DNA from: Caballeronia turbans
GTDB taxonomy: Bacteria > Pseudomonadota > Gammaproteobacteria > Burkholderiales > Burkholderiaceae
Assembly: GCA_001544655.2 (NCBI GenBank)
Contig: FCOD02000026.1
Location: 1-64,000 of the forward strand
Direction: 5' to 3'
Length of the DNA: 64,000 nucleotides
The stretch's first letter is position 1, and every line of letters starts with the position of its first letter. A program made the position numbers and the translations under genes. Below the pieces are notes generated by a model. It worked only from the letters and a program-made list of their open reading frames with translations. It was not told where the DNA came from and ran no database searches. Below are positions 1-64,000 of the stretch, piece by piece.

Positions 1-723
1 GGGGGGGAATCGTGGGGGAATCGAACCGCCGTGAAGGTGTGGGACGAGCGCGCGTACAAGGACTACGACGATCAGGTCGAAATCGGCACGCGCAATATCA
101 AGGTCGCGCTGCGTCGCTTGCGGCGCTTCGCACGCGAAGGCGCGGCCGAAGAGCTCGATCTGCCCGACACCATCCGCAGCACCGCCGCCAACGCGGGCTG
201 GCTCGACCTCAAGATGGTTCCAGAGCGTCACAACAACGTGAAAGTGCTGATGCTGCTCGATGTCGGCGGCTCGATGGACGATCACATCAAGCGCGTCGAA
301 GAACTCTTTTCGGCGGCGAAGGCGGAGTTCAAGCATCTCGAGTTCTACTACTTCCACAACTGCGTGTACGACTATCTGTGGAAGCACAATCGGCGACGTC
401 ACACCGAACGCACGCCGACCTTCGACGTGCTGCACAAGTTCACGCCCGACTACAAGCTGATCTTCGTCGGCGACGCGACCATGAGTCCCTACGAAGTGCT
501 GCAGCCTGGCGGCTCCGTCGAATACAACAATGCCGAAGCGGGCGCGGTGTGGTTGCGCCGGCTCGCCGATCAGTTTCCGCATCACGCGTGGCTCAATCCC
601 GAGCCCGAGCGACTATGGGAATACCGCCAGTCGATTTCGGCGATCCGCAATGTCCTCGGCAATCGCATGTACCCGCTCACCATGGCGGGCCTCGAAACCG
701 CCATGCGCGCGTTGTCGAAATAA
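1..723 (+). CDS. VWA-domain (CoxE/YehP-like) protein, 5' truncated by window
   Basis: The reading frame is open from base 1, so the N-terminus lies outside the window and the in-frame ATG/GTG codons near base 31 are probably internal. The visible 240 residues contain a von Willebrand A fold of the CoxE/YehP type. The strand LMLLDVGGSMDDH carries the metal-binding MIDAS loop, with D-x-G-x-S in place of the usual D-x-S-x-S. A later LIFVGDATMSP supplies further MIDAS-type positions. Proteins of this family are usually near 390 residues and pair with a MoxR-type AAA ATPase as metal-dependent adaptor modules; such a partner may lie upstream but is not visible. The next gene begins 17 bases downstream on the same strand. 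The family call is solid, the cellular role is inferred. Confidence 0.8.
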   Translation, partial: GGESWGNRTAVKVWDERAYKDYDDQVEIGTRNIKVALRRLRRFAREGAAEELDLPDTIRSTAANAGWLDLKMVPERHNNVKVLMLLDVGGSMDDHIKRVEELFSAAKAEFKHLEFYYFHNCVYDYLWKHNRRRHTERTPTFDVLHKFTPDYKLIFVGDATMSPYEVLQPGGSVEYNNAEAGAVWLRRLADQFPHHAWLNPEPERLWEYRQSISAIRNVLGNRMYPLTMAGLETAMRALSK

Positions 724-739
724 AACCGATAGAACCAGC

Positions 740-1936
740 ATGAAAGCCTCTCCCACGGCGCCCGTCGCGCTGCGTCCCTTCTTTGACTCGTCCCTCTCGA
801 CCATCGTCGCCGGCTTCGTCGCAATGATGACCGGCTACACCAGTTCGCTCGTGCTGATGTTCCAGGCGGGCCAGGCCGCGCATCTCAGCAACGCGCAGAT
901 TTCGTCGTGGATCTGGGCGCTCTCGATGGGCATGGCGGTCTGCACCATCGGGCTGTCGCTGCGCTATCGCGCGCCGATCGTCGTCGCGTGGTCCACGCCG
1001 GGCGCGGCGCTCCTCGTGTCGTCGCTGCCGAACGTCGCGTATGCCGATGCGATCGGCGCGTTCATCGTCTGCGCGGTGCTTATGAGCGCGGTCGGTCTCA
1101 CCGGCTGGTTCGACACGCTGATGAAGCGCATTCCGTCGGGCATTGCCGCCGCCTTGCTCGCGGGCATTCTCTTCGAGATCGGCATCGAGATCTTTCGCGC
1201 CGCCGGGCACCGGACCGCGCTCGTCATCGCGATGTTCTTCACGTATCTCACGGCCAAGCGCTTCGTGCCGCGTTACGCGATTCCCGCCACGCTCATCGCA
1301 GGCATCGCGATCGCAGGCGGGCTCGGGCTGCTCGACTTCACGCACTTTCACGTCGCGCTCGCGCATCCGGTTTTCACGATGCCCGCGTTCTCGCTCGCCG
1401 CGGCGATCAGCATCGGCATTCCGCTTTTCGTCGTCGCAATGGCGTCGCAGAACGTGCCGGGCATCGCCGTCCTGCGCGCCGACGGCTACACGACGCCCTC
1501 CGCCCCGCTCATCTCGACGACCGGCATCGCGTCGCTCGTTCTCGCGCCGTTCGGCTCGCACGGCGTCAATCTCGCGGCCATCACCGCCGCGATCTGCACC
1601 GGCCGCGAGGCGCACGAGGAGCGCGACAAACGCTACACGGCGGCGGTCTGGTGCGGCATCTTCTATCTGATCGCGGGCACGTTCGGCGCGACGATCGCCG
1701 CCCTGTTCGCGGCATTTCCGAAGGAACTGGTCGTGTCCGTGGCCGCGCTCGCGCTCTTCGGCTCGATCATGAGCGGTCTCACCAACGCGATGCAGGACGC
1801 GCGTCAGCGCGAGCCCGCGCTCGTCACGTTCATGGTGACGGCATCGGGCCTCTCGCTATTGTCGATCGGCTCCGCATTCTGGGGATTGATCGCGGGCGTT
1901 TTGACACATTTCGTGCTCAATGCCAGACGATCCTGA
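740..1936 (+). CDS. benE: BenE-family benzoate/H+ symporter
   Basis: A 398-residue polytopic inner-membrane protein with about twelve hydrophobic segments along its whole length. The order and character of the segments (FVAMMTGYTSSLVLMFQAG near the start, VAMASQNVPG and TGIASLVLAPFGSHGVN past the middle) match the BenE family, which imports benzoate or related aromatic acids by proton symport. The start is an ATG 17 bases after the VWA gene stop with only a weak ribosome site, so it may be translated with the upstream gene. No benzoate catabolic genes are visible nearby, so the substrate is not certain. Length agrees with the family (about 390-400). Confidence 0.85.
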   Translation: MKASPTAPVALRPFFDSSLSTIVAGFVAMMTGYTSSLVLMFQAGQAAHLSNAQISSWIWALSMGMAVCTIGLSLRYRAPIVVAWSTPGAALLVSSLPNVAYADAIGAFIVCAVLMSAVGLTGWFDTLMKRIPSGIAAALLAGILFEIGIEIFRAAGHRTALVIAMFFTYLTAKRFVPRYAIPATLIAGIAIAGGLGLLDFTHFHVALAHPVFTMPAFSLAAAISIGIPLFVVAMASQNVPGIAVLRADGYTTPSAPLISTTGIASLVLAPFGSHGVNLAAITAAICTGREAHEERDKRYTAAVWCGIFYLIAGTFGATIAALFAAFPKELVVSVAALALFGSIMSGLTNAMQDARQREPALVTFMVTASGLSLLSIGSAFWGLIAGVLTHFVLNARRS

Positions 1937-2005
1937 CGCGGCCTACAATGACGGAATCGGCCCCGATTTCAGGCCGGTTCTCCGCAATACATTCGTATTT
2001 CCGTC

Positions 2006-2254
2006 ATGGCCTTGATCGACAAACTGCTGGCGCGCTCCACGCCGCCCGGCGCCACCCAGAAACGCAAGACAATCGTGCGCGTGCTGCTCGACGACGCCGG
2101 GCACGTCCAGGACGTCGTCCTAAAACTGAGTTGCGGCGATCCGGCGAAGGACGCCCACGCGCTCGACGAAGTTCGCAAGATGCGCTTCGCACGGGGTCAG
2201 CTCGGCTCGGGCACGGTGCGGCGGTGGCACGAGCTCGCCTACGCGGCCGACTGA
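2006..2254 (+). CDS. Small protein resembling a TonB C-terminal domain
   Basis: An 82-residue protein with no signal peptide or membrane segment. Residues 23-75 read like a stand-alone TonB C-terminal fold: a strand RVLLDDAGHVQDVVLK, then a polar turn CGDPAKDAHALDEVRKMRF with the helix seen in energy-transducer TonB and periplasmic TonB-like domains. The membrane anchor and proline-rich linker of a real TonB are missing, so a cytoplasmic or adaptor role is more likely than energy transduction. The start is the ATG at 2006; no strong ribosome site is seen. Function unknown. The fold assignment is my reading of the pattern and could be wrong. Confidence 0.6.
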   Translation: MALIDKLLARSTPPGATQKRKTIVRVLLDDAGHVQDVVLKLSCGDPAKDAHALDEVRKMRFARGQLGSGTVRRWHELAYAAD

Positions 2255-2457
2255 AAGGCGTTTGAACGCGCAGTCTCGCTCCCGGTCGAAAACCGGCGCA
2301 CACGGTATCAGCGCGCTCGCCACGCTCGGGACTAGAATGGGAGAATGACATTCAGGGGCGCGCCGCGCGAAGAAGTCGCCGCACGGCGTCGCAATCATGG
2401 GCAATCCGCGGGTTGGTTACCGCAATTTGACAAGGCGCAACGCGTCTGAGACTCCAC

Positions 2458-3411
2458 ATGACATCCGCTCTCGACCAGCTCAAGCAGTACACGACCGTCG
2501 TCGCCGACACGGGCGACTTTCAGCAATTCATTCAGTTCAAGCCGCAGGACGCGACCACGAATCCGTCGCTGATCCTGAAGGCCGTCCAGAAGGACGATTA
2601 CAAGCCGCTGCTCGAAAAGACCGTCAAGGAGCACGCGAAGAAGCCGATGCCGCAGATCATCGACAATCTGCTCGTGGCGTTCGGCACCGAGATTCTCAAG
2701 ATCATTCCGGGCCGCGTGTCCACCGAAGTCGACGCACGCCTCTCGTTCGATACAAAAGCGTCGATCGACAAGGCGCACGACATCATCAAGCTGTACGAGA
2801 ACGCGGGCATCGGCCGCGATCGCGTGCTCATCAAGCTCGCGTCGACGTGGGAAGGCATCCGTGCGGCCGAGGTGCTGCAGAAGGAAGGCATCCACTGCAA
2901 CATGACGCTGCTCTTCTCGCTCGCGCAGGCGGTCGCGTGCGCCGAAGCGGGCGCGCAACTGATTTCGCCGTTCGTCGGCCGTATCTACGACTGGTACAAG
3001 AAGTCCGCCGGCGCGGAATGGGACGAAGTGAAGAACGGCGGCGCGAACGATCCGGGCGTGCAGTCGGTGCGGCGCATCTACTCGTACTACAAGAAGTTCG
3101 GCTACAAGACCGAGGTCATGGGCGCGAGCTTCCGCACGGTGAACCAGATCACCGAGCTCGCCGGCTGCGACCTGCTGACGATCAGCCCGGACCTCCTGAA
3201 GAAACTCGCCGACAGCAACGACCGCGTCGAGCGCAAGCTCTCGCCGGAAGCGGTCAGGAACGAGAACGTGGAGAAGATTGCCGTCGACGAGCCGACCTTC
3301 CGCTTCCTCGTCAACGACGACGCAATGGCAACCGAAAAGCTCGCGGAAGGCATCCGCGCATTCGCCGCCGATGCGATCAAGCTCGAGAAGCTGATCACCG
3401 CGCTTCAATGA
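2458..3411 (+). CDS. tal: Transaldolase
   Basis: A 317-residue class I transaldolase (EC 2.2.1.2), the usual length for the TalB type. It transfers a dihydroxyacetone unit between sugar phosphates in the non-oxidative pentose phosphate pathway, in the cytosol. Family signatures are clear: [10 protein letters not shown] near residue 35, the Schiff-base lysine in [11 protein letters not shown] near residue 130, and the C-terminal phosphate-site region. The N-terminus [17 protein letters not shown] is also canonical. It is a single-gene unit followed directly by a strong intrinsic terminator. Confidence 0.97.
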
Positions 3412-3427
3412 CGCAGGCATGAAGTAA

Positions 3428-3469
3428 CCGCACGTCGCCCCGGAAGATTGGTGCGACGTGCGGTTTTTT
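3428..3469 (+). terminator. Intrinsic terminator of tal
   Basis: An 11-bp perfect inverted repeat (CCGCACGTCGC / GCGACGTGCGG) is followed by six T residues, 17 bases after the transaldolase stop. Confidence 0.92.
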
Positions 3470-3585
3470 CTATTTCGCTGCCTATTGACGTAATTTGACG
3501 GTTTCCGAGTCAACGTGGGACCCCGTTGCAATAGACTTTCGAGCTTTGGCGGCATGTCCGCTTCATATGCACGGAGTCACCGGTC

Positions 3586-4014
3586 ATGCAACTGGACACC
3601 TATCTCTTCTATAACGGCGATTGCGCTGCGGCGCTCGAACTCTATCAGGCAGCATTCGGCGCGCAGATCGCCACGCTGGTCCGCTTCCGTGACGCACCGG
3701 ACGGCGGCAACGCACCGCCCGACTGGCAGGACAAGATCATGCACGCGGTGTTTTGCGTGGGCCCGAACGCGATCATGGTCTCGGACGGCCGCTACGGTCA
3801 GCCGCGCAAGGACTACTCGGGCTTCACGCTGTCGATCGCCGCGGAGGACGCGCAATCCGGCGAGCGCATTTTCAACATGCTCGCCGAGGGCGGCAACATC
3901 CTGACGCCGTGGCAATCCACGTTCTGGACGCAAGGCTTCGGCATGCTCACGGATCGTTTCGGCGTGCCGTGGCTCATCAATGTGGTGCACGAAGGCGAAG
4001 CACGGACGGCCTGA
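3586..4014 (+). CDS. VOC/PhnB-like glyoxalase-fold protein
   Basis: A 142-residue protein of the vicinal-oxygen-chelate superfamily, PhnB/3-demethylubiquinone-methyltransferase-like subgroup. The N-terminus (QLDTYLFYNGDCAAALELYQ, then AFGAQI) is the standard opening of this group, and the C-terminus ends in the typical WGMLTDRFGVPWLINV pattern, here read as GFGMLTDRFGVPWLINV. Such proteins are small dimers; the substrate is generally unknown. It sits alone between transaldolase and a convergent membrane gene. Confidence 0.85.
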   Translation: MQLDTYLFYNGDCAAALELYQAAFGAQIATLVRFRDAPDGGNAPPDWQDKIMHAVFCVGPNAIMVSDGRYGQPRKDYSGFTLSIAAEDAQSGERIFNMLAEGGNILTPWQSTFWTQGFGMLTDRFGVPWLINVVHEGEARTA

Positions 4015-4042
4015 GTGGTCATCGCTTCATCGCGTCATCAAT

Positions 4043-5146
4043 TCATGGATTGAGCGCTCGCGCGCCTTCGATATTCCACTGCCGCTCGATTTCCGACAGA
4101 CGCAGCCGCAGGCGATCCACCTGCTCCACGAAACGCATCGCGAGCCAGTGCATGCCCTGCGTCGTCGCGTTTCCGTCGTCGTCCGGGCATGGCGGCACGC
4201 CCGGCGCATCCACTGCGCGGTACAACAATCCCACGCGCCCGAAGCGCAACGCGCGAGCCATCTGCAGAAGCTGCTGGCGCACCGCGTACTCGCCCGGCGA
4301 GCACGCGATCGCGAAGCGGCTAGGCGTGGCGCTCGCGACTTCGGGCATCGACATGACCAGCATTTCCAGCGCCGCGAGAATCGAGCGGTGCAGCCGCTGG
4401 ATCTCTTCGAGCCGGGTCATCGGCACATCGGTTTCCTTCGCGACCGACTCCATCAGCCCGCGCGATTGCACAAGCCGCTGGCTCATCGCGTAGAAGCGCC
4501 GCGCGGTTTCCTCCGCGAGAAGCGGCGTACCGTCGAGCAAGGCGCCGTAGAGCCTTGCGCACTCGCGCAGATTGTCCGCGAGCCGGTATCGCCAGGAATA
4601 CGTCGCGTATTGCGGCAGGACGAAGGAAAAGCCGAGCGCGATGACGACGCCGATCATCACGTTGGCCGTGCGCCACAATCCGGTGGAAAGCGGCAGGTCG
4701 CCGTGGCCGGACACGATGACCATGGTGATTGCCGTGAGCAGCGCGACGTAGCCCGCCTTGCCGATCGCATAGTAGGCGCAGCCGCCCGCGATCACGCACA
4801 TCAGCACGAAGAACACCATCACGGAGCCGGTGAGCATCTGCGCGAGGATGAGCACGAGTCCGAAGAACGCGCCGAGCGCCGTGCCCATCGCGCGCTCGCC
4901 CGCCTTCTTGCGGATGTTGCCGTAGTGCTGCAATCCGCCGATCACGACGAGCACCGATACCGACGCCCATACGCCGTGCGGCATGTCGATGCCCGTGGTG
5001 ACCGCGATCGACACCGCCATCGCGAGCGCGACGCGTACCGCATGAATCACGTTCGCGTGCCGGTAGCGGAAGTACGGCGACGTAATCGAATGAAGCAGGC
5101 GCGCGAGACGGCTGCGCCTGAGTGACGTCGATGTCGGAGAAAGCAT
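4043..5146 (-). CDS. FUSC-family inner-membrane protein
   Basis: A 367-residue membrane protein. The N-terminal half carries about six hydrophobic helices (for example ALAMAVSIAVTTG, VMVFFVLMCVIAGGCAYYAI, VALLTAITMVIVSG), and the C-terminal half is a soluble helical domain. This is one FUSC unit, the module found in the aromatic carboxylic acid exporter AaeB and in YccS, where full proteins of about 650-750 residues carry two units. A short FUSC protein may act as an oligomer in efflux of aromatic acids, but the substrate is inferred only. I chose the ATG at 5146 because GAGGTGAG lies just upstream; a longer in-frame start at 5173 lacks a ribosome site. Confidence 0.8.
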   Translation of the reverse strand: MLSPTSTSLRRSRLARLLHSITSPYFRYRHANVIHAVRVALAMAVSIAVTTGIDMPHGVWASVSVLVVIGGLQHYGNIRKKAGERAMGTALGAFFGLVLILAQMLTGSVMVFFVLMCVIAGGCAYYAIGKAGYVALLTAITMVIVSGHGDLPLSTGLWRTANVMIGVVIALGFSFVLPQYATYSWRYRLADNLRECARLYGALLDGTPLLAEETARRFYAMSQRLVQSRGLMESVAKETDVPMTRLEEIQRLHRSILAALEMLVMSMPEVASATPSRFAIACSPGEYAVRQQLLQMARALRFGRVGLLYRAVDAPGVPPCPDDDGNATTQGMHWLAMRFVEQVDRLRLRLSEIERQWNIEGARALNP

Positions 5147-5202
5147 GGTTCGCTCACCTCGATGAACACGCACGCCCGTCGAACAAAGGCTGCCGGAAAA
5201 CG

Positions 5203-5241
5203 AAACGCCCGTAACGGCCGGATGGCTGTTACGGGCGTTTT
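5203..5241 (-). terminator. Intrinsic terminator after the symporter operon
   Basis: Perfect inverted repeat AAACGCCCGTAAC / GTTACGGGCGTTT, flanked by T-rich tracts when read on either strand. It lies between the end of the symporter gene and the start of the FUSC gene, both on the minus strand. Confidence 0.85.
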
Positions 5242-5294
5242 ACCAGCTTTTCGCGCGCCGCGCCGGGCACGTGCGCGTGCGCGATCGGTCGGAA

Positions 5295-6848
5295 TCAGCC
5301 TTCCACGATATCCAGATAGTCTTCCGGACGCGTGCGGTCGTCCGAGCGCTTGAGGCCCAGCACGCGCACGAGCAGGCTCACGACGATCGAGACGATCAGA
5401 TTCGCGATCAGCGCCCACACCGCCGCATAGCCCGGCACGACATAGCCGAACAGATGCAGCGGGTAGATCGAGCCCTTCAGTTGCAGCGACACGGCCATCC
5501 ACGTGCCGACGCCGATGCCCACCGCCCAGCCGAGCAGCAAGCCGCGATGATCGAGCACCCGCGTATAGAGGCCGAGCACGAGCGCGGGCAGCGTCTGGAT
5601 GATCCAGATGCCGCCGAGCAGTTGCAACTGGATCGCGTAGGTCAGCGGCAGCGCGAGAATGAAGACCACCGCGCCGATCTTCACGATCAGCGACACGAGC
5701 TTCGCGACGTTCGTTTCCTGCTCCGGCGTCATCGACGTATTGACGAACTCGCGATGCACATTGCGCGTGTAGAGGTTCGCCGCCGCGATCGACATGATCG
5801 CCGCCGGAACCAGCGCGCCAATGCCGATCGCCGCGAACGCAACGCCCACGAACCACGACGGGAAGTAGTGCAGGAAAAGCGCCGGCACCGCGAAGTTCGC
5901 GCCATATGCCTTGAAGTACGACGCGTACTCGGGCATGTCCTTCACGCCCGATGCCAGCGCCATGTAGCCGAGCAGCGCGAGCAGGCCGAGCACGAGCGAG
6001 TATGCCGGCAGTAGCGACATGTTGCGGCGGATCGTGTTGCCGGAGTTCGACGAGAGAATCGCCGTCACCGAGTGCGGGTACAGGAAGAGCGCGAGCGCGG
6101 AGCCGACCGCGAGCGTCGCGTACGCGCTGTAGCCGTTCAGGCTCGCGGCATCGGGCGCTTTCAGGAGCAGCTTCTCGGGCGGCACGACGCTGAAGATATG
6201 GCCGAAGCCGCCGAGCTGCGCCGGAATCACGATCATTGCGGCGATGATCGTGATGTAGATCAGCACGTCCTTCACCACCGCGATCATCGCGGGCGCGCGC
6301 AGGCCCGACGTGTACGTGTACGCGGCGAGAATGGCGAACGCGATGATGAGCGGCAGATCGCCGACGAAGCCTTGCGTCGAGAACCCGAGCGCGCCGATCA
6401 CCACTTCGATGCCGACGAGCTGCAGCGCGATGTACGGCATCGTCGCGACGATGCCCGTCACCGCGACGGCGAGCGCGAGCATGCGGCTGTTGTAGCGCGC
6501 GTGCACGAAGTCGGCGGCGGTCACATAGCCGTGACGCTTCGCGATGCTCCAGAGCTTCGGAAACACGACGAACGCGAACGGATAGATGAGGATGGTGTAC
6601 GGCAACGCGAAGAAGCCCGTCGCGCCCGCGCCGAACACGAGCGCCGGCACCGCGACGAACGTATAGGCGGTGTACAGATCGCCGCCGAGCAGGAACCACG
6701 TGACGATGGTGCCGAAACGGCGCCCGCCGAGGCCCCATTCGTCGAGCTGGGCGAGATCGCCCTTACGCCAGTGCGCGGCGATGAAGCCGAGAATCGTGAC
6801 GCCGACGAAGAAGAGAACGAAGACGAAGGTTGCGGTGGCGTTCATCAT
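5295..6848 (-). CDS. Sodium:solute symporter family transporter (MctP-like)
   Basis: A 517-residue integral membrane protein with about 13 hydrophobic segments and the LeuT-type sodium:solute symporter pattern (WGLGGRRFGTIVTWFLLGGDLYTAYTF near the N-terminus). Together with the small DUF3311 partner it resembles the monocarboxylate permease MctP of rhizobia and related transporters. The likely substrate is a short monocarboxylate such as lactate or pyruvate, or an amino acid; the sequence does not decide. Its ATG overlaps the stop of the DUF3311 gene (ATGA) and is preceded by GGAGGT, so the two are translationally coupled. Confidence 0.85.
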   Translation of the reverse strand: MMNATATFVFVLFFVGVTILGFIAAHWRKGDLAQLDEWGLGGRRFGTIVTWFLLGGDLYTAYTFVAVPALVFGAGATGFFALPYTILIYPFAFVVFPKLWSIAKRHGYVTAADFVHARYNSRMLALAVAVTGIVATMPYIALQLVGIEVVIGALGFSTQGFVGDLPLIIAFAILAAYTYTSGLRAPAMIAVVKDVLIYITIIAAMIVIPAQLGGFGHIFSVVPPEKLLLKAPDAASLNGYSAYATLAVGSALALFLYPHSVTAILSSNSGNTIRRNMSLLPAYSLVLGLLALLGYMALASGVKDMPEYASYFKAYGANFAVPALFLHYFPSWFVGVAFAAIGIGALVPAAIMSIAAANLYTRNVHREFVNTSMTPEQETNVAKLVSLIVKIGAVVFILALPLTYAIQLQLLGGIWIIQTLPALVLGLYTRVLDHRGLLLGWAVGIGVGTWMAVSLQLKGSIYPLHLFGYVVPGYAAVWALIANLIVSIVVSLLVRVLGLKRSDDRTRPEDYLDIVEG

Positions 6849-7093
6849 CGCGCACCTCCGTTCTTTCGTCCCGAGGGCAGCGCCTTCGTCTTCTTATAGA
6901 CGACGGCGGTGATGACCGCGCTGATCAGCACCCACAAGAGCTGATACCAGTAGAAGTACGGAAAGCCCCAAAGAACGGGCTCGATCTTGTTGTAAAACGG
7001 CACCCATACCACACCGATCCACGGAAGGATCAGAAGCCAAAGCCAATGCTTGTTGCGCGGTTGTCCAGTGCCGGTCGTAGCTTCGTGAGCCAT
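6845..7093 (-). CDS. DUF3311 small membrane protein, symporter partner
   Basis: An 82-residue protein with two membrane segments (LWLLILPWIGVVWVPF and YQLLWVLISAVITAVVY) separated by a short loop. This is the DUF3311 arrangement, almost always encoded just before a sodium:solute symporter of the MctP kind and probably a subunit or stability factor for it. The start at 7093 is preceded by AGGAG; the stop overlaps the symporter start by four bases. Confidence 0.88.
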   Translation of the reverse strand: MAHEATTGTGQPRNKHWLWLLILPWIGVVWVPFYNKIEPVLWGFPYFYWYQLLWVLISAVITAVVYKKTKALPSGRKNGGAR

Positions 7094-7317
7094 GAACGGT
7101 CTCCTCTTGTTTTGTTTCGCGTCGTTATTGCGAGCCCGGCGGGATGCCGGTTGTCGGGTAGACACGCCGCTGAAAGCGCCCCGAAATAACAGAGGGAGTA
7201 TATGGACCCTTAAAACACGGTCAAGCAGGGGGATTCCCGACTATTCCGCTGATTTGAAAGCTTCTTGTAAATAGGCCGAAACCCTCGTTCCGGCCCCCGC
7301 TGCTTGCGCTGCGTCAA

Positions 7318-8220
7318 TCAGATCGAGAATGAGCCGCTCGTGGCGACGCCTGCGCTTTGCGCGAGACCCTTCACCCACTTGCGCGCGGGCAAGCCGAGCT
7401 GCGCCTCGATGAGCTTCGCGCGCGCGTCGAGCGCGTCGAACGAAACGTCGAGTGCGGGACCGGCGAACGCGATCGCGACGCGATTGCCGTCATGCACTTC
7501 GGGCAGCGCGATCACGCGATGATCGAACGCCTCGTTCAGATGACGCATGTTGCGCACGAAGCTCGGATGATCGCCGAACAGATTGATCGTGACGACGCCC
7601 GCTTCCGGCGTGAGACACGCGCGGCAAGCGCGATAGAACGAGACGCTGTCGAGCACGGGGCCGCGCGCGGTGGCGTCGTACAGATCGATCTGCAACGCGC
7701 CGATCGTGCCGTGATTCCCGCGATCGTTGACGAACTCCCAGGCGTCGCGTTCGGTGACGGTGAGGCGCGCGTCGTCGTAGGGCAGCTCGAACATCGCGCG
7801 CGCGGCGATGACGACCGCGGGATTCAGTTCGACGGCTTCCACGTTCGCCGGCTTCAGAAAGCGATAGCAGAACTTCGTGAGCGCCGCGGCACCGAGCCCG
7901 AGTTGCACGATGCGCTCGGGCGTCCCGACGAAGAGCAGCCACGCCATCATCTGCTGCGCGTATTCGAGTTCGATGTGATCCGGCTTCTTCAGGCGCATCG
8001 CGCCTTGCACCCATTCGGTGCCGAAGTGCAGGTAGCGCACGCCGCCCTCTTCCGAGAACGTCACGGGGGCGAAGCGCGGCTTGCGGGGCGCCTCGATGCG
8101 CGGCGCGTTCGCGAGATCGTCGCGATCGTCGTCGGCGCGCCTGCGCTTCGATTTGTTGTCGTCTTTTTTACGGCCGAACGCGCGCGCTTCTGCCGACGCA
8201 CGTTTGATGAGATTCGTCAT
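7318..8220 (-). CDS. Spermidine synthase-like protein
   Basis: A 300-residue protein whose residues from about 60 to 270 form the Rossmann-like fold shared by polyamine aminopropyltransferases. The cofactor loop is VQLGLGAAALTKFCYR, followed by the acidic strand end VEAVELNPAVV and a GALQIDLYDA strand. The N-terminal 50 residues are basic and low complexity. The canonical catalytic Asp-rich loop of true spermidine synthases (GGGDG, DSSDP) is altered, so it may be a relative acting on another amine or only binding the cofactor. It starts within the stop codon of the DNA glycosylase gene (ATGA overlap), the third gene of a tightly packed unit with ubiC. Confidence 0.78.
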   Translation of the reverse strand: MTNLIKRASAEARAFGRKKDDNKSKRRRADDDRDDLANAPRIEAPRKPRFAPVTFSEEGGVRYLHFGTEWVQGAMRLKKPDHIELEYAQQMMAWLLFVGTPERIVQLGLGAAALTKFCYRFLKPANVEAVELNPAVVIAARAMFELPYDDARLTVTERDAWEFVNDRGNHGTIGALQIDLYDATARGPVLDSVSFYRACRACLTPEAGVVTINLFGDHPSFVRNMRHLNEAFDHRVIALPEVHDGNRVAIAFAGPALDVSFDALDARAKLIEAQLGLPARKWVKGLAQSAGVATSGSFSI

Positions 8221-8699
8221 TGTGTGGAGAGAATGTCGCGCCAGATGCGCAATTTTTGATCGAACGAGAGGATAGCATTGGCCGCGCTCGACGACGGCAG
8301 CACGAGCGTCGCGTAGCCGGCGGCGCTCAGCACGGGCGCGAACTTGCCCGAGGTCTTGCCGTTGAAGCACACCTTGCGCAACGCCGGAAAACGCGTGTGA
8401 AACACCGCGAAATCATTGGGCGATGCGTTGCGGATCGCCGCGTCGAGGCTGCCTTCGCGCTCGCATGCGGCGAGCACGTCCCATAAACCGATGCCGTGCG
8501 CGACGAGACGCGCGATACGATCGTCATAGGCGAGTGCGTGCAAGTCCTCGCCGATCGCTGCGCCGACCAGCCGCCAGAATTGATTGCGCGGATGCGCGTA
8601 GTACTGCGTCGCCGCGAGCGATGCGACGCCCGGAAAACTGCCGAGGATGAGCGTGTGCGTGCCTTCATCGCCGATGGGCGCAAAGCCTGCAAGCTTCAT
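8217..8699 (-). CDS. DNA-deoxyinosine glycosylase (UDG superfamily)
   Basis: A 160-residue member of the uracil-DNA glycosylase superfamily, hypoxanthine-DNA glycosylase type. Motif 1 is ILGSFPG followed by [11 protein letters not shown], and the C-terminal substrate loop is LPSSSAAN; both are characteristic. It would remove deaminated purines (hypoxanthine) from DNA as the first step of base excision repair. The gene overlaps its upstream neighbour ubiC and its downstream neighbour by four bases each, so the three are co-transcribed; the pairing with chorismate lyase looks organisational rather than functional. Confidence 0.88.
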
Positions 8700-9361
8700 T
8701 TTGCCTCGCCGTGCGCGACGCGCTTCGCATGCGAGCTCAGGTGATCATAAGAGCGGGCATGTTCGCGCCTATGCGGGCCGTGCATGGTGGCGAGCTTGCT
8801 CCAGAGCGCATCGAGCATGCATTCGGTGACCATCAGCGGCGCGTCGTGACGTTTGAACACCGAACGGCGCGCGACGAGCGAATGCGCCCGTTCATTCGAT
8901 TGCGCCGATGCGAGTCGATGAAGCGGATGCCGCGCGGTGATTCTTCGGCTCGCCAGCGCCGAACGCGACACGCTGCTATCGCTATACAGCAGTTCGGCGA
9001 GTGGCCGCGTGCGCAGGCGGCGCATCGATTGCCATACGCCCGTGCTGTGCGATAGAGGCACCACGCTGTGCGCGACGACGAACGGCGCGCCATCGACTTT
9101 CAGCGCGACTTCGCGCACCCACACCGGGGTGCGCGGCGTTAGCCCGAGCGCGCGCACTTCATCCTGCCAGGGCATGTCGACGGCTTCGCGCGTGACTTCG
9201 ACCGTCACCGCGCCAAGCGTGCGCAGATGCGCGGTGAGCGAACCGCCGCGTGTGAGCCAGTCCTTTTGTGCGTCGGTGAGCGATGAAAGCGGGATGATGC
9301 GCCAGTGCGCATCGATGGGATCGTTGGGCGTGAGCATGCCGGCAATTATAGGATCGTCCAC
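8696..9361 (-). CDS. ubiC: Chorismate lyase
   Basis: Chorismate pyruvate-lyase, which makes 4-hydroxybenzoate as the first committed step of ubiquinone synthesis. Recognised from the N-terminal [20 protein letters not shown], the WVREVAL strand with the conserved arginine, and the later LAELLYSD region. At 221 residues it is longer than the E. coli enzyme (165); the extra length is a basic, histidine-rich C-terminal tail. The start is uncertain: the 9361 codon is GTG with no clear ribosome site, and an in-frame ATG at 9337 (MLTPND) is an equally good choice. Confidence 0.88.
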
Positions 9362-9485
9362 CGCTTCGGACGATTCGTATGGAGCCGACGTGCCGACAGA
9401 ACGAAACTCAGTGTCCGCTCACGCGCGCGTGACGGCCGGCCGCGCGCCCCGAGCGAACATTGACAAATCATTGAGAGGACAGCGA

Positions 9486-9743
9486 ATGTCGGAAAACAAG
9501 AAACAGACATCGAAGAAAGTTGCGCACCTCGCGGCGGAGACGCTGCATAACCCGAAGGCATCGACCATCAAGAAAAGCCTCGCCGCGTCAGCCTTGTCGC
9601 AGTCACACACCAAAAGGCAAACGGGCGCCGCGATGGAACACAAGGCGAGCGAAGTGCTTCACAGCAACAAGTACTCGGCAGAAACCAAGGCGCTGGCTGC
9701 CTCAGTTCTTGCGCAATCCAGCAAGGAACGCAAGCCCAAATAA
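9486..9743 (+). CDS. Small conserved protein with two internal repeats
   Basis: An 85-residue basic, soluble protein preceded by a GAGAGGA ribosome site. It is a direct duplication: residues about 14-40 (HLAAETLHNPKASTIKKSLA, then ASALSQ) align with residues 52-78 (KASEVLHSNKYSAETKALA, then ASVLAQ). The same L-H-(N/S)-x-K pattern and the AS(A/V)L(S/A)Q ending occur in both. Proteins of this kind are common in Burkholderiaceae and have no known function. It stands alone, followed by a GC-rich hairpin. Confidence 0.75.
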   Translation: MSENKKQTSKKVAHLAAETLHNPKASTIKKSLAASALSQSHTKRQTGAAMEHKASEVLHSNKYSAETKALAASVLAQSSKERKPK

Positions 9744-9747
9744 GAAA

Positions 9748-9773
9748 CGCGCCGCCGGTTTCCCGGCGGCGCG
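9748..9773. terminator. GC-rich hairpin between convergent genes
   Basis: An 11-bp perfect inverted repeat CGCGCCGCCGG / CCGGCGGCGCG with a four-base loop, placed between a + strand gene and the convergent htpG gene. There is no T-run, so termination would be weak or factor-assisted. Confidence 0.6.
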
Positions 9774-9797
9774 GTCATCGACAGCGTTCGAGCAAAC

Positions 9798-11702
9798 TTA
9801 TCGCGCGAGCAGCAGCGCATTCGTGCGCTTGACGAAGCTCGCCGGATCCTCGAGCGCGCCGCCTTCTGCAAGCAACGCCTGATCGAAGAGCAGATGGCAC
9901 CAGTCGACGAAATTGGCGCTGTCCGTATTCAACGCCTTCACCAGCGGATGCTCGGGATTCACTTCGAGAATGGGCTCCGCTTGCGGCGCTTTCTGCCCCG
10001 CTGCCTTGAGCATGCGCTGCAGGTAGCCGCTCATGTCGCCTTCATCGGCGACGAGACAACTCGGCGAATCGGTGAGGCGGAACGTGAGACGCACGTCCTT
10101 CGCCTTGCCTTCGAGCGCTTCCTTCATCTTCTCGACGAGCGGCTTCATTTCCTCGCCGACCTTCTCCTGCTGCTGCTTTTCCTCGTCGTCGAGCGCGCCG
10201 AGATCGAGGTCGCCGCGCGCCACGCTCGCGAGCGGCTTGCCATCGAACTCATTGAGGAACGACAGCATCCACTCGTCGACGCGATCCGTCAGCAGTAGGA
10301 CCTCGACGCCCTTCTTGCGGAACACTTCGAGATGCGGGCTGTTCTTCGCGGCTTGCCAGCTATCGGCGGTGACGTAGTAGATCTTCGTCTGCTCGGGCTT
10401 CATGCGCGCGACGTAATCGGCGAGCGACACGTTCTGCGCGTCGCTATCGTTATGCGTCGATGCGAATCGCACCAGCTTCGCGATGCGCTCGCGATTGCTG
10501 AAATCCTCGCCGATGCCTTCCTTCAGCACCTGCCCGAACTCGTTCCAGAAGGTCGCGTACTTCTGCTTGTCCGCTTCTTCGGTCGCTTCGGCGGAGGACG
10601 ATGCGATCTCCTCGAGCATCGACAGCACGCGCTTGGTCACGCCTTCGCGAATCGCCTTCACGTCCCGGCTTTCCTGCAGGATTTCGCGCGACACGTTGAG
10701 CGGCAGATCGGCCGAATCGACCACACCCTTCACAAAGCGCAGATACGCGGGCAGCAGTTGCTCGGCATCGTCCATGATGAACACGCGCTTCACGTAGAGC
10801 TTCAGCCCGCCGCGATGCTCGCGGTTCCACAGATCGAACGGCGCGTGCTTGGGCACGTACAGCAGTTGCGTGTACTCGCTGCGGCCTTCGACGCGGTTGT
10901 GCGTCCACGCGAGCGGATCGTCGTGATCGTGCGAGATGTGCTGATAGAACTGCTTGTACTGATCGTCGCTGATGTCGTTCTTCGGACGCGTCCAGAGCGC
11001 GCTCGCCTGGTTGACCGTCTCGTCCTCGTCCTTCGTGACCATCTCGCCTTTCTCGGCATCCCACTCTTCCTTCTTCATCAGAATGGGCAGCGCGACGTGA
11101 TCCGAGTACTTCTGGATGATCGACTTGAGCCGGTGCGACGACAGCAACTCGTCCTCGTCGGCGCGCAGATGCAGCGTGATGGTCGTGCCGCGTTGCGCGC
11201 GCTCGATGTCCTCGACTTCGAAATCGCCTTCGCCCGCGCTCGTCCAGCGCACGCCCTCGTTCGCCGGCAAGCCGGCGCGGCGCGTCTCGACGGTGATATT
11301 GTCCGCGACGATGAAGCCCGAATAGAAGCCGACGCCGAACTGGCCGATGAGCGCCGCGTCCTTCTGCTGGTCGCCGGAGAGCTTCGAAAAGAACTCCTTG
11401 GTGCCCGAGCGCGCGATCGTGCCGAGATGGGAAATCGCTTCCTCGCGGCTCATGCCGATGCCGTTGTCATCGATGGTGATGGTGCGCGCGGCCTTGTCGA
11501 ACGACACGCGGATGCGCAGGTCCGGATCGTTTTCGTAGAGCGCGCTGTTCTCGATGGCTTCGAAGCGCAGCTTGTCGGCAGCATCGGATGCGTTGGAAAT
11601 CAGCTCGCGCAGGAAAATTTCCTTGTTGCTGTAGAGCGAATGGATCATCAGGTGCAGAAGCTGCTTTACTTCTGCCTGAAAGCTCATGGTTTCTTGCGCC
11701 AT
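9798..11702 (-). CDS. htpG: Molecular chaperone HtpG (Hsp90)
   Basis: A 634-residue bacterial Hsp90, an ATP-dependent cytosolic chaperone. The N-terminal GHKL ATPase is complete: [11 protein letters not shown] (helix with the Mg-binding Asn), DDNGIGM and [11 protein letters not shown]. The middle domain contains the catalytic-arginine loop [11 protein letters not shown], and the C-terminal dimerisation domain ends near [12 protein letters not shown]. The ATG at 11702 is preceded by AGAGGA. It is a single-gene transcription unit. Confidence 0.98.
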
Positions 11703-11862
11703 GGTCGGGTCCTCTGTGTTGATTTCGTTAGTGCGATGAAGTCGGCCGCGCGCACTCGCCGCGCGGTCAATTCGCCGGATATAAGGGCGGCCCGGCATTT
11801 TTCAAGAGCGGCGAGTCCGGATAAGATGCGTTTCCCGAACGACCGATCACTCCGTCACCGCG

Positions 11863-12417
11863 ATGTCCTTCCTGCGCCGTCACGACCGCCACGCCCGGCC
11901 TCTTTCACGCCACGAGGCGCAGATGGCGCGGGTAGTGTTCGGCGATGCGATCGACTACGCGACGGTCAAGGTCTACGCATGCGGCTATCTTCCGTTCGGC
12001 CTGCAACCGCACCGCACGGCGATGGCGCCCAACGGCAACCTCTATTTCCCGCGCGGCTGTTTTCAGGACGACTTCTCCGCCTGCGACCTCTCGGATCGCA
12101 TGTGGTTCATTCACGAGATGACGCACGTCTGGCAGTTTCAGCTCGGTTATCCGGTGCGGCTGCGCGGCGCGATCCGCATCGGCTTGACGTATGCGTACAC
12201 GCTCGCCGACGGCAAGCGACTCTGCGATTACAACATGGAAGCGCAAGGCAACCTGCTCGCGGATTATTTCGCGCTGAAGTTCTGCGACGGGCAAAACCGG
12301 TTATACGAGCATCGCTACCGGCATATACCCGGCGCGCTCGCGCTCTATGAAACCGTGCTCGCGGACTTCATCCGCGCGCCCGCAGAGCGCCGCAATCTGC
12401 CCGGACGCGGCCGCTAG
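11863..12417 (+). CDS. Zincin-like protein with HEMTH motif (DUF4157/vgr-related)
   Basis: A 184-residue soluble protein with WFIHEMTHVWQFQLG around residue 85, an HExxH zinc-binding helix. The segment before it (VVFGDAIDYATVKVY, then NGNLYFP) matches the organisation of DUF4157-type domains, which occur next to or inside polymorphic toxin, Rhs and Vgr proteins. A third zinc ligand could be supplied by the glutamate in the NMEAQGNLLADYFAL helix about 40 residues later. Here it is an orphan with no toxin neighbour, so a peptidase or peptidoglycan-related role is inference. Its last four bases overlap the convergent MocR gene. Confidence 0.72.
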   Translation: MSFLRRHDRHARPLSRHEAQMARVVFGDAIDYATVKVYACGYLPFGLQPHRTAMAPNGNLYFPRGCFQDDFSACDLSDRMWFIHEMTHVWQFQLGYPVRLRGAIRIGLTYAYTLADGKRLCDYNMEAQGNLLADYFALKFCDGQNRLYEHRYRHIPGALALYETVLADFIRAPAERRNLPGRGR

Positions 12418-13877
12418 GCGCTGCGTCGCGCGGCCTTCTCCAGACAGCTCGACAAGAGACCGGGCAGCGCCGGGTCGCCGCAATTGGCGATGTTGAAGCG
12501 CATCCACGTCGTCGGCGACTGGTGGGGCGAGAACAGGCTGCCGGGCGTCAGCAGAAAGCCCGCTTCGTGACCCGCCGCCGCCAGGCCATCGGAATCGACA
12601 CCCGCGTCCGCCCACAGGAACATGCCCGCCGCGGGCGTCGCAAAGAGCTTCAAACCGGTCTTTTCCAGCATGCGCGCGGTCTTGTCGCGCACGCCGTCGA
12701 GCCGCGCGCGCAGCCGTTCGACGTGGCGCCGGTAGTGCCCTTCGGTCAGCACCTTGTAGACCACGCGTTCGTTGATTTCCGGGCTCGTCATGCCGACGAG
12801 CATCTTCTGATCGGCGAGCGCCTTCGCCACCTCGGGCGCCGCCGCGATATAGCCGACGCGCAGATTGGCCGCGAGCGTCTTCGAGAAACTGCCGAGGAAG
12901 ATCACGCGTTTCAGCTGATCGAGGGATGCGAGGCGCGTCGCGGGAAAACCCGCCGGGCACAGATCGCCGTATACATCGTCCTCGACGACGATGAAATCGT
13001 ATTCCTGCGCGAGCTGAAGAATCCGGAACGCCTGCGCCGCCGTGAGCGACGTGCCGGTCGGATTCTGCAAAACGGAATTGATGATCAGCATCTTCGGCCG
13101 CCAGGTCGCGACGAGCGTTTCCAGCGCGTCGAGATCGGGGCCCTCGGGCGTGTACGGCATGCCGACGAGCCGCGCGCCCTGCGACGCGAAGCGCCCGAAC
13201 ATCTGGAACCACGCCGGATCGCCGACGATCACCGCGTCGCCGGGCTTCACATAGAGACGCGAGATGAGGTCGATCGCCTGCGTGATCCCCGACACGAGCA
13301 CGATCTGCCGCGCCGCCGATGCGCCGATCTCCAGCTCTTCGAGCCGCGTCTGCAACTGCTGGCGCAGCGGCAGAAAACCTTGCGGCGTGCCGAAGCCGAG
13401 CATCTGCGCGCCGCTCTGGCGCGAGAGCGAGCGAAGCGCGTTGGTGATCAGTTCGCCATCGAGCCAGCGTCCCGGCAAATAGCCGAGGCCCGGCCCTTTC
13501 TCCGGGCTCGACGTGTGCAGCATGTTGCGCAGCAGCCAGACCACGTCGATGGTGTTTTGCACCGGCTCGCGCTCCGCCGCGGCGGCCGGCGCCTCGCCTT
13601 TCGCGACGAGCGTGGGCGCGACGCGCTCTCGCACGTAGAAGCCCGACCCCCGCCGCGAGTCGAGATAGCCGTGGGCGACGAGCCGCTCGTAGGCCTCGAC
13701 GACCGTGAAACGCGACACGCCCTTGTCGAGCGCGAGCTTGCGGATCGACGGCATGCGCATGCCGGGCCGGAACACGCGCTCGTCAATGCGGCGGCGGCCC
13801 CATTGCACCAGCTGGTCGACGAGCGTGAGTTGCGCGGCGTCGTGCGGGGCGGGAATCTGGTCGAGCGGAACGGACAT
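12414..13877 (-). CDS. MocR-type GntR/aminotransferase transcription regulator
   Basis: A 487-residue fusion. Residues about 18-85 are a GntR winged helix (RIDERVFRPGMRMPSIRKLA, then VSRFTVVEAYERLV and the wing RRGSGFYV). Residues 130-487 are a fold-type I aminotransferase with the PLP-lysine in FLGSFSKTLAANLRVGY. MocR proteins sense a PLP-linked ligand and usually control an adjacent divergent gene; here that would be the VOC protein and exporter reading away at 14,056 and 14,893. The intergenic region of about 180 bases probably contains its operator, though I could not define it. Confidence 0.9.
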   Translation of the reverse strand: MSVPLDQIPAPHDAAQLTLVDQLVQWGRRRIDERVFRPGMRMPSIRKLALDKGVSRFTVVEAYERLVAHGYLDSRRGSGFYVRERVAPTLVAKGEAPAAAAEREPVQNTIDVVWLLRNMLHTSSPEKGPGLGYLPGRWLDGELITNALRSLSRQSGAQMLGFGTPQGFLPLRQQLQTRLEELEIGASAARQIVLVSGITQAIDLISRLYVKPGDAVIVGDPAWFQMFGRFASQGARLVGMPYTPEGPDLDALETLVATWRPKMLIINSVLQNPTGTSLTAAQAFRILQLAQEYDFIVVEDDVYGDLCPAGFPATRLASLDQLKRVIFLGSFSKTLAANLRVGYIAAAPEVAKALADQKMLVGMTSPEINERVVYKVLTEGHYRRHVERLRARLDGVRDKTARMLEKTGLKLFATPAAGMFLWADAGVDSDGLAAAGHEAGFLLTPGSLFSPHQSPTTWMRFNIANCGDPALPGLLSSCLEKAARRSA

Positions 13878-14055
13878 GCGAGCCTCCGTTGAACGGCAAG
13901 CGCGGCTGTGAGCCGGGAAAGAACTGTACCGAATAGTCTTGGGCCGATTGTACCGTTACTGTTACGGTGATAGCGGCTACATTTTGCTTTCGGCGGTCCG
14001 GCGCGCGAGAAGTAAAGCGTTATGCTGTCGGCCCCTGTTCATCGCACTGCCCGTC

Positions 14056-14859
14056 ATGACCGATCATCGACTCAAACTCGATCACCTGGTGATCGCCGCA
14101 CGCACGCTGGAAGAAGGCGCGCAGTTCGTCACCGCCACATTCGGCGTCGAGACGGCGGCCGGCGGCGCGCACCCGCTGATGCGCACGCACAACCGGCTGC
14201 TGAATCTGTGGGGCGGCGCGTATCTCGAAGTGATCGCGATCGATCCATCGGCGGCGGCGAGCGTCGAATCGCCAAGGCCACGCCTTTTCGCGCTTGACGA
14301 CCCCGCGATGCAGCGTCGTCTCGCGGACCACGGCCCGCAACTCGTGCACTGGGTCGCGCGCGTCGATCGTCCGAAGTCGCTGGTGCGCTGGCGTGAGCAG
14401 TATCCCGGGCGCATCCCGCCCGTCGCGGCCATGTCGCGCGCCGGCAATACGTGGGGCCTGACGGTGCCCGACGACGGCGCGTTTCCGGCGTGGCACGGCG
14501 CGGGGGACGGCGTGCTGCCGTCGCTGATCCAGTGGGACACGCCGCGCCATCCGAGCGACGCACTTGCTGAAACGGGCATCGCGCTGCGAACGCTGACGGG
14601 CTTCCATCCACAGGCGCAAGCGGTGTCGGAGCAGCTCGCGTGGCTCGGCGCGGCGCATTTGATGCACGTCGAGCCGACGACGGGCGCGCCGGCGCTCGTT
14701 GCGCAGTTCGATCTGCCGGACGGATCGACGCTCACGCTGGGTGAATCGGCGGAACAGGCGCAGGCGCGCGAGGAAGCCGCGCGGCAGGCGTCGAAGCGCC
14801 GGCGCGCAAGGAAGACAGATACGCCGGACGAACCGGAAGCACCACCGCAACTCGACTGA
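14056..14859 (+). CDS. VOC-superfamily glyoxalase-like protein
   Basis: A 267-residue protein with a Glyoxalase-like domain. It opens with LKLDHLVIAARTLEEGAQFV, the first beta-alpha-beta unit with the metal-type histidine, and continues with GGAHPLMRTHNRLLNLWG and a YLEVIAID strand that supplies a glutamate ligand. The C-terminal 35 residues are charged and disordered. Longer in-frame starts upstream lack support; the ATG at 14,056 begins the recognisable fold. It is followed after 33 bases by a DMT transporter, a likely operon. Confidence 0.8.
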   Translation: MTDHRLKLDHLVIAARTLEEGAQFVTATFGVETAAGGAHPLMRTHNRLLNLWGGAYLEVIAIDPSAAASVESPRPRLFALDDPAMQRRLADHGPQLVHWVARVDRPKSLVRWREQYPGRIPPVAAMSRAGNTWGLTVPDDGAFPAWHGAGDGVLPSLIQWDTPRHPSDALAETGIALRTLTGFHPQAQAVSEQLAWLGAAHLMHVEPTTGAPALVAQFDLPDGSTLTLGESAEQAQAREEAARQASKRRRARKTDTPDEPEAPPQLD

Positions 14860-14892
14860 ACGCGCATCGGACAAACGAGGAGACACCGCACG

Positions 14893-15834
14893 ATGAAAAC
14901 CCGCGAAACCGAAGGCATGCTGCTCGGCCTGATCGGCGTCGTCATTTTCAGCCTGACGCTGCCGATGACACGCATCGTCGTCGCGGAGGTGCATCCGCTG
15001 CTGAACGGGCTTGGGCGCGCGCTCGTCGCGGCGATTCCGGCCGCCGCGCTGCTCGTGTGGCGGCGGGAAAAGCTGCCGTCCTGGCCGCAGGTCAAGAGCC
15101 TCGCCGTGGTCGCGCTCGGCGTGATCATCGCGTTTCCGGTTTTTTCGGCATGGGCCATGAAGACCGTGCCCGCGTCGCACGGCGCGGTCGTGAACGGCCT
15201 GCAACCGCTGTGCGTCGCCATCTATGCCGCGTGGCTCTCGCACGAGCGGCCGTCGAAGGCGTTCTGGGTGAGCGCGGTGGCGGGCAGCGCGATCGTCGTC
15301 GCGTTCGCGTTGCAGGCGGGCGGGGGCGGCCTGCAGGTCGGCGATCTGCTGATGCTCGTCGCGGTCGGCATCGGCGCGCTCGGTTACGCGGAAGGTGCGC
15401 GGCTCGCGCGTCAGATGGGCGGCTGGCAGGTGATCTGCTGGGCGCTCGTGCTCTGCGCACCGTTCCTGTTGCTGCCGGTCGGCTGGCTCGCGTGGGCGCA
15501 GTTGTTCGGAAGCCATGCGGCGCATCCCGAACCGCTCGCGCTCAAGACGTGGCTCGCGTTCGGCTATGTCACGCTGTTCTCGCAATTCATCGGCTTCTTC
15601 GCGTGGTACGCAGGACTCGCGATGGGCGGCATCGCGCGCGTCGGGCAAGTGCAACTGCTGCAGATCTTCTTCACGATGGCGTTTTCCGCGCTCTTCTTCG
15701 GCGAGCACGTGAGCACGTCGACCTGGCTGTATGCGGCCGCCGTCATCGTGACCGTCGTGCTCGGCCGCAGGACAGCCGTGCGTCCCGCGCCGCAAGCGGC
15801 GGTCGTCGCGGCGGGCACGACGCACGCAAGATGA
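14893..15834 (+). CDS. EamA/DMT-family transporter
   Basis: A 313-residue membrane protein with ten predicted helices arranged as two EamA repeats (first repeat from LLGLIGVVIFSLTLPM, second from LQVGDLLMLVAVGIGALGYA). Members export amino acids or other metabolites. A GAGGAG ribosome site lies upstream of the ATG. It is co-directional with the preceding VOC gene and the following aminotransferase, consistent with handling of an amino-acid-like compound; the actual substrate is unknown. Confidence 0.87.
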   Translation: MKTRETEGMLLGLIGVVIFSLTLPMTRIVVAEVHPLLNGLGRALVAAIPAAALLVWRREKLPSWPQVKSLAVVALGVIIAFPVFSAWAMKTVPASHGAVVNGLQPLCVAIYAAWLSHERPSKAFWVSAVAGSAIVVAFALQAGGGGLQVGDLLMLVAVGIGALGYAEGARLARQMGGWQVICWALVLCAPFLLLPVGWLAWAQLFGSHAAHPEPLALKTWLAFGYVTLFSQFIGFFAWYAGLAMGGIARVGQVQLLQIFFTMAFSALFFGEHVSTSTWLYAAAVIVTVVLGRRTAVRPAPQAAVVAAGTTHAR

Positions 15835-15937
15835 CGCACTCGCGCGATAATTGCGGATTGCCGTTCTTAAGCCCAGATTCAACGATTCGCGGCCCACGCC
15901 GCGAGAGACATTATTCCCGAGACAGTCGAGGCCCTTC

Positions 15938-17134
15938 ATGAACCAAGCCGATCTCCGCGCCACGCCGTGGCAACTCTCCGAACGCGCACGCAAGCTCACC
16001 AGTTCGGCGATTCGCGAAATCCTGAAGGTCACGGAGCGGCCGGAAGTCATTTCATTCGCGGGCGGCCTGCCCTCGCCCGCGACGTTTCCCGTCGAGGAAA
16101 TGCGCCACGCCTCGGAACGCATCCTGCGCGATCAGCCCGCCGCCGCGCTCCAGTACAGCGCGACCGAAGGCTACATGCCGTTGCGCGAATGGGTCGCGGC
16201 GCGCTATTCGGTGAACGGCGCGCATGTCCGCCCGACGCAGGTGCTCATCACGACCGGCTCGCAGCAAGCGCTCGATCTGCTCGGCAAGACGCTCGTCGAT
16301 CCGGGCAGCCGCGTGCTCGTCGAAACGCCGACGTATCTCGGCGCGCTGCAGTCGTTTTCGCTCTTCGAGCCGCATTACGTGCAGGTGCCGACCGACGAAT
16401 CCGGCCTGATCCCCGAAGCACTCGACGCCGCGCTCACCGCCAACGCGCGCCTGCTCTACGCGCAGCCGAACTTCCAGAACCCGACGGGCCGCCGCCTGCC
16501 GCTCGAGCGCCGCCGCGCGCTCGCCGCGTTCGCGCAGCGTGCGTCGTTCCCGGTGATCGAGGATGATCCCTACGGCGCGCTCGACTACGCCGGCGCCCCG
16601 CTGCCGACGCTCCTCTCGATGGCGCCCGAGCATGTCGTGCATCTCGGCTCGTTCTCGAAAGTGCTGGCGCCGGGCCTGCGCGTGGGCTACATCATCGCGC
16701 CCGAGGAATTGCACTTCAAACTGGTGCAGGCGAAGCAGGCGACCGATCTGCACACGCCGAGCCTCACGCAGCGCATCGTCTACGAAGTGGTCAAGGACGG
16801 CTTCCTCGATCAGCACGTGCCGACCATCCGCGCGCTCTATCGCGACCAGTGCGAGGCGATGCTCCGCGCGCTGGAATGCCACATGCCCGCCGGCGTCGAA
16901 TGGAACCGGCCGGAAGGCGGCATGTTCGTGTGGGTGAAGTTGCCGCAGCATATCGACTCGATGAAGCTGCTCGAGCAGGCGATCGCGCAGAATGTGGCCT
17001 TCGTGCCGGGCGGCCCGTTCTTCGCGAACGAGGCCCAGCACAATACGCTGCGTCTCTCGTTCGTGACGGTTCCCCCCGCGACGATCGACGAAGGCGTGGC
17101 AAGGCTCGGCGCGCTGATTCGCGCGAGCGTCTGA
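15938..17134 (+). CDS. PLP-dependent aminotransferase (2-aminoadipate/LysN-like)
   Basis: A 398-residue fold-type I aminotransferase without the winged-helix domain of MocR proteins. The PLP lysine is in HLGSFSKVLAPGLRVGY; FAGGLPSP near the N-terminus and YAQPNFQNPTG in the middle are the typical substrate and cofactor loops of the class I group that includes 2-aminoadipate (LysN) and aromatic aminotransferases. It heads a + strand run with RidA and PhzF. RidA removes the reactive enamine/imine by-products of PLP enzymes, which fits this neighbourhood. Confidence 0.88.
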   Translation: MNQADLRATPWQLSERARKLTSSAIREILKVTERPEVISFAGGLPSPATFPVEEMRHASERILRDQPAAALQYSATEGYMPLREWVAARYSVNGAHVRPTQVLITTGSQQALDLLGKTLVDPGSRVLVETPTYLGALQSFSLFEPHYVQVPTDESGLIPEALDAALTANARLLYAQPNFQNPTGRRLPLERRRALAAFAQRASFPVIEDDPYGALDYAGAPLPTLLSMAPEHVVHLGSFSKVLAPGLRVGYIIAPEELHFKLVQAKQATDLHTPSLTQRIVYEVVKDGFLDQHVPTIRALYRDQCEAMLRALECHMPAGVEWNRPEGGMFVWVKLPQHIDSMKLLEQAIAQNVAFVPGGPFFANEAQHNTLRLSFVTVPPATIDEGVARLGALIRASV

Positions 17135-17190
17135 CTCTCCGGGCGCGACCGCGCCCTTTTCATCCAGTTTCCAGTTACAAGGAGCAACCG

Positions 17191-17652
17191 ATGGCATCCA
17201 ACGTGTACGACAAGCTGAAGGAACTCGGCATCGAACTGCCCGCGGCGGGCGCACCCGCCGCCGCCTATGTGATGAGCGCGCAGAGCGGCAACACCGTGTA
17301 TCTCTCCGGGCACATCGCGAAGAAGGACGGCAAGGTGCATGTCGGCAAGCTCGGCGACAACATCACGACAGAAGAAGGCAAGGCCGCGGCGCGCAGCGTC
17401 GCCATCGACCTGATCGCGACCCTGCACGCGCACGTCGGCGATCTGAACAAGGTGAAGCGCATCGTCAAGGTGATGAGCCTCGTGAATTCGACGTTCGACT
17501 TCACCGAGCAGCACATCGTCACGAACGGCGCGTCGGAACTCATTGCAGAAGTCTTCGGCGATGCGGGCAAGCATGCGCGCTCGGCGTTCGGCGTGGCGCA
17601 GATTCCGCTCGGCGCGTGCGTCGAGATCGAGTTGATCGCGGAAGTCGCATAA
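17191..17652 (+). CDS. RidA/YjgF-family enamine/imine deaminase
   Basis: A 153-residue protein of the Rid family, expected to form trimers with active sites between subunits and to hydrolyse reactive enamines or imines left by PLP enzymes. The C-terminal signature ARSAFGVAQIPLGACVEIE includes the arginine and glutamate of the active cleft. AAGAPAAAYV and the SGHIAKKDGK region mark the longer TdcF-unlike subgroup. A strong AAGGAG ribosome site precedes the ATG. It follows the aminotransferase by about 55 bases and ends before a terminator. Confidence 0.88.
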   Translation: MASNVYDKLKELGIELPAAGAPAAAYVMSAQSGNTVYLSGHIAKKDGKVHVGKLGDNITTEEGKAAARSVAIDLIATLHAHVGDLNKVKRIVKVMSLVNSTFDFTEQHIVTNGASELIAEVFGDAGKHARSAFGVAQIPLGACVEIELIAEVA

Positions 17653-17678
17653 AGGCGTCTCCCGTCGCCCGTTAGCGA

Positions 17679-17709
17679 AACCCGACGCGCTCAGGCCGTC
17701 GGGTTTTTC
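17679..17709 (+). terminator. Intrinsic terminator after ridA-like gene
   Basis: Inverted repeat AACCCGACG / CGTCGGGTT with a nine-base loop followed by a T-run, 27 bases after the RidA stop codon. Confidence 0.88.
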
Positions 17710-17736
17710 TATGAACCGACCGAACCGACAACATTC

Positions 17737-18627
17737 ATGTCCTCACGCACCGTCCAGTTCAAGCAGGTCGACGTCTTCTCGCCGGTTCCCTTCAAGGGCA
17801 ATCCGCTCGCCGTGATCTTCGACGCCGAAGGCCTTTCTGCGCAACGCATGCAGGAAATCGCGCGCTGGACCAATCTGTCCGAGACGGCGTTTTTGATGCC
17901 GCCGACCGATCCGCGCGCCGACTATCGCGTGCGCATTTTCACGACGGCGGTCGAACTGCCCTTCGCCGGGCATCCGACGCTCGGCAGCGCGCACGCGCTC
18001 ATCGACAGCGGCTACACGCCGAAGACACCCGGCAGGCTCGTGCAGGAATGCGGCGTCGGGCTCGTCATGCTCGCCGAGCGCGACAACGGCGAGTGGGCGT
18101 TCGCTGCACCCCCCGCGACCATCGCGCCGCTCAGCGCCGCTCAGAACGAGCGCCTCGCCGATGCGCTCTCGCCCGCGGTAATCGATTTCAGCGCGCCACC
18201 CGCCGCGGTCGACAATGGCGCGCCGTGGCTCGTCGTGCGCGTGAAGGACGCGGCGCAATGTCTCGCGCTGTCGCTGGACGGCCGCGCGCGTGAATCGTTG
18301 CAGCCGCTCGTCGCGGAAGTGGGCACGCACGGCATCGCCGTGTACGGGCCGCACGACGCCGATGGACCCGCGACCTTCGAACTGCGCGTGATTCTGCTGG
18401 GCGCGGAAAACATCGAAGATCCGGTGACGGGCAGCGCGAACGCGGCGCTCGCGACGCTTCTGACCCAACAAGGAAAGCGGCCCGGCGTGTCATACACCGT
18501 GCGACAGGGCACCGCGCTCGGGCGGGATGGCCGCGTGAGCATCGCATACAGCGACCAGGAGGACGGCGCACCGATCTGGATCGGCGGCTGCTCGGTAACT
18601 GTGATCGACGGCACATTCTGCATCTGA
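17737..18627 (+). CDS. PhzF-family isomerase/epimerase
   Basis: A 296-residue PhzF-like protein (diaminopimelate-epimerase fold, two similar halves). The catalytic glutamate is in WTNLSETAFLMPP and the second-half phosphate/carboxylate loop is EDPVTGSANAAL. The family name comes from phenazine synthesis, but most members outside phenazine clusters have unknown substrates, and no phenazine genes are visible here. It starts 28 bases after the terminator of the preceding gene, so it probably has its own promoter. Confidence 0.9.
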   Translation: MSSRTVQFKQVDVFSPVPFKGNPLAVIFDAEGLSAQRMQEIARWTNLSETAFLMPPTDPRADYRVRIFTTAVELPFAGHPTLGSAHALIDSGYTPKTPGRLVQECGVGLVMLAERDNGEWAFAAPPATIAPLSAAQNERLADALSPAVIDFSAPPAAVDNGAPWLVVRVKDAAQCLALSLDGRARESLQPLVAEVGTHGIAVYGPHDADGPATFELRVILLGAENIEDPVTGSANAALATLLTQQGKRPGVSYTVRQGTALGRDGRVSIAYSDQEDGAPIWIGGCSVTVIDGTFCI

Positions 18628-19082
18628 AACAATGACCTACGCGCTGCCGGGAGGCGCGCGTATACCCCCAAGCGGCGCCCCTTTCTTAATCTTCGAGGCT
18701 TCGCTAATATCTGAACAATCGGGGATCAGAACGCAATCGCGGTTTCCACATCGGCGAAAGACGGGCGTCGCGAGTGTGAACCGCTTGCGCCGCAGCGCAA
18801 ACGTATGCTCTTGACGACACCGAAGGCTCGCCGTCTCGCTCATGTCGGGCTTCGGGCGCCGCTGCGAAGAACCGCTCGCCGAACGGCCGTTGCGCTACCT
18901 CCTTGCGTGAATACGGACGTGGATCGGGTCTCGGAGAAACAAGCCGCCGATCATCCGCCGCGCGCCGCGCACGGTATAGTCACTCGTTTCGGCCGAACGC
19001 CTCAAAACATGCATCGCTTCATCCATCTCGCGCAGTTCGCAGCACGCCACGCGCTACGAAATAAAGCGCCGACGGACGCCCC
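18628..19082. other. 455-base non-coding gap before the GGDEF-EAL gene
   Basis: Short open frames exist on both strands but none has a ribosome site or a protein-like composition. The first 120 bases are less GC-rich than the surroundings and may hold the promoter of the downstream gene; no consensus site could be fixed. Confidence 0.4.
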
Positions 19083-21512
19083 ATGAAGCGCACGCGCTCT
19101 CACGCTTTTTCCGACACCCTCTTCGGCGCGCCGTCGGCGCGGCGTCGGCGCGCGCTCCTCGCGATTCCCGTGCTCGGCACCTTCGTGCTGGTGCTGCTGT
19201 GGGCGGTGATATTCGCCCGGCTCTCCGTCGAGCGCGAAGCGACGACACACGAATCGATGGCCTCCGCCGCCATCCTCTCGTCGGCGCTCGAGCAGCACAC
19301 CATCAAGGCGATCCATCAGGTCGACCAGATCACCCGCTTCGTCAAATACGAGTACGAGAAGTCGCCCGACAACTTCGATCTGATCGCCACGGTCGAGAAA
19401 GGCGTCGTGCAGAGCGACACGCTCGTGCAGGTCTCGCTGATCGACGAATACGGCACGCTCATCGCCAATACGTCCGATCCTCATCCGAAGCCGATCGACC
19501 TGTCCGATCGCGAGCACTACAAGGTCCACGCCCATTCGAACGACGACCTGCTGTACATCAGCCGCCCGGTGCGCGGCCGCGTGTCGGGCCTGTGGACGTT
19601 GCAGATCACGCGGCGGCTCAATCATCCGGACGGCTCGTTCGCGGGCGTCGTGGTCGTATCTGAGGATCCGGCCTATTTCACGAGCGATTTCTACAATGTC
19701 GCGTCGATCGGTCGCGAAGGCGTGATCGCCGTCGTATCGGATAACGGCTCGGTGCTCGCGCGCAGCACGGGCGGCAGTCTCGCCGAGAGCGCGGCGGCCA
19801 GCTCCGCCACGAAAAGCAACGCGCACAACGGCCCGGCCGACCGCACGCACGCCGCCTTCAGCGCGAGCGGCGTCTATCCGACGACGGACCACGCATCCGG
19901 CATCTACGTCGATCCGATCGATCAGGTGAAGCGCATCGTGTCGTACCGGCATATCGACGGCTATCCGCTCGGCGTGCTCGTCGGTCTCTCCGAGCGCGAG
20001 GAGATGATCGACTACAACCACACGCGCAATGTCTATCTGCTGATGGCGAGCTTCATTTCGCTCGCGATGCTCGGCTTCTTCGCGGTGGCGACGGGCCTCA
20101 TCGGCAAGCTGCTCGGACGCGAGCGCGAGATGACGCATCTCGTCGAATTCGATCTGCTGACGGGCCTGCGCAACCGCTACTCGACGCTGCGCGCGCTCAG
20201 GCGGGAAGTGGCGCAACCGGAGAACATCGGCCGGCTCGCGCTGCTCTTCATCGACCTCGACAACTTCAAGACTGTCAACGACACGCTCGGCCACAATGCA
20301 GGCGATATCGTTCTGCAGATGACCGCGTCGCGGCTTGCGGAGACGGTCGGTCAAAGCGGCGCGCTCTCGCGCATCGGCGGCGACGAGTTCGTGGTCGTCG
20401 TGAAGGGCGATGACGTCGAACAGCGCGCCGTCACGCTCGCGAACGATATCTCGACGATGTTCGCCACGCCGTTCGACGTGCGCGGCAGCGCGTTCGTGCT
20501 GCATGCGAGCATCGGCATTGCGCTCTTTTCGGTGCCGAACGAAAGCGAGATCGATCTGCTGAAGAAGGCGGATCTCGCGATGTACAGCGCGAAGGACGCG
20601 GGCCGGAACTGCTATCAATTCTATTCGCCGCAACTGTCGCATCGCGCGGATCATCTGATGAAGTGGGAGCAGCAACTGCGCGTCGCCCTGACCGAGCAGC
20701 AACTCTTCCTCGTCTATCAGCCGAAGATCGATCTCACGCGCCGGTGCATTACCGGCTTCGAGGCGCTCGTGCGCTGGAATCATCCGCAGCACGGACTCAT
20801 TCCTGCGAACGAGTTCATTCCGGTGGCTGAATCGACCGGGCTGATCGTCGCAGTCGGCGATTTCGTGATCTACACCGCGTGCATGCAGCTCGCGCAGTGG
20901 CAGCGCGATGGTTATAACGGACTGTCGCTCGCCGTGAACATCTCGGCCGTGCAGTTCTGGCGCGGCGACTTGCTGGAGACGGTCGCGCGCGCGATCGAGT
21001 CGAGCGGTATTCCGCCCGACAAGCTCGAACTCGAAATCACCGAAACGGTGATGGTCGAGTACCCGGAGCTCGTGCAGGAGAAGATTGTCGCGTTGAAGCG
21101 GCTGGGCGTGCGCATCGCGCTCGATGACTTCGGCACCGGCTATTCGTCGTTGTCGTATCTGAATCGCTTTTCGGTCGATACGCTCAAGGTGGATCGCTCG
21201 TTCGTCCAGGCGATTCCCGAAGACCGCAGCGTGTGCGTCATGGTGTCGGCGATCATCAACCTGGCGCGCTCGCTGGGGCTCACGGTGGTCGTCGAAGGAA
21301 CCGAACGGGAAGAGCAGATCACGTGGCTTGCGGCGCTCGGGCCGGTGGAAGCGCAAGGCTTCCTGTTCTCACGCCCGGTGCCGGCGGATGGCGTGCAGGC
21401 GCTGCTCGATCGCTTCGGCGTGTGCGGATGGCCGCGTGGACAGTCGCCGCGCTCGCGCATGGATGCGGGCCAGGAGTCGAGCACCGCGCTGACGGATGCG
21501 CGCGGCGGCTGA
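19083..21512 (+). CDS. Membrane-bound GGDEF-EAL cyclic-di-GMP enzyme
   Basis: An 809-residue sensor. A first helix (LLAIPVLGTFVLVLLWAVIF) and a second near residue 320 (LLMASFISLAMLGFFAVATG) bracket a periplasmic dCache/PAS-like domain. The GGDEF domain has an intact RIGGDEF near residue 433, and the EAL domain from about residue 530 keeps FEALVRW, the NISAVQFW and ELEITETV metal ligands, ALDDFGTGYSSLSYL and VVEGTE. Both activities are therefore possible in sequence terms. No RxxD inhibitory site sits five residues before GGDEF. It would tune cyclic-di-GMP in response to a periplasmic ligand. Transcribed alone. Confidence 0.95.
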   Translation: MKRTRSHAFSDTLFGAPSARRRRALLAIPVLGTFVLVLLWAVIFARLSVEREATTHESMASAAILSSALEQHTIKAIHQVDQITRFVKYEYEKSPDNFDLIATVEKGVVQSDTLVQVSLIDEYGTLIANTSDPHPKPIDLSDREHYKVHAHSNDDLLYISRPVRGRVSGLWTLQITRRLNHPDGSFAGVVVVSEDPAYFTSDFYNVASIGREGVIAVVSDNGSVLARSTGGSLAESAAASSATKSNAHNGPADRTHAAFSASGVYPTTDHASGIYVDPIDQVKRIVSYRHIDGYPLGVLVGLSEREEMIDYNHTRNVYLLMASFISLAMLGFFAVATGLIGKLLGREREMTHLVEFDLLTGLRNRYSTLRALRREVAQPENIGRLALLFIDLDNFKTVNDTLGHNAGDIVLQMTASRLAETVGQSGALSRIGGDEFVVVVKGDDVEQRAVTLANDISTMFATPFDVRGSAFVLHASIGIALFSVPNESEIDLLKKADLAMYSAKDAGRNCYQFYSPQLSHRADHLMKWEQQLRVALTEQQLFLVYQPKIDLTRRCITGFEALVRWNHPQHGLIPANEFIPVAESTGLIVAVGDFVIYTACMQLAQWQRDGYNGLSLAVNISAVQFWRGDLLETVARAIESSGIPPDKLELEITETVMVEYPELVQEKIVALKRLGVRIALDDFGTGYSSLSYLNRFSVDTLKVDRSFVQAIPEDRSVCVMVSAIINLARSLGLTVVVEGTEREEQITWLAALGPVEAQGFLFSRPVPADGVQALLDRFGVCGWPRGQSPRSRMDAGQESSTALTDARGG

Positions 21513-21513
21513 C

Positions 21514-21972
21514 TCAGAACCCGCGCGAGAGAACGGCCGTTCCAATCGTCACCACACCCAGCACCAGATTGATCACGACGAGCCGCCGCACCGTGGCGAC
21601 GGCGCGGGCGCCATCGGGCCAGTTCTGCGCCTGCACCGCCCGCCGGATGCGCGGGAACACCCCGAAGCGGATATGACCGAAGATCAGCATCATCACGATG
21701 CCGAGGCCGGCCATCGCATGCAATGGCCACACCGCGTGACCGCCGCCGAATTCCATGAGCAGGAAGCCGCCGGTGAGCAGGATCACGAGCACCGAGGCGC
21801 CGACCCAGTTGAAAAAACGTGCGAAGACCGACTCCCAAAGCGGCAGACGCATTTGCGGCGTGAGATCACCGAGCGCGGGGCGCAGGCAGAAGTGGGCGAA
21901 GACCATGCCGCCTATCCAAACGGCTACGCCGAGTAAATGCAGAAAGAGCGCCGCTTCGATGGCTTTGTTCAT
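21514..21972 (-). CDS. CopD-family copper/integral membrane protein
   Basis: A 152-residue membrane protein with four helices, starting AIEAALFLHLLGVAVWIGGM, which is the CopD-type opening with conserved histidine and tryptophan. Small CopD-like proteins are linked to copper uptake or heme-associated membrane functions, but no copper genes are nearby, so the role is open. The ATG at 21,972 begins the first membrane helix; a longer in-frame extension is polar and not supported. It ends two bases from the convergent GGDEF-EAL stop. Confidence 0.8.
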   Translation of the reverse strand: MNKAIEAALFLHLLGVAVWIGGMVFAHFCLRPALGDLTPQMRLPLWESVFARFFNWVGASVLVILLTGGFLLMEFGGGHAVWPLHAMAGLGIVMMLIFGHIRFGVFPRIRRAVQAQNWPDGARAVATVRRLVVINLVLGVVTIGTAVLSRGF

Positions 21973-22305
21973 TGGGGATTCCGGATGCAGTTCAAAACGT
22001 GATGGACGGGTTGCGGTGTAAAAGCCGAGGCGCACACCAGCCGACTCTCGCTGAAGATTGAATATTGCTGCTACATGGCGAGACTGGCCGGTCAAACCCA
22101 GAACACTAAGAATGCGAGCCGCGCAGCGAGTTCCCGCGTTCGGATATTAATGATGCGACGCGCGATCATTCCGATGATGCTCGCTACCGTCATCGGAACG
22201 TTTGCAAACCTGAATTCGCGAAATCAAAGATGGTCATGCGGCGAAAACAACCTCCACTCGTCCCGCGTTCGTCGAGCGCCGCGGCGGACCGATCGGCGGA
22301 TGCGA

Positions 22306-22330
22306 GAAAGCCCGCACGAAGCGGGCTTTC
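22306..22330 (-). terminator. Hairpin downstream of parC
   Basis: A 10-bp perfect inverted repeat GAAAGCCCGC / GCGGGCTTTC with a five-base loop, 45 bases past the parC stop. No long T-run follows. Confidence 0.7.
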
Positions 22331-22374
22331 AAGGTACGCAGCAAACAAACTGGAGGGACGCCCGACCGGGACTT

Positions 22375-24693
22375 TTATCCCTCGAACACCGGCCTCAACT
22401 CCGTCACCTTCAACGACGAATCCGGCGCGCGCCCCTTCCTCGCGCGCTTGCCGAGATGCAGTTGCAATTGCGACCCGCTGAGCTTCTCGTCCTTCGGCTT
22501 GCCGCCGCGCCCGGTGCCGATCATCATCACGCCGCGCGCATCGAACGCGAGCGCCTGGCGCAGCGTTTCCTTCGCGTCGAGGCCCATCAGGATGACGCCG
22601 CGACCGCCGCCCGACAGCGTCTTCATCTCGTCCATGCCGAAGACGAGCAGCTTGCCCGCACTCGACAGACACCCGACAAGCGTCGCCCCGGGGATGACAG
22701 GCATCGGCGCGAGCGGAGCCGCACCGTCGTCGATCGTCATGAACGCCTTGCCAGCTTTCTGACGGCTCACCATGTCGCCGAGCTTTGCAACGAAGCCGAA
22801 GCCATTGCTCGACGCCAGCAACAACTGCTGCTCCGCATTCGCCGCGAAATAGTGCAGCAGATGCGTGCCCGACTCGAGCTCGATCAGCGACGTCACGGGC
22901 ACGCCGTCACCGCGCCCGCCCGGCAACGCCGAGACCGGCACCGAATACACGCGCCCCTTGCTGCCCCACGCGACCAGCGAATCCGGCGTGCGCGCCTGGA
23001 ATGCCGCATAGAGTCCGTCGCCCTGCTTGAACGTGAATCCCGCCGGATCGAGTCCGTGGCCCTTCAGCGCGCGCACCCAGCCCTTCTGCGAGACGACGAC
23101 CGTCACCGGCTCGTCGACGACGCGCGCCTCGAACGTCGCACGCTTTTCCTGCTGGATGAGCGTGCGGCGATCGTCGCCGAATTGCTTCGCGTCGGCTTCG
23201 ATTTCCTTGATGAGCACGCGCTTCATCGCGGCATCGCTGTTGAGCAGCTCTTCGAGCTTGGTCTTTTCGTCGCGCAAGTCGGACAGCTCCTGTTCGATCT
23301 TGATCGCTTCCAGCCGCGCCAACTGACGCAGACGAATTTCGAGGATGTCTTCGGCCTGGCGGTCCGAGAGATTGAAGCGCGCGATAAGCGCCTGCTTCGG
23401 CTCCTCCGATTCCCGGATGATGCGAATGACTTCATCGATATTCAGGAAGACGATCATCCGCCCTTCGAGAATATGGATGCGGTCGTTGACCTTGCCGAGG
23501 CGATGCTGCGTGCGCCGCGTCACCGTCACGAAGCGAAATCCGATCCACTCGTGCAGGATCTCGACGATGCCCTTCTGCCGCGGTCTGCCGTCCGCGCCGA
23601 TCATCACGAGGTTGATCGTCGCGTTCGATTCGAGGCTCGTATGCGCGAGCAGCGAGTTGACGAACTCCGTCTGATCGATGCGGCTCGACTTGGGCTCGAA
23701 CACTAGACGAACCGGCGCGTCCTTGCCGGACTCGTCGCGCACGGCGTCGAGCAGGGCTAGCATCGACTGCTTGGTCTGGACCTGCTCGGGCGTGAGCGTC
23801 TTCTTGCCGAGCTTGATCTTCGGGTTGGTGAGTTCCTCGATTTCCTCGAGCACCTTCTGGCTCGACACGCCCGGCGGCAATTCCGTGATGACGACCTGCC
23901 ACTGGCCGCGCGCCATGTCTTCGATCTTCCAGCGCGCGCGCACCTTCAGGCTGCCGCGACCGGTCTCGTACGCCGTCGAGATTTCCGCGGGCGACGAGAT
24001 GATCTGCCCGCCGCCGGGGAAATCGGGTCCGGGCAATTTCTCCATCAGACCCGCGTGGCCGATCTTCGGGTCACGGATCATCGCGACGGCGGTCTGCGCC
24101 ACTTCGCGCAGATTGTGCGACGGGATTTCCGTCGCGAGCCCCACCGCGATGCCCGATGCGCCGTTCAGCAACAGGAACGGCAAGCGCGCAGGCAAGAGCT
24201 TCGGCTCTTCGAACGAGCCGTCGTAGTTCGGCATGAAATCGACCGTGCCCTGATCGATTTCATCGAGGAGCAGGCGCGCGATCGGCGTCAGGCGCGCTTC
24301 CGTGTAGCGCATGGCCGCCGCGCCGTCGCCGTCGCGCGAGCCGAAGTTGCCCTGCCCGTCGATGAGCGGATAGCGCATCGAGAAGTCCTGCGCGAGGCGC
24401 ACGAGCGCGTCGTACGCGGATTGGTCGCCGTGCGGGTGATACTTGCCCAGCACGTCGCCCACCACGCGCGCCGACTTCACCGGCTTCGCGTTGGACGCGA
24501 GGCCCATCTCGCTCATCGCGTAAAGAATGCGGCGCTGCACGGGCTTTTGTCCGTCGCAGACATCGGGCAGCGCGCGGCCCTTCACCACGCTCACCGCGTA
24601 GTCGAGATAGGCGCGCTCGGCGTAATCGCCGAGCGTCAGTTGTTCGCCGTCCGGTGCGGTCTGTTCGGCGAAGAGATCGTCTGTGATTCCCAT
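22375..24693 (-). CDS. parC: DNA topoisomerase IV subunit A
   Basis: A 772-residue type IIA topoisomerase breakage-reunion subunit, which decatenates daughter chromosomes together with ParE. The catalytic tyrosine is in [14 protein letters not shown] near residue 130, and the quinolone-resistance region ([12 protein letters not shown]) precedes it. The C-terminal part from about residue 500 is the beta-pinwheel DNA-wrapping domain. Coiled-coil DNA-gate segments ([20 protein letters not shown]) are visible. It follows parE by 38 bases; the two form an operon. Confidence 0.97.
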
Positions 24694-24731
24694 CGAATAT
24701 CGATATCCGTTATGCGTTGCTCAAGTCGAGC

Positions 24732-26771
24732 TCAAATGTCCGCTTCGACTTCGTTGCCCTTCTCTTCGAGCCAGCTTCGGCGCGAGGCCGCTTCGCCCTT
24801 GCCCATCAGCATCGTCATGCGCGAGACGGTGAGGTCGAAGCCGAGATCGCCGAGGCCGACCGGCAGCAGGCGGCGCGTGTCCGGGTTCATCGTCGTGTCC
24901 CAGAGCTGCTCTGCGCTCATTTCGCCGAGGCCCTTGAAGCGGCTGATGGTCCACGCCGTGTCCCGCACGCCGTCCTTGCGCAGTTTGTCGAGGATGGCTT
25001 CGAGCTCGCCCTCGTCGAGCGCATAGAGTTTCTGCGCAGGCTTCTTGCCGCGCGCGGGCGCATCGACGCGAAAGAGCGGCGGACGCGCGACACACACATG
25101 GCCGCGTTCGATGAGTTGCGGGAAGTGCTTGAAGAAGAGCGTGAGCAGCAGCACCTGAATGTGCGCGCCGTCGACGTCCGCGTCCGAGAGGATGCAGATC
25201 TTGCCGTAGCGCAGATTCGACAGATCGATCTGGTCGTCGGGGCCATGCGGATCGACACCGATCGCGACGGCGATGTCATGCACTTCGTTGTTCGCGAAAA
25301 GACGGTCGCGTTCCGTTTCCCACGTGTTCAGCACCTTGCCGCGCAGCGGGAGAATCGCCTGAAACTCCTTGTCGCGGCCCATTTTCGCGGACCCGCCCGC
25401 CGAATCGCCCTCGACGAGAAAAAGCTCGTTGCGCGCGATATCCGTCGATTCGCAATCCGTGAGCTTGCCCGGCAACACGGCGACGCCCGAGCTCTTCTTC
25501 TTCTCGATCTTCTGGCCGGCGCGCGTGCGGGCCTGCGCCTGACGGATCACGAGCTCCGCGAGCTTCTTGCCGTACTCGACGTGCTGGTTCAGCCATAGCT
25601 CGAGCGCAGGCCGCGAGAACGACGACACGAGCTTCACCGCATCGCGGCTATTGAGACGCTCCTTGATCTGCCCTTGGAATTGCGGATCGAGCACCTTCGC
25701 CGACAGCACGAACGACACGCGCGCGAACACGTCTTCCGCGAGCAGCTTCACGCCTTTGGGCTGCAGGTTATGAATCTCGACGAAATTCTTCACCGCCTGA
25801 AAAAGGCCATCGCGCAGGCCGGATTCATGCGTGCCGCCCGCCGGCGTCGGAATCAGGTTCACATACGATTCGCGCAAGAGCGGCCCTTCCTCGCTCCACG
25901 CGACGACCCACGACGCGCCCTCGCCTTCCGCGAAGGTTTCCTCGGTGTTGCGCGAGCTTTCCGCATAGCGCTCGCCTTCGAACAACGGAATCAGCAGTTC
26001 GCTGCCGCCCATGCCTTCGAGCAGATAGCCGCGCAGACCATCTTCATATTTCCACGTCTGACGCTCGCCCGTCTTCTCGACGACCAGCACCACTTCGACG
26101 CCCGGCAGCAGCACGGCCTTCGAGCGCAAGAGACGCTGCAATTCGCCGAGCGGCAGATTGGCGGAATCGAAGTACTTCGGGTTCGGCCAGGCACGCACGC
26201 GTGTGCCGCTTTTCTTGGCGCCGCGCTCCGCTGGGCGCGTCGTGAGTTCTTCGATGACGTCGCCGTTGGAAAACGCGAGTTGCGCGACCTTGTTGTCGCG
26301 CCAGACCGTCACTTCGAGGCGCGTCGCGAGCGCGTTCGTCACCGAAACGCCGACGCCGTGCAGACCGCCCGAGAAGGTGTAGGCGCCGCCCGCGGCCTTG
26401 TCGAATTTGCCGCCCGCATGCAGCCGCGTGAACACGATCTCGACGACCGGCACGCCTTCTTCCGGATGCAGGCCGAAGGGAATGCCGCGGCCATCGTCCT
26501 CGACGGAGACGGAATTATCGTTGTGCAGCGTGACGATGATCTGCTTGCCGTAACCGCCGAGCGCTTCGTCGGAGGCGTTGTCGATCACTTCCTGAATGAT
26601 GTGCAGCGGATTCTCGGTGCGCGTGTACATGCCGGGCCGCTGCTTGACCGGCTCCAGCCCCTTGAGCACCTTGATCGATGCTTCGCTGTAGCCGGCTGCC
26701 TTGGCGTTCATGACGAGGCGCTTGCCGCGTTCAGTACCTGTCGCCATTGCGCTGGATTTTTTCGTGGACAT
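24732..26771 (-). CDS. parE: DNA topoisomerase IV subunit B
   Basis: A 679-residue ATPase subunit of topoisomerase IV. The GHKL pocket shows VIDNASDEAL, DDGRGIPFG and GLHGVGVSVTNAL, and the TOPRIM domain shows LVEGDSAGGSAK and LSDADVDGAHI with its acidic metal ligands. The length separates it from GyrB (about 800 residues with a large insert in this group). The start with MSTKKSSAMATG could alternatively be the second methionine. Encoded first, with parC following in the same direction. Confidence 0.96.
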   Translation of the reverse strand: MSTKKSSAMATGTERGKRLVMNAKAAGYSEASIKVLKGLEPVKQRPGMYTRTENPLHIIQEVIDNASDEALGGYGKQIIVTLHNDNSVSVEDDGRGIPFGLHPEEGVPVVEIVFTRLHAGGKFDKAAGGAYTFSGGLHGVGVSVTNALATRLEVTVWRDNKVAQLAFSNGDVIEELTTRPAERGAKKSGTRVRAWPNPKYFDSANLPLGELQRLLRSKAVLLPGVEVVLVVEKTGERQTWKYEDGLRGYLLEGMGGSELLIPLFEGERYAESSRNTEETFAEGEGASWVVAWSEEGPLLRESYVNLIPTPAGGTHESGLRDGLFQAVKNFVEIHNLQPKGVKLLAEDVFARVSFVLSAKVLDPQFQGQIKERLNSRDAVKLVSSFSRPALELWLNQHVEYGKKLAELVIRQAQARTRAGQKIEKKKSSGVAVLPGKLTDCESTDIARNELFLVEGDSAGGSAKMGRDKEFQAILPLRGKVLNTWETERDRLFANNEVHDIAVAIGVDPHGPDDQIDLSNLRYGKICILSDADVDGAHIQVLLLTLFFKHFPQLIERGHVCVARPPLFRVDAPARGKKPAQKLYALDEGELEAILDKLRKDGVRDTAWTISRFKGLGEMSAEQLWDTTMNPDTRRLLPVGLGDLGFDLTVSRMTMLMGKGEAASRRSWLEEKGNEVEADI

Positions 26772-26991
26772 AGTTGAACGTTGATCCGGCTCTCGAGCGT
26801 TCTCGCGGGAAATGCCACAACGTGACGCCCGATGTGCCGGCGAATGCTAGATGAAAATGCCTGGCCGGATGCCGGTGCGGGAGGCGGAAAACCGCCCGCC
26901 GATCCGAGCCGCGCTAGGAGAATAGCGGTTTTCGCCCGCCGCGCCCACCTCGGACCGATAAAACGCGTGTCATGCGCGGCCGCCGAAGCGC

Positions 26992-28926
26992 CTACTTGCG
27001 CTTTGCTTCCAGCTCTTCCCAGCGCTCGAGCGCGACGAGCAATTCCTCTTCGATCGCCGCGTGGCGCTCCGACAGCCGCGCGCCTTCCTTCGCATCCCTG
27101 GCGAAGATCGAGCCGTCTTCGAGCTGCGCACCGATCGCCTTCTGCTCATCCTCCAGCTCGGCGACGCGCGCCGGCAGTGCTTCGAGCTCGCGCTGTTCCT
27201 TGAACGACAGCTTGACCGTGCGCTGCGCGTTGCGGCCTGCCGCGCTTTCCTTCGGCGTGTCGTCCTTCGGCGCTTCCTTGGCCGTCTGACGCGCCGCTTC
27301 TTCCGCGATACGCGCCGAACGTTCGCGCTGAATCTGCCAGTCGGAGAAGCCGCCGACATACTCGCGCCACAGGCCGCCGCCCTCCGCGGCGAACACCGAG
27401 GTCACGACGTTGTCGAGAAACGCGCGGTCGTGGCTCACGAGCAACACGGTGCCGTCGTAATCCGCGAGCAGTTCTTCGAGCAGTTCGAGCGTGGGAATGT
27501 CGAGGTCGTTGGTCGGTTCGTCGAGCACGAGCACGTTCGCGGGCCGCGCGAACAGTCGCGCGAGCAACAGGCGATTGCGCTCGCCGCCCGAAAGCGAGCG
27601 CACCGGCGAACGCGCGCGCTCCGGCGCGAACAGGAAGTCGCCGAGATAACTCATCACGTGCTTCTTCACGCCGTTCACTTCCACCCATTCGCTGCCGGGG
27701 CTGATGGTGTCGGCGAGCGATTTGTCGAGGTCGAGTTGCGCGCGCATCTGATCGAAGTACGCGACCTGAATGTTGGTGCCGATGCGCACGCGGCCTTCGT
27801 CGGGCTGCAACTCGCCGAGCATGAGCTTCAGCAGTGTCGTCTTGCCGGCGCCGTTCGGGCCGACGAGACCGATCTTGTCGCCGCGCATCACGGTGGCCGT
27901 GAAGCGGTCGACGATCGTGCGCTCGCCGTAGCGTTTCGTCACGTCAGTCAGTTCCGCGACGATCTTGCCGGACTTCTCGCCCTGGCCGACATCGAGCTTC
28001 ACGTTGCCCTGCACATTGCGGCGCTCGGCGCGCTCATTGCGCATTTCCACGAGCCGCGCGATGCGCCCGACGCTGCGCGTGCGCCGCGCCTCGACGCCCT
28101 TGCGAATCCACACTTCTTCTTGCGCGAGCAACTTGTCGAATTTTTCCTGCTCGACTTTTTCGACCTCGAGTTGCTGCGCCTTCCTCGTCTGATACGCGCT
28201 GAAATTGCCCGGATAAGACAGCAGACGCCCGCGATCCAGCTCGACGATGCGCGTCGCCACGCGATCGAGAAACGCGCGATCGTGCGTGATGAAAAGCAAC
28301 CCGGTGCGCAACGTGACGAGCAACTCTTCCAGCCAGCGAATGCCGTCGAAGTCGAGATGGTTGGTCGGCTCGTCGAGCAGCAGCACATCAGGCTGCACGA
28401 CGAGCGCACGCGCCAGCGCCACACGCTTTTTCATGCCGCCGGACAGGTCGCCCGCGCGCGCGTCGCCGTCGAGGCCGATTTGCGCGAGCGTGGTTGCGAC
28501 ACGCGTGCGCCAGTTCCACGCATCGCGCATATCGAGCGCCGATTGCAGCGCGTTCATGCGCGCGAGCAACGCGTCGTGCTCGGCGCCTTCGGGCGTGTCG
28601 GCGAGCGCGTGCGCGACGGCGTCGTACTCGTCGAGCAGTGCGCGCGCATCGGTCAGGCCGGAGGCGACGACATCGAACACGGAGGCGTCGAGATCGAACT
28701 CGGGCTCCTGCGGCACGTAGACGGTCGTGAGCTCGCTCTGACGCGTGACGAGGCCGTCGTCGGGCGCGGCGAGCCCCGCGACGATCTTGAGGAGCGACGA
28801 CTTGCCCGCACCGTTGCGGCCGATCAGCCCGACACGCTCGCCCGCTTCGAGCGAGAAGTCGGCGTGGTCGAGCAATGCGACGTGGCCGAACGCGAGCTGC
28901 GCGTCCGAAATGGAATAAAGCGACAT
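26992..28926 (-). CDS. uup: ABC-F ATPase Uup
   Basis: A 644-residue soluble ABC-F protein with two ATPase domains and no membrane segments. Walker A motifs are GRNGAGKSS and GPNGAGKTT; the signature/Walker B pairs are LSGGMKKRVALARAL with LLLDEPTNHLD and LSGGERNRLLLARL with LVLDEPTNDLD. The C-terminal roughly 80 residues form a coiled coil (ELEALPARVAELEDEQKAIG), which defines the Uup branch, linked to DNA-structure and ribosome functions. The ATG at 28,926 starts the first ABC domain. Single gene. Confidence 0.93.
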   Translation of the reverse strand: MSLYSISDAQLAFGHVALLDHADFSLEAGERVGLIGRNGAGKSSLLKIVAGLAAPDDGLVTRQSELTTVYVPQEPEFDLDASVFDVVASGLTDARALLDEYDAVAHALADTPEGAEHDALLARMNALQSALDMRDAWNWRTRVATTLAQIGLDGDARAGDLSGGMKKRVALARALVVQPDVLLLDEPTNHLDFDGIRWLEELLVTLRTGLLFITHDRAFLDRVATRIVELDRGRLLSYPGNFSAYQTRKAQQLEVEKVEQEKFDKLLAQEEVWIRKGVEARRTRSVGRIARLVEMRNERAERRNVQGNVKLDVGQGEKSGKIVAELTDVTKRYGERTIVDRFTATVMRGDKIGLVGPNGAGKTTLLKLMLGELQPDEGRVRIGTNIQVAYFDQMRAQLDLDKSLADTISPGSEWVEVNGVKKHVMSYLGDFLFAPERARSPVRSLSGGERNRLLLARLFARPANVLVLDEPTNDLDIPTLELLEELLADYDGTVLLVSHDRAFLDNVVTSVFAAEGGGLWREYVGGFSDWQIQRERSARIAEEAARQTAKEAPKDDTPKESAAGRNAQRTVKLSFKEQRELEALPARVAELEDEQKAIGAQLEDGSIFARDAKEGARLSERHAAIEEELLVALERWEELEAKRK

Positions 28927-29065
28927 GGGAAAACCGGATGAATGGCGAAGAATCGGTGACGAAGCCGACAACCGATGGAAGCGGCCATTGTACCGGGCGC
29001 CGCGCCCGACAACGCGCGACGCACGCGGCTTAGGCCGAACGGATGAGGGTTCGCGGCCCAAAAAC

Positions 29066-29104
29066 AGGAAGGCCGCCCGGATTCCCGATCCGCGGCGGCC
29101 TTCC
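29066..29104 (-). terminator. Intrinsic terminator after DUF4399 gene
   Basis: Inverted repeat GGAAGGCCGCC / GGCGGCCTTCC; on the minus strand it is followed by a TGTTTTT tract. It lies just beyond the stop of the DUF4399 gene. Confidence 0.82.
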
Positions 29105-29127
29105 CTCGTCTCGAACCGAAAAACGCG

Positions 29128-29535
29128 TTACTTCACATGCACCTTGATCGACTGGCTCATTTCCGGCCCATAGGAACGGTGCGCGCCGTCGCCGAACTGC
29201 ATCGTCAGCGTGTGATCGCCGGGCGGCAGCTTCACATCGGCTTCGGTCTGGCCCTTGCCGAAATGCAGCGACGTATCGTTCGCCGGAATCACGGTGCCCT
29301 TCGGCAGCGGCTTGCTATCGATCAGCAGATGGTGATGGCCGGTGCCGTCGGTCATCGTGCCCGCCGGCGCGATCGACATGCCATCGACGCCAAACCTCAC
29401 GTGCACGGGGCTCGTGACGGTCGCGCCATCCTTCGGCTCGATGAAATAGACGCGCGCCTGCGCATGCGCCGCGCCGGCGTATTGCGCGAGCACGATCGCG
29501 CCCGTCAGCATCGCACCCAAGACCTTTTTGTTCAT
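29128..29535 (-). CDS. Secreted DUF4399 protein
   Basis: A 135-residue periplasmic protein with a clear signal peptide (KKVLGAMLTGAIVLAQYAGAA, cut near AHA-QA). The mature part is one DUF4399 beta-sandwich: VYFIEPKDGATVTSPVHVRF, the histidine-rich GTGHHHLLID and HTLTMQFGDGAH. The histidine cluster suggests metal binding, but no function is known for the family. The ATG at 29,535 follows GGAGA. It has its own terminator. Confidence 0.88.
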   Translation of the reverse strand: MNKKVLGAMLTGAIVLAQYAGAAHAQARVYFIEPKDGATVTSPVHVRFGVDGMSIAPAGTMTDGTGHHHLLIDSKPLPKGTVIPANDTSLHFGKGQTEADVKLPPGDHTLTMQFGDGAHRSYGPEMSQSIKVHVK

Positions 29536-29784
29536 CGTTTTCTCCATGTTGTGAAACCGGTCGCTGGCGCGAAAGCGGCGCCGCAGACTCAAAAAGCATA
29601 CACCGGGCTTTCGGATCGCCGTAATCGGGACCATCCTGTGGACGGTGCGATGCGGCGGGGCGTCGCGTTTCACGGCCCGGGCCGGGGACGATCGCGCCGA
29701 TTCCTGTAAGATGCCGGGTCGCCGCGCCGCGCATCGTCTTCGAGCGCACGCGTCCGTTTATTTCTTTCGAATCAAGAGTCTGTC

Positions 29785-29967
29785 GTGAGCGAAGTCATCG
29801 AATTCAAGAGCTGGGTCTGCCTGATTTGCGGCTGGATCTATAACGAGGAAGAAGGTCTGCCGGACGAAGGCATTCCCGCCGGCACCCGTTTCGACGACAT
29901 TCCCGCCGACTGGCGCTGCCCGTTGTGCGACGTGGGCAAGGCCGACTTCGTCGTCGTCGAGTTCTGA
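29785..29967 (+). CDS. Rubredoxin
   Basis: A 60-residue one-iron electron carrier. Two C-x-x-C knuckles at residues 12/15 (CLICG) and 45/48 (CPLCD) form the Fe(Cys)4 site, and the spacing is that of standard rubredoxins. The start is a GTG at 29,785. In proteobacteria such proteins donate electrons to hydroxylases or to oxidative-stress enzymes; no partner is visible nearby. Confidence 0.95.
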   Translation: MSEVIEFKSWVCLICGWIYNEEEGLPDEGIPAGTRFDDIPADWRCPLCDVGKADFVVVEF

Positions 29968-30008
29968 TCCGGATTGCCGCTTTTCAGGCGGCAGTTTCGT
30001 TACGTTTT

Positions 30009-30746
30009 TCACCGCGCCACCGCAATCAATTCGCGGCTCGTTTCGTCCACCGGCGCGCGATTCCAGTCGCCATACCAGTCGATGCGCGCAAAACCCGCAT
30101 CGCGCAAAAGGCGCGCGAGTTCGTCGAGCGTGCGAAAGCGCAGTTCGCTCGCGGCGCTCAGCGTGTCTTCGGGCGTCGACGCGTAGCGGCAGTATGTCGT
30201 GAACGCGGCGCGGCCTGTCGTCGACGGATCGGGTTGCGCATGCCGCTCCTGCCACACTTCCACGGTCGTTCCGTCCGGCGCTTCGACGCACCGCGATGAG
30301 CGCTCGCGCGTCCAGTCTTCCCACGCGCGCGCCGCCGGATTGCGGCTTTCGAACGCGATCGCGCCGCCTGGCCGGATTGCGCGGCGCGCGGCCCTGAGCG
30401 TGGCGAGCAACGCGGCATCGTCGAGAAACACTTGTGCGACGTGGCCCGTCATCACGAGCAGATCCGCCGCGCCGACGAACGGCAGCGCCGTCGCATCGCC
30501 TTCGATCCACGTCACCTCGTCGCCTTGCGGACGCGCTCGCGCGACACGCAGCATGTGCGCCGACGGATCGATGCCCGTCACGCGATGCCCGCGCTTCGCC
30601 AGTTCGCAGGCGAGCAAGCCCGTGCCGCAGCCGAGATCGACGATATGTCCAGCCGGCTGCGCCAGGGCGAGATAGAACGCCGTGTCGGGCGCGCATGGAT
30701 TGAGGGCGTCGTAGAGCGCGACGAAGCGCGGATCGTCGTAGCGCAT
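30009..30746 (-). CDS. Class I SAM-dependent methyltransferase
   Basis: A 245-residue Rossmann-fold methyltransferase with motif I IVDLGCGTGLLACELA, an acidic residue at the end of strand 2 (VTGIDPSAHML), and GDATALPF as motif II. The substrate is not predictable. The ATG shares its A with the TGA stop of the upstream DUF4239 gene (TGATG), so the two are translationally coupled. Confidence 0.88.
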   Translation of the reverse strand: MRYDDPRFVALYDALNPCAPDTAFYLALAQPAGHIVDLGCGTGLLACELAKRGHRVTGIDPSAHMLRVARARPQGDEVTWIEGDATALPFVGAADLLVMTGHVAQVFLDDAALLATLRAARRAIRPGGAIAFESRNPAARAWEDWTRERSSRCVEAPDGTTVEVWQERHAQPDPSTTGRAAFTTYCRYASTPEDTLSAASELRFRTLDELARLLRDAGFARIDWYGDWNRAPVDETSRELIAVAR

Positions 30747-31543
30747 CAGCGGCTCTGGTACCCGATCGCGTCGCGCATCGGCTGGCTGCCGATCATGATC
30801 GGGCCGGTGAATGGCGTATCGAGATCGAGGATCACGAGCACCGCCGATGCGATCGACAGCGCGCCGAGCATGATCGTCACGAGCGAGAGCGCGTTGCGCG
30901 GCGCGATCAGCCCGAAGCACAGGAAGATGATGAGCAGCCAGCCGACGAGTATCCGGTCGAACGGATAGGAAATCGATCCTTGCGCTTCCTCCACCAGCTT
31001 CCAGCGCAGCGCGATGAGTTGCTCGAAGCGCGCGGCGGCTTCGGCGGCAAGCTCGCGATGATACTCATCGTGCGGATGGAGCATGCGCACCTCGCGCTGG
31101 GCATTCCCCAATATCGCGCCGAATGTTTTGCTCGCGAGGCTGTCGGTCTTGGTCGACGGCTCGACGTTCGGATAATCGCCGGGCGGTCGCGGCTCGTTCG
31201 GCCACGTGCTCGCGACCGCCGCCGCCGTGTACGAGCGCAGGAGCTCGCGCGCGTGATCGAGATCGGCGCCGTAATCGCGCATGGCGCGATCGAGTTCGAT
31301 GATCGAGGTCGCGTAGCTGCGCATGTCGCTGTTCGTGCTGTCGAAGACCGTTTTCGCCGATGCGGTCAGAAGGCCGAGCACGAGCGCCGCGAACGTGACC
31401 AGCATGCCGACGAGCAACTGGACGAGTTGCACCGTCTCCTGCGCCTTGTGTTCTTCGGGCAGAAGCGGCCGCACGATCGCGCCGAGGCCCGTGCTGGCCA
31501 ATAAGAGAATGAAGACGAGCACCGCGGATTGGATTTCCGTCAT
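30746..31543 (-). CDS. DUF4239 bestrophin-like membrane protein
   Basis: A 265-residue protein with two N-terminal membrane helices (SAVLVFILLLASTGLGAIV and LLVGMLVTFAALVLGLLTA), a central soluble helical region and two C-terminal helices (ILVGWLLIIFLCFGLIA and VTIMLGALSIASAVLVI). This is the DUF4239 topology, sometimes compared with bestrophin channels. Function unproven. It is the last chromosomal gene before the integrated element and is coupled to the methyltransferase gene. Confidence 0.82.
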   Translation of the reverse strand: MTEIQSAVLVFILLLASTGLGAIVRPLLPEEHKAQETVQLVQLLVGMLVTFAALVLGLLTASAKTVFDSTNSDMRSYATSIIELDRAMRDYGADLDHARELLRSYTAAAVASTWPNEPRPPGDYPNVEPSTKTDSLASKTFGAILGNAQREVRMLHPHDEYHRELAAEAAARFEQLIALRWKLVEEAQGSISYPFDRILVGWLLIIFLCFGLIAPRNALSLVTIMLGALSIASAVLVILDLDTPFTGPIMIGSQPMRDAIGYQSR

Positions 31544-31707
31544 GAGCGCGCGAGCCGTGATGGCGTGACCGGAGTGGTCGCATTATCGGCGGGAAAGCGC
31601 TCGCGGTCCAATGCGCACCGGATCAGGAAGAGCGCGGCAGCGAGGCGGCGACGAAATCAGGCGAGCGAACGAGCGAGAAGAAGACCGCGAGGGCGGCGTG
31701 TGGGATC

Positions 31708-31724
31708 GTGGTCCCCCCGGCAGG
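31708..31724. repeat. Left attachment-site repeat (attL core)
   Basis: GTGGTCCCCCCGGCAGG is identical to the sequence at 44,715-44,731, where it is the 3' end of tRNA-Arg(CCT). Similarity stops on both sides, as expected for a tRNA-targeted integration core. Confidence 0.85.
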
Positions 31725-31840
31725 CTTCGATTGCCGAAATTCCGGGGAGTTTGTCCAAGCGACGCATGGCGCTGAAACCTAATCGTATCAAGCCTCCGCG
31801 CCCTAGAGCAAGTCACGCATCAAGGCTCCCGTCCCTATGC

Positions 31841-31874
31841 CTGTAGTACCTGCGGTAATTTGTTTGTAGTACCC
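31841..31874. promoter_or_regulatory. Candidate integrase arm-type sites, left end
   Basis: CTGTAGTACC (31,841) and TTGTAGTACCC (31,864) match motifs at the other end of the element just upstream of the integrase (44,635 and 44,647). Short repeats shared by both termini but absent from the core are the usual form of integrase arm-binding sites. Confidence 0.5.
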
Positions 31875-31953
31875 GAATTGCAGGGGCCGCCCTAGCTTCT
31901 GGGCCGTGCCTGCGCCCATTCGATGTGACAGGTAAGACTGTGCGGCCTCTGCA

Positions 31954-32421
31954 CTACCGCACCAAGAAAGTGCCATCAGGATCAGCGGCGAACCCCGCGC
32001 CTTCCAGGTGAATTAGTTGGACCTCGAGCAAGTACAGCGTTACGCCGCCGCCGAAGCCCCTATACGCTTCAGCCTTCCCGCTCACGCGCAAGATTGATCC
32101 GCTGCCTATATCCAGATCCTGAAGCACGTCCGTACCGATCAGGTTGGACCGCGCGTCATACACGTTTGGCCGTGTGTGGCTCCTGAACTTGAGGGTCACT
32201 GTTCCGTCCGCATTTTGAACGCTGGGCGTATGCAGGGTCTCGCCGTTTTGTAGTCCTAGCACGCTAGTCCCTTCCTTCCGGCATGCTTCGAATATCGGCG
32301 CAGCTTCAGCAGCGTTCAGCGTGAGGTCCACCCTGTAAGTACCCTTGGGATCGAACCTGGTATCGGGGGTCGCCAGGCAGACCACGCCTGCTATGCCTTT
32401 CGGCGTCTTGAACTGGATCAT
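31954..32421 (-). CDS. T7 gp2.5-like ssDNA-binding protein
   Basis: A 155-residue protein resembling phage single-stranded DNA-binding proteins of the T7 gp2.5/DUF2815 type. The diagnostic opening is GIAGVVCLATPDTRFDPKG followed by YRVDLTLNAAEAAP, then an OB-like body (VTLKFRSHTRPNVYD, GSGSILRVSGKAEAY). Unlike gp2.5, the C-terminus is not strongly acidic (DPDGTFLVR), which may change protein contacts. It is the leftmost gene of the element and points outward. No polymerase or helicase partner is encoded, so it would protect replication or recombination intermediates made by other machinery. The ribosome site is weak. Confidence 0.72.
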   Translation of the reverse strand: MIQFKTPKGIAGVVCLATPDTRFDPKGTYRVDLTLNAAEAAPIFEACRKEGTSVLGLQNGETLHTPSVQNADGTVTLKFRSHTRPNVYDARSNLIGTDVLQDLDIGSGSILRVSGKAEAYRGFGGGVTLYLLEVQLIHLEGAGFAADPDGTFLVR

Positions 32422-32794
32422 CGGTATCTCAGGACCTCACAGATAGTCGCGGAGAAAGGGAGCGCCTTCTGACCAAAATGGTACAGCGGGGCGCGGCCCT
32501 ACCGGGGGTCATCTCTTCGGAAAATGGCACCCCCTGTTTCTGCGAGATCCCGGGGGTGGAGGGGGTCTTTCCTTTCGAACTTTCCGAATTTCTGGCGGGC
32601 GACTCCCCTGCACAATCTGCAACAACAATAACAACGCGAGAGCCTTTACCGGCTTTTTTGAAGCACTCGAAAATGTGGTATAGGGGGTACCTTGAAAAAC
32701 CGGAACCGAGATAAATTCCGACGAAACACGCGCGGGCCACAACGCGCCGCCACGACAAAACCTCAGATACAAAACGAGAACGAAGGGGAAAGCA
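32422..32794. other. 373-base divergent control region of the element
   Basis: Lies between the outward ssDNA-binding gene and the first rightward gene. It holds ACCCCC ... CGGGGGT inverted repeats around 32,530-32,556 and, at 32,658-32,684, TTGAAG with GGTATAGG 15 bases later, a weak promoter-like pair reading right. An open frame on the minus strand crosses it but lacks a ribosome site and runs into the neighbouring gene. Confidence 0.4.
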
Positions 32795-33208
32795 ATGGGA
32801 GCAGCACGCGGGGGCAGTTTCGAACGGCGTGAGCCGACCTTGGGCCATACGGACCTCGCCACCTTCGCACGGCGCAGCGACGAGAGCACTATCCAGTCTG
32901 ATGCCGTCTATCAGTGGCGACAGGACTTCGAGGAGCGGCGGCAGCTTGAGACCCGCGCAGCGTATGTCAAGCTCGGGCTTTGGCTCCTTGCGTGGTTCGG
33001 CATGGTGTACCTCTGCCAGCAAGGGGCGCAGGCGCTCCAGCCGCGCAACCCGGACAGTTTCATGTACTTCTTCGCGGCGATAGGAACCGCTGCGATGCTG
33101 CTCATCACCTTATGGCGAACGGTATGGCGGCTGATGTGGTGGTTCATCGGACTGTTGATGGTGCTTGCAGCCATCAAGGGCGCGTTCCTGATCGTGTTCA
33201 CCCGTTGA
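32795..33208 (+). CDS. Element-encoded three-helix membrane protein
   Basis: A 137-residue protein of unknown family. The first 55 residues are charged and soluble; then three hydrophobic segments follow: LGLWLLAWFGMVYLCQQG, FMYFFAAIGTAAMLLITLW and LMWWFIGLLMVLAAIKGAFL. A good ribosome site (AAGGGGA) precedes the ATG. First gene of the rightward block of the element. Small polytopic proteins in this position in phages are often superinfection-exclusion or membrane-conversion factors, but nothing here proves that. Confidence 0.65.
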   Translation: MGAARGGSFERREPTLGHTDLATFARRSDESTIQSDAVYQWRQDFEERRQLETRAAYVKLGLWLLAWFGMVYLCQQGAQALQPRNPDSFMYFFAAIGTAAMLLITLWRTVWRLMWWFIGLLMVLAAIKGAFLIVFTR

Positions 33209-33232
33209 GTTGCCCACGGACAGCCCACAATA

Positions 33233-33703
33233 ATGGCCGAAGAACCCCAATACTTGGAAACCTTGCGCAGCGAGCTTTGCCATGCACTTGGCGAGGCCGT
33301 GTGGGCATTTTCTATGATCGAACGTCTCACCTATCAGTACATGAAGGCGTTGTCTTCCGAACCATTGCACGAACTGATGGCGGGCCAAGCCTTCAGTGCG
33401 CGTCTCAGGCTTATCACCCGATTAGTCGACCGGCTCCAAGGACAGGAAGCGGAGAAGGCATACGCCCTCAAGTATCTGAAACGTGCCGAGAAGTTGGCAA
33501 AGACGAGGAACACAGTAGCTCACAATCCTTGGCAGATTTGGGTCGATCTCGACGCTGAGCAATTCAGAAGCGCCATCCGCAGATTCGACGACGACGAGTC
33601 AGGCCTCAGCATAGCCGAAGTGCGCAGCTTTGCGGCGGACGCGCAGGAGGCTGCGTCTGGACTTGAGGTTGCCCTCGGAAATCTCCGATTCCCTGGCCCG
33701 TAG
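33233..33703 (+). CDS. HEPN-like protein
   Basis: A 156-residue all-helical protein. Helices at residues 10-40 (LRSELCHALGEAVWAFSMIE) and 55-90 lead to KLAKTRNTVAHNPW, where R92-x4-H97 is the HEPN RNase signature. Many HEPN proteins are metal-independent RNases in toxin-antitoxin, abortive-infection and defence systems; no nucleotidyltransferase antitoxin is adjacent. It follows the membrane gene by 24 bases on the same strand and could be co-transcribed. The HEPN assignment rests on the helical pattern and the R/H motif; the exact subfamily is not identified. Confidence 0.6.
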   Translation: MAEEPQYLETLRSELCHALGEAVWAFSMIERLTYQYMKALSSEPLHELMAGQAFSARLRLITRLVDRLQGQEAEKAYALKYLKRAEKLAKTRNTVAHNPWQIWVDLDAEQFRSAIRRFDDDESGLSIAEVRSFAADAQEAASGLEVALGNLRFPGP

Positions 33704-33838
33704 GCTGCCGTCCCTGTCTTGGCGATAGCGGCACGACCGGGTGTGAGGAACGGAGAACACACCGCGAACGGCTCAAGTTTTGCAATGCCCTGCCGTTTAC
33801 GAGTCCGTAGCCCCTCAAGCCATCAACCATCGCACAAC

Positions 33839-34111
33839 ATGAAGAAAAATCTCATCATCCTCGCAGCATCCGCACTCGCCGCTTGTGGGGGGCCTCAAGT
33901 GACGTCAATTCAAGGGCCATCAGGCGGCACCGAGTATTTAGTAGATTGCGGTCACCACGGGTTCGATGGAGGCGACTGGGCGCAGTGCTACTCGGAGGCG
34001 GCGAAGGTCTGTCCGACGGGGTATGCGATCCGTGACAAGAACATGGAGGCCGGACCGGTCTTCGCCAATTCAGGTGCGAAACGCACCCTGCTGGTGGCGT
34101 GCAAAGGTTGA
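33839..34111 (+). CDS. Small lipoprotein
   Basis: A 90-residue protein with a lipoprotein signal (KKNLIILAASALAAC, lipobox LAAC, so the mature protein begins at Cys16). The mature part has three further cysteines in the pattern DCGHHGFDGGDWAQCYSEAA then CPTGYAIRD, which recurs in small bacterial lipoproteins of unknown function. It is the first of three tightly linked genes for envelope proteins. Longer in-frame starts would bury the signal peptide. Confidence 0.7.
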   Translation: MKKNLIILAASALAACGGPQVTSIQGPSGGTEYLVDCGHHGFDGGDWAQCYSEAAKVCPTGYAIRDKNMEAGPVFANSGAKRTLLVACKG

Positions 34112-34125
34112 ATGCAGCAACCGAA

Positions 34126-34284
34126 ATGAAAAATTGGTACAAGAGCATTACGCGCGGCCAGAAGATCTTCCTCTACGTGCTGTCGTCAGTGTTGGTACTG
34201 GTCTACGCCGTAGGACTCGTCCCGCTGCTTTTGCTGATCTACCTTGAACTCGGCAACTCGAGCAACTCCAAAGTGACTGAATAG
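34126..34284 (+). CDS. 52-residue single-span membrane protein
   Basis: MKNWYKSITRGQKIFLYVL begins a short basic head, followed by one long hydrophobic helix (about residues 14-42) and a polar tail. It starts 14 bases after the lipoprotein stop and ends one base before the next ATG, which supports it as a real gene despite the missing ribosome site. Function unknown. Confidence 0.55.
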   Translation: MKNWYKSITRGQKIFLYVLSSVLVLVYAVGLVPLLLLIYLELGNSSNSKVTE

Positions 34285-34285
34285 C

Positions 34286-34672
34286 ATGAAGCGCAGCATT
34301 CTCTGGCTGCTGGTGATGTCGACATCCAGCGTGTCCTTTGCGCAGACTACCCCTCTGCTACTCTTCGGCGGTCGTGACCATAATGTCTTCCTTGGATGCT
34401 TGAACTGCTCCCAGTACGACAGCAACTCCGTACAGAATGAGTACGGCTCGCACGGTTCCCCATACTCTTCCGAAAGCATTTTTAACCACTACAGCGACTA
34501 TGGGTCGGCCTATTCGAGCGACAGTCCCTGTAACCACTACGCTGACAACCCACCGGTCATCGTTGACCAGAGCGGCGCGTTCTATGGACGGCTCACGTTG
34601 AATCAATATCATCCGCAAGCTAATAAAAACGAGCAACTCGCGGCATGGCTGGAGCGCGAAGTGTGCGATTAA
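34286..34672 (+). CDS. Secreted repeat protein
   Basis: A 128-residue protein with a signal peptide (KRSILWLLVMSTSSVSFA). The mature part starts with a FLGCLNCSQYDSNSVQNEYG motif and then repeats a short unit: S-x-x-N-x-Y-x-x-Y/H-G-S-x-Y-S (residues about 48-80), ending with PPVIVDQSGAFYG. This belongs to a family of small periplasmic or secreted proteins found across bacteria, function unknown. It is the last gene of the envelope cassette; such genes in prophages are often lysogenic-conversion cargo. Confidence 0.7.
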   Translation: MKRSILWLLVMSTSSVSFAQTTPLLLFGGRDHNVFLGCLNCSQYDSNSVQNEYGSHGSPYSSESIFNHYSDYGSAYSSDSPCNHYADNPPVIVDQSGAFYGRLTLNQYHPQANKNEQLAAWLEREVCD

Positions 34673-34723
34673 AAGGAGCCGTTTCCTTTCCGCTGCTCCC
34701 ATGAAGCGACGTCGCCGACAGCT

Positions 34724-34835
34724 TGTCAAAAGTAGTAAGTCCTGACAGCCCCTGTGGACACCATGCAACACCCCTGTCAAATGTCCTGTTGACGAATTAC
34801 GACGATACTGTCATTATTCGATCCAACATATGACA
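34724..34835. promoter_or_regulatory. res-like resolution site upstream of the resolvase
   Basis: TGTCA/TGACA half-sites occur as inverted pairs. One pair spans 34,724-34,748 (25 bases) and one spans 34,809-34,835 (27 bases, half-sites TGTCATTAT and TGTCATATG). A middle, less regular set lies around 34,754-34,794 (TGTGGACA, TGTCAA ... TTGAC). The half-sites match the TGTC-starting consensus of Tn3/gamma-delta res subsites, and the three-part layout over about 112 bases matches a classical res. Confidence 0.6.
34790..34817 (+). promoter_or_regulatory. Promoter-like sequence for the resolvase gene
   Basis: TTGACG and CATTAT, about 16-17 bases apart and 38 bases upstream of the ATG. The -10 lies inside the last res-like subsite, so the resolvase could repress itself. 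Confidence 0.45.
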
Positions 34836-34854
34836 AGGCCTGACGGGGGCAACC

Positions 34855-35442
34855 ATGGCACGTATCGCTTACTACAGGGTCTCGACAAGAGACCAATCGA
34901 TCGAATCCCAACGAGCCGCAATGGGCGGTGGATTTGACAAGGAATTCTCCGACCAGGGCATTAGTGGGACCGTTCTGGCCATGGACCGCCCTGGCTTCAA
35001 GTCTTGCGCCGACTACCTCCGCGAAGGCGACACCCTCCAGGTTTATGCGGTTGACCGCCTAGGCCGCGACTCCATCGACGTCCAGACCACTGTGCGCGAC
35101 CTCCGCGCTAAGGGCGTGATCGTTGACGTCCACGGCCTTGGTCCGATCGTCGGAGACGCTGGCGAGCTAATCCTGGCCCTTCTCGCCCAAGTCGCGCAGA
35201 TGGAGCGGAACCGGATCGCTTCCCGCACCGATGCCGGTCGCGAGCTTGCCAAGCAATCCCTTGCAGCCACTGGGAAGACCCACCGAGGCAAGGCGAGTCT
35301 TGGTCGACCGGTTCAGCATGATGCTGCCGCAATCGCCGCGTGGTCCTGGGAGAACGGCAGCATAACCAAGGCTGCGGAACATTTCGGCGTGAGCGAAGCG
35401 ACCGTTAGCAGAGCACGCAGGGCTTTCCCCAAGGCCGCGTAA
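34855..35442 (+). CDS. Serine recombinase, resolvase/invertase type
   Basis: A 195-residue small serine recombinase. The nucleophile is Ser10 in AYYRVSTRDQS; the conserved DRLGRDS and the long helix LALLAQVAQMERNRIASRTDAG (catalytic Arg residues and dimer helix) are intact. The C-terminus from about residue 150 is a helix-turn-helix (NGSITKAAEHFGVSEATVSRA). Length and layout are those of Tn3-type resolvases, and a res-like site lies directly upstream. In a 13-kb element this enzyme would resolve multimers or cointegrates rather than integrate, since a tyrosine integrase is also present. Confidence 0.9.
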   Translation: MARIAYYRVSTRDQSIESQRAAMGGGFDKEFSDQGISGTVLAMDRPGFKSCADYLREGDTLQVYAVDRLGRDSIDVQTTVRDLRAKGVIVDVHGLGPIVGDAGELILALLAQVAQMERNRIASRTDAGRELAKQSLAATGKTHRGKASLGRPVQHDAAAIAAWSWENGSITKAAEHFGVSEATVSRARRAFPKAA

Positions 35443-35571
35443 GGCCAGCAAGGGACCGCTAAGGCCTGGCGGATCCTAAACAAACACTTCAGAAAAACGG
35501 CAGACAGCCGATAGCCAACCCAACACGCGCCGCCACGCCTCCGAGCGGTCGCCATACGAGGAAGCAGGGAA

Positions 35572-35727
35572 ATGCAAAACCAAGTACCGAAGGAGACCAG
35601 CAACAACGCGGTTGTGTACGTGATCGACCAGGGCAGCGGATGGGAGCAGAATGAAGACGTGGTCTGGGTCATCGACGCGGGCAACGAGGCCGAATGGGAG
35701 AACCAGGTGCCGTACATCCTAAGCTGA
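35572..35727 (+). CDS. 51-residue acidic protein, element
   Basis: An ATG with AGGGAA upstream opens a 51-codon frame. The peptide contains two similar stretches, VVYVIDQGSGWEQN and VVWVIDAGNEAEWEN, which argues for selection on the protein. No family recognised. It stands between the resolvase and the long repeat-bearing gap. Confidence 0.5.
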   Translation: MQNQVPKETSNNAVVYVIDQGSGWEQNEDVVWVIDAGNEAEWENQVPYILS

Positions 35728-36304
35728 CAGGCACCGAAGCACCCAGCCCTGCGCCGTCAACCATTAGGACTAGAAATAAATGGTTGCCGTGGTATCCGCG
35801 CGACACTTTTCGACGAGCGCAGGGAGAATCTTGACTTTCTTTGGGGTCGCTTGGGGCAAGGCCGCCGAATTAGTGCGCACGTAAGAAAGGGAGGCCGTGA
35901 ATTGGTCGACACTTAAAGAGAGACGGCCTCGCGATTTACCCACCCCTATAGAAGCAACACCCACGGATTCGGATTAGTCGACACCCCTAGAGAAAGCAGG
36001 GCAATCGGATTTAGGCCGTACTATAGAAAGCACACCGCCTCCCAGGGCATCGCATAAGTCGACACGTACGAAAGAAAGGCCGCTGTACAACACTACACCG
36101 CATAGCCCCACGCATCACCGCACCACCCTTCCGCAACACCGTTTTTGCCGTCCCCGGCCGCATCAGGCCACCAACCCCTTAGACGCACCTCGCCAGCCCG
36201 TTCTAGGCCCTCATAGAGACCTTGGCGGCAGCAGTCGCGCGCCCGCAACCAGCCCGCAACGCATCACCTTATTTTTGCTGAAACTGACACGTTAAGGAAT
36301 CCAA
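35728..36304. other. 577-base non-coding gap of the element
   Basis: No frame on either strand looks coding. The first 350 bases hold the promoter-like repeats described separately. The rest is C-rich and ends with an AAGGAAT ribosome site for the zinc-finger gene. A possible further repeat-like copy (GACACGT...AAGGAA) lies at about 36,286-36,299. Confidence 0.5.
35869..36078 (+). repeat. Six tandem T7-type promoter-like repeats
   Basis: Degenerate 23-base copies start at 35,869, 35,901, 35,934, 35,973, 36,009 and 36,054 (spacings 32-45). The best-preserved head is ATTAGTCGACAC (copy 4; copies 2 and 6 differ by one base or so) and the tail is purine-rich after TA (CTATAGAAAGC in copy 5, CCTATAGAAGC in copy 3, CCTAGAGAAAG in copy 4). 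The CGAC core, eight bases before a purine-rich start, reproduces the layout of T7 promoters (CGAC, then ACTATAGGG). All copies read right, toward the zinc-finger, HNH and virion-like genes. Iterons are the main alternative. Confidence 0.6.
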
Positions 36305-36595
36305 ATGAACACACCACAAACCACCAAGGAACAGCGATCCGCGTCACCCGCCTTCATCGTCCGCCCCTACGCTAAACGAGGGACCAAGACCGCCGCCCGT
36401 GAAGCGGCCCGCAAGGCCGGACAGAAGACGTTCCTATTCACCTGCAACGCCCACGGTCTCACCGTCTTTGGGACCGCAGGGGGCGGCCATTGCCGCGAAT
36501 GCACCGCAGCCCGGAAACGCGCCGCCTACGAGCGCCAGAAGCGAGCCGAGATGGAGGCCGCCTTGACCACGAACCAAGGAGGCGGTCTGAAATGA
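36305..36595 (+). CDS. Zinc-finger protein preceding the HNH gene
   Basis: A 96-residue basic protein. Residues 47-66 hold C47-x2-H50-x12-C63-x2-C66, a CCHC-type zinc ribbon, inside TAAREAARKAGQKTFLFTC and HGLTVFG. The same module, with near-identical flanks, forms the N-terminus of the HNH endonuclease encoded next, so the two are paralogous there. The last four bases overlap the HNH start (ATGA), giving translational coupling. Likely a nucleic-acid-binding partner; the function is not established. AAGGA lies upstream of the ATG. Confidence 0.65.
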   Translation: MNTPQTTKEQRSASPAFIVRPYAKRGTKTAAREAARKAGQKTFLFTCNAHGLTVFGTAGGGHCRECTAARKRAAYERQKRAEMEAALTTNQGGGLK

Positions 36596-37422
36596 CGACA
36601 AACGCACCTCTCAGCAAGTCCGCCATGGCCCGCGAGGCCCGAAAGCGCGGCGAACGATTCTTCCAAGCGCCCTGCGTGCGCCATGGAGAGCAGCCGCACT
36701 ATGCCAGCACCCGTGCATGCTCGGTGTGCCAAGCGGACCGCAACGCGCCCAAGAACAGTGCTGCAGCCGAGCGATACCGCGATGATACGGAATACCGAGA
36801 GCATGTACGCGACACCGGCAACAAGGCGCGAAGGAAGCGCCGCGAAAACCCGGACTACCGAGAGGCCGAACGAGCATATGAGCGAGAGCGAGAAGCCAAT
36901 CGAAAGACCGTCGATCCGGCATACGTGCGACACCTACGCGCAAAAGCGGTGAATGGGGGCGCGGTCCTTCGAATGCGCAAGGGAAAAGAAGCCCGTCCCG
37001 ATACCGCGATGCCGAGCAAGGAGACGCTACGCGAGTGCTACGAGTTCGCGCTACGCGCCCCCGAGGGCTGTGAACTCGACCATGGCTGCCCTTTGCGCGG
37101 CGTCCACCCCGTGACCGGAAAAGATACGGTTTGTGGTCTGCATGTTCCCTACAACCTTGAGCCAATGACGAAGAGGTCAAACACCATCAAGCGGCATTTC
37201 TTCGACCCCGAGAACCCCCTCGAATTCCAGAAGCCGTACAACTCCTTTCCAGGCGGTCAGTTCCACGGAGACCACGCGGAGGACGAGTTCATGCGGTACA
37301 CCACGCCGACCACGCTCCACATCATGACCATGGCGGAATTCAAGGAGGCCATTGTGGAAGGTGGTAACGCCGACATGCACGAGTTCCTACTGCGACTTGC
37401 CGACGATGCCCCCGAACTCTAA
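36592..37422 (+). CDS. Phage-type HNH endonuclease with N-terminal zinc finger
   Basis: A 276-residue protein. C28-x2-H31-x11-C43-x2-C46 is an N-terminal zinc finger; residues 60-115 are a charged helical linker; residues 160-200 are an HNH fold of the phage kind: ELDHGCPLRG (D163, H164), then CGLHVPYNLEPMT (H184, N188) and N197/K200. This CGLHVP-NL pattern is typical of HNH proteins in podoviruses, where they act in DNA processing or as homing-like nucleases. A very strong AAGGAGG ribosome site lies inside the upstream gene. The C-terminal 75 residues match nothing I know. Confidence 0.75.
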   Translation: MTTNAPLSKSAMAREARKRGERFFQAPCVRHGEQPHYASTRACSVCQADRNAPKNSAAAERYRDDTEYREHVRDTGNKARRKRRENPDYREAERAYEREREANRKTVDPAYVRHLRAKAVNGGAVLRMRKGKEARPDTAMPSKETLRECYEFALRAPEGCELDHGCPLRGVHPVTGKDTVCGLHVPYNLEPMTKRSNTIKRHFFDPENPLEFQKPYNSFPGGQFHGDHAEDEFMRYTTPTTLHIMTMAEFKEAIVEGGNADMHEFLLRLADDAPEL

Positions 37423-37552
37423 TAGAGCCTTCCGCGACTCCCTCGCAGTACCCAAAGTACTCGAAGTACCCGCAGCACCTCGCGAGCCTTCCCCGGCCCG
37501 CAACTTCCCCAGGGGTCTCCCGACCCTTCCCGCAGTTCCTTTCCCTACCATC

Positions 37553-38761
37553 ATGATCAAAACAATCTTCAACATTTTCTTCCCGGCGCTCCGACTCGCC
37601 AAGGGCCTCAACGTAGCGGCAGCCGCAGTCGGTGCGGGCATCGGCGCAGTCGGCAGCGCCATCTCTGCAAGCAACGCCGCAGACGCCCAGAAGTCTGCAG
37701 CCGAGGCCGCTAACAGCCCTTGGTCCAAAGCGCAGCCCTACATCTCCGGGGAGTTCCAGGGTGCCCAGGATGCCCTCCACAACGGCCTCGGAATGGGGAC
37801 GTATTCGGGCGAACGGGTTGCCGGTCTGAACCCCTACCAGACCCAGGGCGCCGACCAGACCGCAGCCTATGCAGATGGAAACGGCGTCAACACGGCCAAC
37901 CACTTCTATAGCACCGGTATGGGCCTCACAGGCGCTGGCGCTGGCTTTGGCAGCAATGCCCAGGGTCTGTTAGCGCAGGCGCAGCAGGACCCGACCCAGG
38001 GGTTTCTAAGCTACGCAAACGGCCTGGCTAATAGCAGCATGGCGGATAACCTAATTACTGCGGCGAACCGCGACGCCTCTAGGAGCCTGAACGAGTTGCA
38101 GCTTCCATCCCTGGCCGTCTCTGCGGCAGGCAACGGGAACATGGACTCGACCCGTACCGGTGTGACGCAAGCCATCCTGCAACGCAATGCGTCCGAGCAG
38201 ATGGCAGACACCGCAGCGCAGATCCGTGGGCAGCTTTTCAACACCGGCCTACAGACCGCCCAGTCCCAGTACAACGCAAACGCGGATCGCGCACTGAACG
38301 CCAATGGCCAGCTTGGCCAAGCCTTTGGCCTCGGTTCTTCAGCACTGCTAAACGGTCAACAAGCGAACGGCAACAATTTCGACCAAATGACCGCAGCGGG
38401 GGGCCTCTATCAGACCCAGAACCAGAACCTAGACAACGCGGCCATGGCTCAGTTTAACGAGCAGCAGTCCACGCCGCTCAACCTGTACGGCCAATACATG
38501 AACGTGATTAACGGCAAGTGGGGCGGTCAGCCGGTTAGCTCCGTGGGACCCTCTGTTGCCGGAAATTTCCTTCAAGGTGCCGCTGGCGGGGGCCTTACGG
38601 GCGCAGGACTCGCTAGCAAGCTCGGGGGCTACGGAGACAGCGGAGCTACGAGCTACGGCAACACCTTCACGATGCCAGGCGGCACGGATTACGAATCGGC
38701 GGCGAGTTCGGCAGTCCAGATGCCTGCGGGCCTCAGCGCCTTCGGCTACGGCTACGAATAA
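37553..38761 (+). CDS. Phage virion/DNA-ejection-like protein
   Basis: About 402 residues, low complexity and rich in Ala, Gly, Asn and Gln. A glycine-zipper hydrophobic stretch (LNVAAAAVGAGIGAVGSAIS) near the N-terminus is followed by SPWSKAQPYISGEFQGAQ and YSGERVAGLNPYQTQGAD. That order recurs in internal-virion/ejection and tail-associated proteins of podoviruses. The rest is Q/N-rich helical repeats. This suggests a protein packaged in a virion and delivered with DNA. Start is uncertain: ATG 37,553 begins the natural N-terminus, but in-frame ATGs at 37,406 and 37,352 exist and none has a good ribosome site. Confidence 0.65.
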   Translation: MIKTIFNIFFPALRLAKGLNVAAAAVGAGIGAVGSAISASNAADAQKSAAEAANSPWSKAQPYISGEFQGAQDALHNGLGMGTYSGERVAGLNPYQTQGADQTAAYADGNGVNTANHFYSTGMGLTGAGAGFGSNAQGLLAQAQQDPTQGFLSYANGLANSSMADNLITAANRDASRSLNELQLPSLAVSAAGNGNMDSTRTGVTQAILQRNASEQMADTAAQIRGQLFNTGLQTAQSQYNANADRALNANGQLGQAFGLGSSALLNGQQANGNNFDQMTAAGGLYQTQNQNLDNAAMAQFNEQQSTPLNLYGQYMNVINGKWGGQPVSSVGPSVAGNFLQGAAGGGLTGAGLASKLGGYGDSGATSYGNTFTMPGGTDYESAASSAVQMPAGLSAFGYGYE

Positions 38762-38900
38762 GGCGACGCTCCCACGGCTAACCCGCTTTCCGGTACGGCC
38801 TTCCGCCCCTCCACCAAACCCATGAACACCAGGACGCGGCCCCATGCAGGCGCGAGGGATACCCGCGTCCAACCTTCACTAACTTGAGAATCCAACAGCA

Positions 38901-40256
38901 ATGAACAATGACGGTTATTCGTTTGACATGCCTCCCGGCATTGATCCGCGTGACGACGGATCGCACAGCCTCCCCGCGTACCTTGGACAGGCCCTGCAGT
39001 TCTACGGCACCGACAAATCGACCCCGCTTCCGAGCTATCTAAGCTACCCGCTCAACAATCAACCCGGTCAGTCCATGTTCGGCGGTGGCGCTCCGCTGCA
39101 GACCCCGATGCAGCAGGCCATGGCCCCGCAGACGCCCGACACCGCTATCTCCCAAGCCATGGCCCCGCAACGGGCCGCGCCGACCGCGATCAGCAACGCG
39201 ATGGCCCCAGCGCCCCTTACGCCGATCCAAGCGGCCTTTCAGAACCAAGCGACCAACCCCGACTTGGCGAAAGCTAACGCATTGATCGCCGCAGGGTCTG
39301 CGCTAATGGGCGGCAAGGACCTGCAGCAGGGCTTGGCCAACGCGGGCACTGCTTTCAGCAACACCTTCGACCAGACCCTGAACCAACAACGAGACCTGAA
39401 CACGCCTCGAGTCGCCCCGCTGGGCCAGGATGGCGCGTTTTCTATGGTACAGATGCCAGGTCAGCAGCCGCAGGTTGTGTCGAACGACCAGGTCCAGAAC
39501 TACGTCTTGGGCAAGGCACGGGCGCAGAAGGCATTCGAACTGCAGAACGACATTGCCAAGCAGACCATGGAGCAACAACGCGCTGCGGCCAAGCTCGACC
39601 AGACCAACAGTCAGCAGGCTGTGCCGGTCCTGACCAATCTCCAATCATCGCAGGCCGGTCTCAACGCGGCGCAGGCTGTCACAGACGCCCTCAAGAGCGA
39701 TTCTGACCGCTCCCTGGCGCTCAAGGCCTATTCCGCGCTCAAGCCGACGCTTCAGCGCCTCGCGGCTGCTTCGGGCGTCCCAGCGATGGCGCAAGCCGCC
39801 TCGGACTACAACACCCTGAATAATGCCCGCATCGACGGCGCGAAGATGGAAGTGTCCGGTTTGAATGGCTCGCTGAGCAACGACGAGTGGACCCGTGCTG
39901 TTGGAGCAGTCCCGCATCCCTCGGACTCCCCTGAGGTCTGGGACAGCTACTACGAACGTGCGAACCCGCTGCTTACGAGCCGCGTGGGTTTCTATTCGGA
40001 CGTCGTCAAGCGTGGCCAGGAAGCAGCGAACCGCGCTCTCAACCCGTACGGGCCTAACGACCGTCCTAACCTCGGTGCGCCCCAGGTGCCCCAAGCGGTC
40101 CAAGCACATCGAGCGCCCCAAGGATCCCAAGCCGCTCAATCGTCGGGTTCCGGATCGTATCAACCCGTGACCGTCGCGAGCTTCGCGGATGCAAACCGTC
40201 TGCCGTCTGGGACTGTCTTCCAAGCGCCTGATGGGTCGCTTAGGAAGAAGCCGTAA
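38901..40256 (+). CDS. Phage structural-like protein, Q/A-rich
   Basis: A 451-residue protein. The N-terminal 110 residues contain three near-repeats of an AMAP unit (MQQAMAPQ, ISQAMAPQ, ISNAMAPAP). The middle is long alpha-helical, Q/A-rich sequence (residues 200-290), and the C-terminus ends LPSGTVFQAPDGSLRKKP, a tail seen in phage structural proteins. It follows the ejection-like protein by 139 bases on the same strand and shares its composition, so both are likely parts of one internal-virion or ejection set. No protease or transglycosylase motif is visible. Confidence 0.6.
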   Translation: MNNDGYSFDMPPGIDPRDDGSHSLPAYLGQALQFYGTDKSTPLPSYLSYPLNNQPGQSMFGGGAPLQTPMQQAMAPQTPDTAISQAMAPQRAAPTAISNAMAPAPLTPIQAAFQNQATNPDLAKANALIAAGSALMGGKDLQQGLANAGTAFSNTFDQTLNQQRDLNTPRVAPLGQDGAFSMVQMPGQQPQVVSNDQVQNYVLGKARAQKAFELQNDIAKQTMEQQRAAAKLDQTNSQQAVPVLTNLQSSQAGLNAAQAVTDALKSDSDRSLALKAYSALKPTLQRLAAASGVPAMAQAASDYNTLNNARIDGAKMEVSGLNGSLSNDEWTRAVGAVPHPSDSPEVWDSYYERANPLLTSRVGFYSDVVKRGQEAANRALNPYGPNDRPNLGAPQVPQAVQAHRAPQGSQAAQSSGSGSYQPVTVASFADANRLPSGTVFQAPDGSLRKKP

Positions 40257-40601
40257 CCCCAAGACCAGTAGGGTTCTAGGGTATGGCTTGGCCAGAGGGA
40301 GACCAAAAAAGGATCTCAGCGCCCTAGATCATGATCGATATAGGAGACCAATTATTGACCATCTCCGAAGAGATCTATGGCGCTGCTCGGATTCTTTTCT
40401 TTGATTGATTAATCGGTCTTTCCTCTTAGTGGTCCCCTCCCCAAGCTGCACCTTAGGTCCCTTGGGTCCTCTTCCTCTGGTCTGGAAGAGGTTCGCCTAT
40501 CGCCCTTGTTATTTATATAGGCGAAATCGCTGAGACCCTTTCCCCATAAGGGTTTGCGGTTTCGAATTCGGATGTAAAACATCAAAAAATGAACCTGACG
40601 A
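40257..40601. other. 345-base AT-richer gap in the element
   Basis: Non-coding on both strands. It contains the hairpin cluster described separately, a TTATTTATATAGG stretch at 40,508-40,521 and a palindromic GATTAATC near 40,407. Confidence 0.5.
40317..40583. other. Cluster of five inverted repeats
   Basis: I: 40,317-40,330 pairs with 40,372-40,385 (CAGCGCC-C-TAGATC against GATCTA-T-GGCGCTG, 13 of 14 pairs) and encloses GGAGA/TCTCC at 40,343 and 40,362. II: CCTCTTCC/GGAAGAGG, 40,468-40,491, perfect 8 bp. III: TTCGCCTAT/ATAGGCGAA, 40,492-40,525, perfect 9 bp and directly abutting II. IV: ACCCTT/AAGGGT, 40,535-40,553. V: GATGT/ACATC, 40,571-40,583. Only I has a T-rich tract after it (TTCTTTTCTTT), so terminator function could explain I but not the set. 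A structured RNA or replication origin is possible. Confidence 0.7.
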
Positions 40602-41204
40602 ATGAAGATCGACAATGAAGAAATCAGGGCTCTGGACTCCGTGGAAACCCCACAGAAGGAGCGCTATGAAGCCTTCGGGGGGACCTACAAAGTGGTACCG
40701 AAGGGACGCCTTCGTGCGGCAGGGTGGCGGGTGACGCGAAGCATGCGGCCCGTAATTTATCGCGCCCCCGAAACGTGGTTAGACAACGAGACCGGGGAGA
40801 TCCTGACTACGAGCGAGGCGAAGAAGCGCGGGATCAGGTTGCCGCTGGCCCGCTCCGCGTCCGAAAAGATGCTAGACCTGTGCGAGTGCGTGACATCTTG
40901 CCCAGCCAGCGAACGCCCTTTCGTGTCGTTCCTCCTGAAGATGCGCAATCATCGCGGCGGTCTTTTGGCTCCCTTGGAATCCCTGATTGACCAATGGATT
41001 GATTGCGAATGTCCCGGTATTCGGTCGACAAACAAGGCACGTAAGCGCAAACAACTTCGCGGCATCATTGACCGACGCCGGTTGATGACAAACGATACGA
41101 CTATGGCGAGAAACCTCATGTTGCTTAATCCAAACATGACGAAGCAGGACGTCATCGAGGAAGGAGCAAAGCGGTACAACCTGCGCGCTGCGCTGAGGCC
41201 TTGA
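40602..41204 (+). CDS. Unknown 200-residue element protein
   Basis: No family recognised. Residues 22-60 (YEAFGGTYKVVPKGRLRAAG) look like a small beta-rich module, followed by WLDNETGEILTTSEAKKRG. Residues 85-110 contain C-E-C and a further Cys, and 130-165 are strongly basic (NKARKRKQLRGIIDRRRLM), which suggests nucleic-acid binding. It begins directly after the hairpin cluster and could act on it, in replication or regulation; that is inference from position only. The start ATG lacks a clear ribosome site. Confidence 0.6.
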   Translation: MKIDNEEIRALDSVETPQKERYEAFGGTYKVVPKGRLRAAGWRVTRSMRPVIYRAPETWLDNETGEILTTSEAKKRGIRLPLARSASEKMLDLCECVTSCPASERPFVSFLLKMRNHRGGLLAPLESLIDQWIDCECPGIRSTNKARKRKQLRGIIDRRRLMTNDTTMARNLMLLNPNMTKQDVIEEGAKRYNLRAALRP

Positions 41205-41527
41205 ACTGCACGAATCCTTGTTCGGCGTCGCCTGTTCGGCATCGCCTGTTCGGCGGCCGCCAGGACTCCCCGCAGCCCCTGCGAAGTGGAAGCAGGAAAC
41301 AGACGACGCGGTCGAGCAACACATGCGTGAACTCAAGCCGCACGGGTCGATCACCCGCTTAAGCTTCGGAGGGGCGACGACCTGGCGAGGCTCGCTGCGT
41401 ACCAGCCCGCGATGGCGGCGCGACTACCGGCACTTGCCAATGCGGATCCTAAGCGGCCGCACGTTCGTACCGCCTCCTATCGAAGGCCCGACGCGGCTAC
41501 AATGTGATCCCTGTCGGAGAAAACAAA
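41205..41527. other. 323-base gap before the DUF262 gene
   Basis: Holds 14-base tandem repeats and, at 41,498-41,503, TACAAT, a -10-like hexamer 24 bases before the DUF262 start, with no good -35. An open frame on the plus strand runs into the DUF262 gene out of frame and is not convincing. Confidence 0.4.
41221..41261. repeat. Short 14-bp tandem repeat
   Basis: TTCGGCGTCGCCTG, TTCGGCATCGCCTG and a partial third TTCGGCGGCCGCC follow each other directly. Each contains a small GGC/GCC dyad. Confidence 0.6.
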
Positions 41528-42634
41528 ATGTCGAACGAACTTTTCCAGTCGGACGAGGAAGTGGAAGACCTTGACGAGGTCAACGAGGTCATTCCAACCG
41601 CATACACCATCACCTCCTACGGCGCGGACTACCCGGTCGACGGCCTCGTGAAACGTCTCGGGCAAGGCGATATTGTCGTCCCGCTCTTCAACATGCCCCC
41701 GGGGCACGACCAACCCCTTGTTGGCTTCCAGCGCGAGTTCGTTTGGACGCGCCCGCAGTGCGATCGCTTTGTCGAATCCCTACTGCTTGGACTTCCTGTG
41801 CCGGGAATCTTCTTGGTGAAAGAGTCCAGCGGGAGGCTTCTTGTGTTGGACGGTCAGCAACGTCTGAGAACGCTTCAGTATTTTTATGGCGGGCTTATCC
41901 AAGGTAAGGAATTCTCCCTGGATAACGTACAGGATAAGTGGCGCGGACGGACATATAAAACGCTCGAGGTAGATGACAGGCGACGGCTCGATGACAGCAT
42001 CATTCACGCCACTATCGTGAGACAGGACGAGCCCTCCGATGACATGAGCAGCATCTACATGGTTTTTGAACGTCTGAACTCCGGAGGGACGTTTCTGCAG
42101 CCCCAGGAGATTCGGGTGGCGCTCTATCATGGAAAGTTAGCGACGCTACTAAGTTCGCTCAATGAAGGCGAGTCGTGGAGAGCGCTCTACGGAAAGAAAA
42201 GCGCACGCCTCAAGGATTTGGAACTGATTCTCCGTTTTTTCGCGCTGTTCTATCAGGCAAAGTCCTACAAACGCCCGATGAAAGAATTTTTGAATCGTTA
42301 CATGGCGTCCAACATGAACCTTCAGGCTGTAGGGGAAGACGCGCTTCGCTCGCTCTTTGAGACTACTGCGGCGGCCATTCGCCAGTTTATCGGAGTGCGT
42401 GCGTTCCGCCTGAAAGCTGCGATAAACGCGGCTGTGGCCGATTCGGTAATGGTTGGCGTTGCGCGTCGATTGGCTACCGGAGCGGTGGCGCATCCGGAAG
42501 ATTTTAAGACCGCGTACGATACTTTGCTGCAAGACTCCGAGTTCTTGAAGGCGAGCGGTCGATCGACTGCAGACGAGGAATTTGTTCGGCTGCGGCTTGA
42601 GCGCGCTACCAACGCTTTCGCGAAGGTCAGATGA
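41528..42634 (+). CDS. DUF262 (ParB/sulfiredoxin-fold) defence-type protein
   Basis: A 368-residue protein with the DUF262 nuclease/NTPase fold. FQREFVWTRPQCDRFVESLLLGLPVP is followed by the signature DGQQRLRTL (residues 108-115), then IVRQDEPSDDMSSIYMVFERLNSGGTFL. The C-terminal half is helical. DUF262 domains occur in GmrSD-type type IV restriction enzymes, where they are joined to DUF1524; that HNH domain is absent here. Its partner is an overlapping HEPN gene. The GGAGA ribosome site favours ATG 41,528 over a GTG at 41,504. Placed beside the integrase, a common site for anti-phage cargo. Confidence 0.85.
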   Translation: MSNELFQSDEEVEDLDEVNEVIPTAYTITSYGADYPVDGLVKRLGQGDIVVPLFNMPPGHDQPLVGFQREFVWTRPQCDRFVESLLLGLPVPGIFLVKESSGRLLVLDGQQRLRTLQYFYGGLIQGKEFSLDNVQDKWRGRTYKTLEVDDRRRLDDSIIHATIVRQDEPSDDMSSIYMVFERLNSGGTFLQPQEIRVALYHGKLATLLSSLNEGESWRALYGKKSARLKDLELILRFFALFYQAKSYKRPMKEFLNRYMASNMNLQAVGEDALRSLFETTAAAIRQFIGVRAFRLKAAINAAVADSVMVGVARRLATGAVAHPEDFKTAYDTLLQDSEFLKASGRSTADEEFVRLRLERATNAFAKVR

Positions 42635-43125
42635 GCGGGCGCAGAGAGGTACACCGCCTCAGGAGTCGCATGGATGCGACTTTTTCACGCGCCCCCGATC
42701 CGACGTCTGATCCTGAATTTCAGGCCGACTTCGCCAAATACTTGTGCGTACTGGTTTCGGGGTACCTCGAAAGCGCCCTTTGCGCGTTGCTTCTCGGCTT
42801 TGCGCAGGCCCGGAGTTCTCGTGAGGTGGCGTCGTTCGTGGAGCGCCAACTCGGCCCCTGGACCAATCCGAAGGCTGAAAAGATCATCGACTTGTTCGGC
42901 TCCTTCAATCAAGACTGGCGCGACAACCTGGCCGCCTACCTTGTCGATCAGCGTAAAGACAGCGTTAATAGCTTGGTTGCTCTCCGGCACATCATTGCGC
43001 ACGGCGAATCGGTCGGCACAAGCCTGTCGCAGATTAAATCGCACTACAAGGTTGCCAACGAAGTTATCGATCATGTAGCCGATTTAGTGGACCCTCCGAC
43101 CGGGGCCGGGGCACGTCGAGCATAG
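42631..43125 (+). CDS. HEPN-domain protein (RiboL-PSP-like), DUF262 partner
   Basis: A 164-residue helical protein whose start overlaps the DUF262 stop (ATGA), so synthesis is coupled. KYLCVLVSGYLESALCALLL opens the domain. VALRHIIAHGESVGTSLSQI carries the HEPN RNase motif R119-x4-H124, and VADLVDP closes it; this is the RiboL-PSP/MAE-type HEPN layout. Such proteins pair with DUF262 proteins in predicted defence operons. A likely mechanism is RNA cleavage released or controlled by the DUF262 partner during phage infection, which is inference. An internal ATG at 42,670 is an alternative start. Confidence 0.78.
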   Translation: MSGRREVHRLRSRMDATFSRAPDPTSDPEFQADFAKYLCVLVSGYLESALCALLLGFAQARSSREVASFVERQLGPWTNPKAEKIIDLFGSFNQDWRDNLAAYLVDQRKDSVNSLVALRHIIAHGESVGTSLSQIKSHYKVANEVIDHVADLVDPPTGAGARRA

Positions 43126-43187
43126 GTCAAGCAAATGGCTCGGGGGGATGCGGAACGTTACAGCAGCCGTCCGTAGGATCGACGGAG

Positions 43188-44624
43188 CTACGCATGCACC
43201 AGCGCGACCGCATTGGCCAGCCAATCGGCCAACTGCGCCAGGGGGTACCCTTCCCCATAGTTCGCGCCCATGCCTGGGGTCCTGTGGCCCGTTAGCTGAT
43301 CCCGAGCGGAGTCCGGACAGCCGACCGCACGCAGCAAGTCCTCCATGCCATGGCGCAGCGAATGGTTACCGAGCTTGGTCCCGATGAGGCCCTCGCGAGT
43401 CCGGACCCACTGCACCAAAGAGGCACTGACGGAGTCCGCCTTGCACTCACTGTCGGTGGTGTACCTAGGGAAAAGGAAGGCCGAATGGTCCGCGAGCCGC
43501 AGCGCGGCCTTAGCCGCCTCCAGGGCCTTGGGCGTCAGCGGAACCTTCCGCGCAGATCCGAGGCCTGTTTTTAGTGACCGCCAGGGATGCTCCTTCAGGT
43601 CTAGATATGGCACGGCGACGCGAAGCTGCACGTCCGCAACCGCAAGGCCGACAATTTCCCCGAGCCGCGCTCCGGTCTCCGCGACCAAGGTCAGGATGCA
43701 GCGCAACTGATCCGGCCCGTGCTTCGCACTCCAAGCGTCCAGGGCGCGATGCAAATACCGGTACTGGTCGACGGTGAACGTCTCGCGCTTGACTGCATCC
43801 TTACCGGCCTTGGGGATCTCAACCTGGGCGAATACGTTTGGGACGCTGAGTTCGTTCTCGCGAATCGCACGGGCGAATGCGGCCCTTACGTTGGTAAGGT
43901 ATCGGCTGACGGTGGTGGTACTCACAGCCTTACCGTCCTTGCTATGCTTCCCGGCGAGAAGCCATTTCACGAATTCGTTCACGTCCAGACGCTTCACGCT
44001 CTGCAAATCCCGGTCTTTCCCTGGGACCGGCGTGCGACTCTCGAGAAAGGCGAACAGATAACCGAACACCATACGGGCATCCTTCTCTGTCTCGGGTCGC
44101 GCCGCCACGTACTGCTCAAGGCAGTCCTCTAGCGTGAACCTTACCCGCCGCTGGACCATCTGGAAGGCCGCTGCTTGGACGGGCGTCAAATACCTGTCTA
44201 ACTGCCGCCCTTCCGTAATGTCCTCGCTCTCCACTACAGCGCGGGGAAGCTGGTGCTCTAAGAAGGTGTGGAAATGGTCGACCGCCTCAGGCGTGTTCTC
44301 AGGGGCCGAAGGGTCTACGCCATTCCGGAGCAGTAACTCATGGGCCTCGCGGAGGACGCCTTCCCGCGTCGGGTTTCTCAATTGCGCCCAATCCCTGTCG
44401 GTCTGTTCGACCAACGCTGGGATTAGCTTGGCGGCCACCCGGGGATCCGTGGTCTGAAGAGAGACCACGTAGTGCACCTTACCCGCGTATTTGGAGCCAA
44501 CGGGCAGGACCGGCTTAATGTCGTCCGGGACCCGACGCTTGAAAAATAGCAACGAGCCTTTCGACTTCTGCCAGGCGTATTTGAGCTTTACGGACACGAT
44601 GGGAGACAGGTGCAATAAGGCCAT
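43188..44624 (-). CDS. Tyrosine-recombinase integrase
   Basis: A 478-residue (from ATG 44,624) phage-type integrase. The catalytic domain shows the first Arg in VAETGARLGEIVGL, the HSLRHGMEDLL box (H-x-x-R), GHRTPGMG and the nucleophile Tyr in ANYGEGYPL. The N-terminal 200 residues are the helical arm and core-binding regions. It sits directly beside tRNA-Arg with the att core on the tRNA 3' end. An upstream TTG start at 44,696 would translate the arm-type repeats as YYNRYYKRY, so I prefer the internal ATG, although no strong ribosome site is seen. Confidence 0.9.
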   Translation of the reverse strand: MALLHLSPIVSVKLKYAWQKSKGSLLFFKRRVPDDIKPVLPVGSKYAGKVHYVVSLQTTDPRVAAKLIPALVEQTDRDWAQLRNPTREGVLREAHELLLRNGVDPSAPENTPEAVDHFHTFLEHQLPRAVVESEDITEGRQLDRYLTPVQAAAFQMVQRRVRFTLEDCLEQYVAARPETEKDARMVFGYLFAFLESRTPVPGKDRDLQSVKRLDVNEFVKWLLAGKHSKDGKAVSTTTVSRYLTNVRAAFARAIRENELSVPNVFAQVEIPKAGKDAVKRETFTVDQYRYLHRALDAWSAKHGPDQLRCILTLVAETGARLGEIVGLAVADVQLRVAVPYLDLKEHPWRSLKTGLGSARKVPLTPKALEAAKAALRLADHSAFLFPRYTTDSECKADSVSASLVQWVRTREGLIGTKLGNHSLRHGMEDLLRAVGCPDSARDQLTGHRTPGMGANYGEGYPLAQLADWLANAVALVHA

Positions 44625-44634
44625 GGAGTAACGC

Positions 44635-44657
44635 TTGTAGTAGCGATTGTAGTACCC
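44635..44657. promoter_or_regulatory. Candidate integrase arm-type sites, right end
   Basis: TTGTAGTAGC (44,635) and TTGTAGTACCC (44,647), 12 bases apart, lie just upstream of the preferred integrase start. They match the pair at 31,841-31,874 near the left end. Confidence 0.5.
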
Positions 44658-44714
44658 ATGGGTCACCTTGAGAAGCCCGCCACGTAAGCCTGACAAGGCT
44701 CTGAGGGGTAGCGG

Positions 44715-44731
44715 GTGGTCCCCCCGGCAGG
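44715..44731. repeat. Right attachment-site repeat (attR core)
   Basis: Identical 17 bases to 31,708-31,724, and here they form the 3' end of the tRNA-Arg gene. Confidence 0.88.
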
Positions 44732-44790
44732 AATCGAACCTGCATCTAGCGCTTAGGAGGCACTCGTTCTATCCATTGAACTACGGGGAG
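44716..44790 (-). tRNA. tRNA-Arg (anticodon CCT)
   Basis: Full cloverleaf on the minus strand. Acceptor CTCCCCG pairs with CGGGGGG (one G-T wobble), D-stem GTTC/GAAC, anticodon arm AGTGC-CTCCTAA-GCGCT with CCT anticodon, four-base variable region, T-arm GCAGG-TTCGATT-CCTGC, discriminator A and encoded CCA. The element is inserted at its 3' end and the repeat rebuilds the gene. Confidence 0.95.
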
Positions 44791-44965
44791 CGGACCGCGC
44801 ATGGCCGACAGCGTCGGCAAGCGAGCGCAGAGTATAGCAAACGCTACAGGCGGGATCGGCGTCGGTGCGAAGAAATTCGAACGCAATGGCGCGCGCCGCG
44901 AAAAATCGGCGAAACCCAGGGTTTGCACCTATCAAGTTTCGCGCCGCCATGCCGCCATCGGAATA

Positions 44966-45295
44966 ATGGACCCATATCCCGATATCAAGCCGCAGGGCGC
45001 GTTTTCGGCGTTGCTCGCAGACCAGGACCTGACGCACCTCGAACTGGTGCTGCGTCGTTCGTTGTCGTGCGATCTCGGCGGGCCGTTGCTGCCGCCCTCG
45101 TACTGGCGCGAGCGGCTCGCATCCATCACGCGTCAGTCACATCTCTCTCACACGCAGATTCAGACCGTGCATCGGCTGTATCTGCATATCGACGCGTTCG
45201 AGGCGGCCGGGCGCCAGCGCGAAGAAGAACTCAGACGCGAACGCGAGCAGGCGCGCGCCGTCGCGGCCGGCGGCGGAAACGCTCAAAGCGCCTGA
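44966..45295 (+). CDS. Conserved hypothetical 109-residue protein
   Basis: A soluble, helical protein starting MDPYPDIKPQG. Its recognisable core is LTHLELVLRRSLSCD, YWRERLASI and HLSHTQIQTVHRLYLHIDAF, ending in a charged coiled-coil-like tail (REEELRREREQARAV). It lies just after the tRNA on the chromosomal side. A longer in-frame opening extends into the tRNA and is not credible. Function unknown. Confidence 0.65.
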   Translation: MDPYPDIKPQGAFSALLADQDLTHLELVLRRSLSCDLGGPLLPPSYWRERLASITRQSHLSHTQIQTVHRLYLHIDAFEAAGRQREEELRREREQARAVAAGGGNAQSA

Positions 45296-45302
45296 GCGCG
45301 TT

Positions 45303-45467
45303 TCAATGGCGATGCCTCAGCCACCACTCGCGCAATGGATGCCGGTGCGCGTGGTCTCGCGCCGCCACGCGCCTGCGATGTTCATCGCGCCAGTCCTGCG
45401 CGAGCAGCACGATGACGATCGTCGCCAGGCACGCAAGCCCGACGAAAATGCTCGACAAATCCCACAT
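45303..45467 (-). CDS. 54-residue single-span membrane protein
   Basis: MWDLSSIFVGLACLATIVIV begins with one hydrophobic helix; the rest is basic and histidine-rich (DEHRRRVAARDHAHRHP). A GAGGA ribosome site sits at the right distance from the ATG. No family recognised. Confidence 0.5.
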   Translation of the reverse strand: MWDLSSIFVGLACLATIVIVLLAQDWRDEHRRRVAARDHAHRHPLREWWLRHRH

Positions 45468-45527
45468 GACGTCCTCCCGCTTTCCACTGGCGCCATGTAT
45501 CGATTTTAGGTCACGCGCCGCCCCGGT

Positions 45528-47435
45528 TCACGCCGCCTGACGCGCGCGCTGCTGCTGTTGCGCGTGCGCCGCGAGCCGCACCGCCGCGTTGGCCGCGCCG
45601 TAGCCGTCGTAGCCGCCGCGCCGCTCGATCACTTCGAGGAAGAAGCGCTGATCGAGCTGCTCCGTATACGCGTGGAAGAACTCGCCGCCGCGCTCGTCGC
45701 GGTCGTAAAGGATGTTGTGCTCGCGCATCTGGTCGATCTGCTCGTCGGGCAGGCCGAACCGTGCCACGAGATCGTCGTAATAGTTGCCCGGGATACGCAG
45801 GAATTTGACGCCGTCGGTTTCGAGGCGCGGAATCGCATCGAAGATATCGGGCGTGCTGAACGCGACATGGTTCAGGCCCGAGCCACGATAGGTCGATAGC
45901 GACTCCGACACCGCGGTATAGCGATCGACCGACGCATTCAGCGCAATGCGCACCGAGCCGTCGCGGCTTCTCACCGCGCGGCTGCGCACGAGGCCGTACG
46001 GATCGGGAACGAGCACGGCGGGTTCGGTCTCGAAGCCGAACGCGCTTCTGAAGAACAGCACCCACGTATCGAGCGCATCGGCGGGAAGCGACAGGCACAC
46101 GTGATCGATGCGCGCGAGCGGCCCCACTTCGTACGGCCCGTCGATGTCCGTCAGAATGAAGTCGGACTCCCACAACGTCGGGGCGCCGGGCGCTTCGTCG
46201 ACGAAATAGTCGAGACTGCCGTCGGGCGACTGTACGCCGGGCACCACGCGCTCGTTCGGGCCGACTTGGCCGGAGAACGGCGTCGAGCCATACGCGGCGG
46301 CGCGCTCGAACGCCTGCTTCGCGTCATCGACATGAAACGCCGACGCGCACAGCGACAAGCCGTGCTTCTGAAAAAAGGCGCTCGCGAACGAATCGGCTTC
46401 GGCGTTGAGCACGATCGATCCCGCGCCGTGCCGATACAACGCGACATCCTTCGAGCGATGCTTGCCCGCGAGCCTGAAACCGAGCCGGCCGAGCCATTGC
46501 GCGAGATGCTCGCGCGTGCGGTCGTCGACGGCGAATTCGAGAAACTGGAAGCCGATGTGCTCGGGCGGCGCGGGCGGGTTGAACAGCTCCGGCGGCGCGT
46601 TGTCGCCCATCAGCTCACGCGTCTGCTCCTCGAGGAAACGCAGCGAGCGATAGCCGTCCGCCGCCGTGATCGCGGTCGGCGCGGCGCGAAAGCCATCATT
46701 GAAAATCTCGAGCGACAGCGGACCCTTGTAGCCCGCTTCGAGCACGCGCGCGGTGAAGCCCGCGACATCGAACGCGCCCTGTCCCGGAAAGCAGCGATAG
46801 TGACGGCTCCATTCGAGCACGTCCATCGCGAGCACGGGTGCATCGGCGATCTGCACGAACGCGATGCGCTCGCCCGGAATCGACGCGATCTCCTCCACCG
46901 AATCGCGGATCGACAGCGTGTGGAACGTGTCGAGCGCAAGCCCGAGGTTCGGATGATTCACCGCGTCGACGAGCTTCCACGCGTGCTTGTACGAGTTCAC
47001 GTAGCGGCCCCACGCGAGCGCCTCGTACGCGACGATCACGCCCGCCTCCTTCGCGATGTTCGCGAGCACCCCGAGCTGATCGGTGAGCAATGCGTCGTCG
47101 CGGATCGTGTCGGGCGACACGTTGCTGCACACGAGAATGCGGTCCGTGCCGAGCTCGTGCATCAGTTCGAACTTGCGCTTCGCACGCTCGACGTTTCTCG
47201 CGAGCCGCTCGGGGCTCACGCCGTCGAAATCGCGGAAGGGCTGGAAAAGGTAGATTTCGAGGCCGAGATCCGCGCACATGCGGCGCACGTCGCCGGGCGT
47301 GCCGTCGAAATACAGCAGATCGTTCTCGAAGATCTCGACGCCGTCGAAACCGGCCGCCTTGATGGCCCGCAACTTCTCGGGGAGCGTGCCGCTGATGGAA
47401 ACCGTGGCGATGGAAGTGCGGATTGAACGCAGCAT
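45528..47435 (-). CDS. quiC: 3-dehydroshikimate dehydratase, two-domain type
   Basis: A 634-residue protein. Residues 1-280 are a sugar-phosphate-isomerase TIM barrel with all four metal ligands of QuiC enzymes visible: E138 (IVAYEAL), D169 (LALDTFH), Q195 (FVQIADA) and E243 (LSLEIFND). Residues 300-620 are two VOC modules like 4-hydroxyphenylpyruvate dioxygenase, the architecture of QuiC1 in pseudomonads. It converts 3-dehydroshikimate to protocatechuate, feeding quinate/shikimate into the beta-ketoadipate pathway. GAGGAGG precedes the ATG. It is divergent from a shikimate dehydrogenase and near a TetR regulator. Confidence 0.92.
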   Translation of the reverse strand: MLRSIRTSIATVSISGTLPEKLRAIKAAGFDGVEIFENDLLYFDGTPGDVRRMCADLGLEIYLFQPFRDFDGVSPERLARNVERAKRKFELMHELGTDRILVCSNVSPDTIRDDALLTDQLGVLANIAKEAGVIVAYEALAWGRYVNSYKHAWKLVDAVNHPNLGLALDTFHTLSIRDSVEEIASIPGERIAFVQIADAPVLAMDVLEWSRHYRCFPGQGAFDVAGFTARVLEAGYKGPLSLEIFNDGFRAAPTAITAADGYRSLRFLEEQTRELMGDNAPPELFNPPAPPEHIGFQFLEFAVDDRTREHLAQWLGRLGFRLAGKHRSKDVALYRHGAGSIVLNAEADSFASAFFQKHGLSLCASAFHVDDAKQAFERAAAYGSTPFSGQVGPNERVVPGVQSPDGSLDYFVDEAPGAPTLWESDFILTDIDGPYEVGPLARIDHVCLSLPADALDTWVLFFRSAFGFETEPAVLVPDPYGLVRSRAVRSRDGSVRIALNASVDRYTAVSESLSTYRGSGLNHVAFSTPDIFDAIPRLETDGVKFLRIPGNYYDDLVARFGLPDEQIDQMREHNILYDRDERGGEFFHAYTEQLDQRFFLEVIERRGGYDGYGAANAAVRLAAHAQQQQRARQAA

Positions 47436-47674
47436 CGCTGCCTCCTCGTTGCAATTCGGTGAATGCGGGATGGATCTGAGCGGCGCTTTCCAGTGTAGGA
47501 CGTCCGCATGAGAGACGCGCGCAATCCATGTCATTCTGCGAGATAATAACAAACTAACTAGACCGTACAAAGTAGTGAAAACACGAACCGACAAGGCTCC
47601 TGCGTGCGTTCACACTGCGCCATAGTCTATTTCGCACTGCAGCATGCAGTGCTCATCCATGCCGGAGCGCTCGC
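47436..47674. promoter_or_regulatory. Divergent control region quiC / shikimate dehydrogenase
   Basis: A less GC-rich core at 47,540-47,590 (AATAACAAACTAACTAG, then CCGTACAAAGTAGTG) stands out from its surroundings. ACTA at 47,557 and TAGT at 47,573 form a weak dyad that could be part of a TetR operator. Not a firm site. Confidence 0.35.
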
Positions 47675-48532
47675 GTGACCAACAAGACTTCGTATCTCAT
47701 CGGCCTGATCGGATCCGGCATCGCCGGCTCGCTCACGCCCGCCATGCACGAAAAGGAAGGCGGCAACCTCGGCCTCAACTATGTGTATCGCCGCATCGAC
47801 CTTCAGGCGCTGGCGCTGGAGCCCTCCGCCCTGCCCGATCTGCTCGACGCCGCCGAACGCATGGGCTACGACGGCCTGAACATCACGTACCCGTGCAAGC
47901 AAAGCGTGATCCCGTTACTCGACGAGCTCGACCCCGACGCCCGCGCGCTCGGCGCCGTGAATACGGTCGTGCTGAAGGACGGCAAGCGCATCGGCTACAA
48001 CACGGACGGGTCGGGATTTGCGCGCGCGTTCCAGCGCGGGCTGCCCGGCGTGCCGATGGAACGCGTGGTGCAGCTCGGCGCGGGTGGCGCGGGCGCGGCC
48101 GTCGCCCATGCCGCCCTGACGATGGGCGCGCGCGAGCTCAGGCTGTTCGATTCCGACGCGGCACGCGCCGCCTCGCTTGCCGCTGAACTCGCGGCGCGCT
48201 TTCCGGATCGCATCGTAAAAAGCGGCGGCGACCTGCGCGAAACGCTCGCCGGCGCAAGCGGCCTCATCCACGCGACACCGACCGGCATGGCGAAGCTGCC
48301 CGGCCTGCCGCTTCCGGCGCAATACCTGCACAAGGCATTGTGGGTCGCGGAGATCGTCTACTTCCCGCTCGAAACCGAGTTGCTGAAAGCCGCAAAGGCG
48401 CTCGGCTGCCGCACGGTGAGCGGCGGCGGCATGGCGGTATGCCAGGCGGTCGATGCGCTGCGCATCTTCACCGGCCGCGAGCCGGATGCCGAGCGCATGT
48501 TCGCGCATTTCCAGAGCTTGCTGGAACGTTGA
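47675..48532 (+). CDS. Shikimate/quinate dehydrogenase (AroE-like)
   Basis: A 285-residue NAD(P)-dependent dehydrogenase. The shikimate-binding loop is SGIAGSLTPAMHE and ITYPCKQSVIPLL (catalytic Lys), followed by GAVNTVV and NTDGSGFARAF (catalytic Asp). The nucleotide-binding loop is LGAGGAGAAVA, then LRLFDSD, whose acid favours NAD over NADP. This marks the catabolic YdiB/QuiB-like group acting on shikimate or quinate rather than the biosynthetic AroE. It reads away from quiC, which supports a degradative role. GTG start with GGAG upstream. Confidence 0.88.
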   Translation: MTNKTSYLIGLIGSGIAGSLTPAMHEKEGGNLGLNYVYRRIDLQALALEPSALPDLLDAAERMGYDGLNITYPCKQSVIPLLDELDPDARALGAVNTVVLKDGKRIGYNTDGSGFARAFQRGLPGVPMERVVQLGAGGAGAAVAHAALTMGARELRLFDSDAARAASLAAELAARFPDRIVKSGGDLRETLAGASGLIHATPTGMAKLPGLPLPAQYLHKALWVAEIVYFPLETELLKAAKALGCRTVSGGGMAVCQAVDALRIFTGREPDAERMFAHFQSLLER

Positions 48533-48548
48533 TTACCCGATAGCCACG

Positions 48549-48585
48549 AAAAAACGGCGACCTCGTGAGAGTGTCGCCGTTTTTC
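48549..48585. terminator. Bidirectional terminator
   Basis: ACGGCGAC / GTCGCCGT stem with A-run on the left and T-run on the right, between the convergent shikimate dehydrogenase and TetR genes. Confidence 0.9.
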
Positions 48586-48604
48586 GATGCGCGCGAAGAA
48601 AGGA

Positions 48605-49285
48605 TCAGCCGCCGCGCCGCATGTAGCGCGACACCGCATCGACGATCATCTCGCGATGACGCGCACGCGAACGCGCGCCCGACGGATCGCGCCCGAACGC
48701 CGCGCCCCACGTATGACGGTTCGCCACACGGTGAAAGCAGAACGAGCTGATCATCAGATGCAGGTCGATCGGATCGACGTCGTCGCGAAAGGTGCCCGCC
48801 GCGACGCCGCGCGCGATGAGATCCTCGATGGTCTTCACGACCGTCGAATTGCGCGTCTTGAAGGTCTTCGATTGTTCGATGTACTTCGCGCCATGAATGT
48901 TTTCGATGGTCACGAGGCGCACGAAATCGCGATGCTTGTCGTGATAGTCGAACGTGAAACCGATGAATTCGCGCAGCGCTTCCTCCGGCTCCATTTCCGC
49001 GAGTTGCAACTCCTGTTCGAGCGCGCGGATATCGCCGTAGACCTGTTCCAATACCGCTTCGTACAAGCCTTCCTTGCTGCCGAAGTAGTAGTACAGCATG
49101 CGCTTCGTGGTGTTGGTGCGCTCCGCGATGGCGTCGACGCGCGCGCCCGCGAGGCCCATCGCCGAAAACTCCTGCGTGGCGATGTCGAGAATGTTCCGCT
49201 TGGTCTCCTCAGGATCGTACTTGCGCCGCCCTTGCTCCGTGGTCGACGAGGGCGCAGCAGTAGCGGCCTTGCTTCCTTTCTTCAT
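48605..49285 (-). CDS. TetR-family regulator
   Basis: A 226-residue repressor. Residues about 25-75 are the TetR helix-turn-helix (ILDIATQEFSAMGLAGARVD, then TNTTKRMLYYYFGSKEGLY); the C-terminal ligand domain follows. The N-terminal 20 residues are a low-complexity extension. It is convergent with the shikimate dehydrogenase gene and the only regulator in the quinate/shikimate cluster, so it probably controls the quiC-dehydrogenase intergenic promoter, with a shikimate-pathway intermediate as effector. That link is inferred from position. Confidence 0.87.
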   Translation of the reverse strand: MKKGSKAATAAPSSTTEQGRRKYDPEETKRNILDIATQEFSAMGLAGARVDAIAERTNTTKRMLYYYFGSKEGLYEAVLEQVYGDIRALEQELQLAEMEPEEALREFIGFTFDYHDKHRDFVRLVTIENIHGAKYIEQSKTFKTRNSTVVKTIEDLIARGVAAGTFRDDVDPIDLHLMISSFCFHRVANRHTWGAAFGRDPSGARSRARHREMIVDAVSRYMRRGG

Positions 49286-49378
49286 TTTTCTGTCTGAGAA
49301 CGGCGTTGAGAATCGATTCTAGCACGCGCTATTGACGCATCCTCGCCATAACAGGCGTTCATTACGGAGGGCTTCACC

Positions 49379-49384
49379 TATAAT
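49379..49384 (+). promoter_or_regulatory. Consensus -10 hexamer TATAAT
   Basis: A perfect TATAAT 32 bases before the ATG of the next gene. A convincing -35 was not found at the right spacing. Confidence 0.4.
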
Positions 49385-49416
49385 TTTTTTACCCCGCGGA
49401 CAAATCGAAAATCCAC

Positions 49417-49812
49417 ATGCGCAAGAAGCATTCGCTCTTTCTGGCTCCCTCCATTCTGGCCACATGGTGTCTCTGCGCGACGGCGCAGACCGCGTTGCCG
49501 CCCGGCCATCCGTCGTCGCGACAACTGATGGCCGCCGAAGGCGTGATGACGAGCGCGAACATCGCGCGCGGCGCGGCGGATGTCTGTCATATCGATGCCG
49601 CGAAGGTCGCGCGCTTTCGGGATGTCGTGCGCACGAGCTATCCCGATGCACCCGATTTCGATGGCGAATGGAAGCTCGGCCTCGCGCAGGCACAACCGAC
49701 CGTCGATCGCTTCGAGAAGCTGAAGACGAGCAATCCGGCGGAGTATCAAAAGGAAATCGGCGAGGCGTGCCCGGCGCTCAATCGCGGCATCGACGACGTC
49801 ACGCAGCAGTAA
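49417..49812 (+). CDS. Secreted hypothetical protein
   Basis: A 131-residue protein with a signal peptide (RKKHSLFLAPSILATWCLCATA). The mature part has two cysteines (VCHID, EACPAL) that could form a disulphide, and a helical body (KVARFRDVVRTSYPDA, then LAQAQPTVDRFEKL). It resembles small periplasmic proteins of Burkholderiaceae of unknown function. It ends one base from the convergent diguanylate cyclase gene. Confidence 0.65.
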   Translation: MRKKHSLFLAPSILATWCLCATAQTALPPGHPSSRQLMAAEGVMTSANIARGAADVCHIDAAKVARFRDVVRTSYPDAPDFDGEWKLGLAQAQPTVDRFEKLKTSNPAEYQKEIGEACPALNRGIDDVTQQ

Positions 49813-51297
49813 TCACGCGCTCTTGCCGTCGTAGTGCGCGCGCTTTTCCGCGTACATGGCGGCGTCCGCGCGTTGCAGCATCGGTTCGAGCCGCTCGCCG
49901 TCGTGCGCGGTGGCCGCGCCCATCGCGAAACAAAGCGGATTGCCCGAATAGAACTGGTTGTTCACTTCGAGCAACTGGCGAATGCTCTCGATCACCGCCT
50001 CGCCGTCGCGCTCGTCGGCGCCGGGCAGAAGCACCATGAACTCGTCGCCGCCGATGCGCGCCGCCTGGAACGGCTTCTCCACCGCCTTGCCGAGCACTTC
50101 GCCCGCGCGGCGCAACAGCGCGTCGCCGGCGGCGTGGCCGAGTTGATCGTTGACGGCCTTGAGCCCGTTCACATCGACCGCGATCGCCGTCACCGGGAAC
50201 GGGCCCTTGCGTTCGAGGCGATTGATTTCGTCGATATAGAACGAGCGATTCTTGAGCTTCGTGAGCACGTCGTGCTTGCCGAGGAATTCCAGATACGCCT
50301 CGGCCTTCTTGCGCGCGGTGATGTCCGTGAGCGCGACGAGCACGAGATCCCAGCGCGCCTCGTGCCCCGGGAATACCGAGAACTGCAGATGCACATGCAC
50401 CTCGTTGCCTTCGAGCGAATAGTTGAGCACCTCGCGCTGATGGAAGAGCTTCCCATCCCACAGATCGATCAACTGTTCCTGGAAGTGCTGCTGCATGTCG
50501 TCGCGGAAGACTTCGGACAGGCGCGCGAGCAGCGCGGCCTTGGTCGGCGCGGCGAACATCCGCAGCGTATGCTGATTCACGTCGAGCACGTGAATCTCCT
50601 GCATGCAGCGTTCGACGAACTCCGGATGAACGTTGGTGAACGTGCGAAAGTCGACGATGCCGCGCTCGCGCACATCGTCCAGTAGCGACTTCACGGAACT
50701 GAAGTCTTCCACCCACAGCGACACCGGTGAATGCTCGAACAGTCCGCGCGCATACAGTTCGCTCGCGGCGGCGGTGCGGCGCATCGCTTCGAGCTCGGTG
50801 ATGTCCTCGATCGTGACGAGCACGCGGGTCCATGTGTCTTCGTGGCCCGGCAGGACGACCGCCTTGAGCAGCACGTCGAGGCGCTTGCCGTCGAGCGTGT
50901 AGTTGACCGTCTGACTCACGAAGCGCGGCTTGCCGCACCACAACTGCTCCAGTTCGTCGATGTGTGTGGTGAGCATGTCATCGCGGAACACACGATCGAG
51001 GTTCTGCACGAGATGATCGACGTCTCTTGCCTGAAACAGCGACAGCGTGCGCTGATTGACCTTCACGACGCGAATGCGTGACGAACACTCGGCCACGCAT
51101 TCCGGATTCTCGGCGAGAAACGCGCGCAGATCCGTGACGCCCGCCGCGCGCCAGCGCTCGAACTGCTCGCGCACGGCGCTGAAGTCCTCGAGCCAGAGCG
51201 AGACGGGCGCGAGGTCGAACATGTCGGCATCGTCCTCCGGCACGCTCGCCGGCATGAATTGACCGGCAGTGCGGCGCGGGTCGTTTGGCATGGTCAT
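49813..51297 (-). CDS. PAS-PAS-GGDEF diguanylate cyclase
   Basis: A 494-residue cytosolic protein. Two similar PAS-type sensor domains (residues about 25-150 and 160-290) both begin with PVSLWLEDFS/PVSLWVEDFS, an internal duplication. The GGDEF domain (residues 325-494) has an intact RIGGDEF active site and the substrate loop NGLKAVNDQLGHAAGD. No RxxD inhibitory motif is present. It would make cyclic-di-GMP in response to a PAS signal (redox, light or ligand, not predictable). Single gene. Confidence 0.9.
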   Translation of the reverse strand: MTMPNDPRRTAGQFMPASVPEDDADMFDLAPVSLWLEDFSAVREQFERWRAAGVTDLRAFLAENPECVAECSSRIRVVKVNQRTLSLFQARDVDHLVQNLDRVFRDDMLTTHIDELEQLWCGKPRFVSQTVNYTLDGKRLDVLLKAVVLPGHEDTWTRVLVTIEDITELEAMRRTAAASELYARGLFEHSPVSLWVEDFSSVKSLLDDVRERGIVDFRTFTNVHPEFVERCMQEIHVLDVNQHTLRMFAAPTKAALLARLSEVFRDDMQQHFQEQLIDLWDGKLFHQREVLNYSLEGNEVHVHLQFSVFPGHEARWDLVLVALTDITARKKAEAYLEFLGKHDVLTKLKNRSFYIDEINRLERKGPFPVTAIAVDVNGLKAVNDQLGHAAGDALLRRAGEVLGKAVEKPFQAARIGGDEFMVLLPGADERDGEAVIESIRQLLEVNNQFYSGNPLCFAMGAATAHDGERLEPMLQRADAAMYAEKRAHYDGKSA

Positions 51298-51607
51298 CCT
51301 TTCGGCTCGCGCCGGCTAAAAAATGGGTCGCTGGTCGATACTCCATTCATCTCATTATTGTAGCCTGCGTCATATTTCCGGAAGCCGCATCGCCCGCGCG
51401 CGTACACGCGCAGCGGCGTTTGCGCTCATGCCCGATATCGGGGGCGGATGCTACACTCGATTGGCCACGCCCTTGCCGCATCCACGTTCTACGTTGCGCA
51501 ACCCTTAGGCACGTTTGCTGCACCGCCGGGAGGATTGCGCGACGCCACGCAGTCCGATGCGCTGTGCGGCATCCATCCACATCGCAAGAAGAAGGAGCAC
51601 GACTCTC

Positions 51608-52111
51608 ATGGCTGATTTCCGCATCTGGTCCGACGAATTTCCGGCGAACGGCTTCATGACGCACGCGCAGGAATTCGACCAGCAAGCCTTCGGCGGCTCG
51701 GGCGAGAACATTTCCCCGGCGCTGCAATGGGAAGATCCGCCCGCCGACACGCGCAGTCTCGCGCTCACCGTCTACGACCCCGACGCGCCCACGGGCAGCG
51801 GTTTCTGGCACTGGATCGTCGTCAACATTCCAGCCGATGTGCGCTCGCTGCCGCGCAATGCCGGCAAGCCCGACGGCAGTCTGCTGCCGCAAGGCGCGCT
51901 GCAACTTCGCAACGATTACGGTACGGTCGGTTTCGGCGGCGCGGCGCCGCCGCGTGGCGACAAGCCGCATCGGTATATCTTCCGCATCCATGCGCTTTCC
52001 GCGGAGAGCCTGCCGCTCGACGGGAACGTGACCAACGCGGTGGCGCGCTTCATGATCCATCTCAACGAAATCGATTCGGCGACCTACACCGGCCTCTACG
52101 AGTTGAAGTAA
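51608..52111 (+). CDS. YbhB/YbcL-type PEBP-like protein
   Basis: A 167-residue protein of the phosphatidylethanolamine-binding family as found in bacteria. ENISPALQWEDPPADTRSLA and VYDPDAPTGSGFWHWIV include the DPDxP and HWxxxxIP elements of the anion-binding pocket, and APPRGDKPHRYIF is the typical C-terminal half. It has no signal peptide. The function of bacterial members is unclear. Confidence 0.9.
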   Translation: MADFRIWSDEFPANGFMTHAQEFDQQAFGGSGENISPALQWEDPPADTRSLALTVYDPDAPTGSGFWHWIVVNIPADVRSLPRNAGKPDGSLLPQGALQLRNDYGTVGFGGAAPPRGDKPHRYIFRIHALSAESLPLDGNVTNAVARFMIHLNEIDSATYTGLYELK

Positions 52112-52207
52112 AGCCGGGAATGCGGCGCGGCGTGACCGCGCCGCGCTCACACAGCCATTTGAAAACGGCGCGTCGTACAACGCGCCGCTCCCACTTCCCG
52201 CCCATCG

Positions 52208-53575
52208 ATGGACTCCGACCAAGGTCTGCCGCTGCCCCAGCGATACTGGGCGATTGCCGTCGTCGCGCTCGGCATTACGCTCGCGGTGCTCGACGGCGCC
52301 ATCGCGAACGTCGCGCTGCCGACCATTGCCCGCAATCTGAATGCTTCTCCCGCCGACTCCGTCTGGGTCGTCAACGCGTATCAGCTCGCGATCACCATCT
52401 CGCTTCTGCCGCTCGCCTCGCTCGGCGATCGCATCGGCTACCGGCGCGTGTACATGGCGGGGCTTGCGCTCTTCACGGTGTCGTCGTTCGCGTGCGCGCT
52501 GTCCGATTCGCTTCTCACGCTCACCATCGCGCGCGTGGTGCAGGGCTTCGGCGCGGCGGGGATCATGAGCGTGAACACGGCGCTCGTGCGCATCATCTAT
52601 CCGCACGATCAGCTCGGGCGCGGCGTATCCATCAACGCGACGGTCGTCGCCATTTCGTCGGTGATCGGACCGACGGTGGCCTCGGGCGTGCTTTCCGTCG
52701 CGACCTGGCCGTGGCTGTTCGCGATCAACGTGCCGATCGGCATCGCGGCGTTCGCGTTCGGCTGGAAGTCGCTGCCGCGCACGCCGGGGCATCGGCAGCC
52801 GTATGACTACATCAGCGCGATCATGAACGCGCTCTTCTTCGGCATTGCGATCGTTGCGGTCGATGGCTTCGGGCATGGCGAGCATCGTCCGTATCTCATC
52901 GGCGAGATCATCGCGACGGCCGTCATCGGCTACTTCTTCGTGAAGCGGCAACTGACGCAAAGCGCGCCGCTGCTGCCCGTCGATCTGATGCGCATTCCGG
53001 TGTTCGCGCTCTCGGTCGGCGCGTCGGTGTGTTCGTTCTGCGCGCAGATGCTCGCGTTCGTGTCGCTGCCGTTCCTGCTGCAGAACAATTTCGGCATGAG
53101 CCAGGTCGAGACAGGGTTTCTGATGACGCCGTGGCCGCTCGTGATCGTGTTCGTCGCGCCGCTCGCTGGCGTGCTCGCGGATCGGTATCCGGCGGGACTG
53201 CTCGGCGGCATCGGGCTCGCGATTCTGACCGTCGGGCTCGTGCTGCTCGCAAGCGTCGGCGCGCATCCGGGCGCGCTCGACATTGCGTGGCGCATGGCCG
53301 TATGCGGGCTCGGCTTCGGCCTCTTCCAGTCGCCCAACAATCGTCAGATGCTCTCGTCCGCGCCGCGTCATCGCAGCGGCGGCGCGAGCGGCATGCTCGG
53401 CACCGCGCGCCTCACCGGGCAGACGCTGGGCGCGGCGCTCGTCGCACTGATCTTCGGCGTCGCGCCGAAGCAGGGCCCCGTGATTGCGATTGCGCTCGCG
53501 GCGGCGTTCGCGGCGGCTGCCGCCGTGGTGAGCCTGCTGCGCCTCACCGGCAAGCGCAGCATCGAGCCGGCCTGA
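52208..53575 (+). CDS. DHA2-family MFS transporter
   Basis: A 455-residue drug:proton antiporter-type protein with about 12-14 helices. LDGAIANVALPTIARNLNAS and WVVNAYQLAITISLLPLASL are the DHA2 openings, and LGDRIGYRRVYMAGL is motif A between helices 2 and 3. Motif C-like GVLSVATWPWLFAINVPIG follows. Such proteins export drugs or metabolites, here of unknown identity. No TetR or MarR regulator lies next to it. Confidence 0.88.
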   Translation: MDSDQGLPLPQRYWAIAVVALGITLAVLDGAIANVALPTIARNLNASPADSVWVVNAYQLAITISLLPLASLGDRIGYRRVYMAGLALFTVSSFACALSDSLLTLTIARVVQGFGAAGIMSVNTALVRIIYPHDQLGRGVSINATVVAISSVIGPTVASGVLSVATWPWLFAINVPIGIAAFAFGWKSLPRTPGHRQPYDYISAIMNALFFGIAIVAVDGFGHGEHRPYLIGEIIATAVIGYFFVKRQLTQSAPLLPVDLMRIPVFALSVGASVCSFCAQMLAFVSLPFLLQNNFGMSQVETGFLMTPWPLVIVFVAPLAGVLADRYPAGLLGGIGLAILTVGLVLLASVGAHPGALDIAWRMAVCGLGFGLFQSPNNRQMLSSAPRHRSGGASGMLGTARLTGQTLGAALVALIFGVAPKQGPVIAIALAAAFAAAAAVVSLLRLTGKRSIEPA

Positions 53576-53691
53576 CCGCCCTCTTCTCTCGTGGCCGCGC
53601 GGGCGCTCGCTGGGCACAGCCTTTGCTGAAAACTCGGGCATGGATTCCGCTCCCCGCGGAACGTTCGAAACAGCAACAAAGGAGTGTGTTC

Positions 53692-54243
53692 ATGGCCATT
53701 TCCCTCAACGGTTGCAAGGTTGCGATTCTCGCCGTCGACGGCTTCGAGCAGGCAGAGCTCGTCGAGCCGCAACGCGCGCTCAAGGAAGCCGGTGCGCAGG
53801 TGGATGTCGTGTCCCAAAAGCCGGGGCAGATCCAAGGTTTCAAGCACGTCGACAAGGGCGACAAGGTGAACGTCGATGTCACGCTCGACGCCGTCAACGC
53901 CGCCGACTACGACGCGGTCGTGTTGCCGGGCGGCGTCGTGAATGGCGACGCGATCCGGCTCGACGCGAAGGCGCAGAGTTTCGTGAAGGACGCCGATCAG
54001 GCGAAGAAGCCGATCGCGGTGATCTGCCACGGCGGCTGGCTGCCGATTTCGGCGGGCATCGTCGCGGGCCGCACGATGACGAGCTGGCCGAGTCTGCAAG
54101 ACGACATTCGCAACGCGGGCGGCACGTGGGTCGATCAGGAAGTGCAGATCGACGGCAATCTCATCACGAGCCGCAAGCCCGACGATCTGCCCGCGTTCAA
54201 CAAGGCGCTGATCGAAGCGCTCGAAAAGACGCGCACCGCGTGA
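53692..54243 (+). CDS. DJ-1/PfpI family protein
   Basis: A 183-residue class I glutamine-amidotransferase-like protein of the PfpI/YhbO type. The nucleophile cysteine is in AVICHGGWLPISAG (the nucleophile elbow), with a glutamate in DGFEQAELVEP. Such proteins act in stress resistance (deglycase, chaperone or protease activities have been claimed). It heads a run of stress-type genes on the same strand and shares its stop A with a downstream alternative start. Confidence 0.9.
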   Translation: MAISLNGCKVAILAVDGFEQAELVEPQRALKEAGAQVDVVSQKPGQIQGFKHVDKGDKVNVDVTLDAVNAADYDAVVLPGGVVNGDAIRLDAKAQSFVKDADQAKKPIAVICHGGWLPISAGIVAGRTMTSWPSLQDDIRNAGGTWVDQEVQIDGNLITSRKPDDLPAFNKALIEALEKTRTA

Positions 54244-54266
54244 TGCATCGCACCGGAGCCAAGCCG

Positions 54267-54824
54267 ATGTCGAGATCGCTCATTTCACTCACGCGCGCAA
54301 TCGCGTTGTCGCTCGCCGCCGTGGCTGCGGCGGCGCCTGCCGCGCAGGCACAGACCGAAGGCGCGGCGAGCGCCGCGCGCAACGAAAAGCTCTCACTCAT
54401 CGATCAGCAGTTCCTTCAGGACGCCGGTCAGGCAGGCGCGACCGAGCTCGCGGCGAGCAAGCTCGCGCTCACGCGCGCGAGCGACCGGCAGGTGTGGGAA
54501 TTCGCACAGCGAATGATCGTCGATCACACGAAGCTCGCCCGCAATCTCGATGTGCTCGCCAAGCGCCACGGCATCACGGCGCCGCCGGCCGCCGATTCTT
54601 CGGTGATCGGCAACCTGCAAAATCTCCAGGGCGCCGAGTTCGACAAGGCCTATATTGAAAAGGTAGCCTTGGACGGCCATCAGAAGGCCGTTGCGCTGTT
54701 CAGGAAGGAGAGCGAAAGCGGCAACGATACTGCCCTGAAGGCGGCGGCGACCAAGGCGTTGCCGGTCATCAGCCATCACTACGAGATGGCGCAGCAGCTC
54801 GCGAAAGCGAAGGCGGCGTCATGA
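54267..54824 (+). CDS. DUF4142 secreted protein
   Basis: A 185-residue periplasmic four-helix protein. The signal peptide is LTRAIALSLAAVAAAAPAAQ (cut near AQA-QT), and the mature DUF4142 domain shows DQQFLQDAGQAGATEL, FAQRMIVDHTKL and HYEMAQQLAK. The domain is related to ferritin-like and stress-linked proteins and often sits beside general-stress genes. ATG 54,267 has CGGAG upstream; an earlier ATG at 54,243 overlaps the DJ-1 stop. Confidence 0.87.
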   Translation: MSRSLISLTRAIALSLAAVAAAAPAAQAQTEGAASAARNEKLSLIDQQFLQDAGQAGATELAASKLALTRASDRQVWEFAQRMIVDHTKLARNLDVLAKRHGITAPPAADSSVIGNLQNLQGAEFDKAYIEKVALDGHQKAVALFRKESESGNDTALKAAATKALPVISHHYEMAQQLAKAKAAS

Positions 54825-54895
54825 GCATCGCGAACGTCGCCGGGCCCGCGGTTGCTCCCCGTTCACCTTGCCGCCCCGCTTATGAGGACTCGACC

Positions 54896-55183
54896 ATGCA
54901 CATCACGTTTGCAGACGAAGCCCCCGTTTATGACGGCGACGACCTCGCCATTCACTTTGCCGCCCTCATCGACGGCGAGCCAGTCGTGTGTTCGATCACC
55001 GCCGAAGCGCTCGAAGATCATTTCGGCGCGAAGTCGCCACGCGAGGACGATCTGCTCGAGGCCTACGCGCGCGGCACGGCGCGCATTCGCGCGGTGTGCG
55101 CCGAAGTGCTCGACGACAACGGCGGCCAGCCCGCCGTGCTGAGGAGCGGATTGTTCCGCGTCGCCGGCATGGAGCCCGACTGA
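54896..55183 (+). CDS. DUF1488 protein
   Basis: A 95-residue soluble protein. The opening MHITFADEAPVYDGDD then LAIHFAALIDGEPVVCSIT is typical of DUF1488, as is LEDHFGAKSPREDDLLEAY. Function unknown; often found in stress or plant-associated gene sets. Confidence 0.82.
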   Translation: MHITFADEAPVYDGDDLAIHFAALIDGEPVVCSITAEALEDHFGAKSPREDDLLEAYARGTARIRAVCAEVLDDNGGQPAVLRSGLFRVAGMEPD

Positions 55184-55247
55184 GCGGCGCTGGAGGCTCG
55201 CCCGCGCGCGACGCATCTCACATCACGCAAGCCAACAAGGAGGGAAC

Positions 55248-55823
55248 ATGTCACTGATCATTGCCGGCCGATTCCAGACCTTTCCCGCGGCCGAATCAGC
55301 AGCCCAGAAGCTCTTCGCGCAAGGTTTCGTCGAAGAAGACGTGACGCTCTTCTTCGTCAATCCGAGCGGCCAGCACGCGCGCTTTCCGGTCGGGGGCGAT
55401 GTCGGCACCGACGCGGGCGCGAGCGCCGCGCCCAAAGGCGCCGGCAAGGGCGTGACGATCGGAGCGGTCGCGGGTGCGGTCGTGGGCGCTGCGATTTTCG
55501 CGGTCTTTCATGCGCCGCTGCTCGTCTCGGTGATCGCGGCCGGCGTCGGCGCGTATGTGGGCTCGCTCGTCGGCGCAATGTCGCATACGAAAAAGAAGCC
55601 GCAAGACGCCGCGCCCGCCGAGGAACCCACGCGTCACGCAGGCGTCCTCGTTGCCGTTCATGTATCGCCGGAAACGCAGGAGCGGGCCACGACGACGCTG
55701 CGCGAGGCGGGCGGCATGGATATCGAGCGTGCGTCGGGACGCTGGAAACAGGGCCGCTGGAGCGACTTCGACCCGTTGCAGCCGCCGCATCCGGTAAAGG
55801 AGTTCGCGCAGACGCGTGCGTGA
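55248..55823 (+). CDS. Glycine-zipper general-stress-type protein
   Basis: A 191-residue protein. Residues 1-45 form a ferredoxin-like unit (LIIAGRFQTFPAAESAAQKL, then DVTLFFV). Residues 70-110 are a glycine-zipper membrane stretch (GKGVTIGAVAGAVVGAAIFA, then VIAAGVGAYVGSLVGA). Residues 125-160 are a second ferredoxin-like unit (GVLVAVHVSPETQERATTTL). This resembles YflT/general stress protein 17M-like proteins. A AAGGAGG ribosome site precedes the ATG. Confidence 0.75.
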   Translation: MSLIIAGRFQTFPAAESAAQKLFAQGFVEEDVTLFFVNPSGQHARFPVGGDVGTDAGASAAPKGAGKGVTIGAVAGAVVGAAIFAVFHAPLLVSVIAAGVGAYVGSLVGAMSHTKKKPQDAAPAEEPTRHAGVLVAVHVSPETQERATTTLREAGGMDIERASGRWKQGRWSDFDPLQPPHPVKEFAQTRA

Positions 55824-55848
55824 TCGTTTTCACCCCGCGAATGAAAAA

Positions 55849-55872
55849 ACGCCCGCTTCCCGCGGGCGTTTG
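55849..55872. terminator. Terminator after stress-gene run
   Basis: AACGCCCGC / GCGGGCGTT stem with a four-base loop, preceded by an A-run and 26 bases past the glycine-zipper gene. It also suits the convergent small gene to its right. Confidence 0.8.
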
Positions 55873-55897
55873 TGCTGATGCGTTTGCGCCGAACGCG

Positions 55898-56149
55898 TCA
55901 CACCCACGACGCGTGCGTCCGATCCGGCCGCCTGTTCGCACGCACGCCGCAAGCGGCAGGCAAAACGCGCGCCTTGCCGGTGCGCGCGGCGGGCGCTTCG
56001 CAGAGCGGTCCATATTCCAGGTGAGATGCCTGCGCCGGTTGCGCGTGCATGTCGATAACGCGCTCACGGATGTGCAAGGTCAGCGCGGATGCCGCGACAG
56101 CGACGAGGGTAAGGAACTCGCGATGTGCGAGTCGATTAAGGAATTTCAC
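55898..56149 (-). CDS. Possible 83-residue protein with hydrophobic N-terminus
   Basis: A GTG start at 56,149 preceded by GGGAGAG opens VKFLNRLAHREFLTLVAVAA, one hydrophobic segment, followed by a basic, Cys-containing tail. The ribosome site is the main support. No family recognised; the tail is composition-poor and could be chance. Confidence 0.4.
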   Translation of the reverse strand: MKFLNRLAHREFLTLVAVAASALTLHIRERVIDMHAQPAQASHLEYGPLCEAPAARTGKARVLPAACGVRANRRPDRTHASWV

Positions 56150-56334
56150 TGTGTTCTCTCCCATTGCCGTGTTCTGCGCGTCTGGAACCCATGCGCGCTG
56201 TTTGCCGAGTCGGCAGCAAATCACGTGCCCCTGAACACGAAGCGCGGGCACGCTGCGTGCGCAATGACTCGGCGAGCCGCGTCCCGCAGGGAGGCTGCGC
56301 AGTGGCAAATATCGAAACTAAAAGGAGGTGTTAT

Positions 56335-56787
56335 ATGAGCACGAACGTCGTATCGGTACTCAACGATCTCGTCGAAACCTCGAAGGACGGGGAAAAGGGT
56401 TTTCTCAAGGCCGCCGAGGATACGCGCGATCCGAGCCTCAAGCTGCTCTTTCAGAATCGCGCGCAGAAGTGCGCCGAAGGCGCGCGCGAGTTACAGGATG
56501 TCGTCGCGCGTCTGGGCGGTAAGCCCGAAACAGGCGGCTCGATGGCCGGCGCGCTGCATCGCGGCTGGGTCGATGTAAAGTCGGCCGTGACCGGCCACAG
56601 CGACCACGCGATTCTCGCCGAATGCGAGCGTGGCGAAGATGCCGCGAAGAAGAACTACCGCGAGGCGCTGGATAAGGATTTGCCTGCCGATATCCGCCAG
56701 ATCGTCGAGCGTCAGTATCAGGGCGTGGTCGAAAATCACGACCGCATACGCGATCTGCGCGATCAATACGCAGCCGCGAAGTCCTGA
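56335..56787 (+). CDS. DUF2383/PA2169-family four-helix protein
   Basis: A 150-residue helical protein. VVSVLNDLVETSKDGEKGFL and LKLLFQNRAQKCAEGARELQ are the first two helices, and HAILAECERGEDAAKKNYREAL carries the ExxxE-type acids of a ferritin-like bundle. Members are widespread in stress-adapted proteobacteria, function unknown. A very strong AAAGGAGGTG ribosome site implies high expression. Confidence 0.88.
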   Translation: MSTNVVSVLNDLVETSKDGEKGFLKAAEDTRDPSLKLLFQNRAQKCAEGARELQDVVARLGGKPETGGSMAGALHRGWVDVKSAVTGHSDHAILAECERGEDAAKKNYREALDKDLPADIRQIVERQYQGVVENHDRIRDLRDQYAAAKS

Positions 56788-56835
56788 AGCATCGACGTAG
56801 CAGCGGCCCGATGACGAACGGGCCGCATAAAGACA

Positions 56836-56860
56836 AACGGCCGCGATGCGGCCGTTTTTT
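56836..56860. terminator. Intrinsic terminator
   Basis: AACGGCCGC/GCGGCCGTT hairpin followed by a six-T run, 50 bases past the DUF2383 gene and before the convergent gene. Confidence 0.88.
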
Positions 56861-56882
56861 CGTCGAGCGTCGGGCCGACGCC

Positions 56883-57116
56883 TTACTGCGGCTGACCCTT
56901 GTCGTTGGTGCCGAGCGCCGAAGCCGCCGCCGCTGCCGACGCGCCCTTCAGCTTGTGCGCCTTGTCCTGCTGATGCAGATAGGTGCCCTTCTGCTTCTTC
57001 GCGTGGGTGCCGGCGTCCGCGCCGGTCGTGGCCGCATCGGAAGCTGCCTGCGCGAATGCCGCCGTCGAGAATGCCAGCGCGAGCGCGCCGATCAATGCCA
57101 TCTTTTTCGTCTTCAT
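56883..57116 (-). CDS. Small secreted Ala/Lys-rich protein
   Basis: A 77-residue protein with a signal peptide (KTKKMALIGALALAFSTAAFA, cut near AFA-QA). The mature 55 residues are disordered, Ala/Lys/Gln-rich (HAKKQKGTYLHQQDKAHKL). AAGGAG precedes the ATG. It resembles small abundant periplasmic proteins of Burkholderiaceae with no known role. Confidence 0.65.
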   Translation of the reverse strand: MKTKKMALIGALALAFSTAAFAQAASDAATTGADAGTHAKKQKGTYLHQQDKAHKLKGASAAAAASALGTNDKGQPQ

Positions 57117-57439
57117 GAAGAGCTCCTTTTTGCCGGGGCCTCTGAATGCCGGGCTACTGCGCATTCGAGAGCCGCCTGTGCAAGTACGGTCCTGAACGGT
57201 CGTACTCGTTTTTAAGTTTCGAAGTGCTGCGAGGTGATGCGCACTGCGTGAAGCGTCATGCGTGAACTGCGACTGAAGCATCGGGCGATGCGACGCGACC
57301 CCATGCCCCCATGCGAGAACCCGCGCTTCGTCCGATTCTTCGCCTGATTGTGGCGAATCGTCGAACCCCGCGCGGGTTCCGTACTAATGGCACTCAACCG
57401 CGGCCCGCCGTGGCGAAGCCGGGCATACGAACTATGCCA

Positions 57440-57781
57440 TTACTTGGCGGCAATTTTAAGATGGTTCTTCACGGAAGCAACACCCGAAACGTTCGAGACG
57501 ACTTCTTCGGCGGCGGTCTTGTCCTCTGCCGAAGGCACCGTGCCCGTCAGCGACACCACGCCCCCATGCGTCTTGACGTGGATATGCGTGGACTTGACGT
57601 TCTTCGCGCCGAGCAATTCGGCCTTGACCTTGGTGGTGATGGCGCTGTCATCGACCTTCTGGCCCATCGACGTGCCGGAACCGCTCGTCGACGACGCCGC
57701 ATTCGTTTGTGCGCCGACGTTGAGTGCGAACACCACACATGCGATACCGCCGGCTGCCTTAAGGATTTGAGTCGTCTTCAT
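57440..57781 (-). CDS. BON-domain periplasmic protein
   Basis: A 113-residue protein with a signal peptide (LKAAGGIACVVFALNVGA). The mature BON domain reads DDSAITTKVKAELLGAKNVK, THGGVVSLTGTVPSAEDK and VASVKNHLKI, the OsmY-type phospholipid-binding fold. It would act in the periplasm against osmotic or envelope stress. Confidence 0.88.
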   Translation of the reverse strand: MKTTQILKAAGGIACVVFALNVGAQTNAASSTSGSGTSMGQKVDDSAITTKVKAELLGAKNVKSTHIHVKTHGGVVSLTGTVPSAEDKTAAEEVVSNVSGVASVKNHLKIAAK

Positions 57782-58158
57782 GGCAATACTCCCATTTTTT
57801 CGATTTTGGTCTGGCGCCCCGTTCGCCTTTGCGCGAGGCGGCTCTTCGATTACGTCCGCGCCCGTAGCACGCGGATCGTGAGCCTTCTGCCGCAACTTGC
57901 GTGCCGGATCACATCACCGCGCTCACAAACTTCTCCTGAGGTGCGCTGAACGGACCATGCAGCAAGGCGTTCGTGCGTGCGCGAACAAATCTTCGACGGT
58001 CGAAGAACCGTCTCGCGCAACGCATCTCTCGCGGCCGCAAACCCGCGGTGCTTTTGTCTGAGCGCGTGTAAAAACTGCGTGAAAGAAGGCTCCTGATTGC
58101 TTCGCAAACGTGTAGCGGACGGCCAAAAACGTAGTCGCAACGCGAGCTTGCGCAACGT

Positions 58159-58175
58159 TGGCACGGCCATTGCTT
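58159..58175 (+). promoter_or_regulatory. Sigma-54 (-24/-12) promoter-like site before rpoN
   Basis: TGGCACG-N4-TTGCT matches the sigma-54 consensus TGGCACG-N4-TTGCA at every fixed -24 position and at the -12 TTGC. It reads toward rpoN and lies 55 bases upstream of its ATG, so autoregulation is likely. No enhancer-binding-protein site was identified. Confidence 0.65.
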
Positions 58176-58230
58176 TAATGGTTCGCAAACCTGCCCATTA
58201 CGTATAGAACAATCGAGGATTAGCAAAGCA

Positions 58231-59718
58231 ATGCCGCCTACACTCGAACTCCGCGCGAAGCAAACGCTCGCGCTCACGCCGCGTCTGCAGCAGTCAGTCC
58301 GTCTCCTGCAACTTTCGTCACTGGAGTTCCAGCAAGAACTGCGCAACGCGCTCGATACCAATCCGTTCCTCGAATACGACGAGTCACAGACCGAAGACAA
58401 CGCGCTCGGCGCCGACAACGGCAGTTCGATGGGCGAATCGGCGCTCTCGTCGACCGCCACCAGCGACACCACCGAGGCGCCGCTCGCGCCCGAAGCAAGC
58501 ATGGAAAGCGAGCAAAGCGCCGATGCCGGCTCGCGCGAAGATTCGATGAGCGAATTCTCATCCGATCCCTTCGGCCGCGGCTCGCGCAATGGCGGCGACG
58601 GCGAAGGCTCCGATCCCGCCGACTGGGTGCGCATCGAGCCGTCGCTGCATGAAACGCTCCACGACGCGTTGCGCCTCTATCAGCTGAACGAGCGCGATCG
58701 CGCGATTGCGCAACTCATCATCGAAGCGCTCGACGACGACGGCTATCTGCGCCAGGAATTGAGCGAGCTCGCCAATGTCGTGGAAATCGAGCCCGCGCTG
58801 CACGAGGATGAACTCAATATCGCGCTCAAGCTCGTGCAGTCGCTCGACAAGCCGGGCGTCGGCGCGCGCAACCTCTCCGAATGCCTCGCGCTGCAGCTCG
58901 AAGCGCTCGAAGAGGACACGCCGGGCCGTGCGGTTGCGCTCGAGATCGTCACGCATCATCTGGAGCGTCTCGCGCGGCGCGAGCAGGCCGAACTGCAAAA
59001 AAAGATCGGCTGCAGCGCGGATGAACTGCGCATCGCGTGCGCGCTCGTGCGCCGCCTCGATCCGAAGCCGGGCGAGAACTACGGCCAGAGCGAGGACAAC
59101 TACGTGGTGCCCGACGTTATCGTGCGTCAGGTGAAGAAGCAATGGGTCGTGACGATCAACCCGGCCGTGCTGCCGCGCGCGCGCATCCATCGCATGTATG
59201 CAGAGCTTTTCGCGCAATCGGCCGGCGCGAGCCGCTCGCCGCTCGCGCAGCAATTGCAGGAAGCGCGCTGGCTGATCCGCAACGCGCAGCAGCGTTTCAC
59301 GACGATCCAGCGCGTCGCCGAATGCATCGTCTCGCATCAGAAGGCGTTCTTCGACTACGGCGAGATCGCGCTCAAGCCGCTCGTGCTGCGCGATGTCGCC
59401 GATGAACTCGGTTTGCACGAATCGACCATCTCGCGCGCGACCGGCAACAAGTATATGGCCACGCCGCGCGGCATCTTCGAGTTCAAGCACTTCTTCCCGC
59501 GCGAACTGAGCACGGAAAGCGGCGGCACCTGCTCGGCTGCGGCGGTGCGCGCGCTGCTCAAGGAAATGATCTCGAAGGAGAACACGCGCGATCCGCTGTC
59601 CGATGTGAGTCTCGCGAAGATGCTCGCGGATCAGGGCGTGATCGTCGCCCGCCGCACGGTGGCGAAGTATCGCCATCTGATGAAGGTGCCGCCCGCCGAA
59701 CTGCGCCGTCAGGCGTGA
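58231..59718 (+). CDS. rpoN: RNA polymerase sigma-54 factor
   Basis: A 495-residue sigma-54. Region I is the Gln/Leu-rich LALTPRLQQSVRLLQLSSLE, region II an acidic linker (residues about 50-130), region III core- and DNA-binding, and the C-terminal RpoN box is ARRTVAKYRHLM (the ARRTVAKYR signature). It directs transcription of nitrogen, carbon or motility genes with enhancer-binding proteins. A typical rpoN neighbourhood (lptB upstream, hpf/ptsN downstream) is absent, so this may be a second copy; Burkholderiaceae can have more than one rpoN. Confidence 0.95.
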   Translation: MPPTLELRAKQTLALTPRLQQSVRLLQLSSLEFQQELRNALDTNPFLEYDESQTEDNALGADNGSSMGESALSSTATSDTTEAPLAPEASMESEQSADAGSREDSMSEFSSDPFGRGSRNGGDGEGSDPADWVRIEPSLHETLHDALRLYQLNERDRAIAQLIIEALDDDGYLRQELSELANVVEIEPALHEDELNIALKLVQSLDKPGVGARNLSECLALQLEALEEDTPGRAVALEIVTHHLERLARREQAELQKKIGCSADELRIACALVRRLDPKPGENYGQSEDNYVVPDVIVRQVKKQWVVTINPAVLPRARIHRMYAELFAQSAGASRSPLAQQLQEARWLIRNAQQRFTTIQRVAECIVSHQKAFFDYGEIALKPLVLRDVADELGLHESTISRATGNKYMATPRGIFEFKHFFPRELSTESGGTCSAAAVRALLKEMISKENTRDPLSDVSLAKMLADQGVIVARRTVAKYRHLMKVPPAELRRQA

Positions 59719-59809
59719 TGCGGCGCGCGCGTCATCGGTTCTCACGCTCTCAAGCGTTCGGCGACGACCCGGTCAAGCGAGGCGCCTGAGCGACACGAGC
59801 GTAATCGCG

Positions 59810-59838
59810 GGCCGTCCGCTTTCGGACGGCCTTTTTTT
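59810..59838 (+). terminator. Intrinsic terminator after rpoN
   Basis: GGCCGTCCG / CGGACGGCC stem, four-base loop and seven T residues. Confidence 0.92.
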
Positions 59839-59844
59839 GTCCGG

Positions 59845-60756
59845 TCAGCGCCAGCCCGACGCGCGATGCGTGCGCTTTCTCGCCGCCGTCGCCGCGAGCT
59901 CGGCGCCGAGCAGAAAGACCGCGGCCGAGTAGTAGAGCCACATGAGGATGATCGCGAGCGATCCGGCCGCGCCGAACATGTTCGCCGTGCCCGCGTGCGC
60001 GAGATAGAACGCGAAAAGGCGCTTGCCGCCTTCGAAGAGCAGCGCGGCGGCGGCGGCGCCGAGCGCGGCATCGCACCAGCGCATGCGCGTCGTCGGCAGG
60101 AACTTGAGCAGTACCGTGAAGGCGATCATCAGCACACCGAGCGATATCGCGCGCCGCGTGAGGCCCGACAGGACGATGAACGGGCTGCCGTCGCCGAGCA
60201 CCCAATGCCCGAGTATCTCGACGAGCGCATCGAGTACGAGCAGCACCGCGACGAGCAGCCCCGAACCGACCACCAGCCCGAACGACATCAGCCGCACGCG
60301 CAGCAGCGTGACGATGCTCTCGCGCGTGCTCACCGCAGGCGTCGGCCAGATGACGTTGAGCGCGCTGTGCAGCGAGGAGAACGTCGCCGACGCGCCGATT
60401 AGCACGCCCGCGACAGAGAGAATCGCCGTGCTGCGCGCGATGTCGGCGTGCCACGCGTTCGCGACGATCGCCTCCAGCGTGCGGGCGGCGTCCACGCCCA
60501 CGACACCGCTGATCTCGGCGAAGAGCCGCCCTTGCACGGCATCGGCGCCGAAGAAGACGCTCGCCACCGCGATCACGATGACGAGCGTCGGCGCAAGCGA
60601 AAACGCCGCGAAGAACGCGATCGCCGCCGAGAACATCAGGCAGTGATCCTGCGACCATTGCGTGATCGGATCGACGACCCAGGAAAGCCAGCCGAAACGC
60701 GACGTGCGGCCCGAGGCGACGGGCGCGGACTGAGGGGCGGAGACGTCCTGGTCCAT
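59845..60756 (-). CDS. YihY/BrkB-family membrane protein
   Basis: A 303-residue protein with six helices: HCLMFSAAIAFFAAFSLAPT first, then SLGVLMIAFTVLLKFLPTTR and LAIILMWLYYSAAVFLLGAE, the most conserved segments of the family. The LxxSxxxF and WLYYS patterns are typical. Once called ribonuclease BN, these are now regarded as membrane transport or envelope proteins of unknown substrate. Confidence 0.9.
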   Translation of the reverse strand: MDQDVSAPQSAPVASGRTSRFGWLSWVVDPITQWSQDHCLMFSAAIAFFAAFSLAPTLVIVIAVASVFFGADAVQGRLFAEISGVVGVDAARTLEAIVANAWHADIARSTAILSVAGVLIGASATFSSLHSALNVIWPTPAVSTRESIVTLLRVRLMSFGLVVGSGLLVAVLLVLDALVEILGHWVLGDGSPFIVLSGLTRRAISLGVLMIAFTVLLKFLPTTRMRWCDAALGAAAAALLFEGGKRLFAFYLAHAGTANMFGAAGSLAIILMWLYYSAAVFLLGAELAATAARKRTHRASGWR

Positions 60757-60825
60757 CGGCGGGGAGCGCGAGCGCGGCTTGAAGTGTCAATCGACGATGT
60801 TAGCGCCGCGCTGCGAACCGTGTGT

Positions 60826-60858
60826 AAAAAACGGCGCGCTCCGTGGGAAGCGCGCCGC
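60826..60858 (-). terminator. Intrinsic terminator after the disordered acidic protein
   Basis: CGGCGCGCT / AGCGCGCCG stem; on the minus strand it is followed by a T-run. Confidence 0.85.
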
Positions 60859-60884
60859 TTTCGTGTTGCGCTCTGCAGTACGTG

Positions 60885-61229
60885 TCAGGGCTGGTCGGCG
60901 GCCGGGTCGGCGTCTTCGTCGGCGAGACTGCGGGTTTCATCCTCGACTTCGTCGGGGAGGATATCGGAGTCGGCCTCCAGATTGTTGTCGCCGTCCGCCG
61001 ACGCGCTTTCGCCAGTGCCGAAGCGGTCCGTATCGCTGGCTAGCTCCGCCTTGGACTGGCCGAGCGCGTGCGCGTCCAGCTCATCTTCGATGTCGCCGGG
61101 ATAGCGCTTTTCGCCCTGCACGTCCGACCCGCTGTCCGACGAGTCGCTCGGGCCGAGTGCTCCGGTGCCGTGCCCCTTGCCGTATTCCGCGCCGTCGTCT
61201 TCGGGCGGGTTCAATGTGCTTCCACTCAT
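60885..61229 (-). CDS. Acidic disordered conserved protein
   Basis: A protein of 114 residues, strongly acidic and rich in Asp, Glu, Gly and Ser (GPSDSSDSGSDVQG, DELDAHALGQS, PDEVEDETRSLADEDAD), with no hydrophobic core: intrinsically disordered. The opening MSGSTLNPPEDDGAEYGKGH recurs in a Burkholderiaceae family of unknown function. AAGGAGG sits five bases from the second of two ATGs (61,229), which I take as the start over 61,232. Confidence 0.7.
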   Translation of the reverse strand: MSGSTLNPPEDDGAEYGKGHGTGALGPSDSSDSGSDVQGEKRYPGDIEDELDAHALGQSKAELASDTDRFGTGESASADGDNNLEADSDILPDEVEDETRSLADEDADPAADQP

Positions 61230-61301
61230 CATGACCTCCTTCGATCGTGTCCGTGATGAATCCGCAAATCCCGTTCCGCGACCGTTCCGGAGCGACGCAT
61301 G

Positions 61302-61332
61302 AAAAACCCCGCGCTTCTTTCGAGGCGCGGGG
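61302..61332 (-). terminator. Intrinsic terminator of otsA
   Basis: CCCCGCGC / GCGCGGGG stem; on the minus strand five T residues follow. Confidence 0.88.
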
Positions 61333-61363
61333 CTCTGAGTGCGTGACGACGTTCAGTACGGAT

Positions 61364-62818
61364 TCAGGCCTTCGCCGCCGGACGCCTGGCTTCGGCTGCG
61401 CCCTGCTTCACCGTCTTGACGGTCTTTTCGGTAACGGACGTCGCGGTGGCGACACTGCGCAAATCCGACATGAACGAATCGCGCCATACCGAAAGGTTGT
61501 TCTCGCGCAGCGGCGCCATCATGTCGGCGTGACGCGCCTGACGCTCGGCGAGCGGCATCGACAACGCACGCTCCAGCGCTTCGGACATCTGCGACAAATC
61601 GAACGGATTGACGACGAGCGCGCCCGGCAATTGATCTGCCGCGCCCGCGAACTGCGACAGGACGAGCGCGCCCGGATCGGCCGGATCCTGTGACGCGACA
61701 TACTCCTTCGCGACGAGATTCATGCCGTCGCGCAGCGGCGTCACATAGCCGACCTGCGAGAGACGGAATAGCGCCATCAGCAGATTGCGCTCGTATTTGC
61801 GGTTGAGATACTGGATCGGCGTCCAGTCGAGCTGGGCGAATCGTCCGTTGATGCGGCCCGCCTCGCCTTCGAGATTCTGGCGGATGCGCTGGTAGGTCTG
61901 CACGTCCGAGCGCGTCGGCGGCGCGATCTGCACGAGCGACACGCGGCCATGCCAGCCCGGCGCGTTCAGCAGAAGCCGCTCGAACGCCTGAAAGCGCTCG
62001 ACGAGACCCTTCGAATAGTCGAGGCGGTCGACGCTCATGATGAGCTTGCGCCCGTGCATGCTGTCGCGCAGGCTTTTCACCTGCTTGCGGTTCGCGAACT
62101 GCTCGGCGGCCTTCGCGATCGCATCCGGATAAATGCCGATCGGATACGCACCCACTTTCAGCATGCGGCCGAATGCCTGCAGCATGCCGTCGTCCTCGTT
62201 GAAGTGGCCGCGGCTCGTGCGCTCCACATAATCGATGAACGACTGCTTGTCGCTGTCCGTCTGAAAGCCCACGACGTCGTACTGGCACATCGCCGCAATC
62301 AGTTCCTCGTGCGGCGGCACGGTGCGCATCATCTCCGGCACCGGAAACGGAATGTGCAGGAAGAAGCCGATAGGATTCGCGACGCCGAGCTTTCTCAACT
62401 CCTGCGCGAACGGAAGCATGTGATAGTCGTGCACCCAGATGATGTCATCGGGCTTGAGCATCGTCTTCAGCTTCGCGGCGAGGCTGGCGTTGACGCGCAT
62501 ATAACCCGCGTATTCCTCGCGATCGAAGCGCGACAGGTCATTGCGGTAGTGGAACGTCGGCCACAACGTGGCGTTCGAGAAACCGCGGTAGTACTGGTCG
62601 TAATCGCGGCGTGTGAGTCCGACGGTCGCGTAAGTCACCTTGCCGCCCTTCTCCACGACAGGAGCGCCCGACTCGCCGACGATCTCGCCGCTCCACCCGA
62701 ACCACACGCCCCCAGTCTCCTTGAGCGCGTCGAGAACGCCGATCGCGAGGCCGCCTGCGCTGGGCTTGCCCTCCTGGATCGGTGCGACGCGATTCGATAC
62801 CACGATCAATCTGCTCAT
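61364..62818 (-). CDS. otsA: Trehalose-6-phosphate synthase
   Basis: A 484-residue GT20 glycosyltransferase that joins UDP-glucose and glucose-6-phosphate to trehalose-6-phosphate, for osmoprotection. LIVVSNRVAP opens the enzyme with the sugar-nucleotide loop GGLAIGVLDAL; WVHDYHMLPFAQELRKLG, FFLHIPFP and SVDRLDYSKGLVERFQAF follow, and REGMNLVAKEYVA is represented as RDGMNLVAKEYVA. All catalytic loops look intact. The phosphatase partner otsB is not visible downstream. Confidence 0.96.
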   Translation of the reverse strand: MSRLIVVSNRVAPIQEGKPSAGGLAIGVLDALKETGGVWFGWSGEIVGESGAPVVEKGGKVTYATVGLTRRDYDQYYRGFSNATLWPTFHYRNDLSRFDREEYAGYMRVNASLAAKLKTMLKPDDIIWVHDYHMLPFAQELRKLGVANPIGFFLHIPFPVPEMMRTVPPHEELIAAMCQYDVVGFQTDSDKQSFIDYVERTSRGHFNEDDGMLQAFGRMLKVGAYPIGIYPDAIAKAAEQFANRKQVKSLRDSMHGRKLIMSVDRLDYSKGLVERFQAFERLLLNAPGWHGRVSLVQIAPPTRSDVQTYQRIRQNLEGEAGRINGRFAQLDWTPIQYLNRKYERNLLMALFRLSQVGYVTPLRDGMNLVAKEYVASQDPADPGALVLSQFAGAADQLPGALVVNPFDLSQMSEALERALSMPLAERQARHADMMAPLRENNLSVWRDSFMSDLRSVATATSVTEKTVKTVKQGAAEARRPAAKA

Positions 62819-63008
62819 TACAGCATCACCTCATCAGTTGTCGTTGCATGCTCGAATTGGCGATCAAGGGTATGCAAAAGCTGTGCCTTTTTGTCGGCCT
62901 TTGTGAATGAAAATTTGTATGAGGATGTTACGGACGAACGAAAATACGCGGCGAACGCGGCCGCGTGTAGATTTTTATTCTTGCGCCGGGTGCTCCCGCC
63001 GGCTGCAA

Positions 63009-63245
63009 TCACGCGTCCTGCTCGGAACCCAGATCGCGCTGATAGTCGATGCCCTCGCGGCGCACGCCGCCCTGGTTATGCTCGCCATCGGGCGGCGCGC
63101 CAGGCGCGGGGCGGTTCTGACCGGCGGGATCGTGATCGGCGGGCGGCGCGGATGCGCCCTGCGTGCCGACAGCCTTGGCGGCTTCGGCGCGCGCTTCGCG
63201 CTTGGACGAGTGACGCGCTGAGCGTCGGAGTGCGGGATGCCTCAT
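63009..63245 (-). CDS. Small hydrophilic hypothetical protein
   Basis: A 78-residue basic/polar protein without hydrophobic segments. The N-terminus is Arg/Lys-rich (RRSARHSSKREARAEAAK) and the rest Gly/Pro/Gln-rich, ending GIDYQRDLGSEQDA. GGAGG precedes the ATG. Likely disordered; conserved in Burkholderiaceae as far as I recognise, function unknown. Confidence 0.55.
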   Translation of the reverse strand: MRHPALRRSARHSSKREARAEAAKAVGTQGASAPPADHDPAGQNRPAPGAPPDGEHNQGGVRREGIDYQRDLGSEQDA

Positions 63246-63332
63246 GATGCCTCCAGAGAAGAAGGCCGTCGCGATAGTGACGTCGGCGGCGCCGGACCGA
63301 TGCGCTCCGAGAAGCGCAGCTTCAGAAAAAGC

Positions 63333-63359
63333 GACCGGCGACAGCCTGTGTCGCCGGTC
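63333..63359 (-). terminator. Hairpin after the proline-rich gene
   Basis: GACCGGCGACA / TGTCGCCGGTC stem, with a T-run following on the minus strand. Confidence 0.85.
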
Positions 63360-63469
63360 ATTATTGCGCCATCCGTTGTAATCCCTACGCTGCGGATGGA
63401 AACTTATTCAAACCTTGCACGAATTCTGGGCATTGTCCAACGTCTGCATTCCAGCGTCTTTCTCTGCTG

Positions 63470-63688
63470 CTAGTACACGTGCGGCGTATCGCCGGGCCCC
63501 GGCGGCGGATCGCCGATCGGCTGCGACGGCGGCTCGGGCGGCTCGCGCGTCGGGTCCGGATTCGTGTCGGGCGGAATCGGCGTGGGCGGCGGCTGATCGG
63601 GCGGCGTCACAGGCGGATCCGGCGGCTGCGGCGTCTGTGCCTCGATACGGGCACCATTGGAAGCGCGATTGGACGGGCTGTATGACAT
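63470..63688 (-). CDS. Proline-rich small protein
   Basis: A 72-residue protein in which residues 18-68 are almost entirely Pro, Asp, Glu, Thr and Gln (PQPPDPPVTPPDQPPPTPIP). AAGGAG precedes the ATG. No family or fold; likely extended or disordered, possibly envelope-associated. Confidence 0.55.
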   Translation of the reverse strand: MSYSPSNRASNGARIEAQTPQPPDPPVTPPDQPPPTPIPPDTNPDPTREPPEPPSQPIGDPPPGPGDTPHVY

Positions 63689-63848
63689 GGCGGGCTCCTT
63701 GCGGTCTTGTGATCGTACTTTCGCCATCCGTCGGCGCCTGCGCGCCACGCGCGGATGTCACTCGACCGACAGCAAGGGGCATGCCCTTCGTTAGCGTCCG
63801 TTGCGCTTCTTCCGTCCCATTATCGGCGTAGAAAACGCGCCTGCCAAT

Positions 63849-63884
63849 GAAAAACGCCTGCGCTTTTTAAAAGCCGCAGGCGTT
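63849..63884 (-). terminator. Intrinsic terminator of the gene at the window edge
   Basis: AACGCCTGCG / CGCAGGCGTT stem flanked by a T-run on the minus strand. Confidence 0.9.
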
Positions 63885-63908
63885 GTTTTGTCTAAAGATA
63901 AGCGAAGT

Positions 63909-64000
63909 TCAGGAATTTTCGCTGTCGGACTCGTTAATATCGCCACCCTCGCCGACCGCTGCCTTGTTCGCGTCCTCGCCATACTCGACGAGCCGGTTAT
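63909..64000 (-). CDS. C-terminus of an unknown gene cut by the window edge
   Basis: The minus strand is open from the window edge and ends NRLVEYGEDANKAAVGEGGD, INESDSENS and stop, followed by a strong terminator. Only about 29 residues are visible, acidic at the end. No family can be assigned. Confidence 0.6.
   Translation of the reverse strand, partial: NRLVEYGEDANKAAVGEGGDINESDSENS

What the first reader, a model, noticed from the sequence alone, without database searches (positions are those of the whole stretch)
31708..44731. 13-kb tRNA-Arg element that looks like a podovirus satellite rather than a prophage
Seen: 17-bp att repeat on the tRNA 3' end, tyrosine integrase, gp2.5-like ssDNA-binding protein, phage-type HNH nuclease, two virion-like proteins, resolvase, defence pair, all apparently intact. 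Missing: terminase, portal, capsid, tail, polymerases, lysis. Known: satellites (P4, PICI, PLE, PICMI) lack some or all packaging genes and parasitise a helper. Inference: the element depends on a helper phage with a T7-like life cycle and brings its own ejection-type proteins, which I do not recognise in any named satellite family.
Basis: partly seen in the sequence, partly recalled or inferred. Interest (0 to 1): 0.9.

Follow-up and report, generated by a model that had tools for sequence, protein, structure and literature searches.

The report
Phage satellite with many helper switches
A small parasite of bacterial viruses sits in this soil bacterium and appears to carry a row of six different on-switches, most of them resembling the private switch of a different virus, which could let any of several viruses wake it up.

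Summary
The 13-kb tRNA-Arg element is real and precisely inserted (empty sites found); no terminase, portal, capsid or polymerase gene was found in it. It belongs to a satellite family I did not find described: sister elements in other genomes of the genus (Caballeronia) share integrase, resolvase, HNH gene and target site in the same order. Its ejection-type genes (37553-40256), SSB and a ~70-bp non-coding block match temperate podoviruses that encode a T7-type RNA polymerase. Each such phage has its own promoter-like sequence, repeated nearly unchanged; eight types were found. Five sites lie within 5 mismatches against 0.003 expected; none in 51 kb of flanking host DNA. Sister L070 carries a different array. 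Arrays lie upstream of the HNH gene; 6 of 11 comparable regions look array-like. Best reading: a satellite transcribed by the polymerase of whichever helper enters, its promoter set defining helper range. Promoter activity, packaging and transfer are inferred, not shown.

The parts
31708..44737 (.). whole element including both att copies
   Evidence: repeat, tRNA, empty sites
31708..31730 (.). left att copy
   Evidence: flank ends here in empty sites
31954..32421 (-). p2, gp2.5-like SSB
   Evidence: phrog_112; 41-42% to phage SSB beside the RNAP gene
32594..32692 (-). non-coding block shared with helper-type phages; candidate packaging site or origin
32795..33208 (+). p3, unknown, shared with L070 and L071
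   Evidence: 79% and 62.5%
33233..33703 (+). p4, unknown, shared with L071
   Evidence: 76%
34855..35442 (+). p8, serine resolvase, family core
   Evidence: Pfam Resolvase; 96% in L070 and L071
35868..35889 (+). array site A, L027 type
   Evidence: 2 of 22 mismatches
35900..35921 (+). array site B, L029 type
   Evidence: 4 mismatches
35934..35955 (+). array site C, added by eye, nearest C. temeraria type
   Evidence: 7 mismatches, 6 with variant copies; core 1 mismatch from L070 site 3
35972..35993 (+). array site D, nearest L022 type
   Evidence: 5 mismatches
36009..36030 (+). array site E, nearest L018/L019 type, C. temeraria type next
   Evidence: 3 mismatches to both; 2 to a variant L019 copy
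36053..36074 (+). array site F, L038 type
   Evidence: 2 mismatches, 0 in the 13-base core
36305..36595 (+). p10, small protein, family core
   Evidence: 84% L071, 55% L070
36592..37422 (+). p11, HNH / endonuclease-VII-like nuclease, family core
37553..38761 (+). p12, DNA ejection protein (ORF open from 37352; start at 37553 inferred)
   Evidence: phrog_4287; 66-78% to phages
38901..40256 (+). p13, neighbour of p12 in phages, presumed ejection protein
   Evidence: 43-68% to phages where most of it is covered
40602..41204 (+). p14, unknown, recurs in L071, L093, L096
   Evidence: 77%, 33%, 50%
41504..42634 (+). p15, GmrSD-N, defence-like cargo
42631..43125 (+). p16, HEPN, partner of p15
43188..44696 (-). 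p17, tyrosine integrase (start uncertain)
44715..44737 (.). right att copy at the 3' end of tRNA-Arg

Best explanation
A phage satellite of a family that I did not find described. Integrated at tRNA-Arg(CCT), it waits for a temperate podovirus that makes its own T7-type RNA polymerase. When such a phage enters or is induced, its polymerase reads its matching promoter in the tandem array at 35868-36074 and transcribes rightward through p10, the HNH nuclease p11 and, in this member, the ejection proteins p12 and p13. As the phages have different promoters, the array carries several unlike ones, and the set carried defines the range of helpers. The integrase excises the satellite and the helper packages it, perhaps through the shared non-coding block; p11 may attack the helper genome or process DNA for packaging, and p12-p13 may replace helper ejection proteins. 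Shown: insertion, gene content, sister elements, repeated phage-specific sequences in phages that have T7-type polymerases, the statistics of the array, the shared block. Inferred: that these sequences are promoters, that they set helper range, and everything about excision, packaging and the roles of p11-p13.
For: Clean insertion and empty sites. Sister elements at the same tRNA with the same core order, without p2, p12, p13 and without hits to phage TerL, portal, scaffold or RNAP. Phages with p12-p13 encode a T7-type RNAP (6 of 7 handles, the miss being the window's genome; 4 of 7 records, some fragments). Each phage repeats its own promoter-like sequence, pairwise median 2 mismatches over 29 pairs, and RNAP residues aligned to the T7 specificity loop vary with type. 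Window array: 5 sites within 5 mismatches, shuffle mean 0.003, 0 of 2000 reach it; 0 in 50.9 kb of host DNA (2 at 6 mismatches). Six sites nearest to six different phage types, pairwise median 11 mismatches. L070: 5 sites, shuffle mean 0.0015, 0 of 2000. The arrays lie upstream of and point to p10-p11. Shared non-coding block with phages.
Against: No transcription, excision or packaging was observed. No helper prophage RNAP in the host genome. Site C is weak and was added by eye. I noticed the array by eye before defining the phage types, and the search for phage repeats used a start pattern informed by it. L071 has only one site within 5 mismatches; L073, L074 and L075 none. By internal repeats 5 of 11 regions are not array-like and L095 fails at the looser threshold. 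No phage matching the arrays of the second genus was found. L070 has one weak hit to a phage gene of unknown function (38.9% over 36 aa). SSB, p12-p13 and integrase are placed as in the C. temeraria prophage, which a deletion derivative would also show.
Confidence: 0.66

Rival explanations
1. A defence island with a phage-triggered switch: the array lets the polymerase of many invading phages turn on a nuclease (p11) that stops the infection, and the element is not packaged by phages.
For: Arrays sit directly upstream of the nuclease gene; the element also carries a GmrSD-N / HEPN pair; no packaging gene was found in the ORFs scanned.
Against: It has an integrase, att sites, empty sites and sister elements in other species; it holds ejection-type genes under apparent constraint and a non-coding block shared with the phages, which a pure defence island does not need. 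The two readings can both be true.
Confidence: 0.18
2. A remnant of a temperate podovirus prophage that lost most of its genes, with the promoter region left over.
For: SSB, p12-p13 and integrase are placed as in the C. temeraria prophage.
Against: Sister elements share the core without p2, p12 and p13; the ORFs are open; a phage carries one promoter type while the array has several; p12 and p13 do not look relaxed.
Confidence: 0.09
3. The repeated sites are binding sites of a satellite or host protein (for example a replication origin or resolvase sites), not promoters.
For: Spacing of 32-44 bp in non-coding DNA next to a resolvase gene.
Against: Sites for one protein should be alike; these differ by a median of 11 of 22 bases yet four of six match a phage type at 2-4 mismatches.
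Confidence: 0.05

Closest known systems
PICMI, minimalist satellites of Vibrionaceae (abstract and passages of PMC10803314 seen)
   Same: Small, integrated, no capsid-remodelling or packaging genes, depends on helper virions, carries defence genes.
   Different: Site next to fis against tRNA-Arg here; PICMI induction goes through AlpA, for which no profile hit was seen here; no promoter array is mentioned in the passages seen; here the presumed helpers are temperate with a T7-type RNAP.
PICI, cf-PICI, P4-like and PLE satellites (mostly recalled; sizes and helper lifestyles from passages of PMC10803314)
   Same: Similar size (10, 9.5, 14, 18 kb against 13.0, 8.2, 9.9 kb), tyrosine integrase, cargo and defence genes.
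   Different: No capsid, packaging, psu/sid-like or primase profile among the ORFs scanned; a collection of unlike phage-polymerase promoters is not a feature I know of in any of them (recalled).
T7-type RNAP and its late promoters (T7 promoter recalled; RNAP matched to solved T7 RNAP)
   Same: A 17-base element before a purine-rich start, repeated in phages that have a T7-type RNAP.
   Different: The phages repeat one type; the satellite collects several types and has no polymerase.

Membership tests
Phage satellite (general) | Integrated element with integrase and att sites | tested here: met
Phage satellite (general) | Lacks a full set of virion genes | tested here: met
   17 ORFs by Pfam, 10 by PHROGs
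Phage satellite (general) | Induced and packaged by a helper phage | not testable with these tools
   needs infection experiments
PICMI | Integration next to fis | tested here: not met
   tRNA-Arg; definition from PMC10803314
PICMI | AlpA regulator | tested here: not met
   no AlpA profile among 17 ORFs, divergent forms could be missed
cf-PICI | Encodes its own capsid | tested here: not met
   no capsid profile in ORFs scanned; feature per passage in PMC10803314
P4-like | P4 gene set (psu, sid, delta, alpha; recalled) | tested here: not met
   no such profile among 17 ORFs
PLE | V. cholerae element of phage ICP1 | not tested
   host genus is Caballeronia; no direct comparison made
Deletion derivative of a podovirus prophage | Gene core found inside full prophages | tested here: inconclusive
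   p12-p13, SSB and int yes, resolvase-p10-HNH-p14 no convincing match in the phage stretches compared
Proposed family (resolvase - array - HNH) | Same core at the same kind of site in other species | tested here: met
   L070 and L071; HNH profile in 12 of 398 family genomes
Proposed family (resolvase - array - HNH) | Array of unlike promoter-like sites between resolvase and HNH | tested here: inconclusive
   6 of 11 regions by internal repeats at 8 mismatches or fewer; matched to phage types only in window, L070 and one site of L071, none in L073, L074, L075

The most novel reading that the evidence does not exclude
A general device: satellites of phages with T7-type polymerases set their helper range with a swappable array of captured or mimicked helper promoters, one key per helper lineage. 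The array would be a readable record of the phages each satellite lineage has exploited, including phages not yet sequenced: site C of the window and site 3 of L070 share a core that no sampled phage matches closely.
Probability: 0.55. Interest if true: 0.94.

Novelty: new variant of a known kind. Interest (0 to 1): 0.87.

Why it matters
[quoted passage not shown] one passage of it seen). A promoter array would make helper range readable from sequence and testable one promoter and one polymerase at a time. It also offers natural polymerase-promoter pairs of differing specificity and predicts helper phages not yet found.

Tried and rejected
p13 against deposited phages: no match; p12: one weak match. 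p11 in deposited phages and plasmids: no match. A genome-contig scan with p12 found only C. temeraria, and a family search with p12 only the window's genome and C. temeraria (2 of 398). Papers: 10 searches listed none on satellites with promoters for phage polymerases; two searches listed 10 of 22 and 10 of 31; only open-licence PMC papers are covered.

Rejected: chance as the source of the array (0 of 2000 shuffles); the ejection genes as a family trait; simple deletion prophage as the main reading.
Full report
OBSERVATION. The element is bounded by a repeat, 17 bp exact (21 of 23 bases), at 31708-31730 and 44715-44737, the latter at the 3' end of tRNA-Arg(CCT). Of 11 relatives' loci examined for the flanks, 9 have both flanks close together; in L233, L234 and L237 they abut with a 23-bp overlap, in L238 with 22 bp; L235 holds the sister element L071; L239 matched one flank only. 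No head, tail, packaging or polymerase profile was found in the ORFs scanned (17 by Pfam, 10 by PHROGs). The genus is that of C. temeraria: contig G053:C46, called same genus, has the length of NZ_FCOI02000046.1 and the same match place.

HELPER-TYPE PHAGES. p12 and p13 have relatives in 24 IMG/VR contigs, one of them the C. temeraria contig: p12 at 66-78%, p13 at 43-68% where most of it is covered (short end pieces up to 89%). In all 24 the gene lies beside podovirus structural genes; in 15 of 24 TerL or portal is in the fetched stretch, in the other 9 the stretch ends first. The order is tail fibres, a 569-aa virion protein, two small genes, p12, p13, a ~1030-aa protein with lytic-tail / internal-virion profile hits, a 209-aa gene, TerL, portal, scaffold. 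The C. temeraria prophage also has an SSB 42% identical to p2 beside its RNAP and an integrase 46% identical to p17. A T7-type RNAP is present in 6 of 7 handles (the miss is the window's genome) and 4 of 7 records (several are fragments; one record is in both calls). The C. temeraria RNAP matches solved T7 RNAP; the best listed deposited phage is at 33.0%.

PHAGE PROMOTERS. Upstream of the RNAP gene each phage has two or more near-identical copies of a ~22-base sequence, often one inverted towards the RNAP gene. Eight types were found. Against the T7 promoter (recalled) they have a 17-base element before a purine-rich start. RNAP residues aligned to the T7 specificity loop vary between types, and L025 and L038, which differ little there, share promoter bases -17 to -5. 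That these are promoters is inferred from this pattern, not measured.

THE ARRAY. Between the resolvase p8 and p10 the window has six such sites on the + strand, at 35868, 35900, 35934, 35972, 36009 and 36053. In the 64-kb window, both strands, the only sites within 5 mismatches of any phage type are five of these. Shuffles of the region give 0.003 on average, 0 of 2000 reaching five; 50.9 kb of host DNA has none at 5 and two at 6 mismatches. Nearest types: A L027 (2 mismatches), B L029 (4), D L022 (5), E L018/L019 and C. temeraria (3 each; 2 to a variant L019 copy), F L038 (2, core identical); the sixth, C, was added by eye and is 6-7 from the C. temeraria type. Copies within one phage differ by a median of 2 bases (29 pairs), sites of the array by 11 (15 pairs), different phage types by 7.5. 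This is the central result: one element, several promoter specificities, no polymerase. I saw the array by eye before defining the phage types, so the shuffle test is not fully blind; the phage copies, however, are defined by their own repetition.

SISTER ELEMENTS. An integrase search of 58 genomes of the genus led to L070 and L071 at the same kind of tRNA-Arg, 8.2 and 9.9 kb between att repeats (one base differs in L070's tRNA copy). They share integrase (87, 80%), resolvase (96, 96%), HNH (46, 90%), p10 (55, 84%) and p3 (79, 62.5%); L071 also p14, p4 and p9. They have no hit to p2, p12, p13 or to phage TerL, portal, scaffold or RNAP; L070 has one weak hit to the phage 209-aa gene. L070 has five sites within 5 mismatches (mean 0.0015, 0 of 2000), seven by eye, pairwise median 10. 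L071 has one (6 of 2000 shuffles reach it); L073, L074 and L075 have none of the known types. The arrays do not align between window, L070 and L071 although flanking genes do, so they seem to turn over fast. A profile of the HNH gene found 12 of 398 family genomes, nine in this genus and three in another. Of 11 resolvase-HNH regions tested for internal repeats at 8 mismatches or fewer, window, L073, L095 and L098 exceed all 200 shuffles, and 3 of 200 reach L070 and L093; L071 (167 of 200), L074 (63), L075 (18), L094 (47) and L096 (200) are not significant; at 9 mismatches L095 is not (185), and L075 is borderline (9). L097 and L099 were not tested (contig end, weak hit); L072 ends before the region.

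CIS BLOCK. Window 32594-32692 (minus strand) is 76-91% identical over 42-79 bp to the phages, upstream of the tail-fibre operon; hits fall in 18 of the 24 contigs, the other six starting downstream of it. It recurs in L070 and L071 and more weakly in L098 (77% over 77 bp to phage L029). It could be a packaging site or an origin; a fold of the phage version is unremarkable (z -1.48, 17 of 200 shuffles fold as well).

MECHANISM. Helper RNAP reads its matching promoter, giving p10-p11 and here p12-p13; integrase excises; helper packages. p12 against phages has dN/dS 0.11-0.18 for 9 of 14 relatives and 0.30-0.37 for the other 5, probably because their open frame starts earlier and misaligns; p13 0.19-0.41 (13 relatives); phage-phage medians are 0.21 (41 pairs) and 0.44 (62 pairs). 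p2 is at 0.30-0.35 against 0.27 (4 pairs). dS is near saturation and pairwise values do not isolate the satellite branch. So p12 and p13 are probably used, perhaps to replace or outcompete helper ejection proteins.

KNOWN KINDS. It looks like a satellite but failed the features of PICMI, cf-PICI and P4 that could be tested. PICMI facts are from the abstract and passages of PMC10803314. Ten searches of an open-licence library listed nothing on satellites with promoters for phage polymerases.

VERDICT. Promoter activity and packaging remain to be shown. On checking, the first-reader verdict was set to partly supported, and the odds were lowered slightly because several sister regions lack a recognisable array.

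Noticed in passing
L098:8380-8960: About ten tandem promoter-like sites by eye, unlike each other, in a second Burkholderiaceae genus, with a bacterial-type terminator sequence after one of them; no matching phage found.
   Followed up: partly
L093:9140-9350: Four promoter-like sites by eye, related in look to those of L098 and also with a terminator-like stem after the first.
   Followed up: partly
L095:9350-10000: Repeated unit with a TTATCTGATG-type box followed by a T7-promoter-like stretch, about four times.
   Followed up: partly
L073:5340-5800: Array of sites ending in TATAGA, not matching the eight phage types.
   Followed up: partly
L070:2009-3103 and L073:2202-3254: ParB-like genes in two sister elements, at the place where the window has p14-p16.
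   Followed up: no
L070:7451-8371: 306-aa gene near the far end of the sister element with a full-length phage-family hit of unknown function, phrog_20794.
   Followed up: no
41504-43125: GmrSD-N / PD-T4-2_A-like gene with a HEPN gene, a defence-like cargo pair not hit in L070 or L071.
   Followed up: partly
L014:897-3401: Temperate podovirus group with a T7-type RNAP about 33% identical to the best listed deposited phages; promoter type changes from phage to phage.
   Followed up: partly
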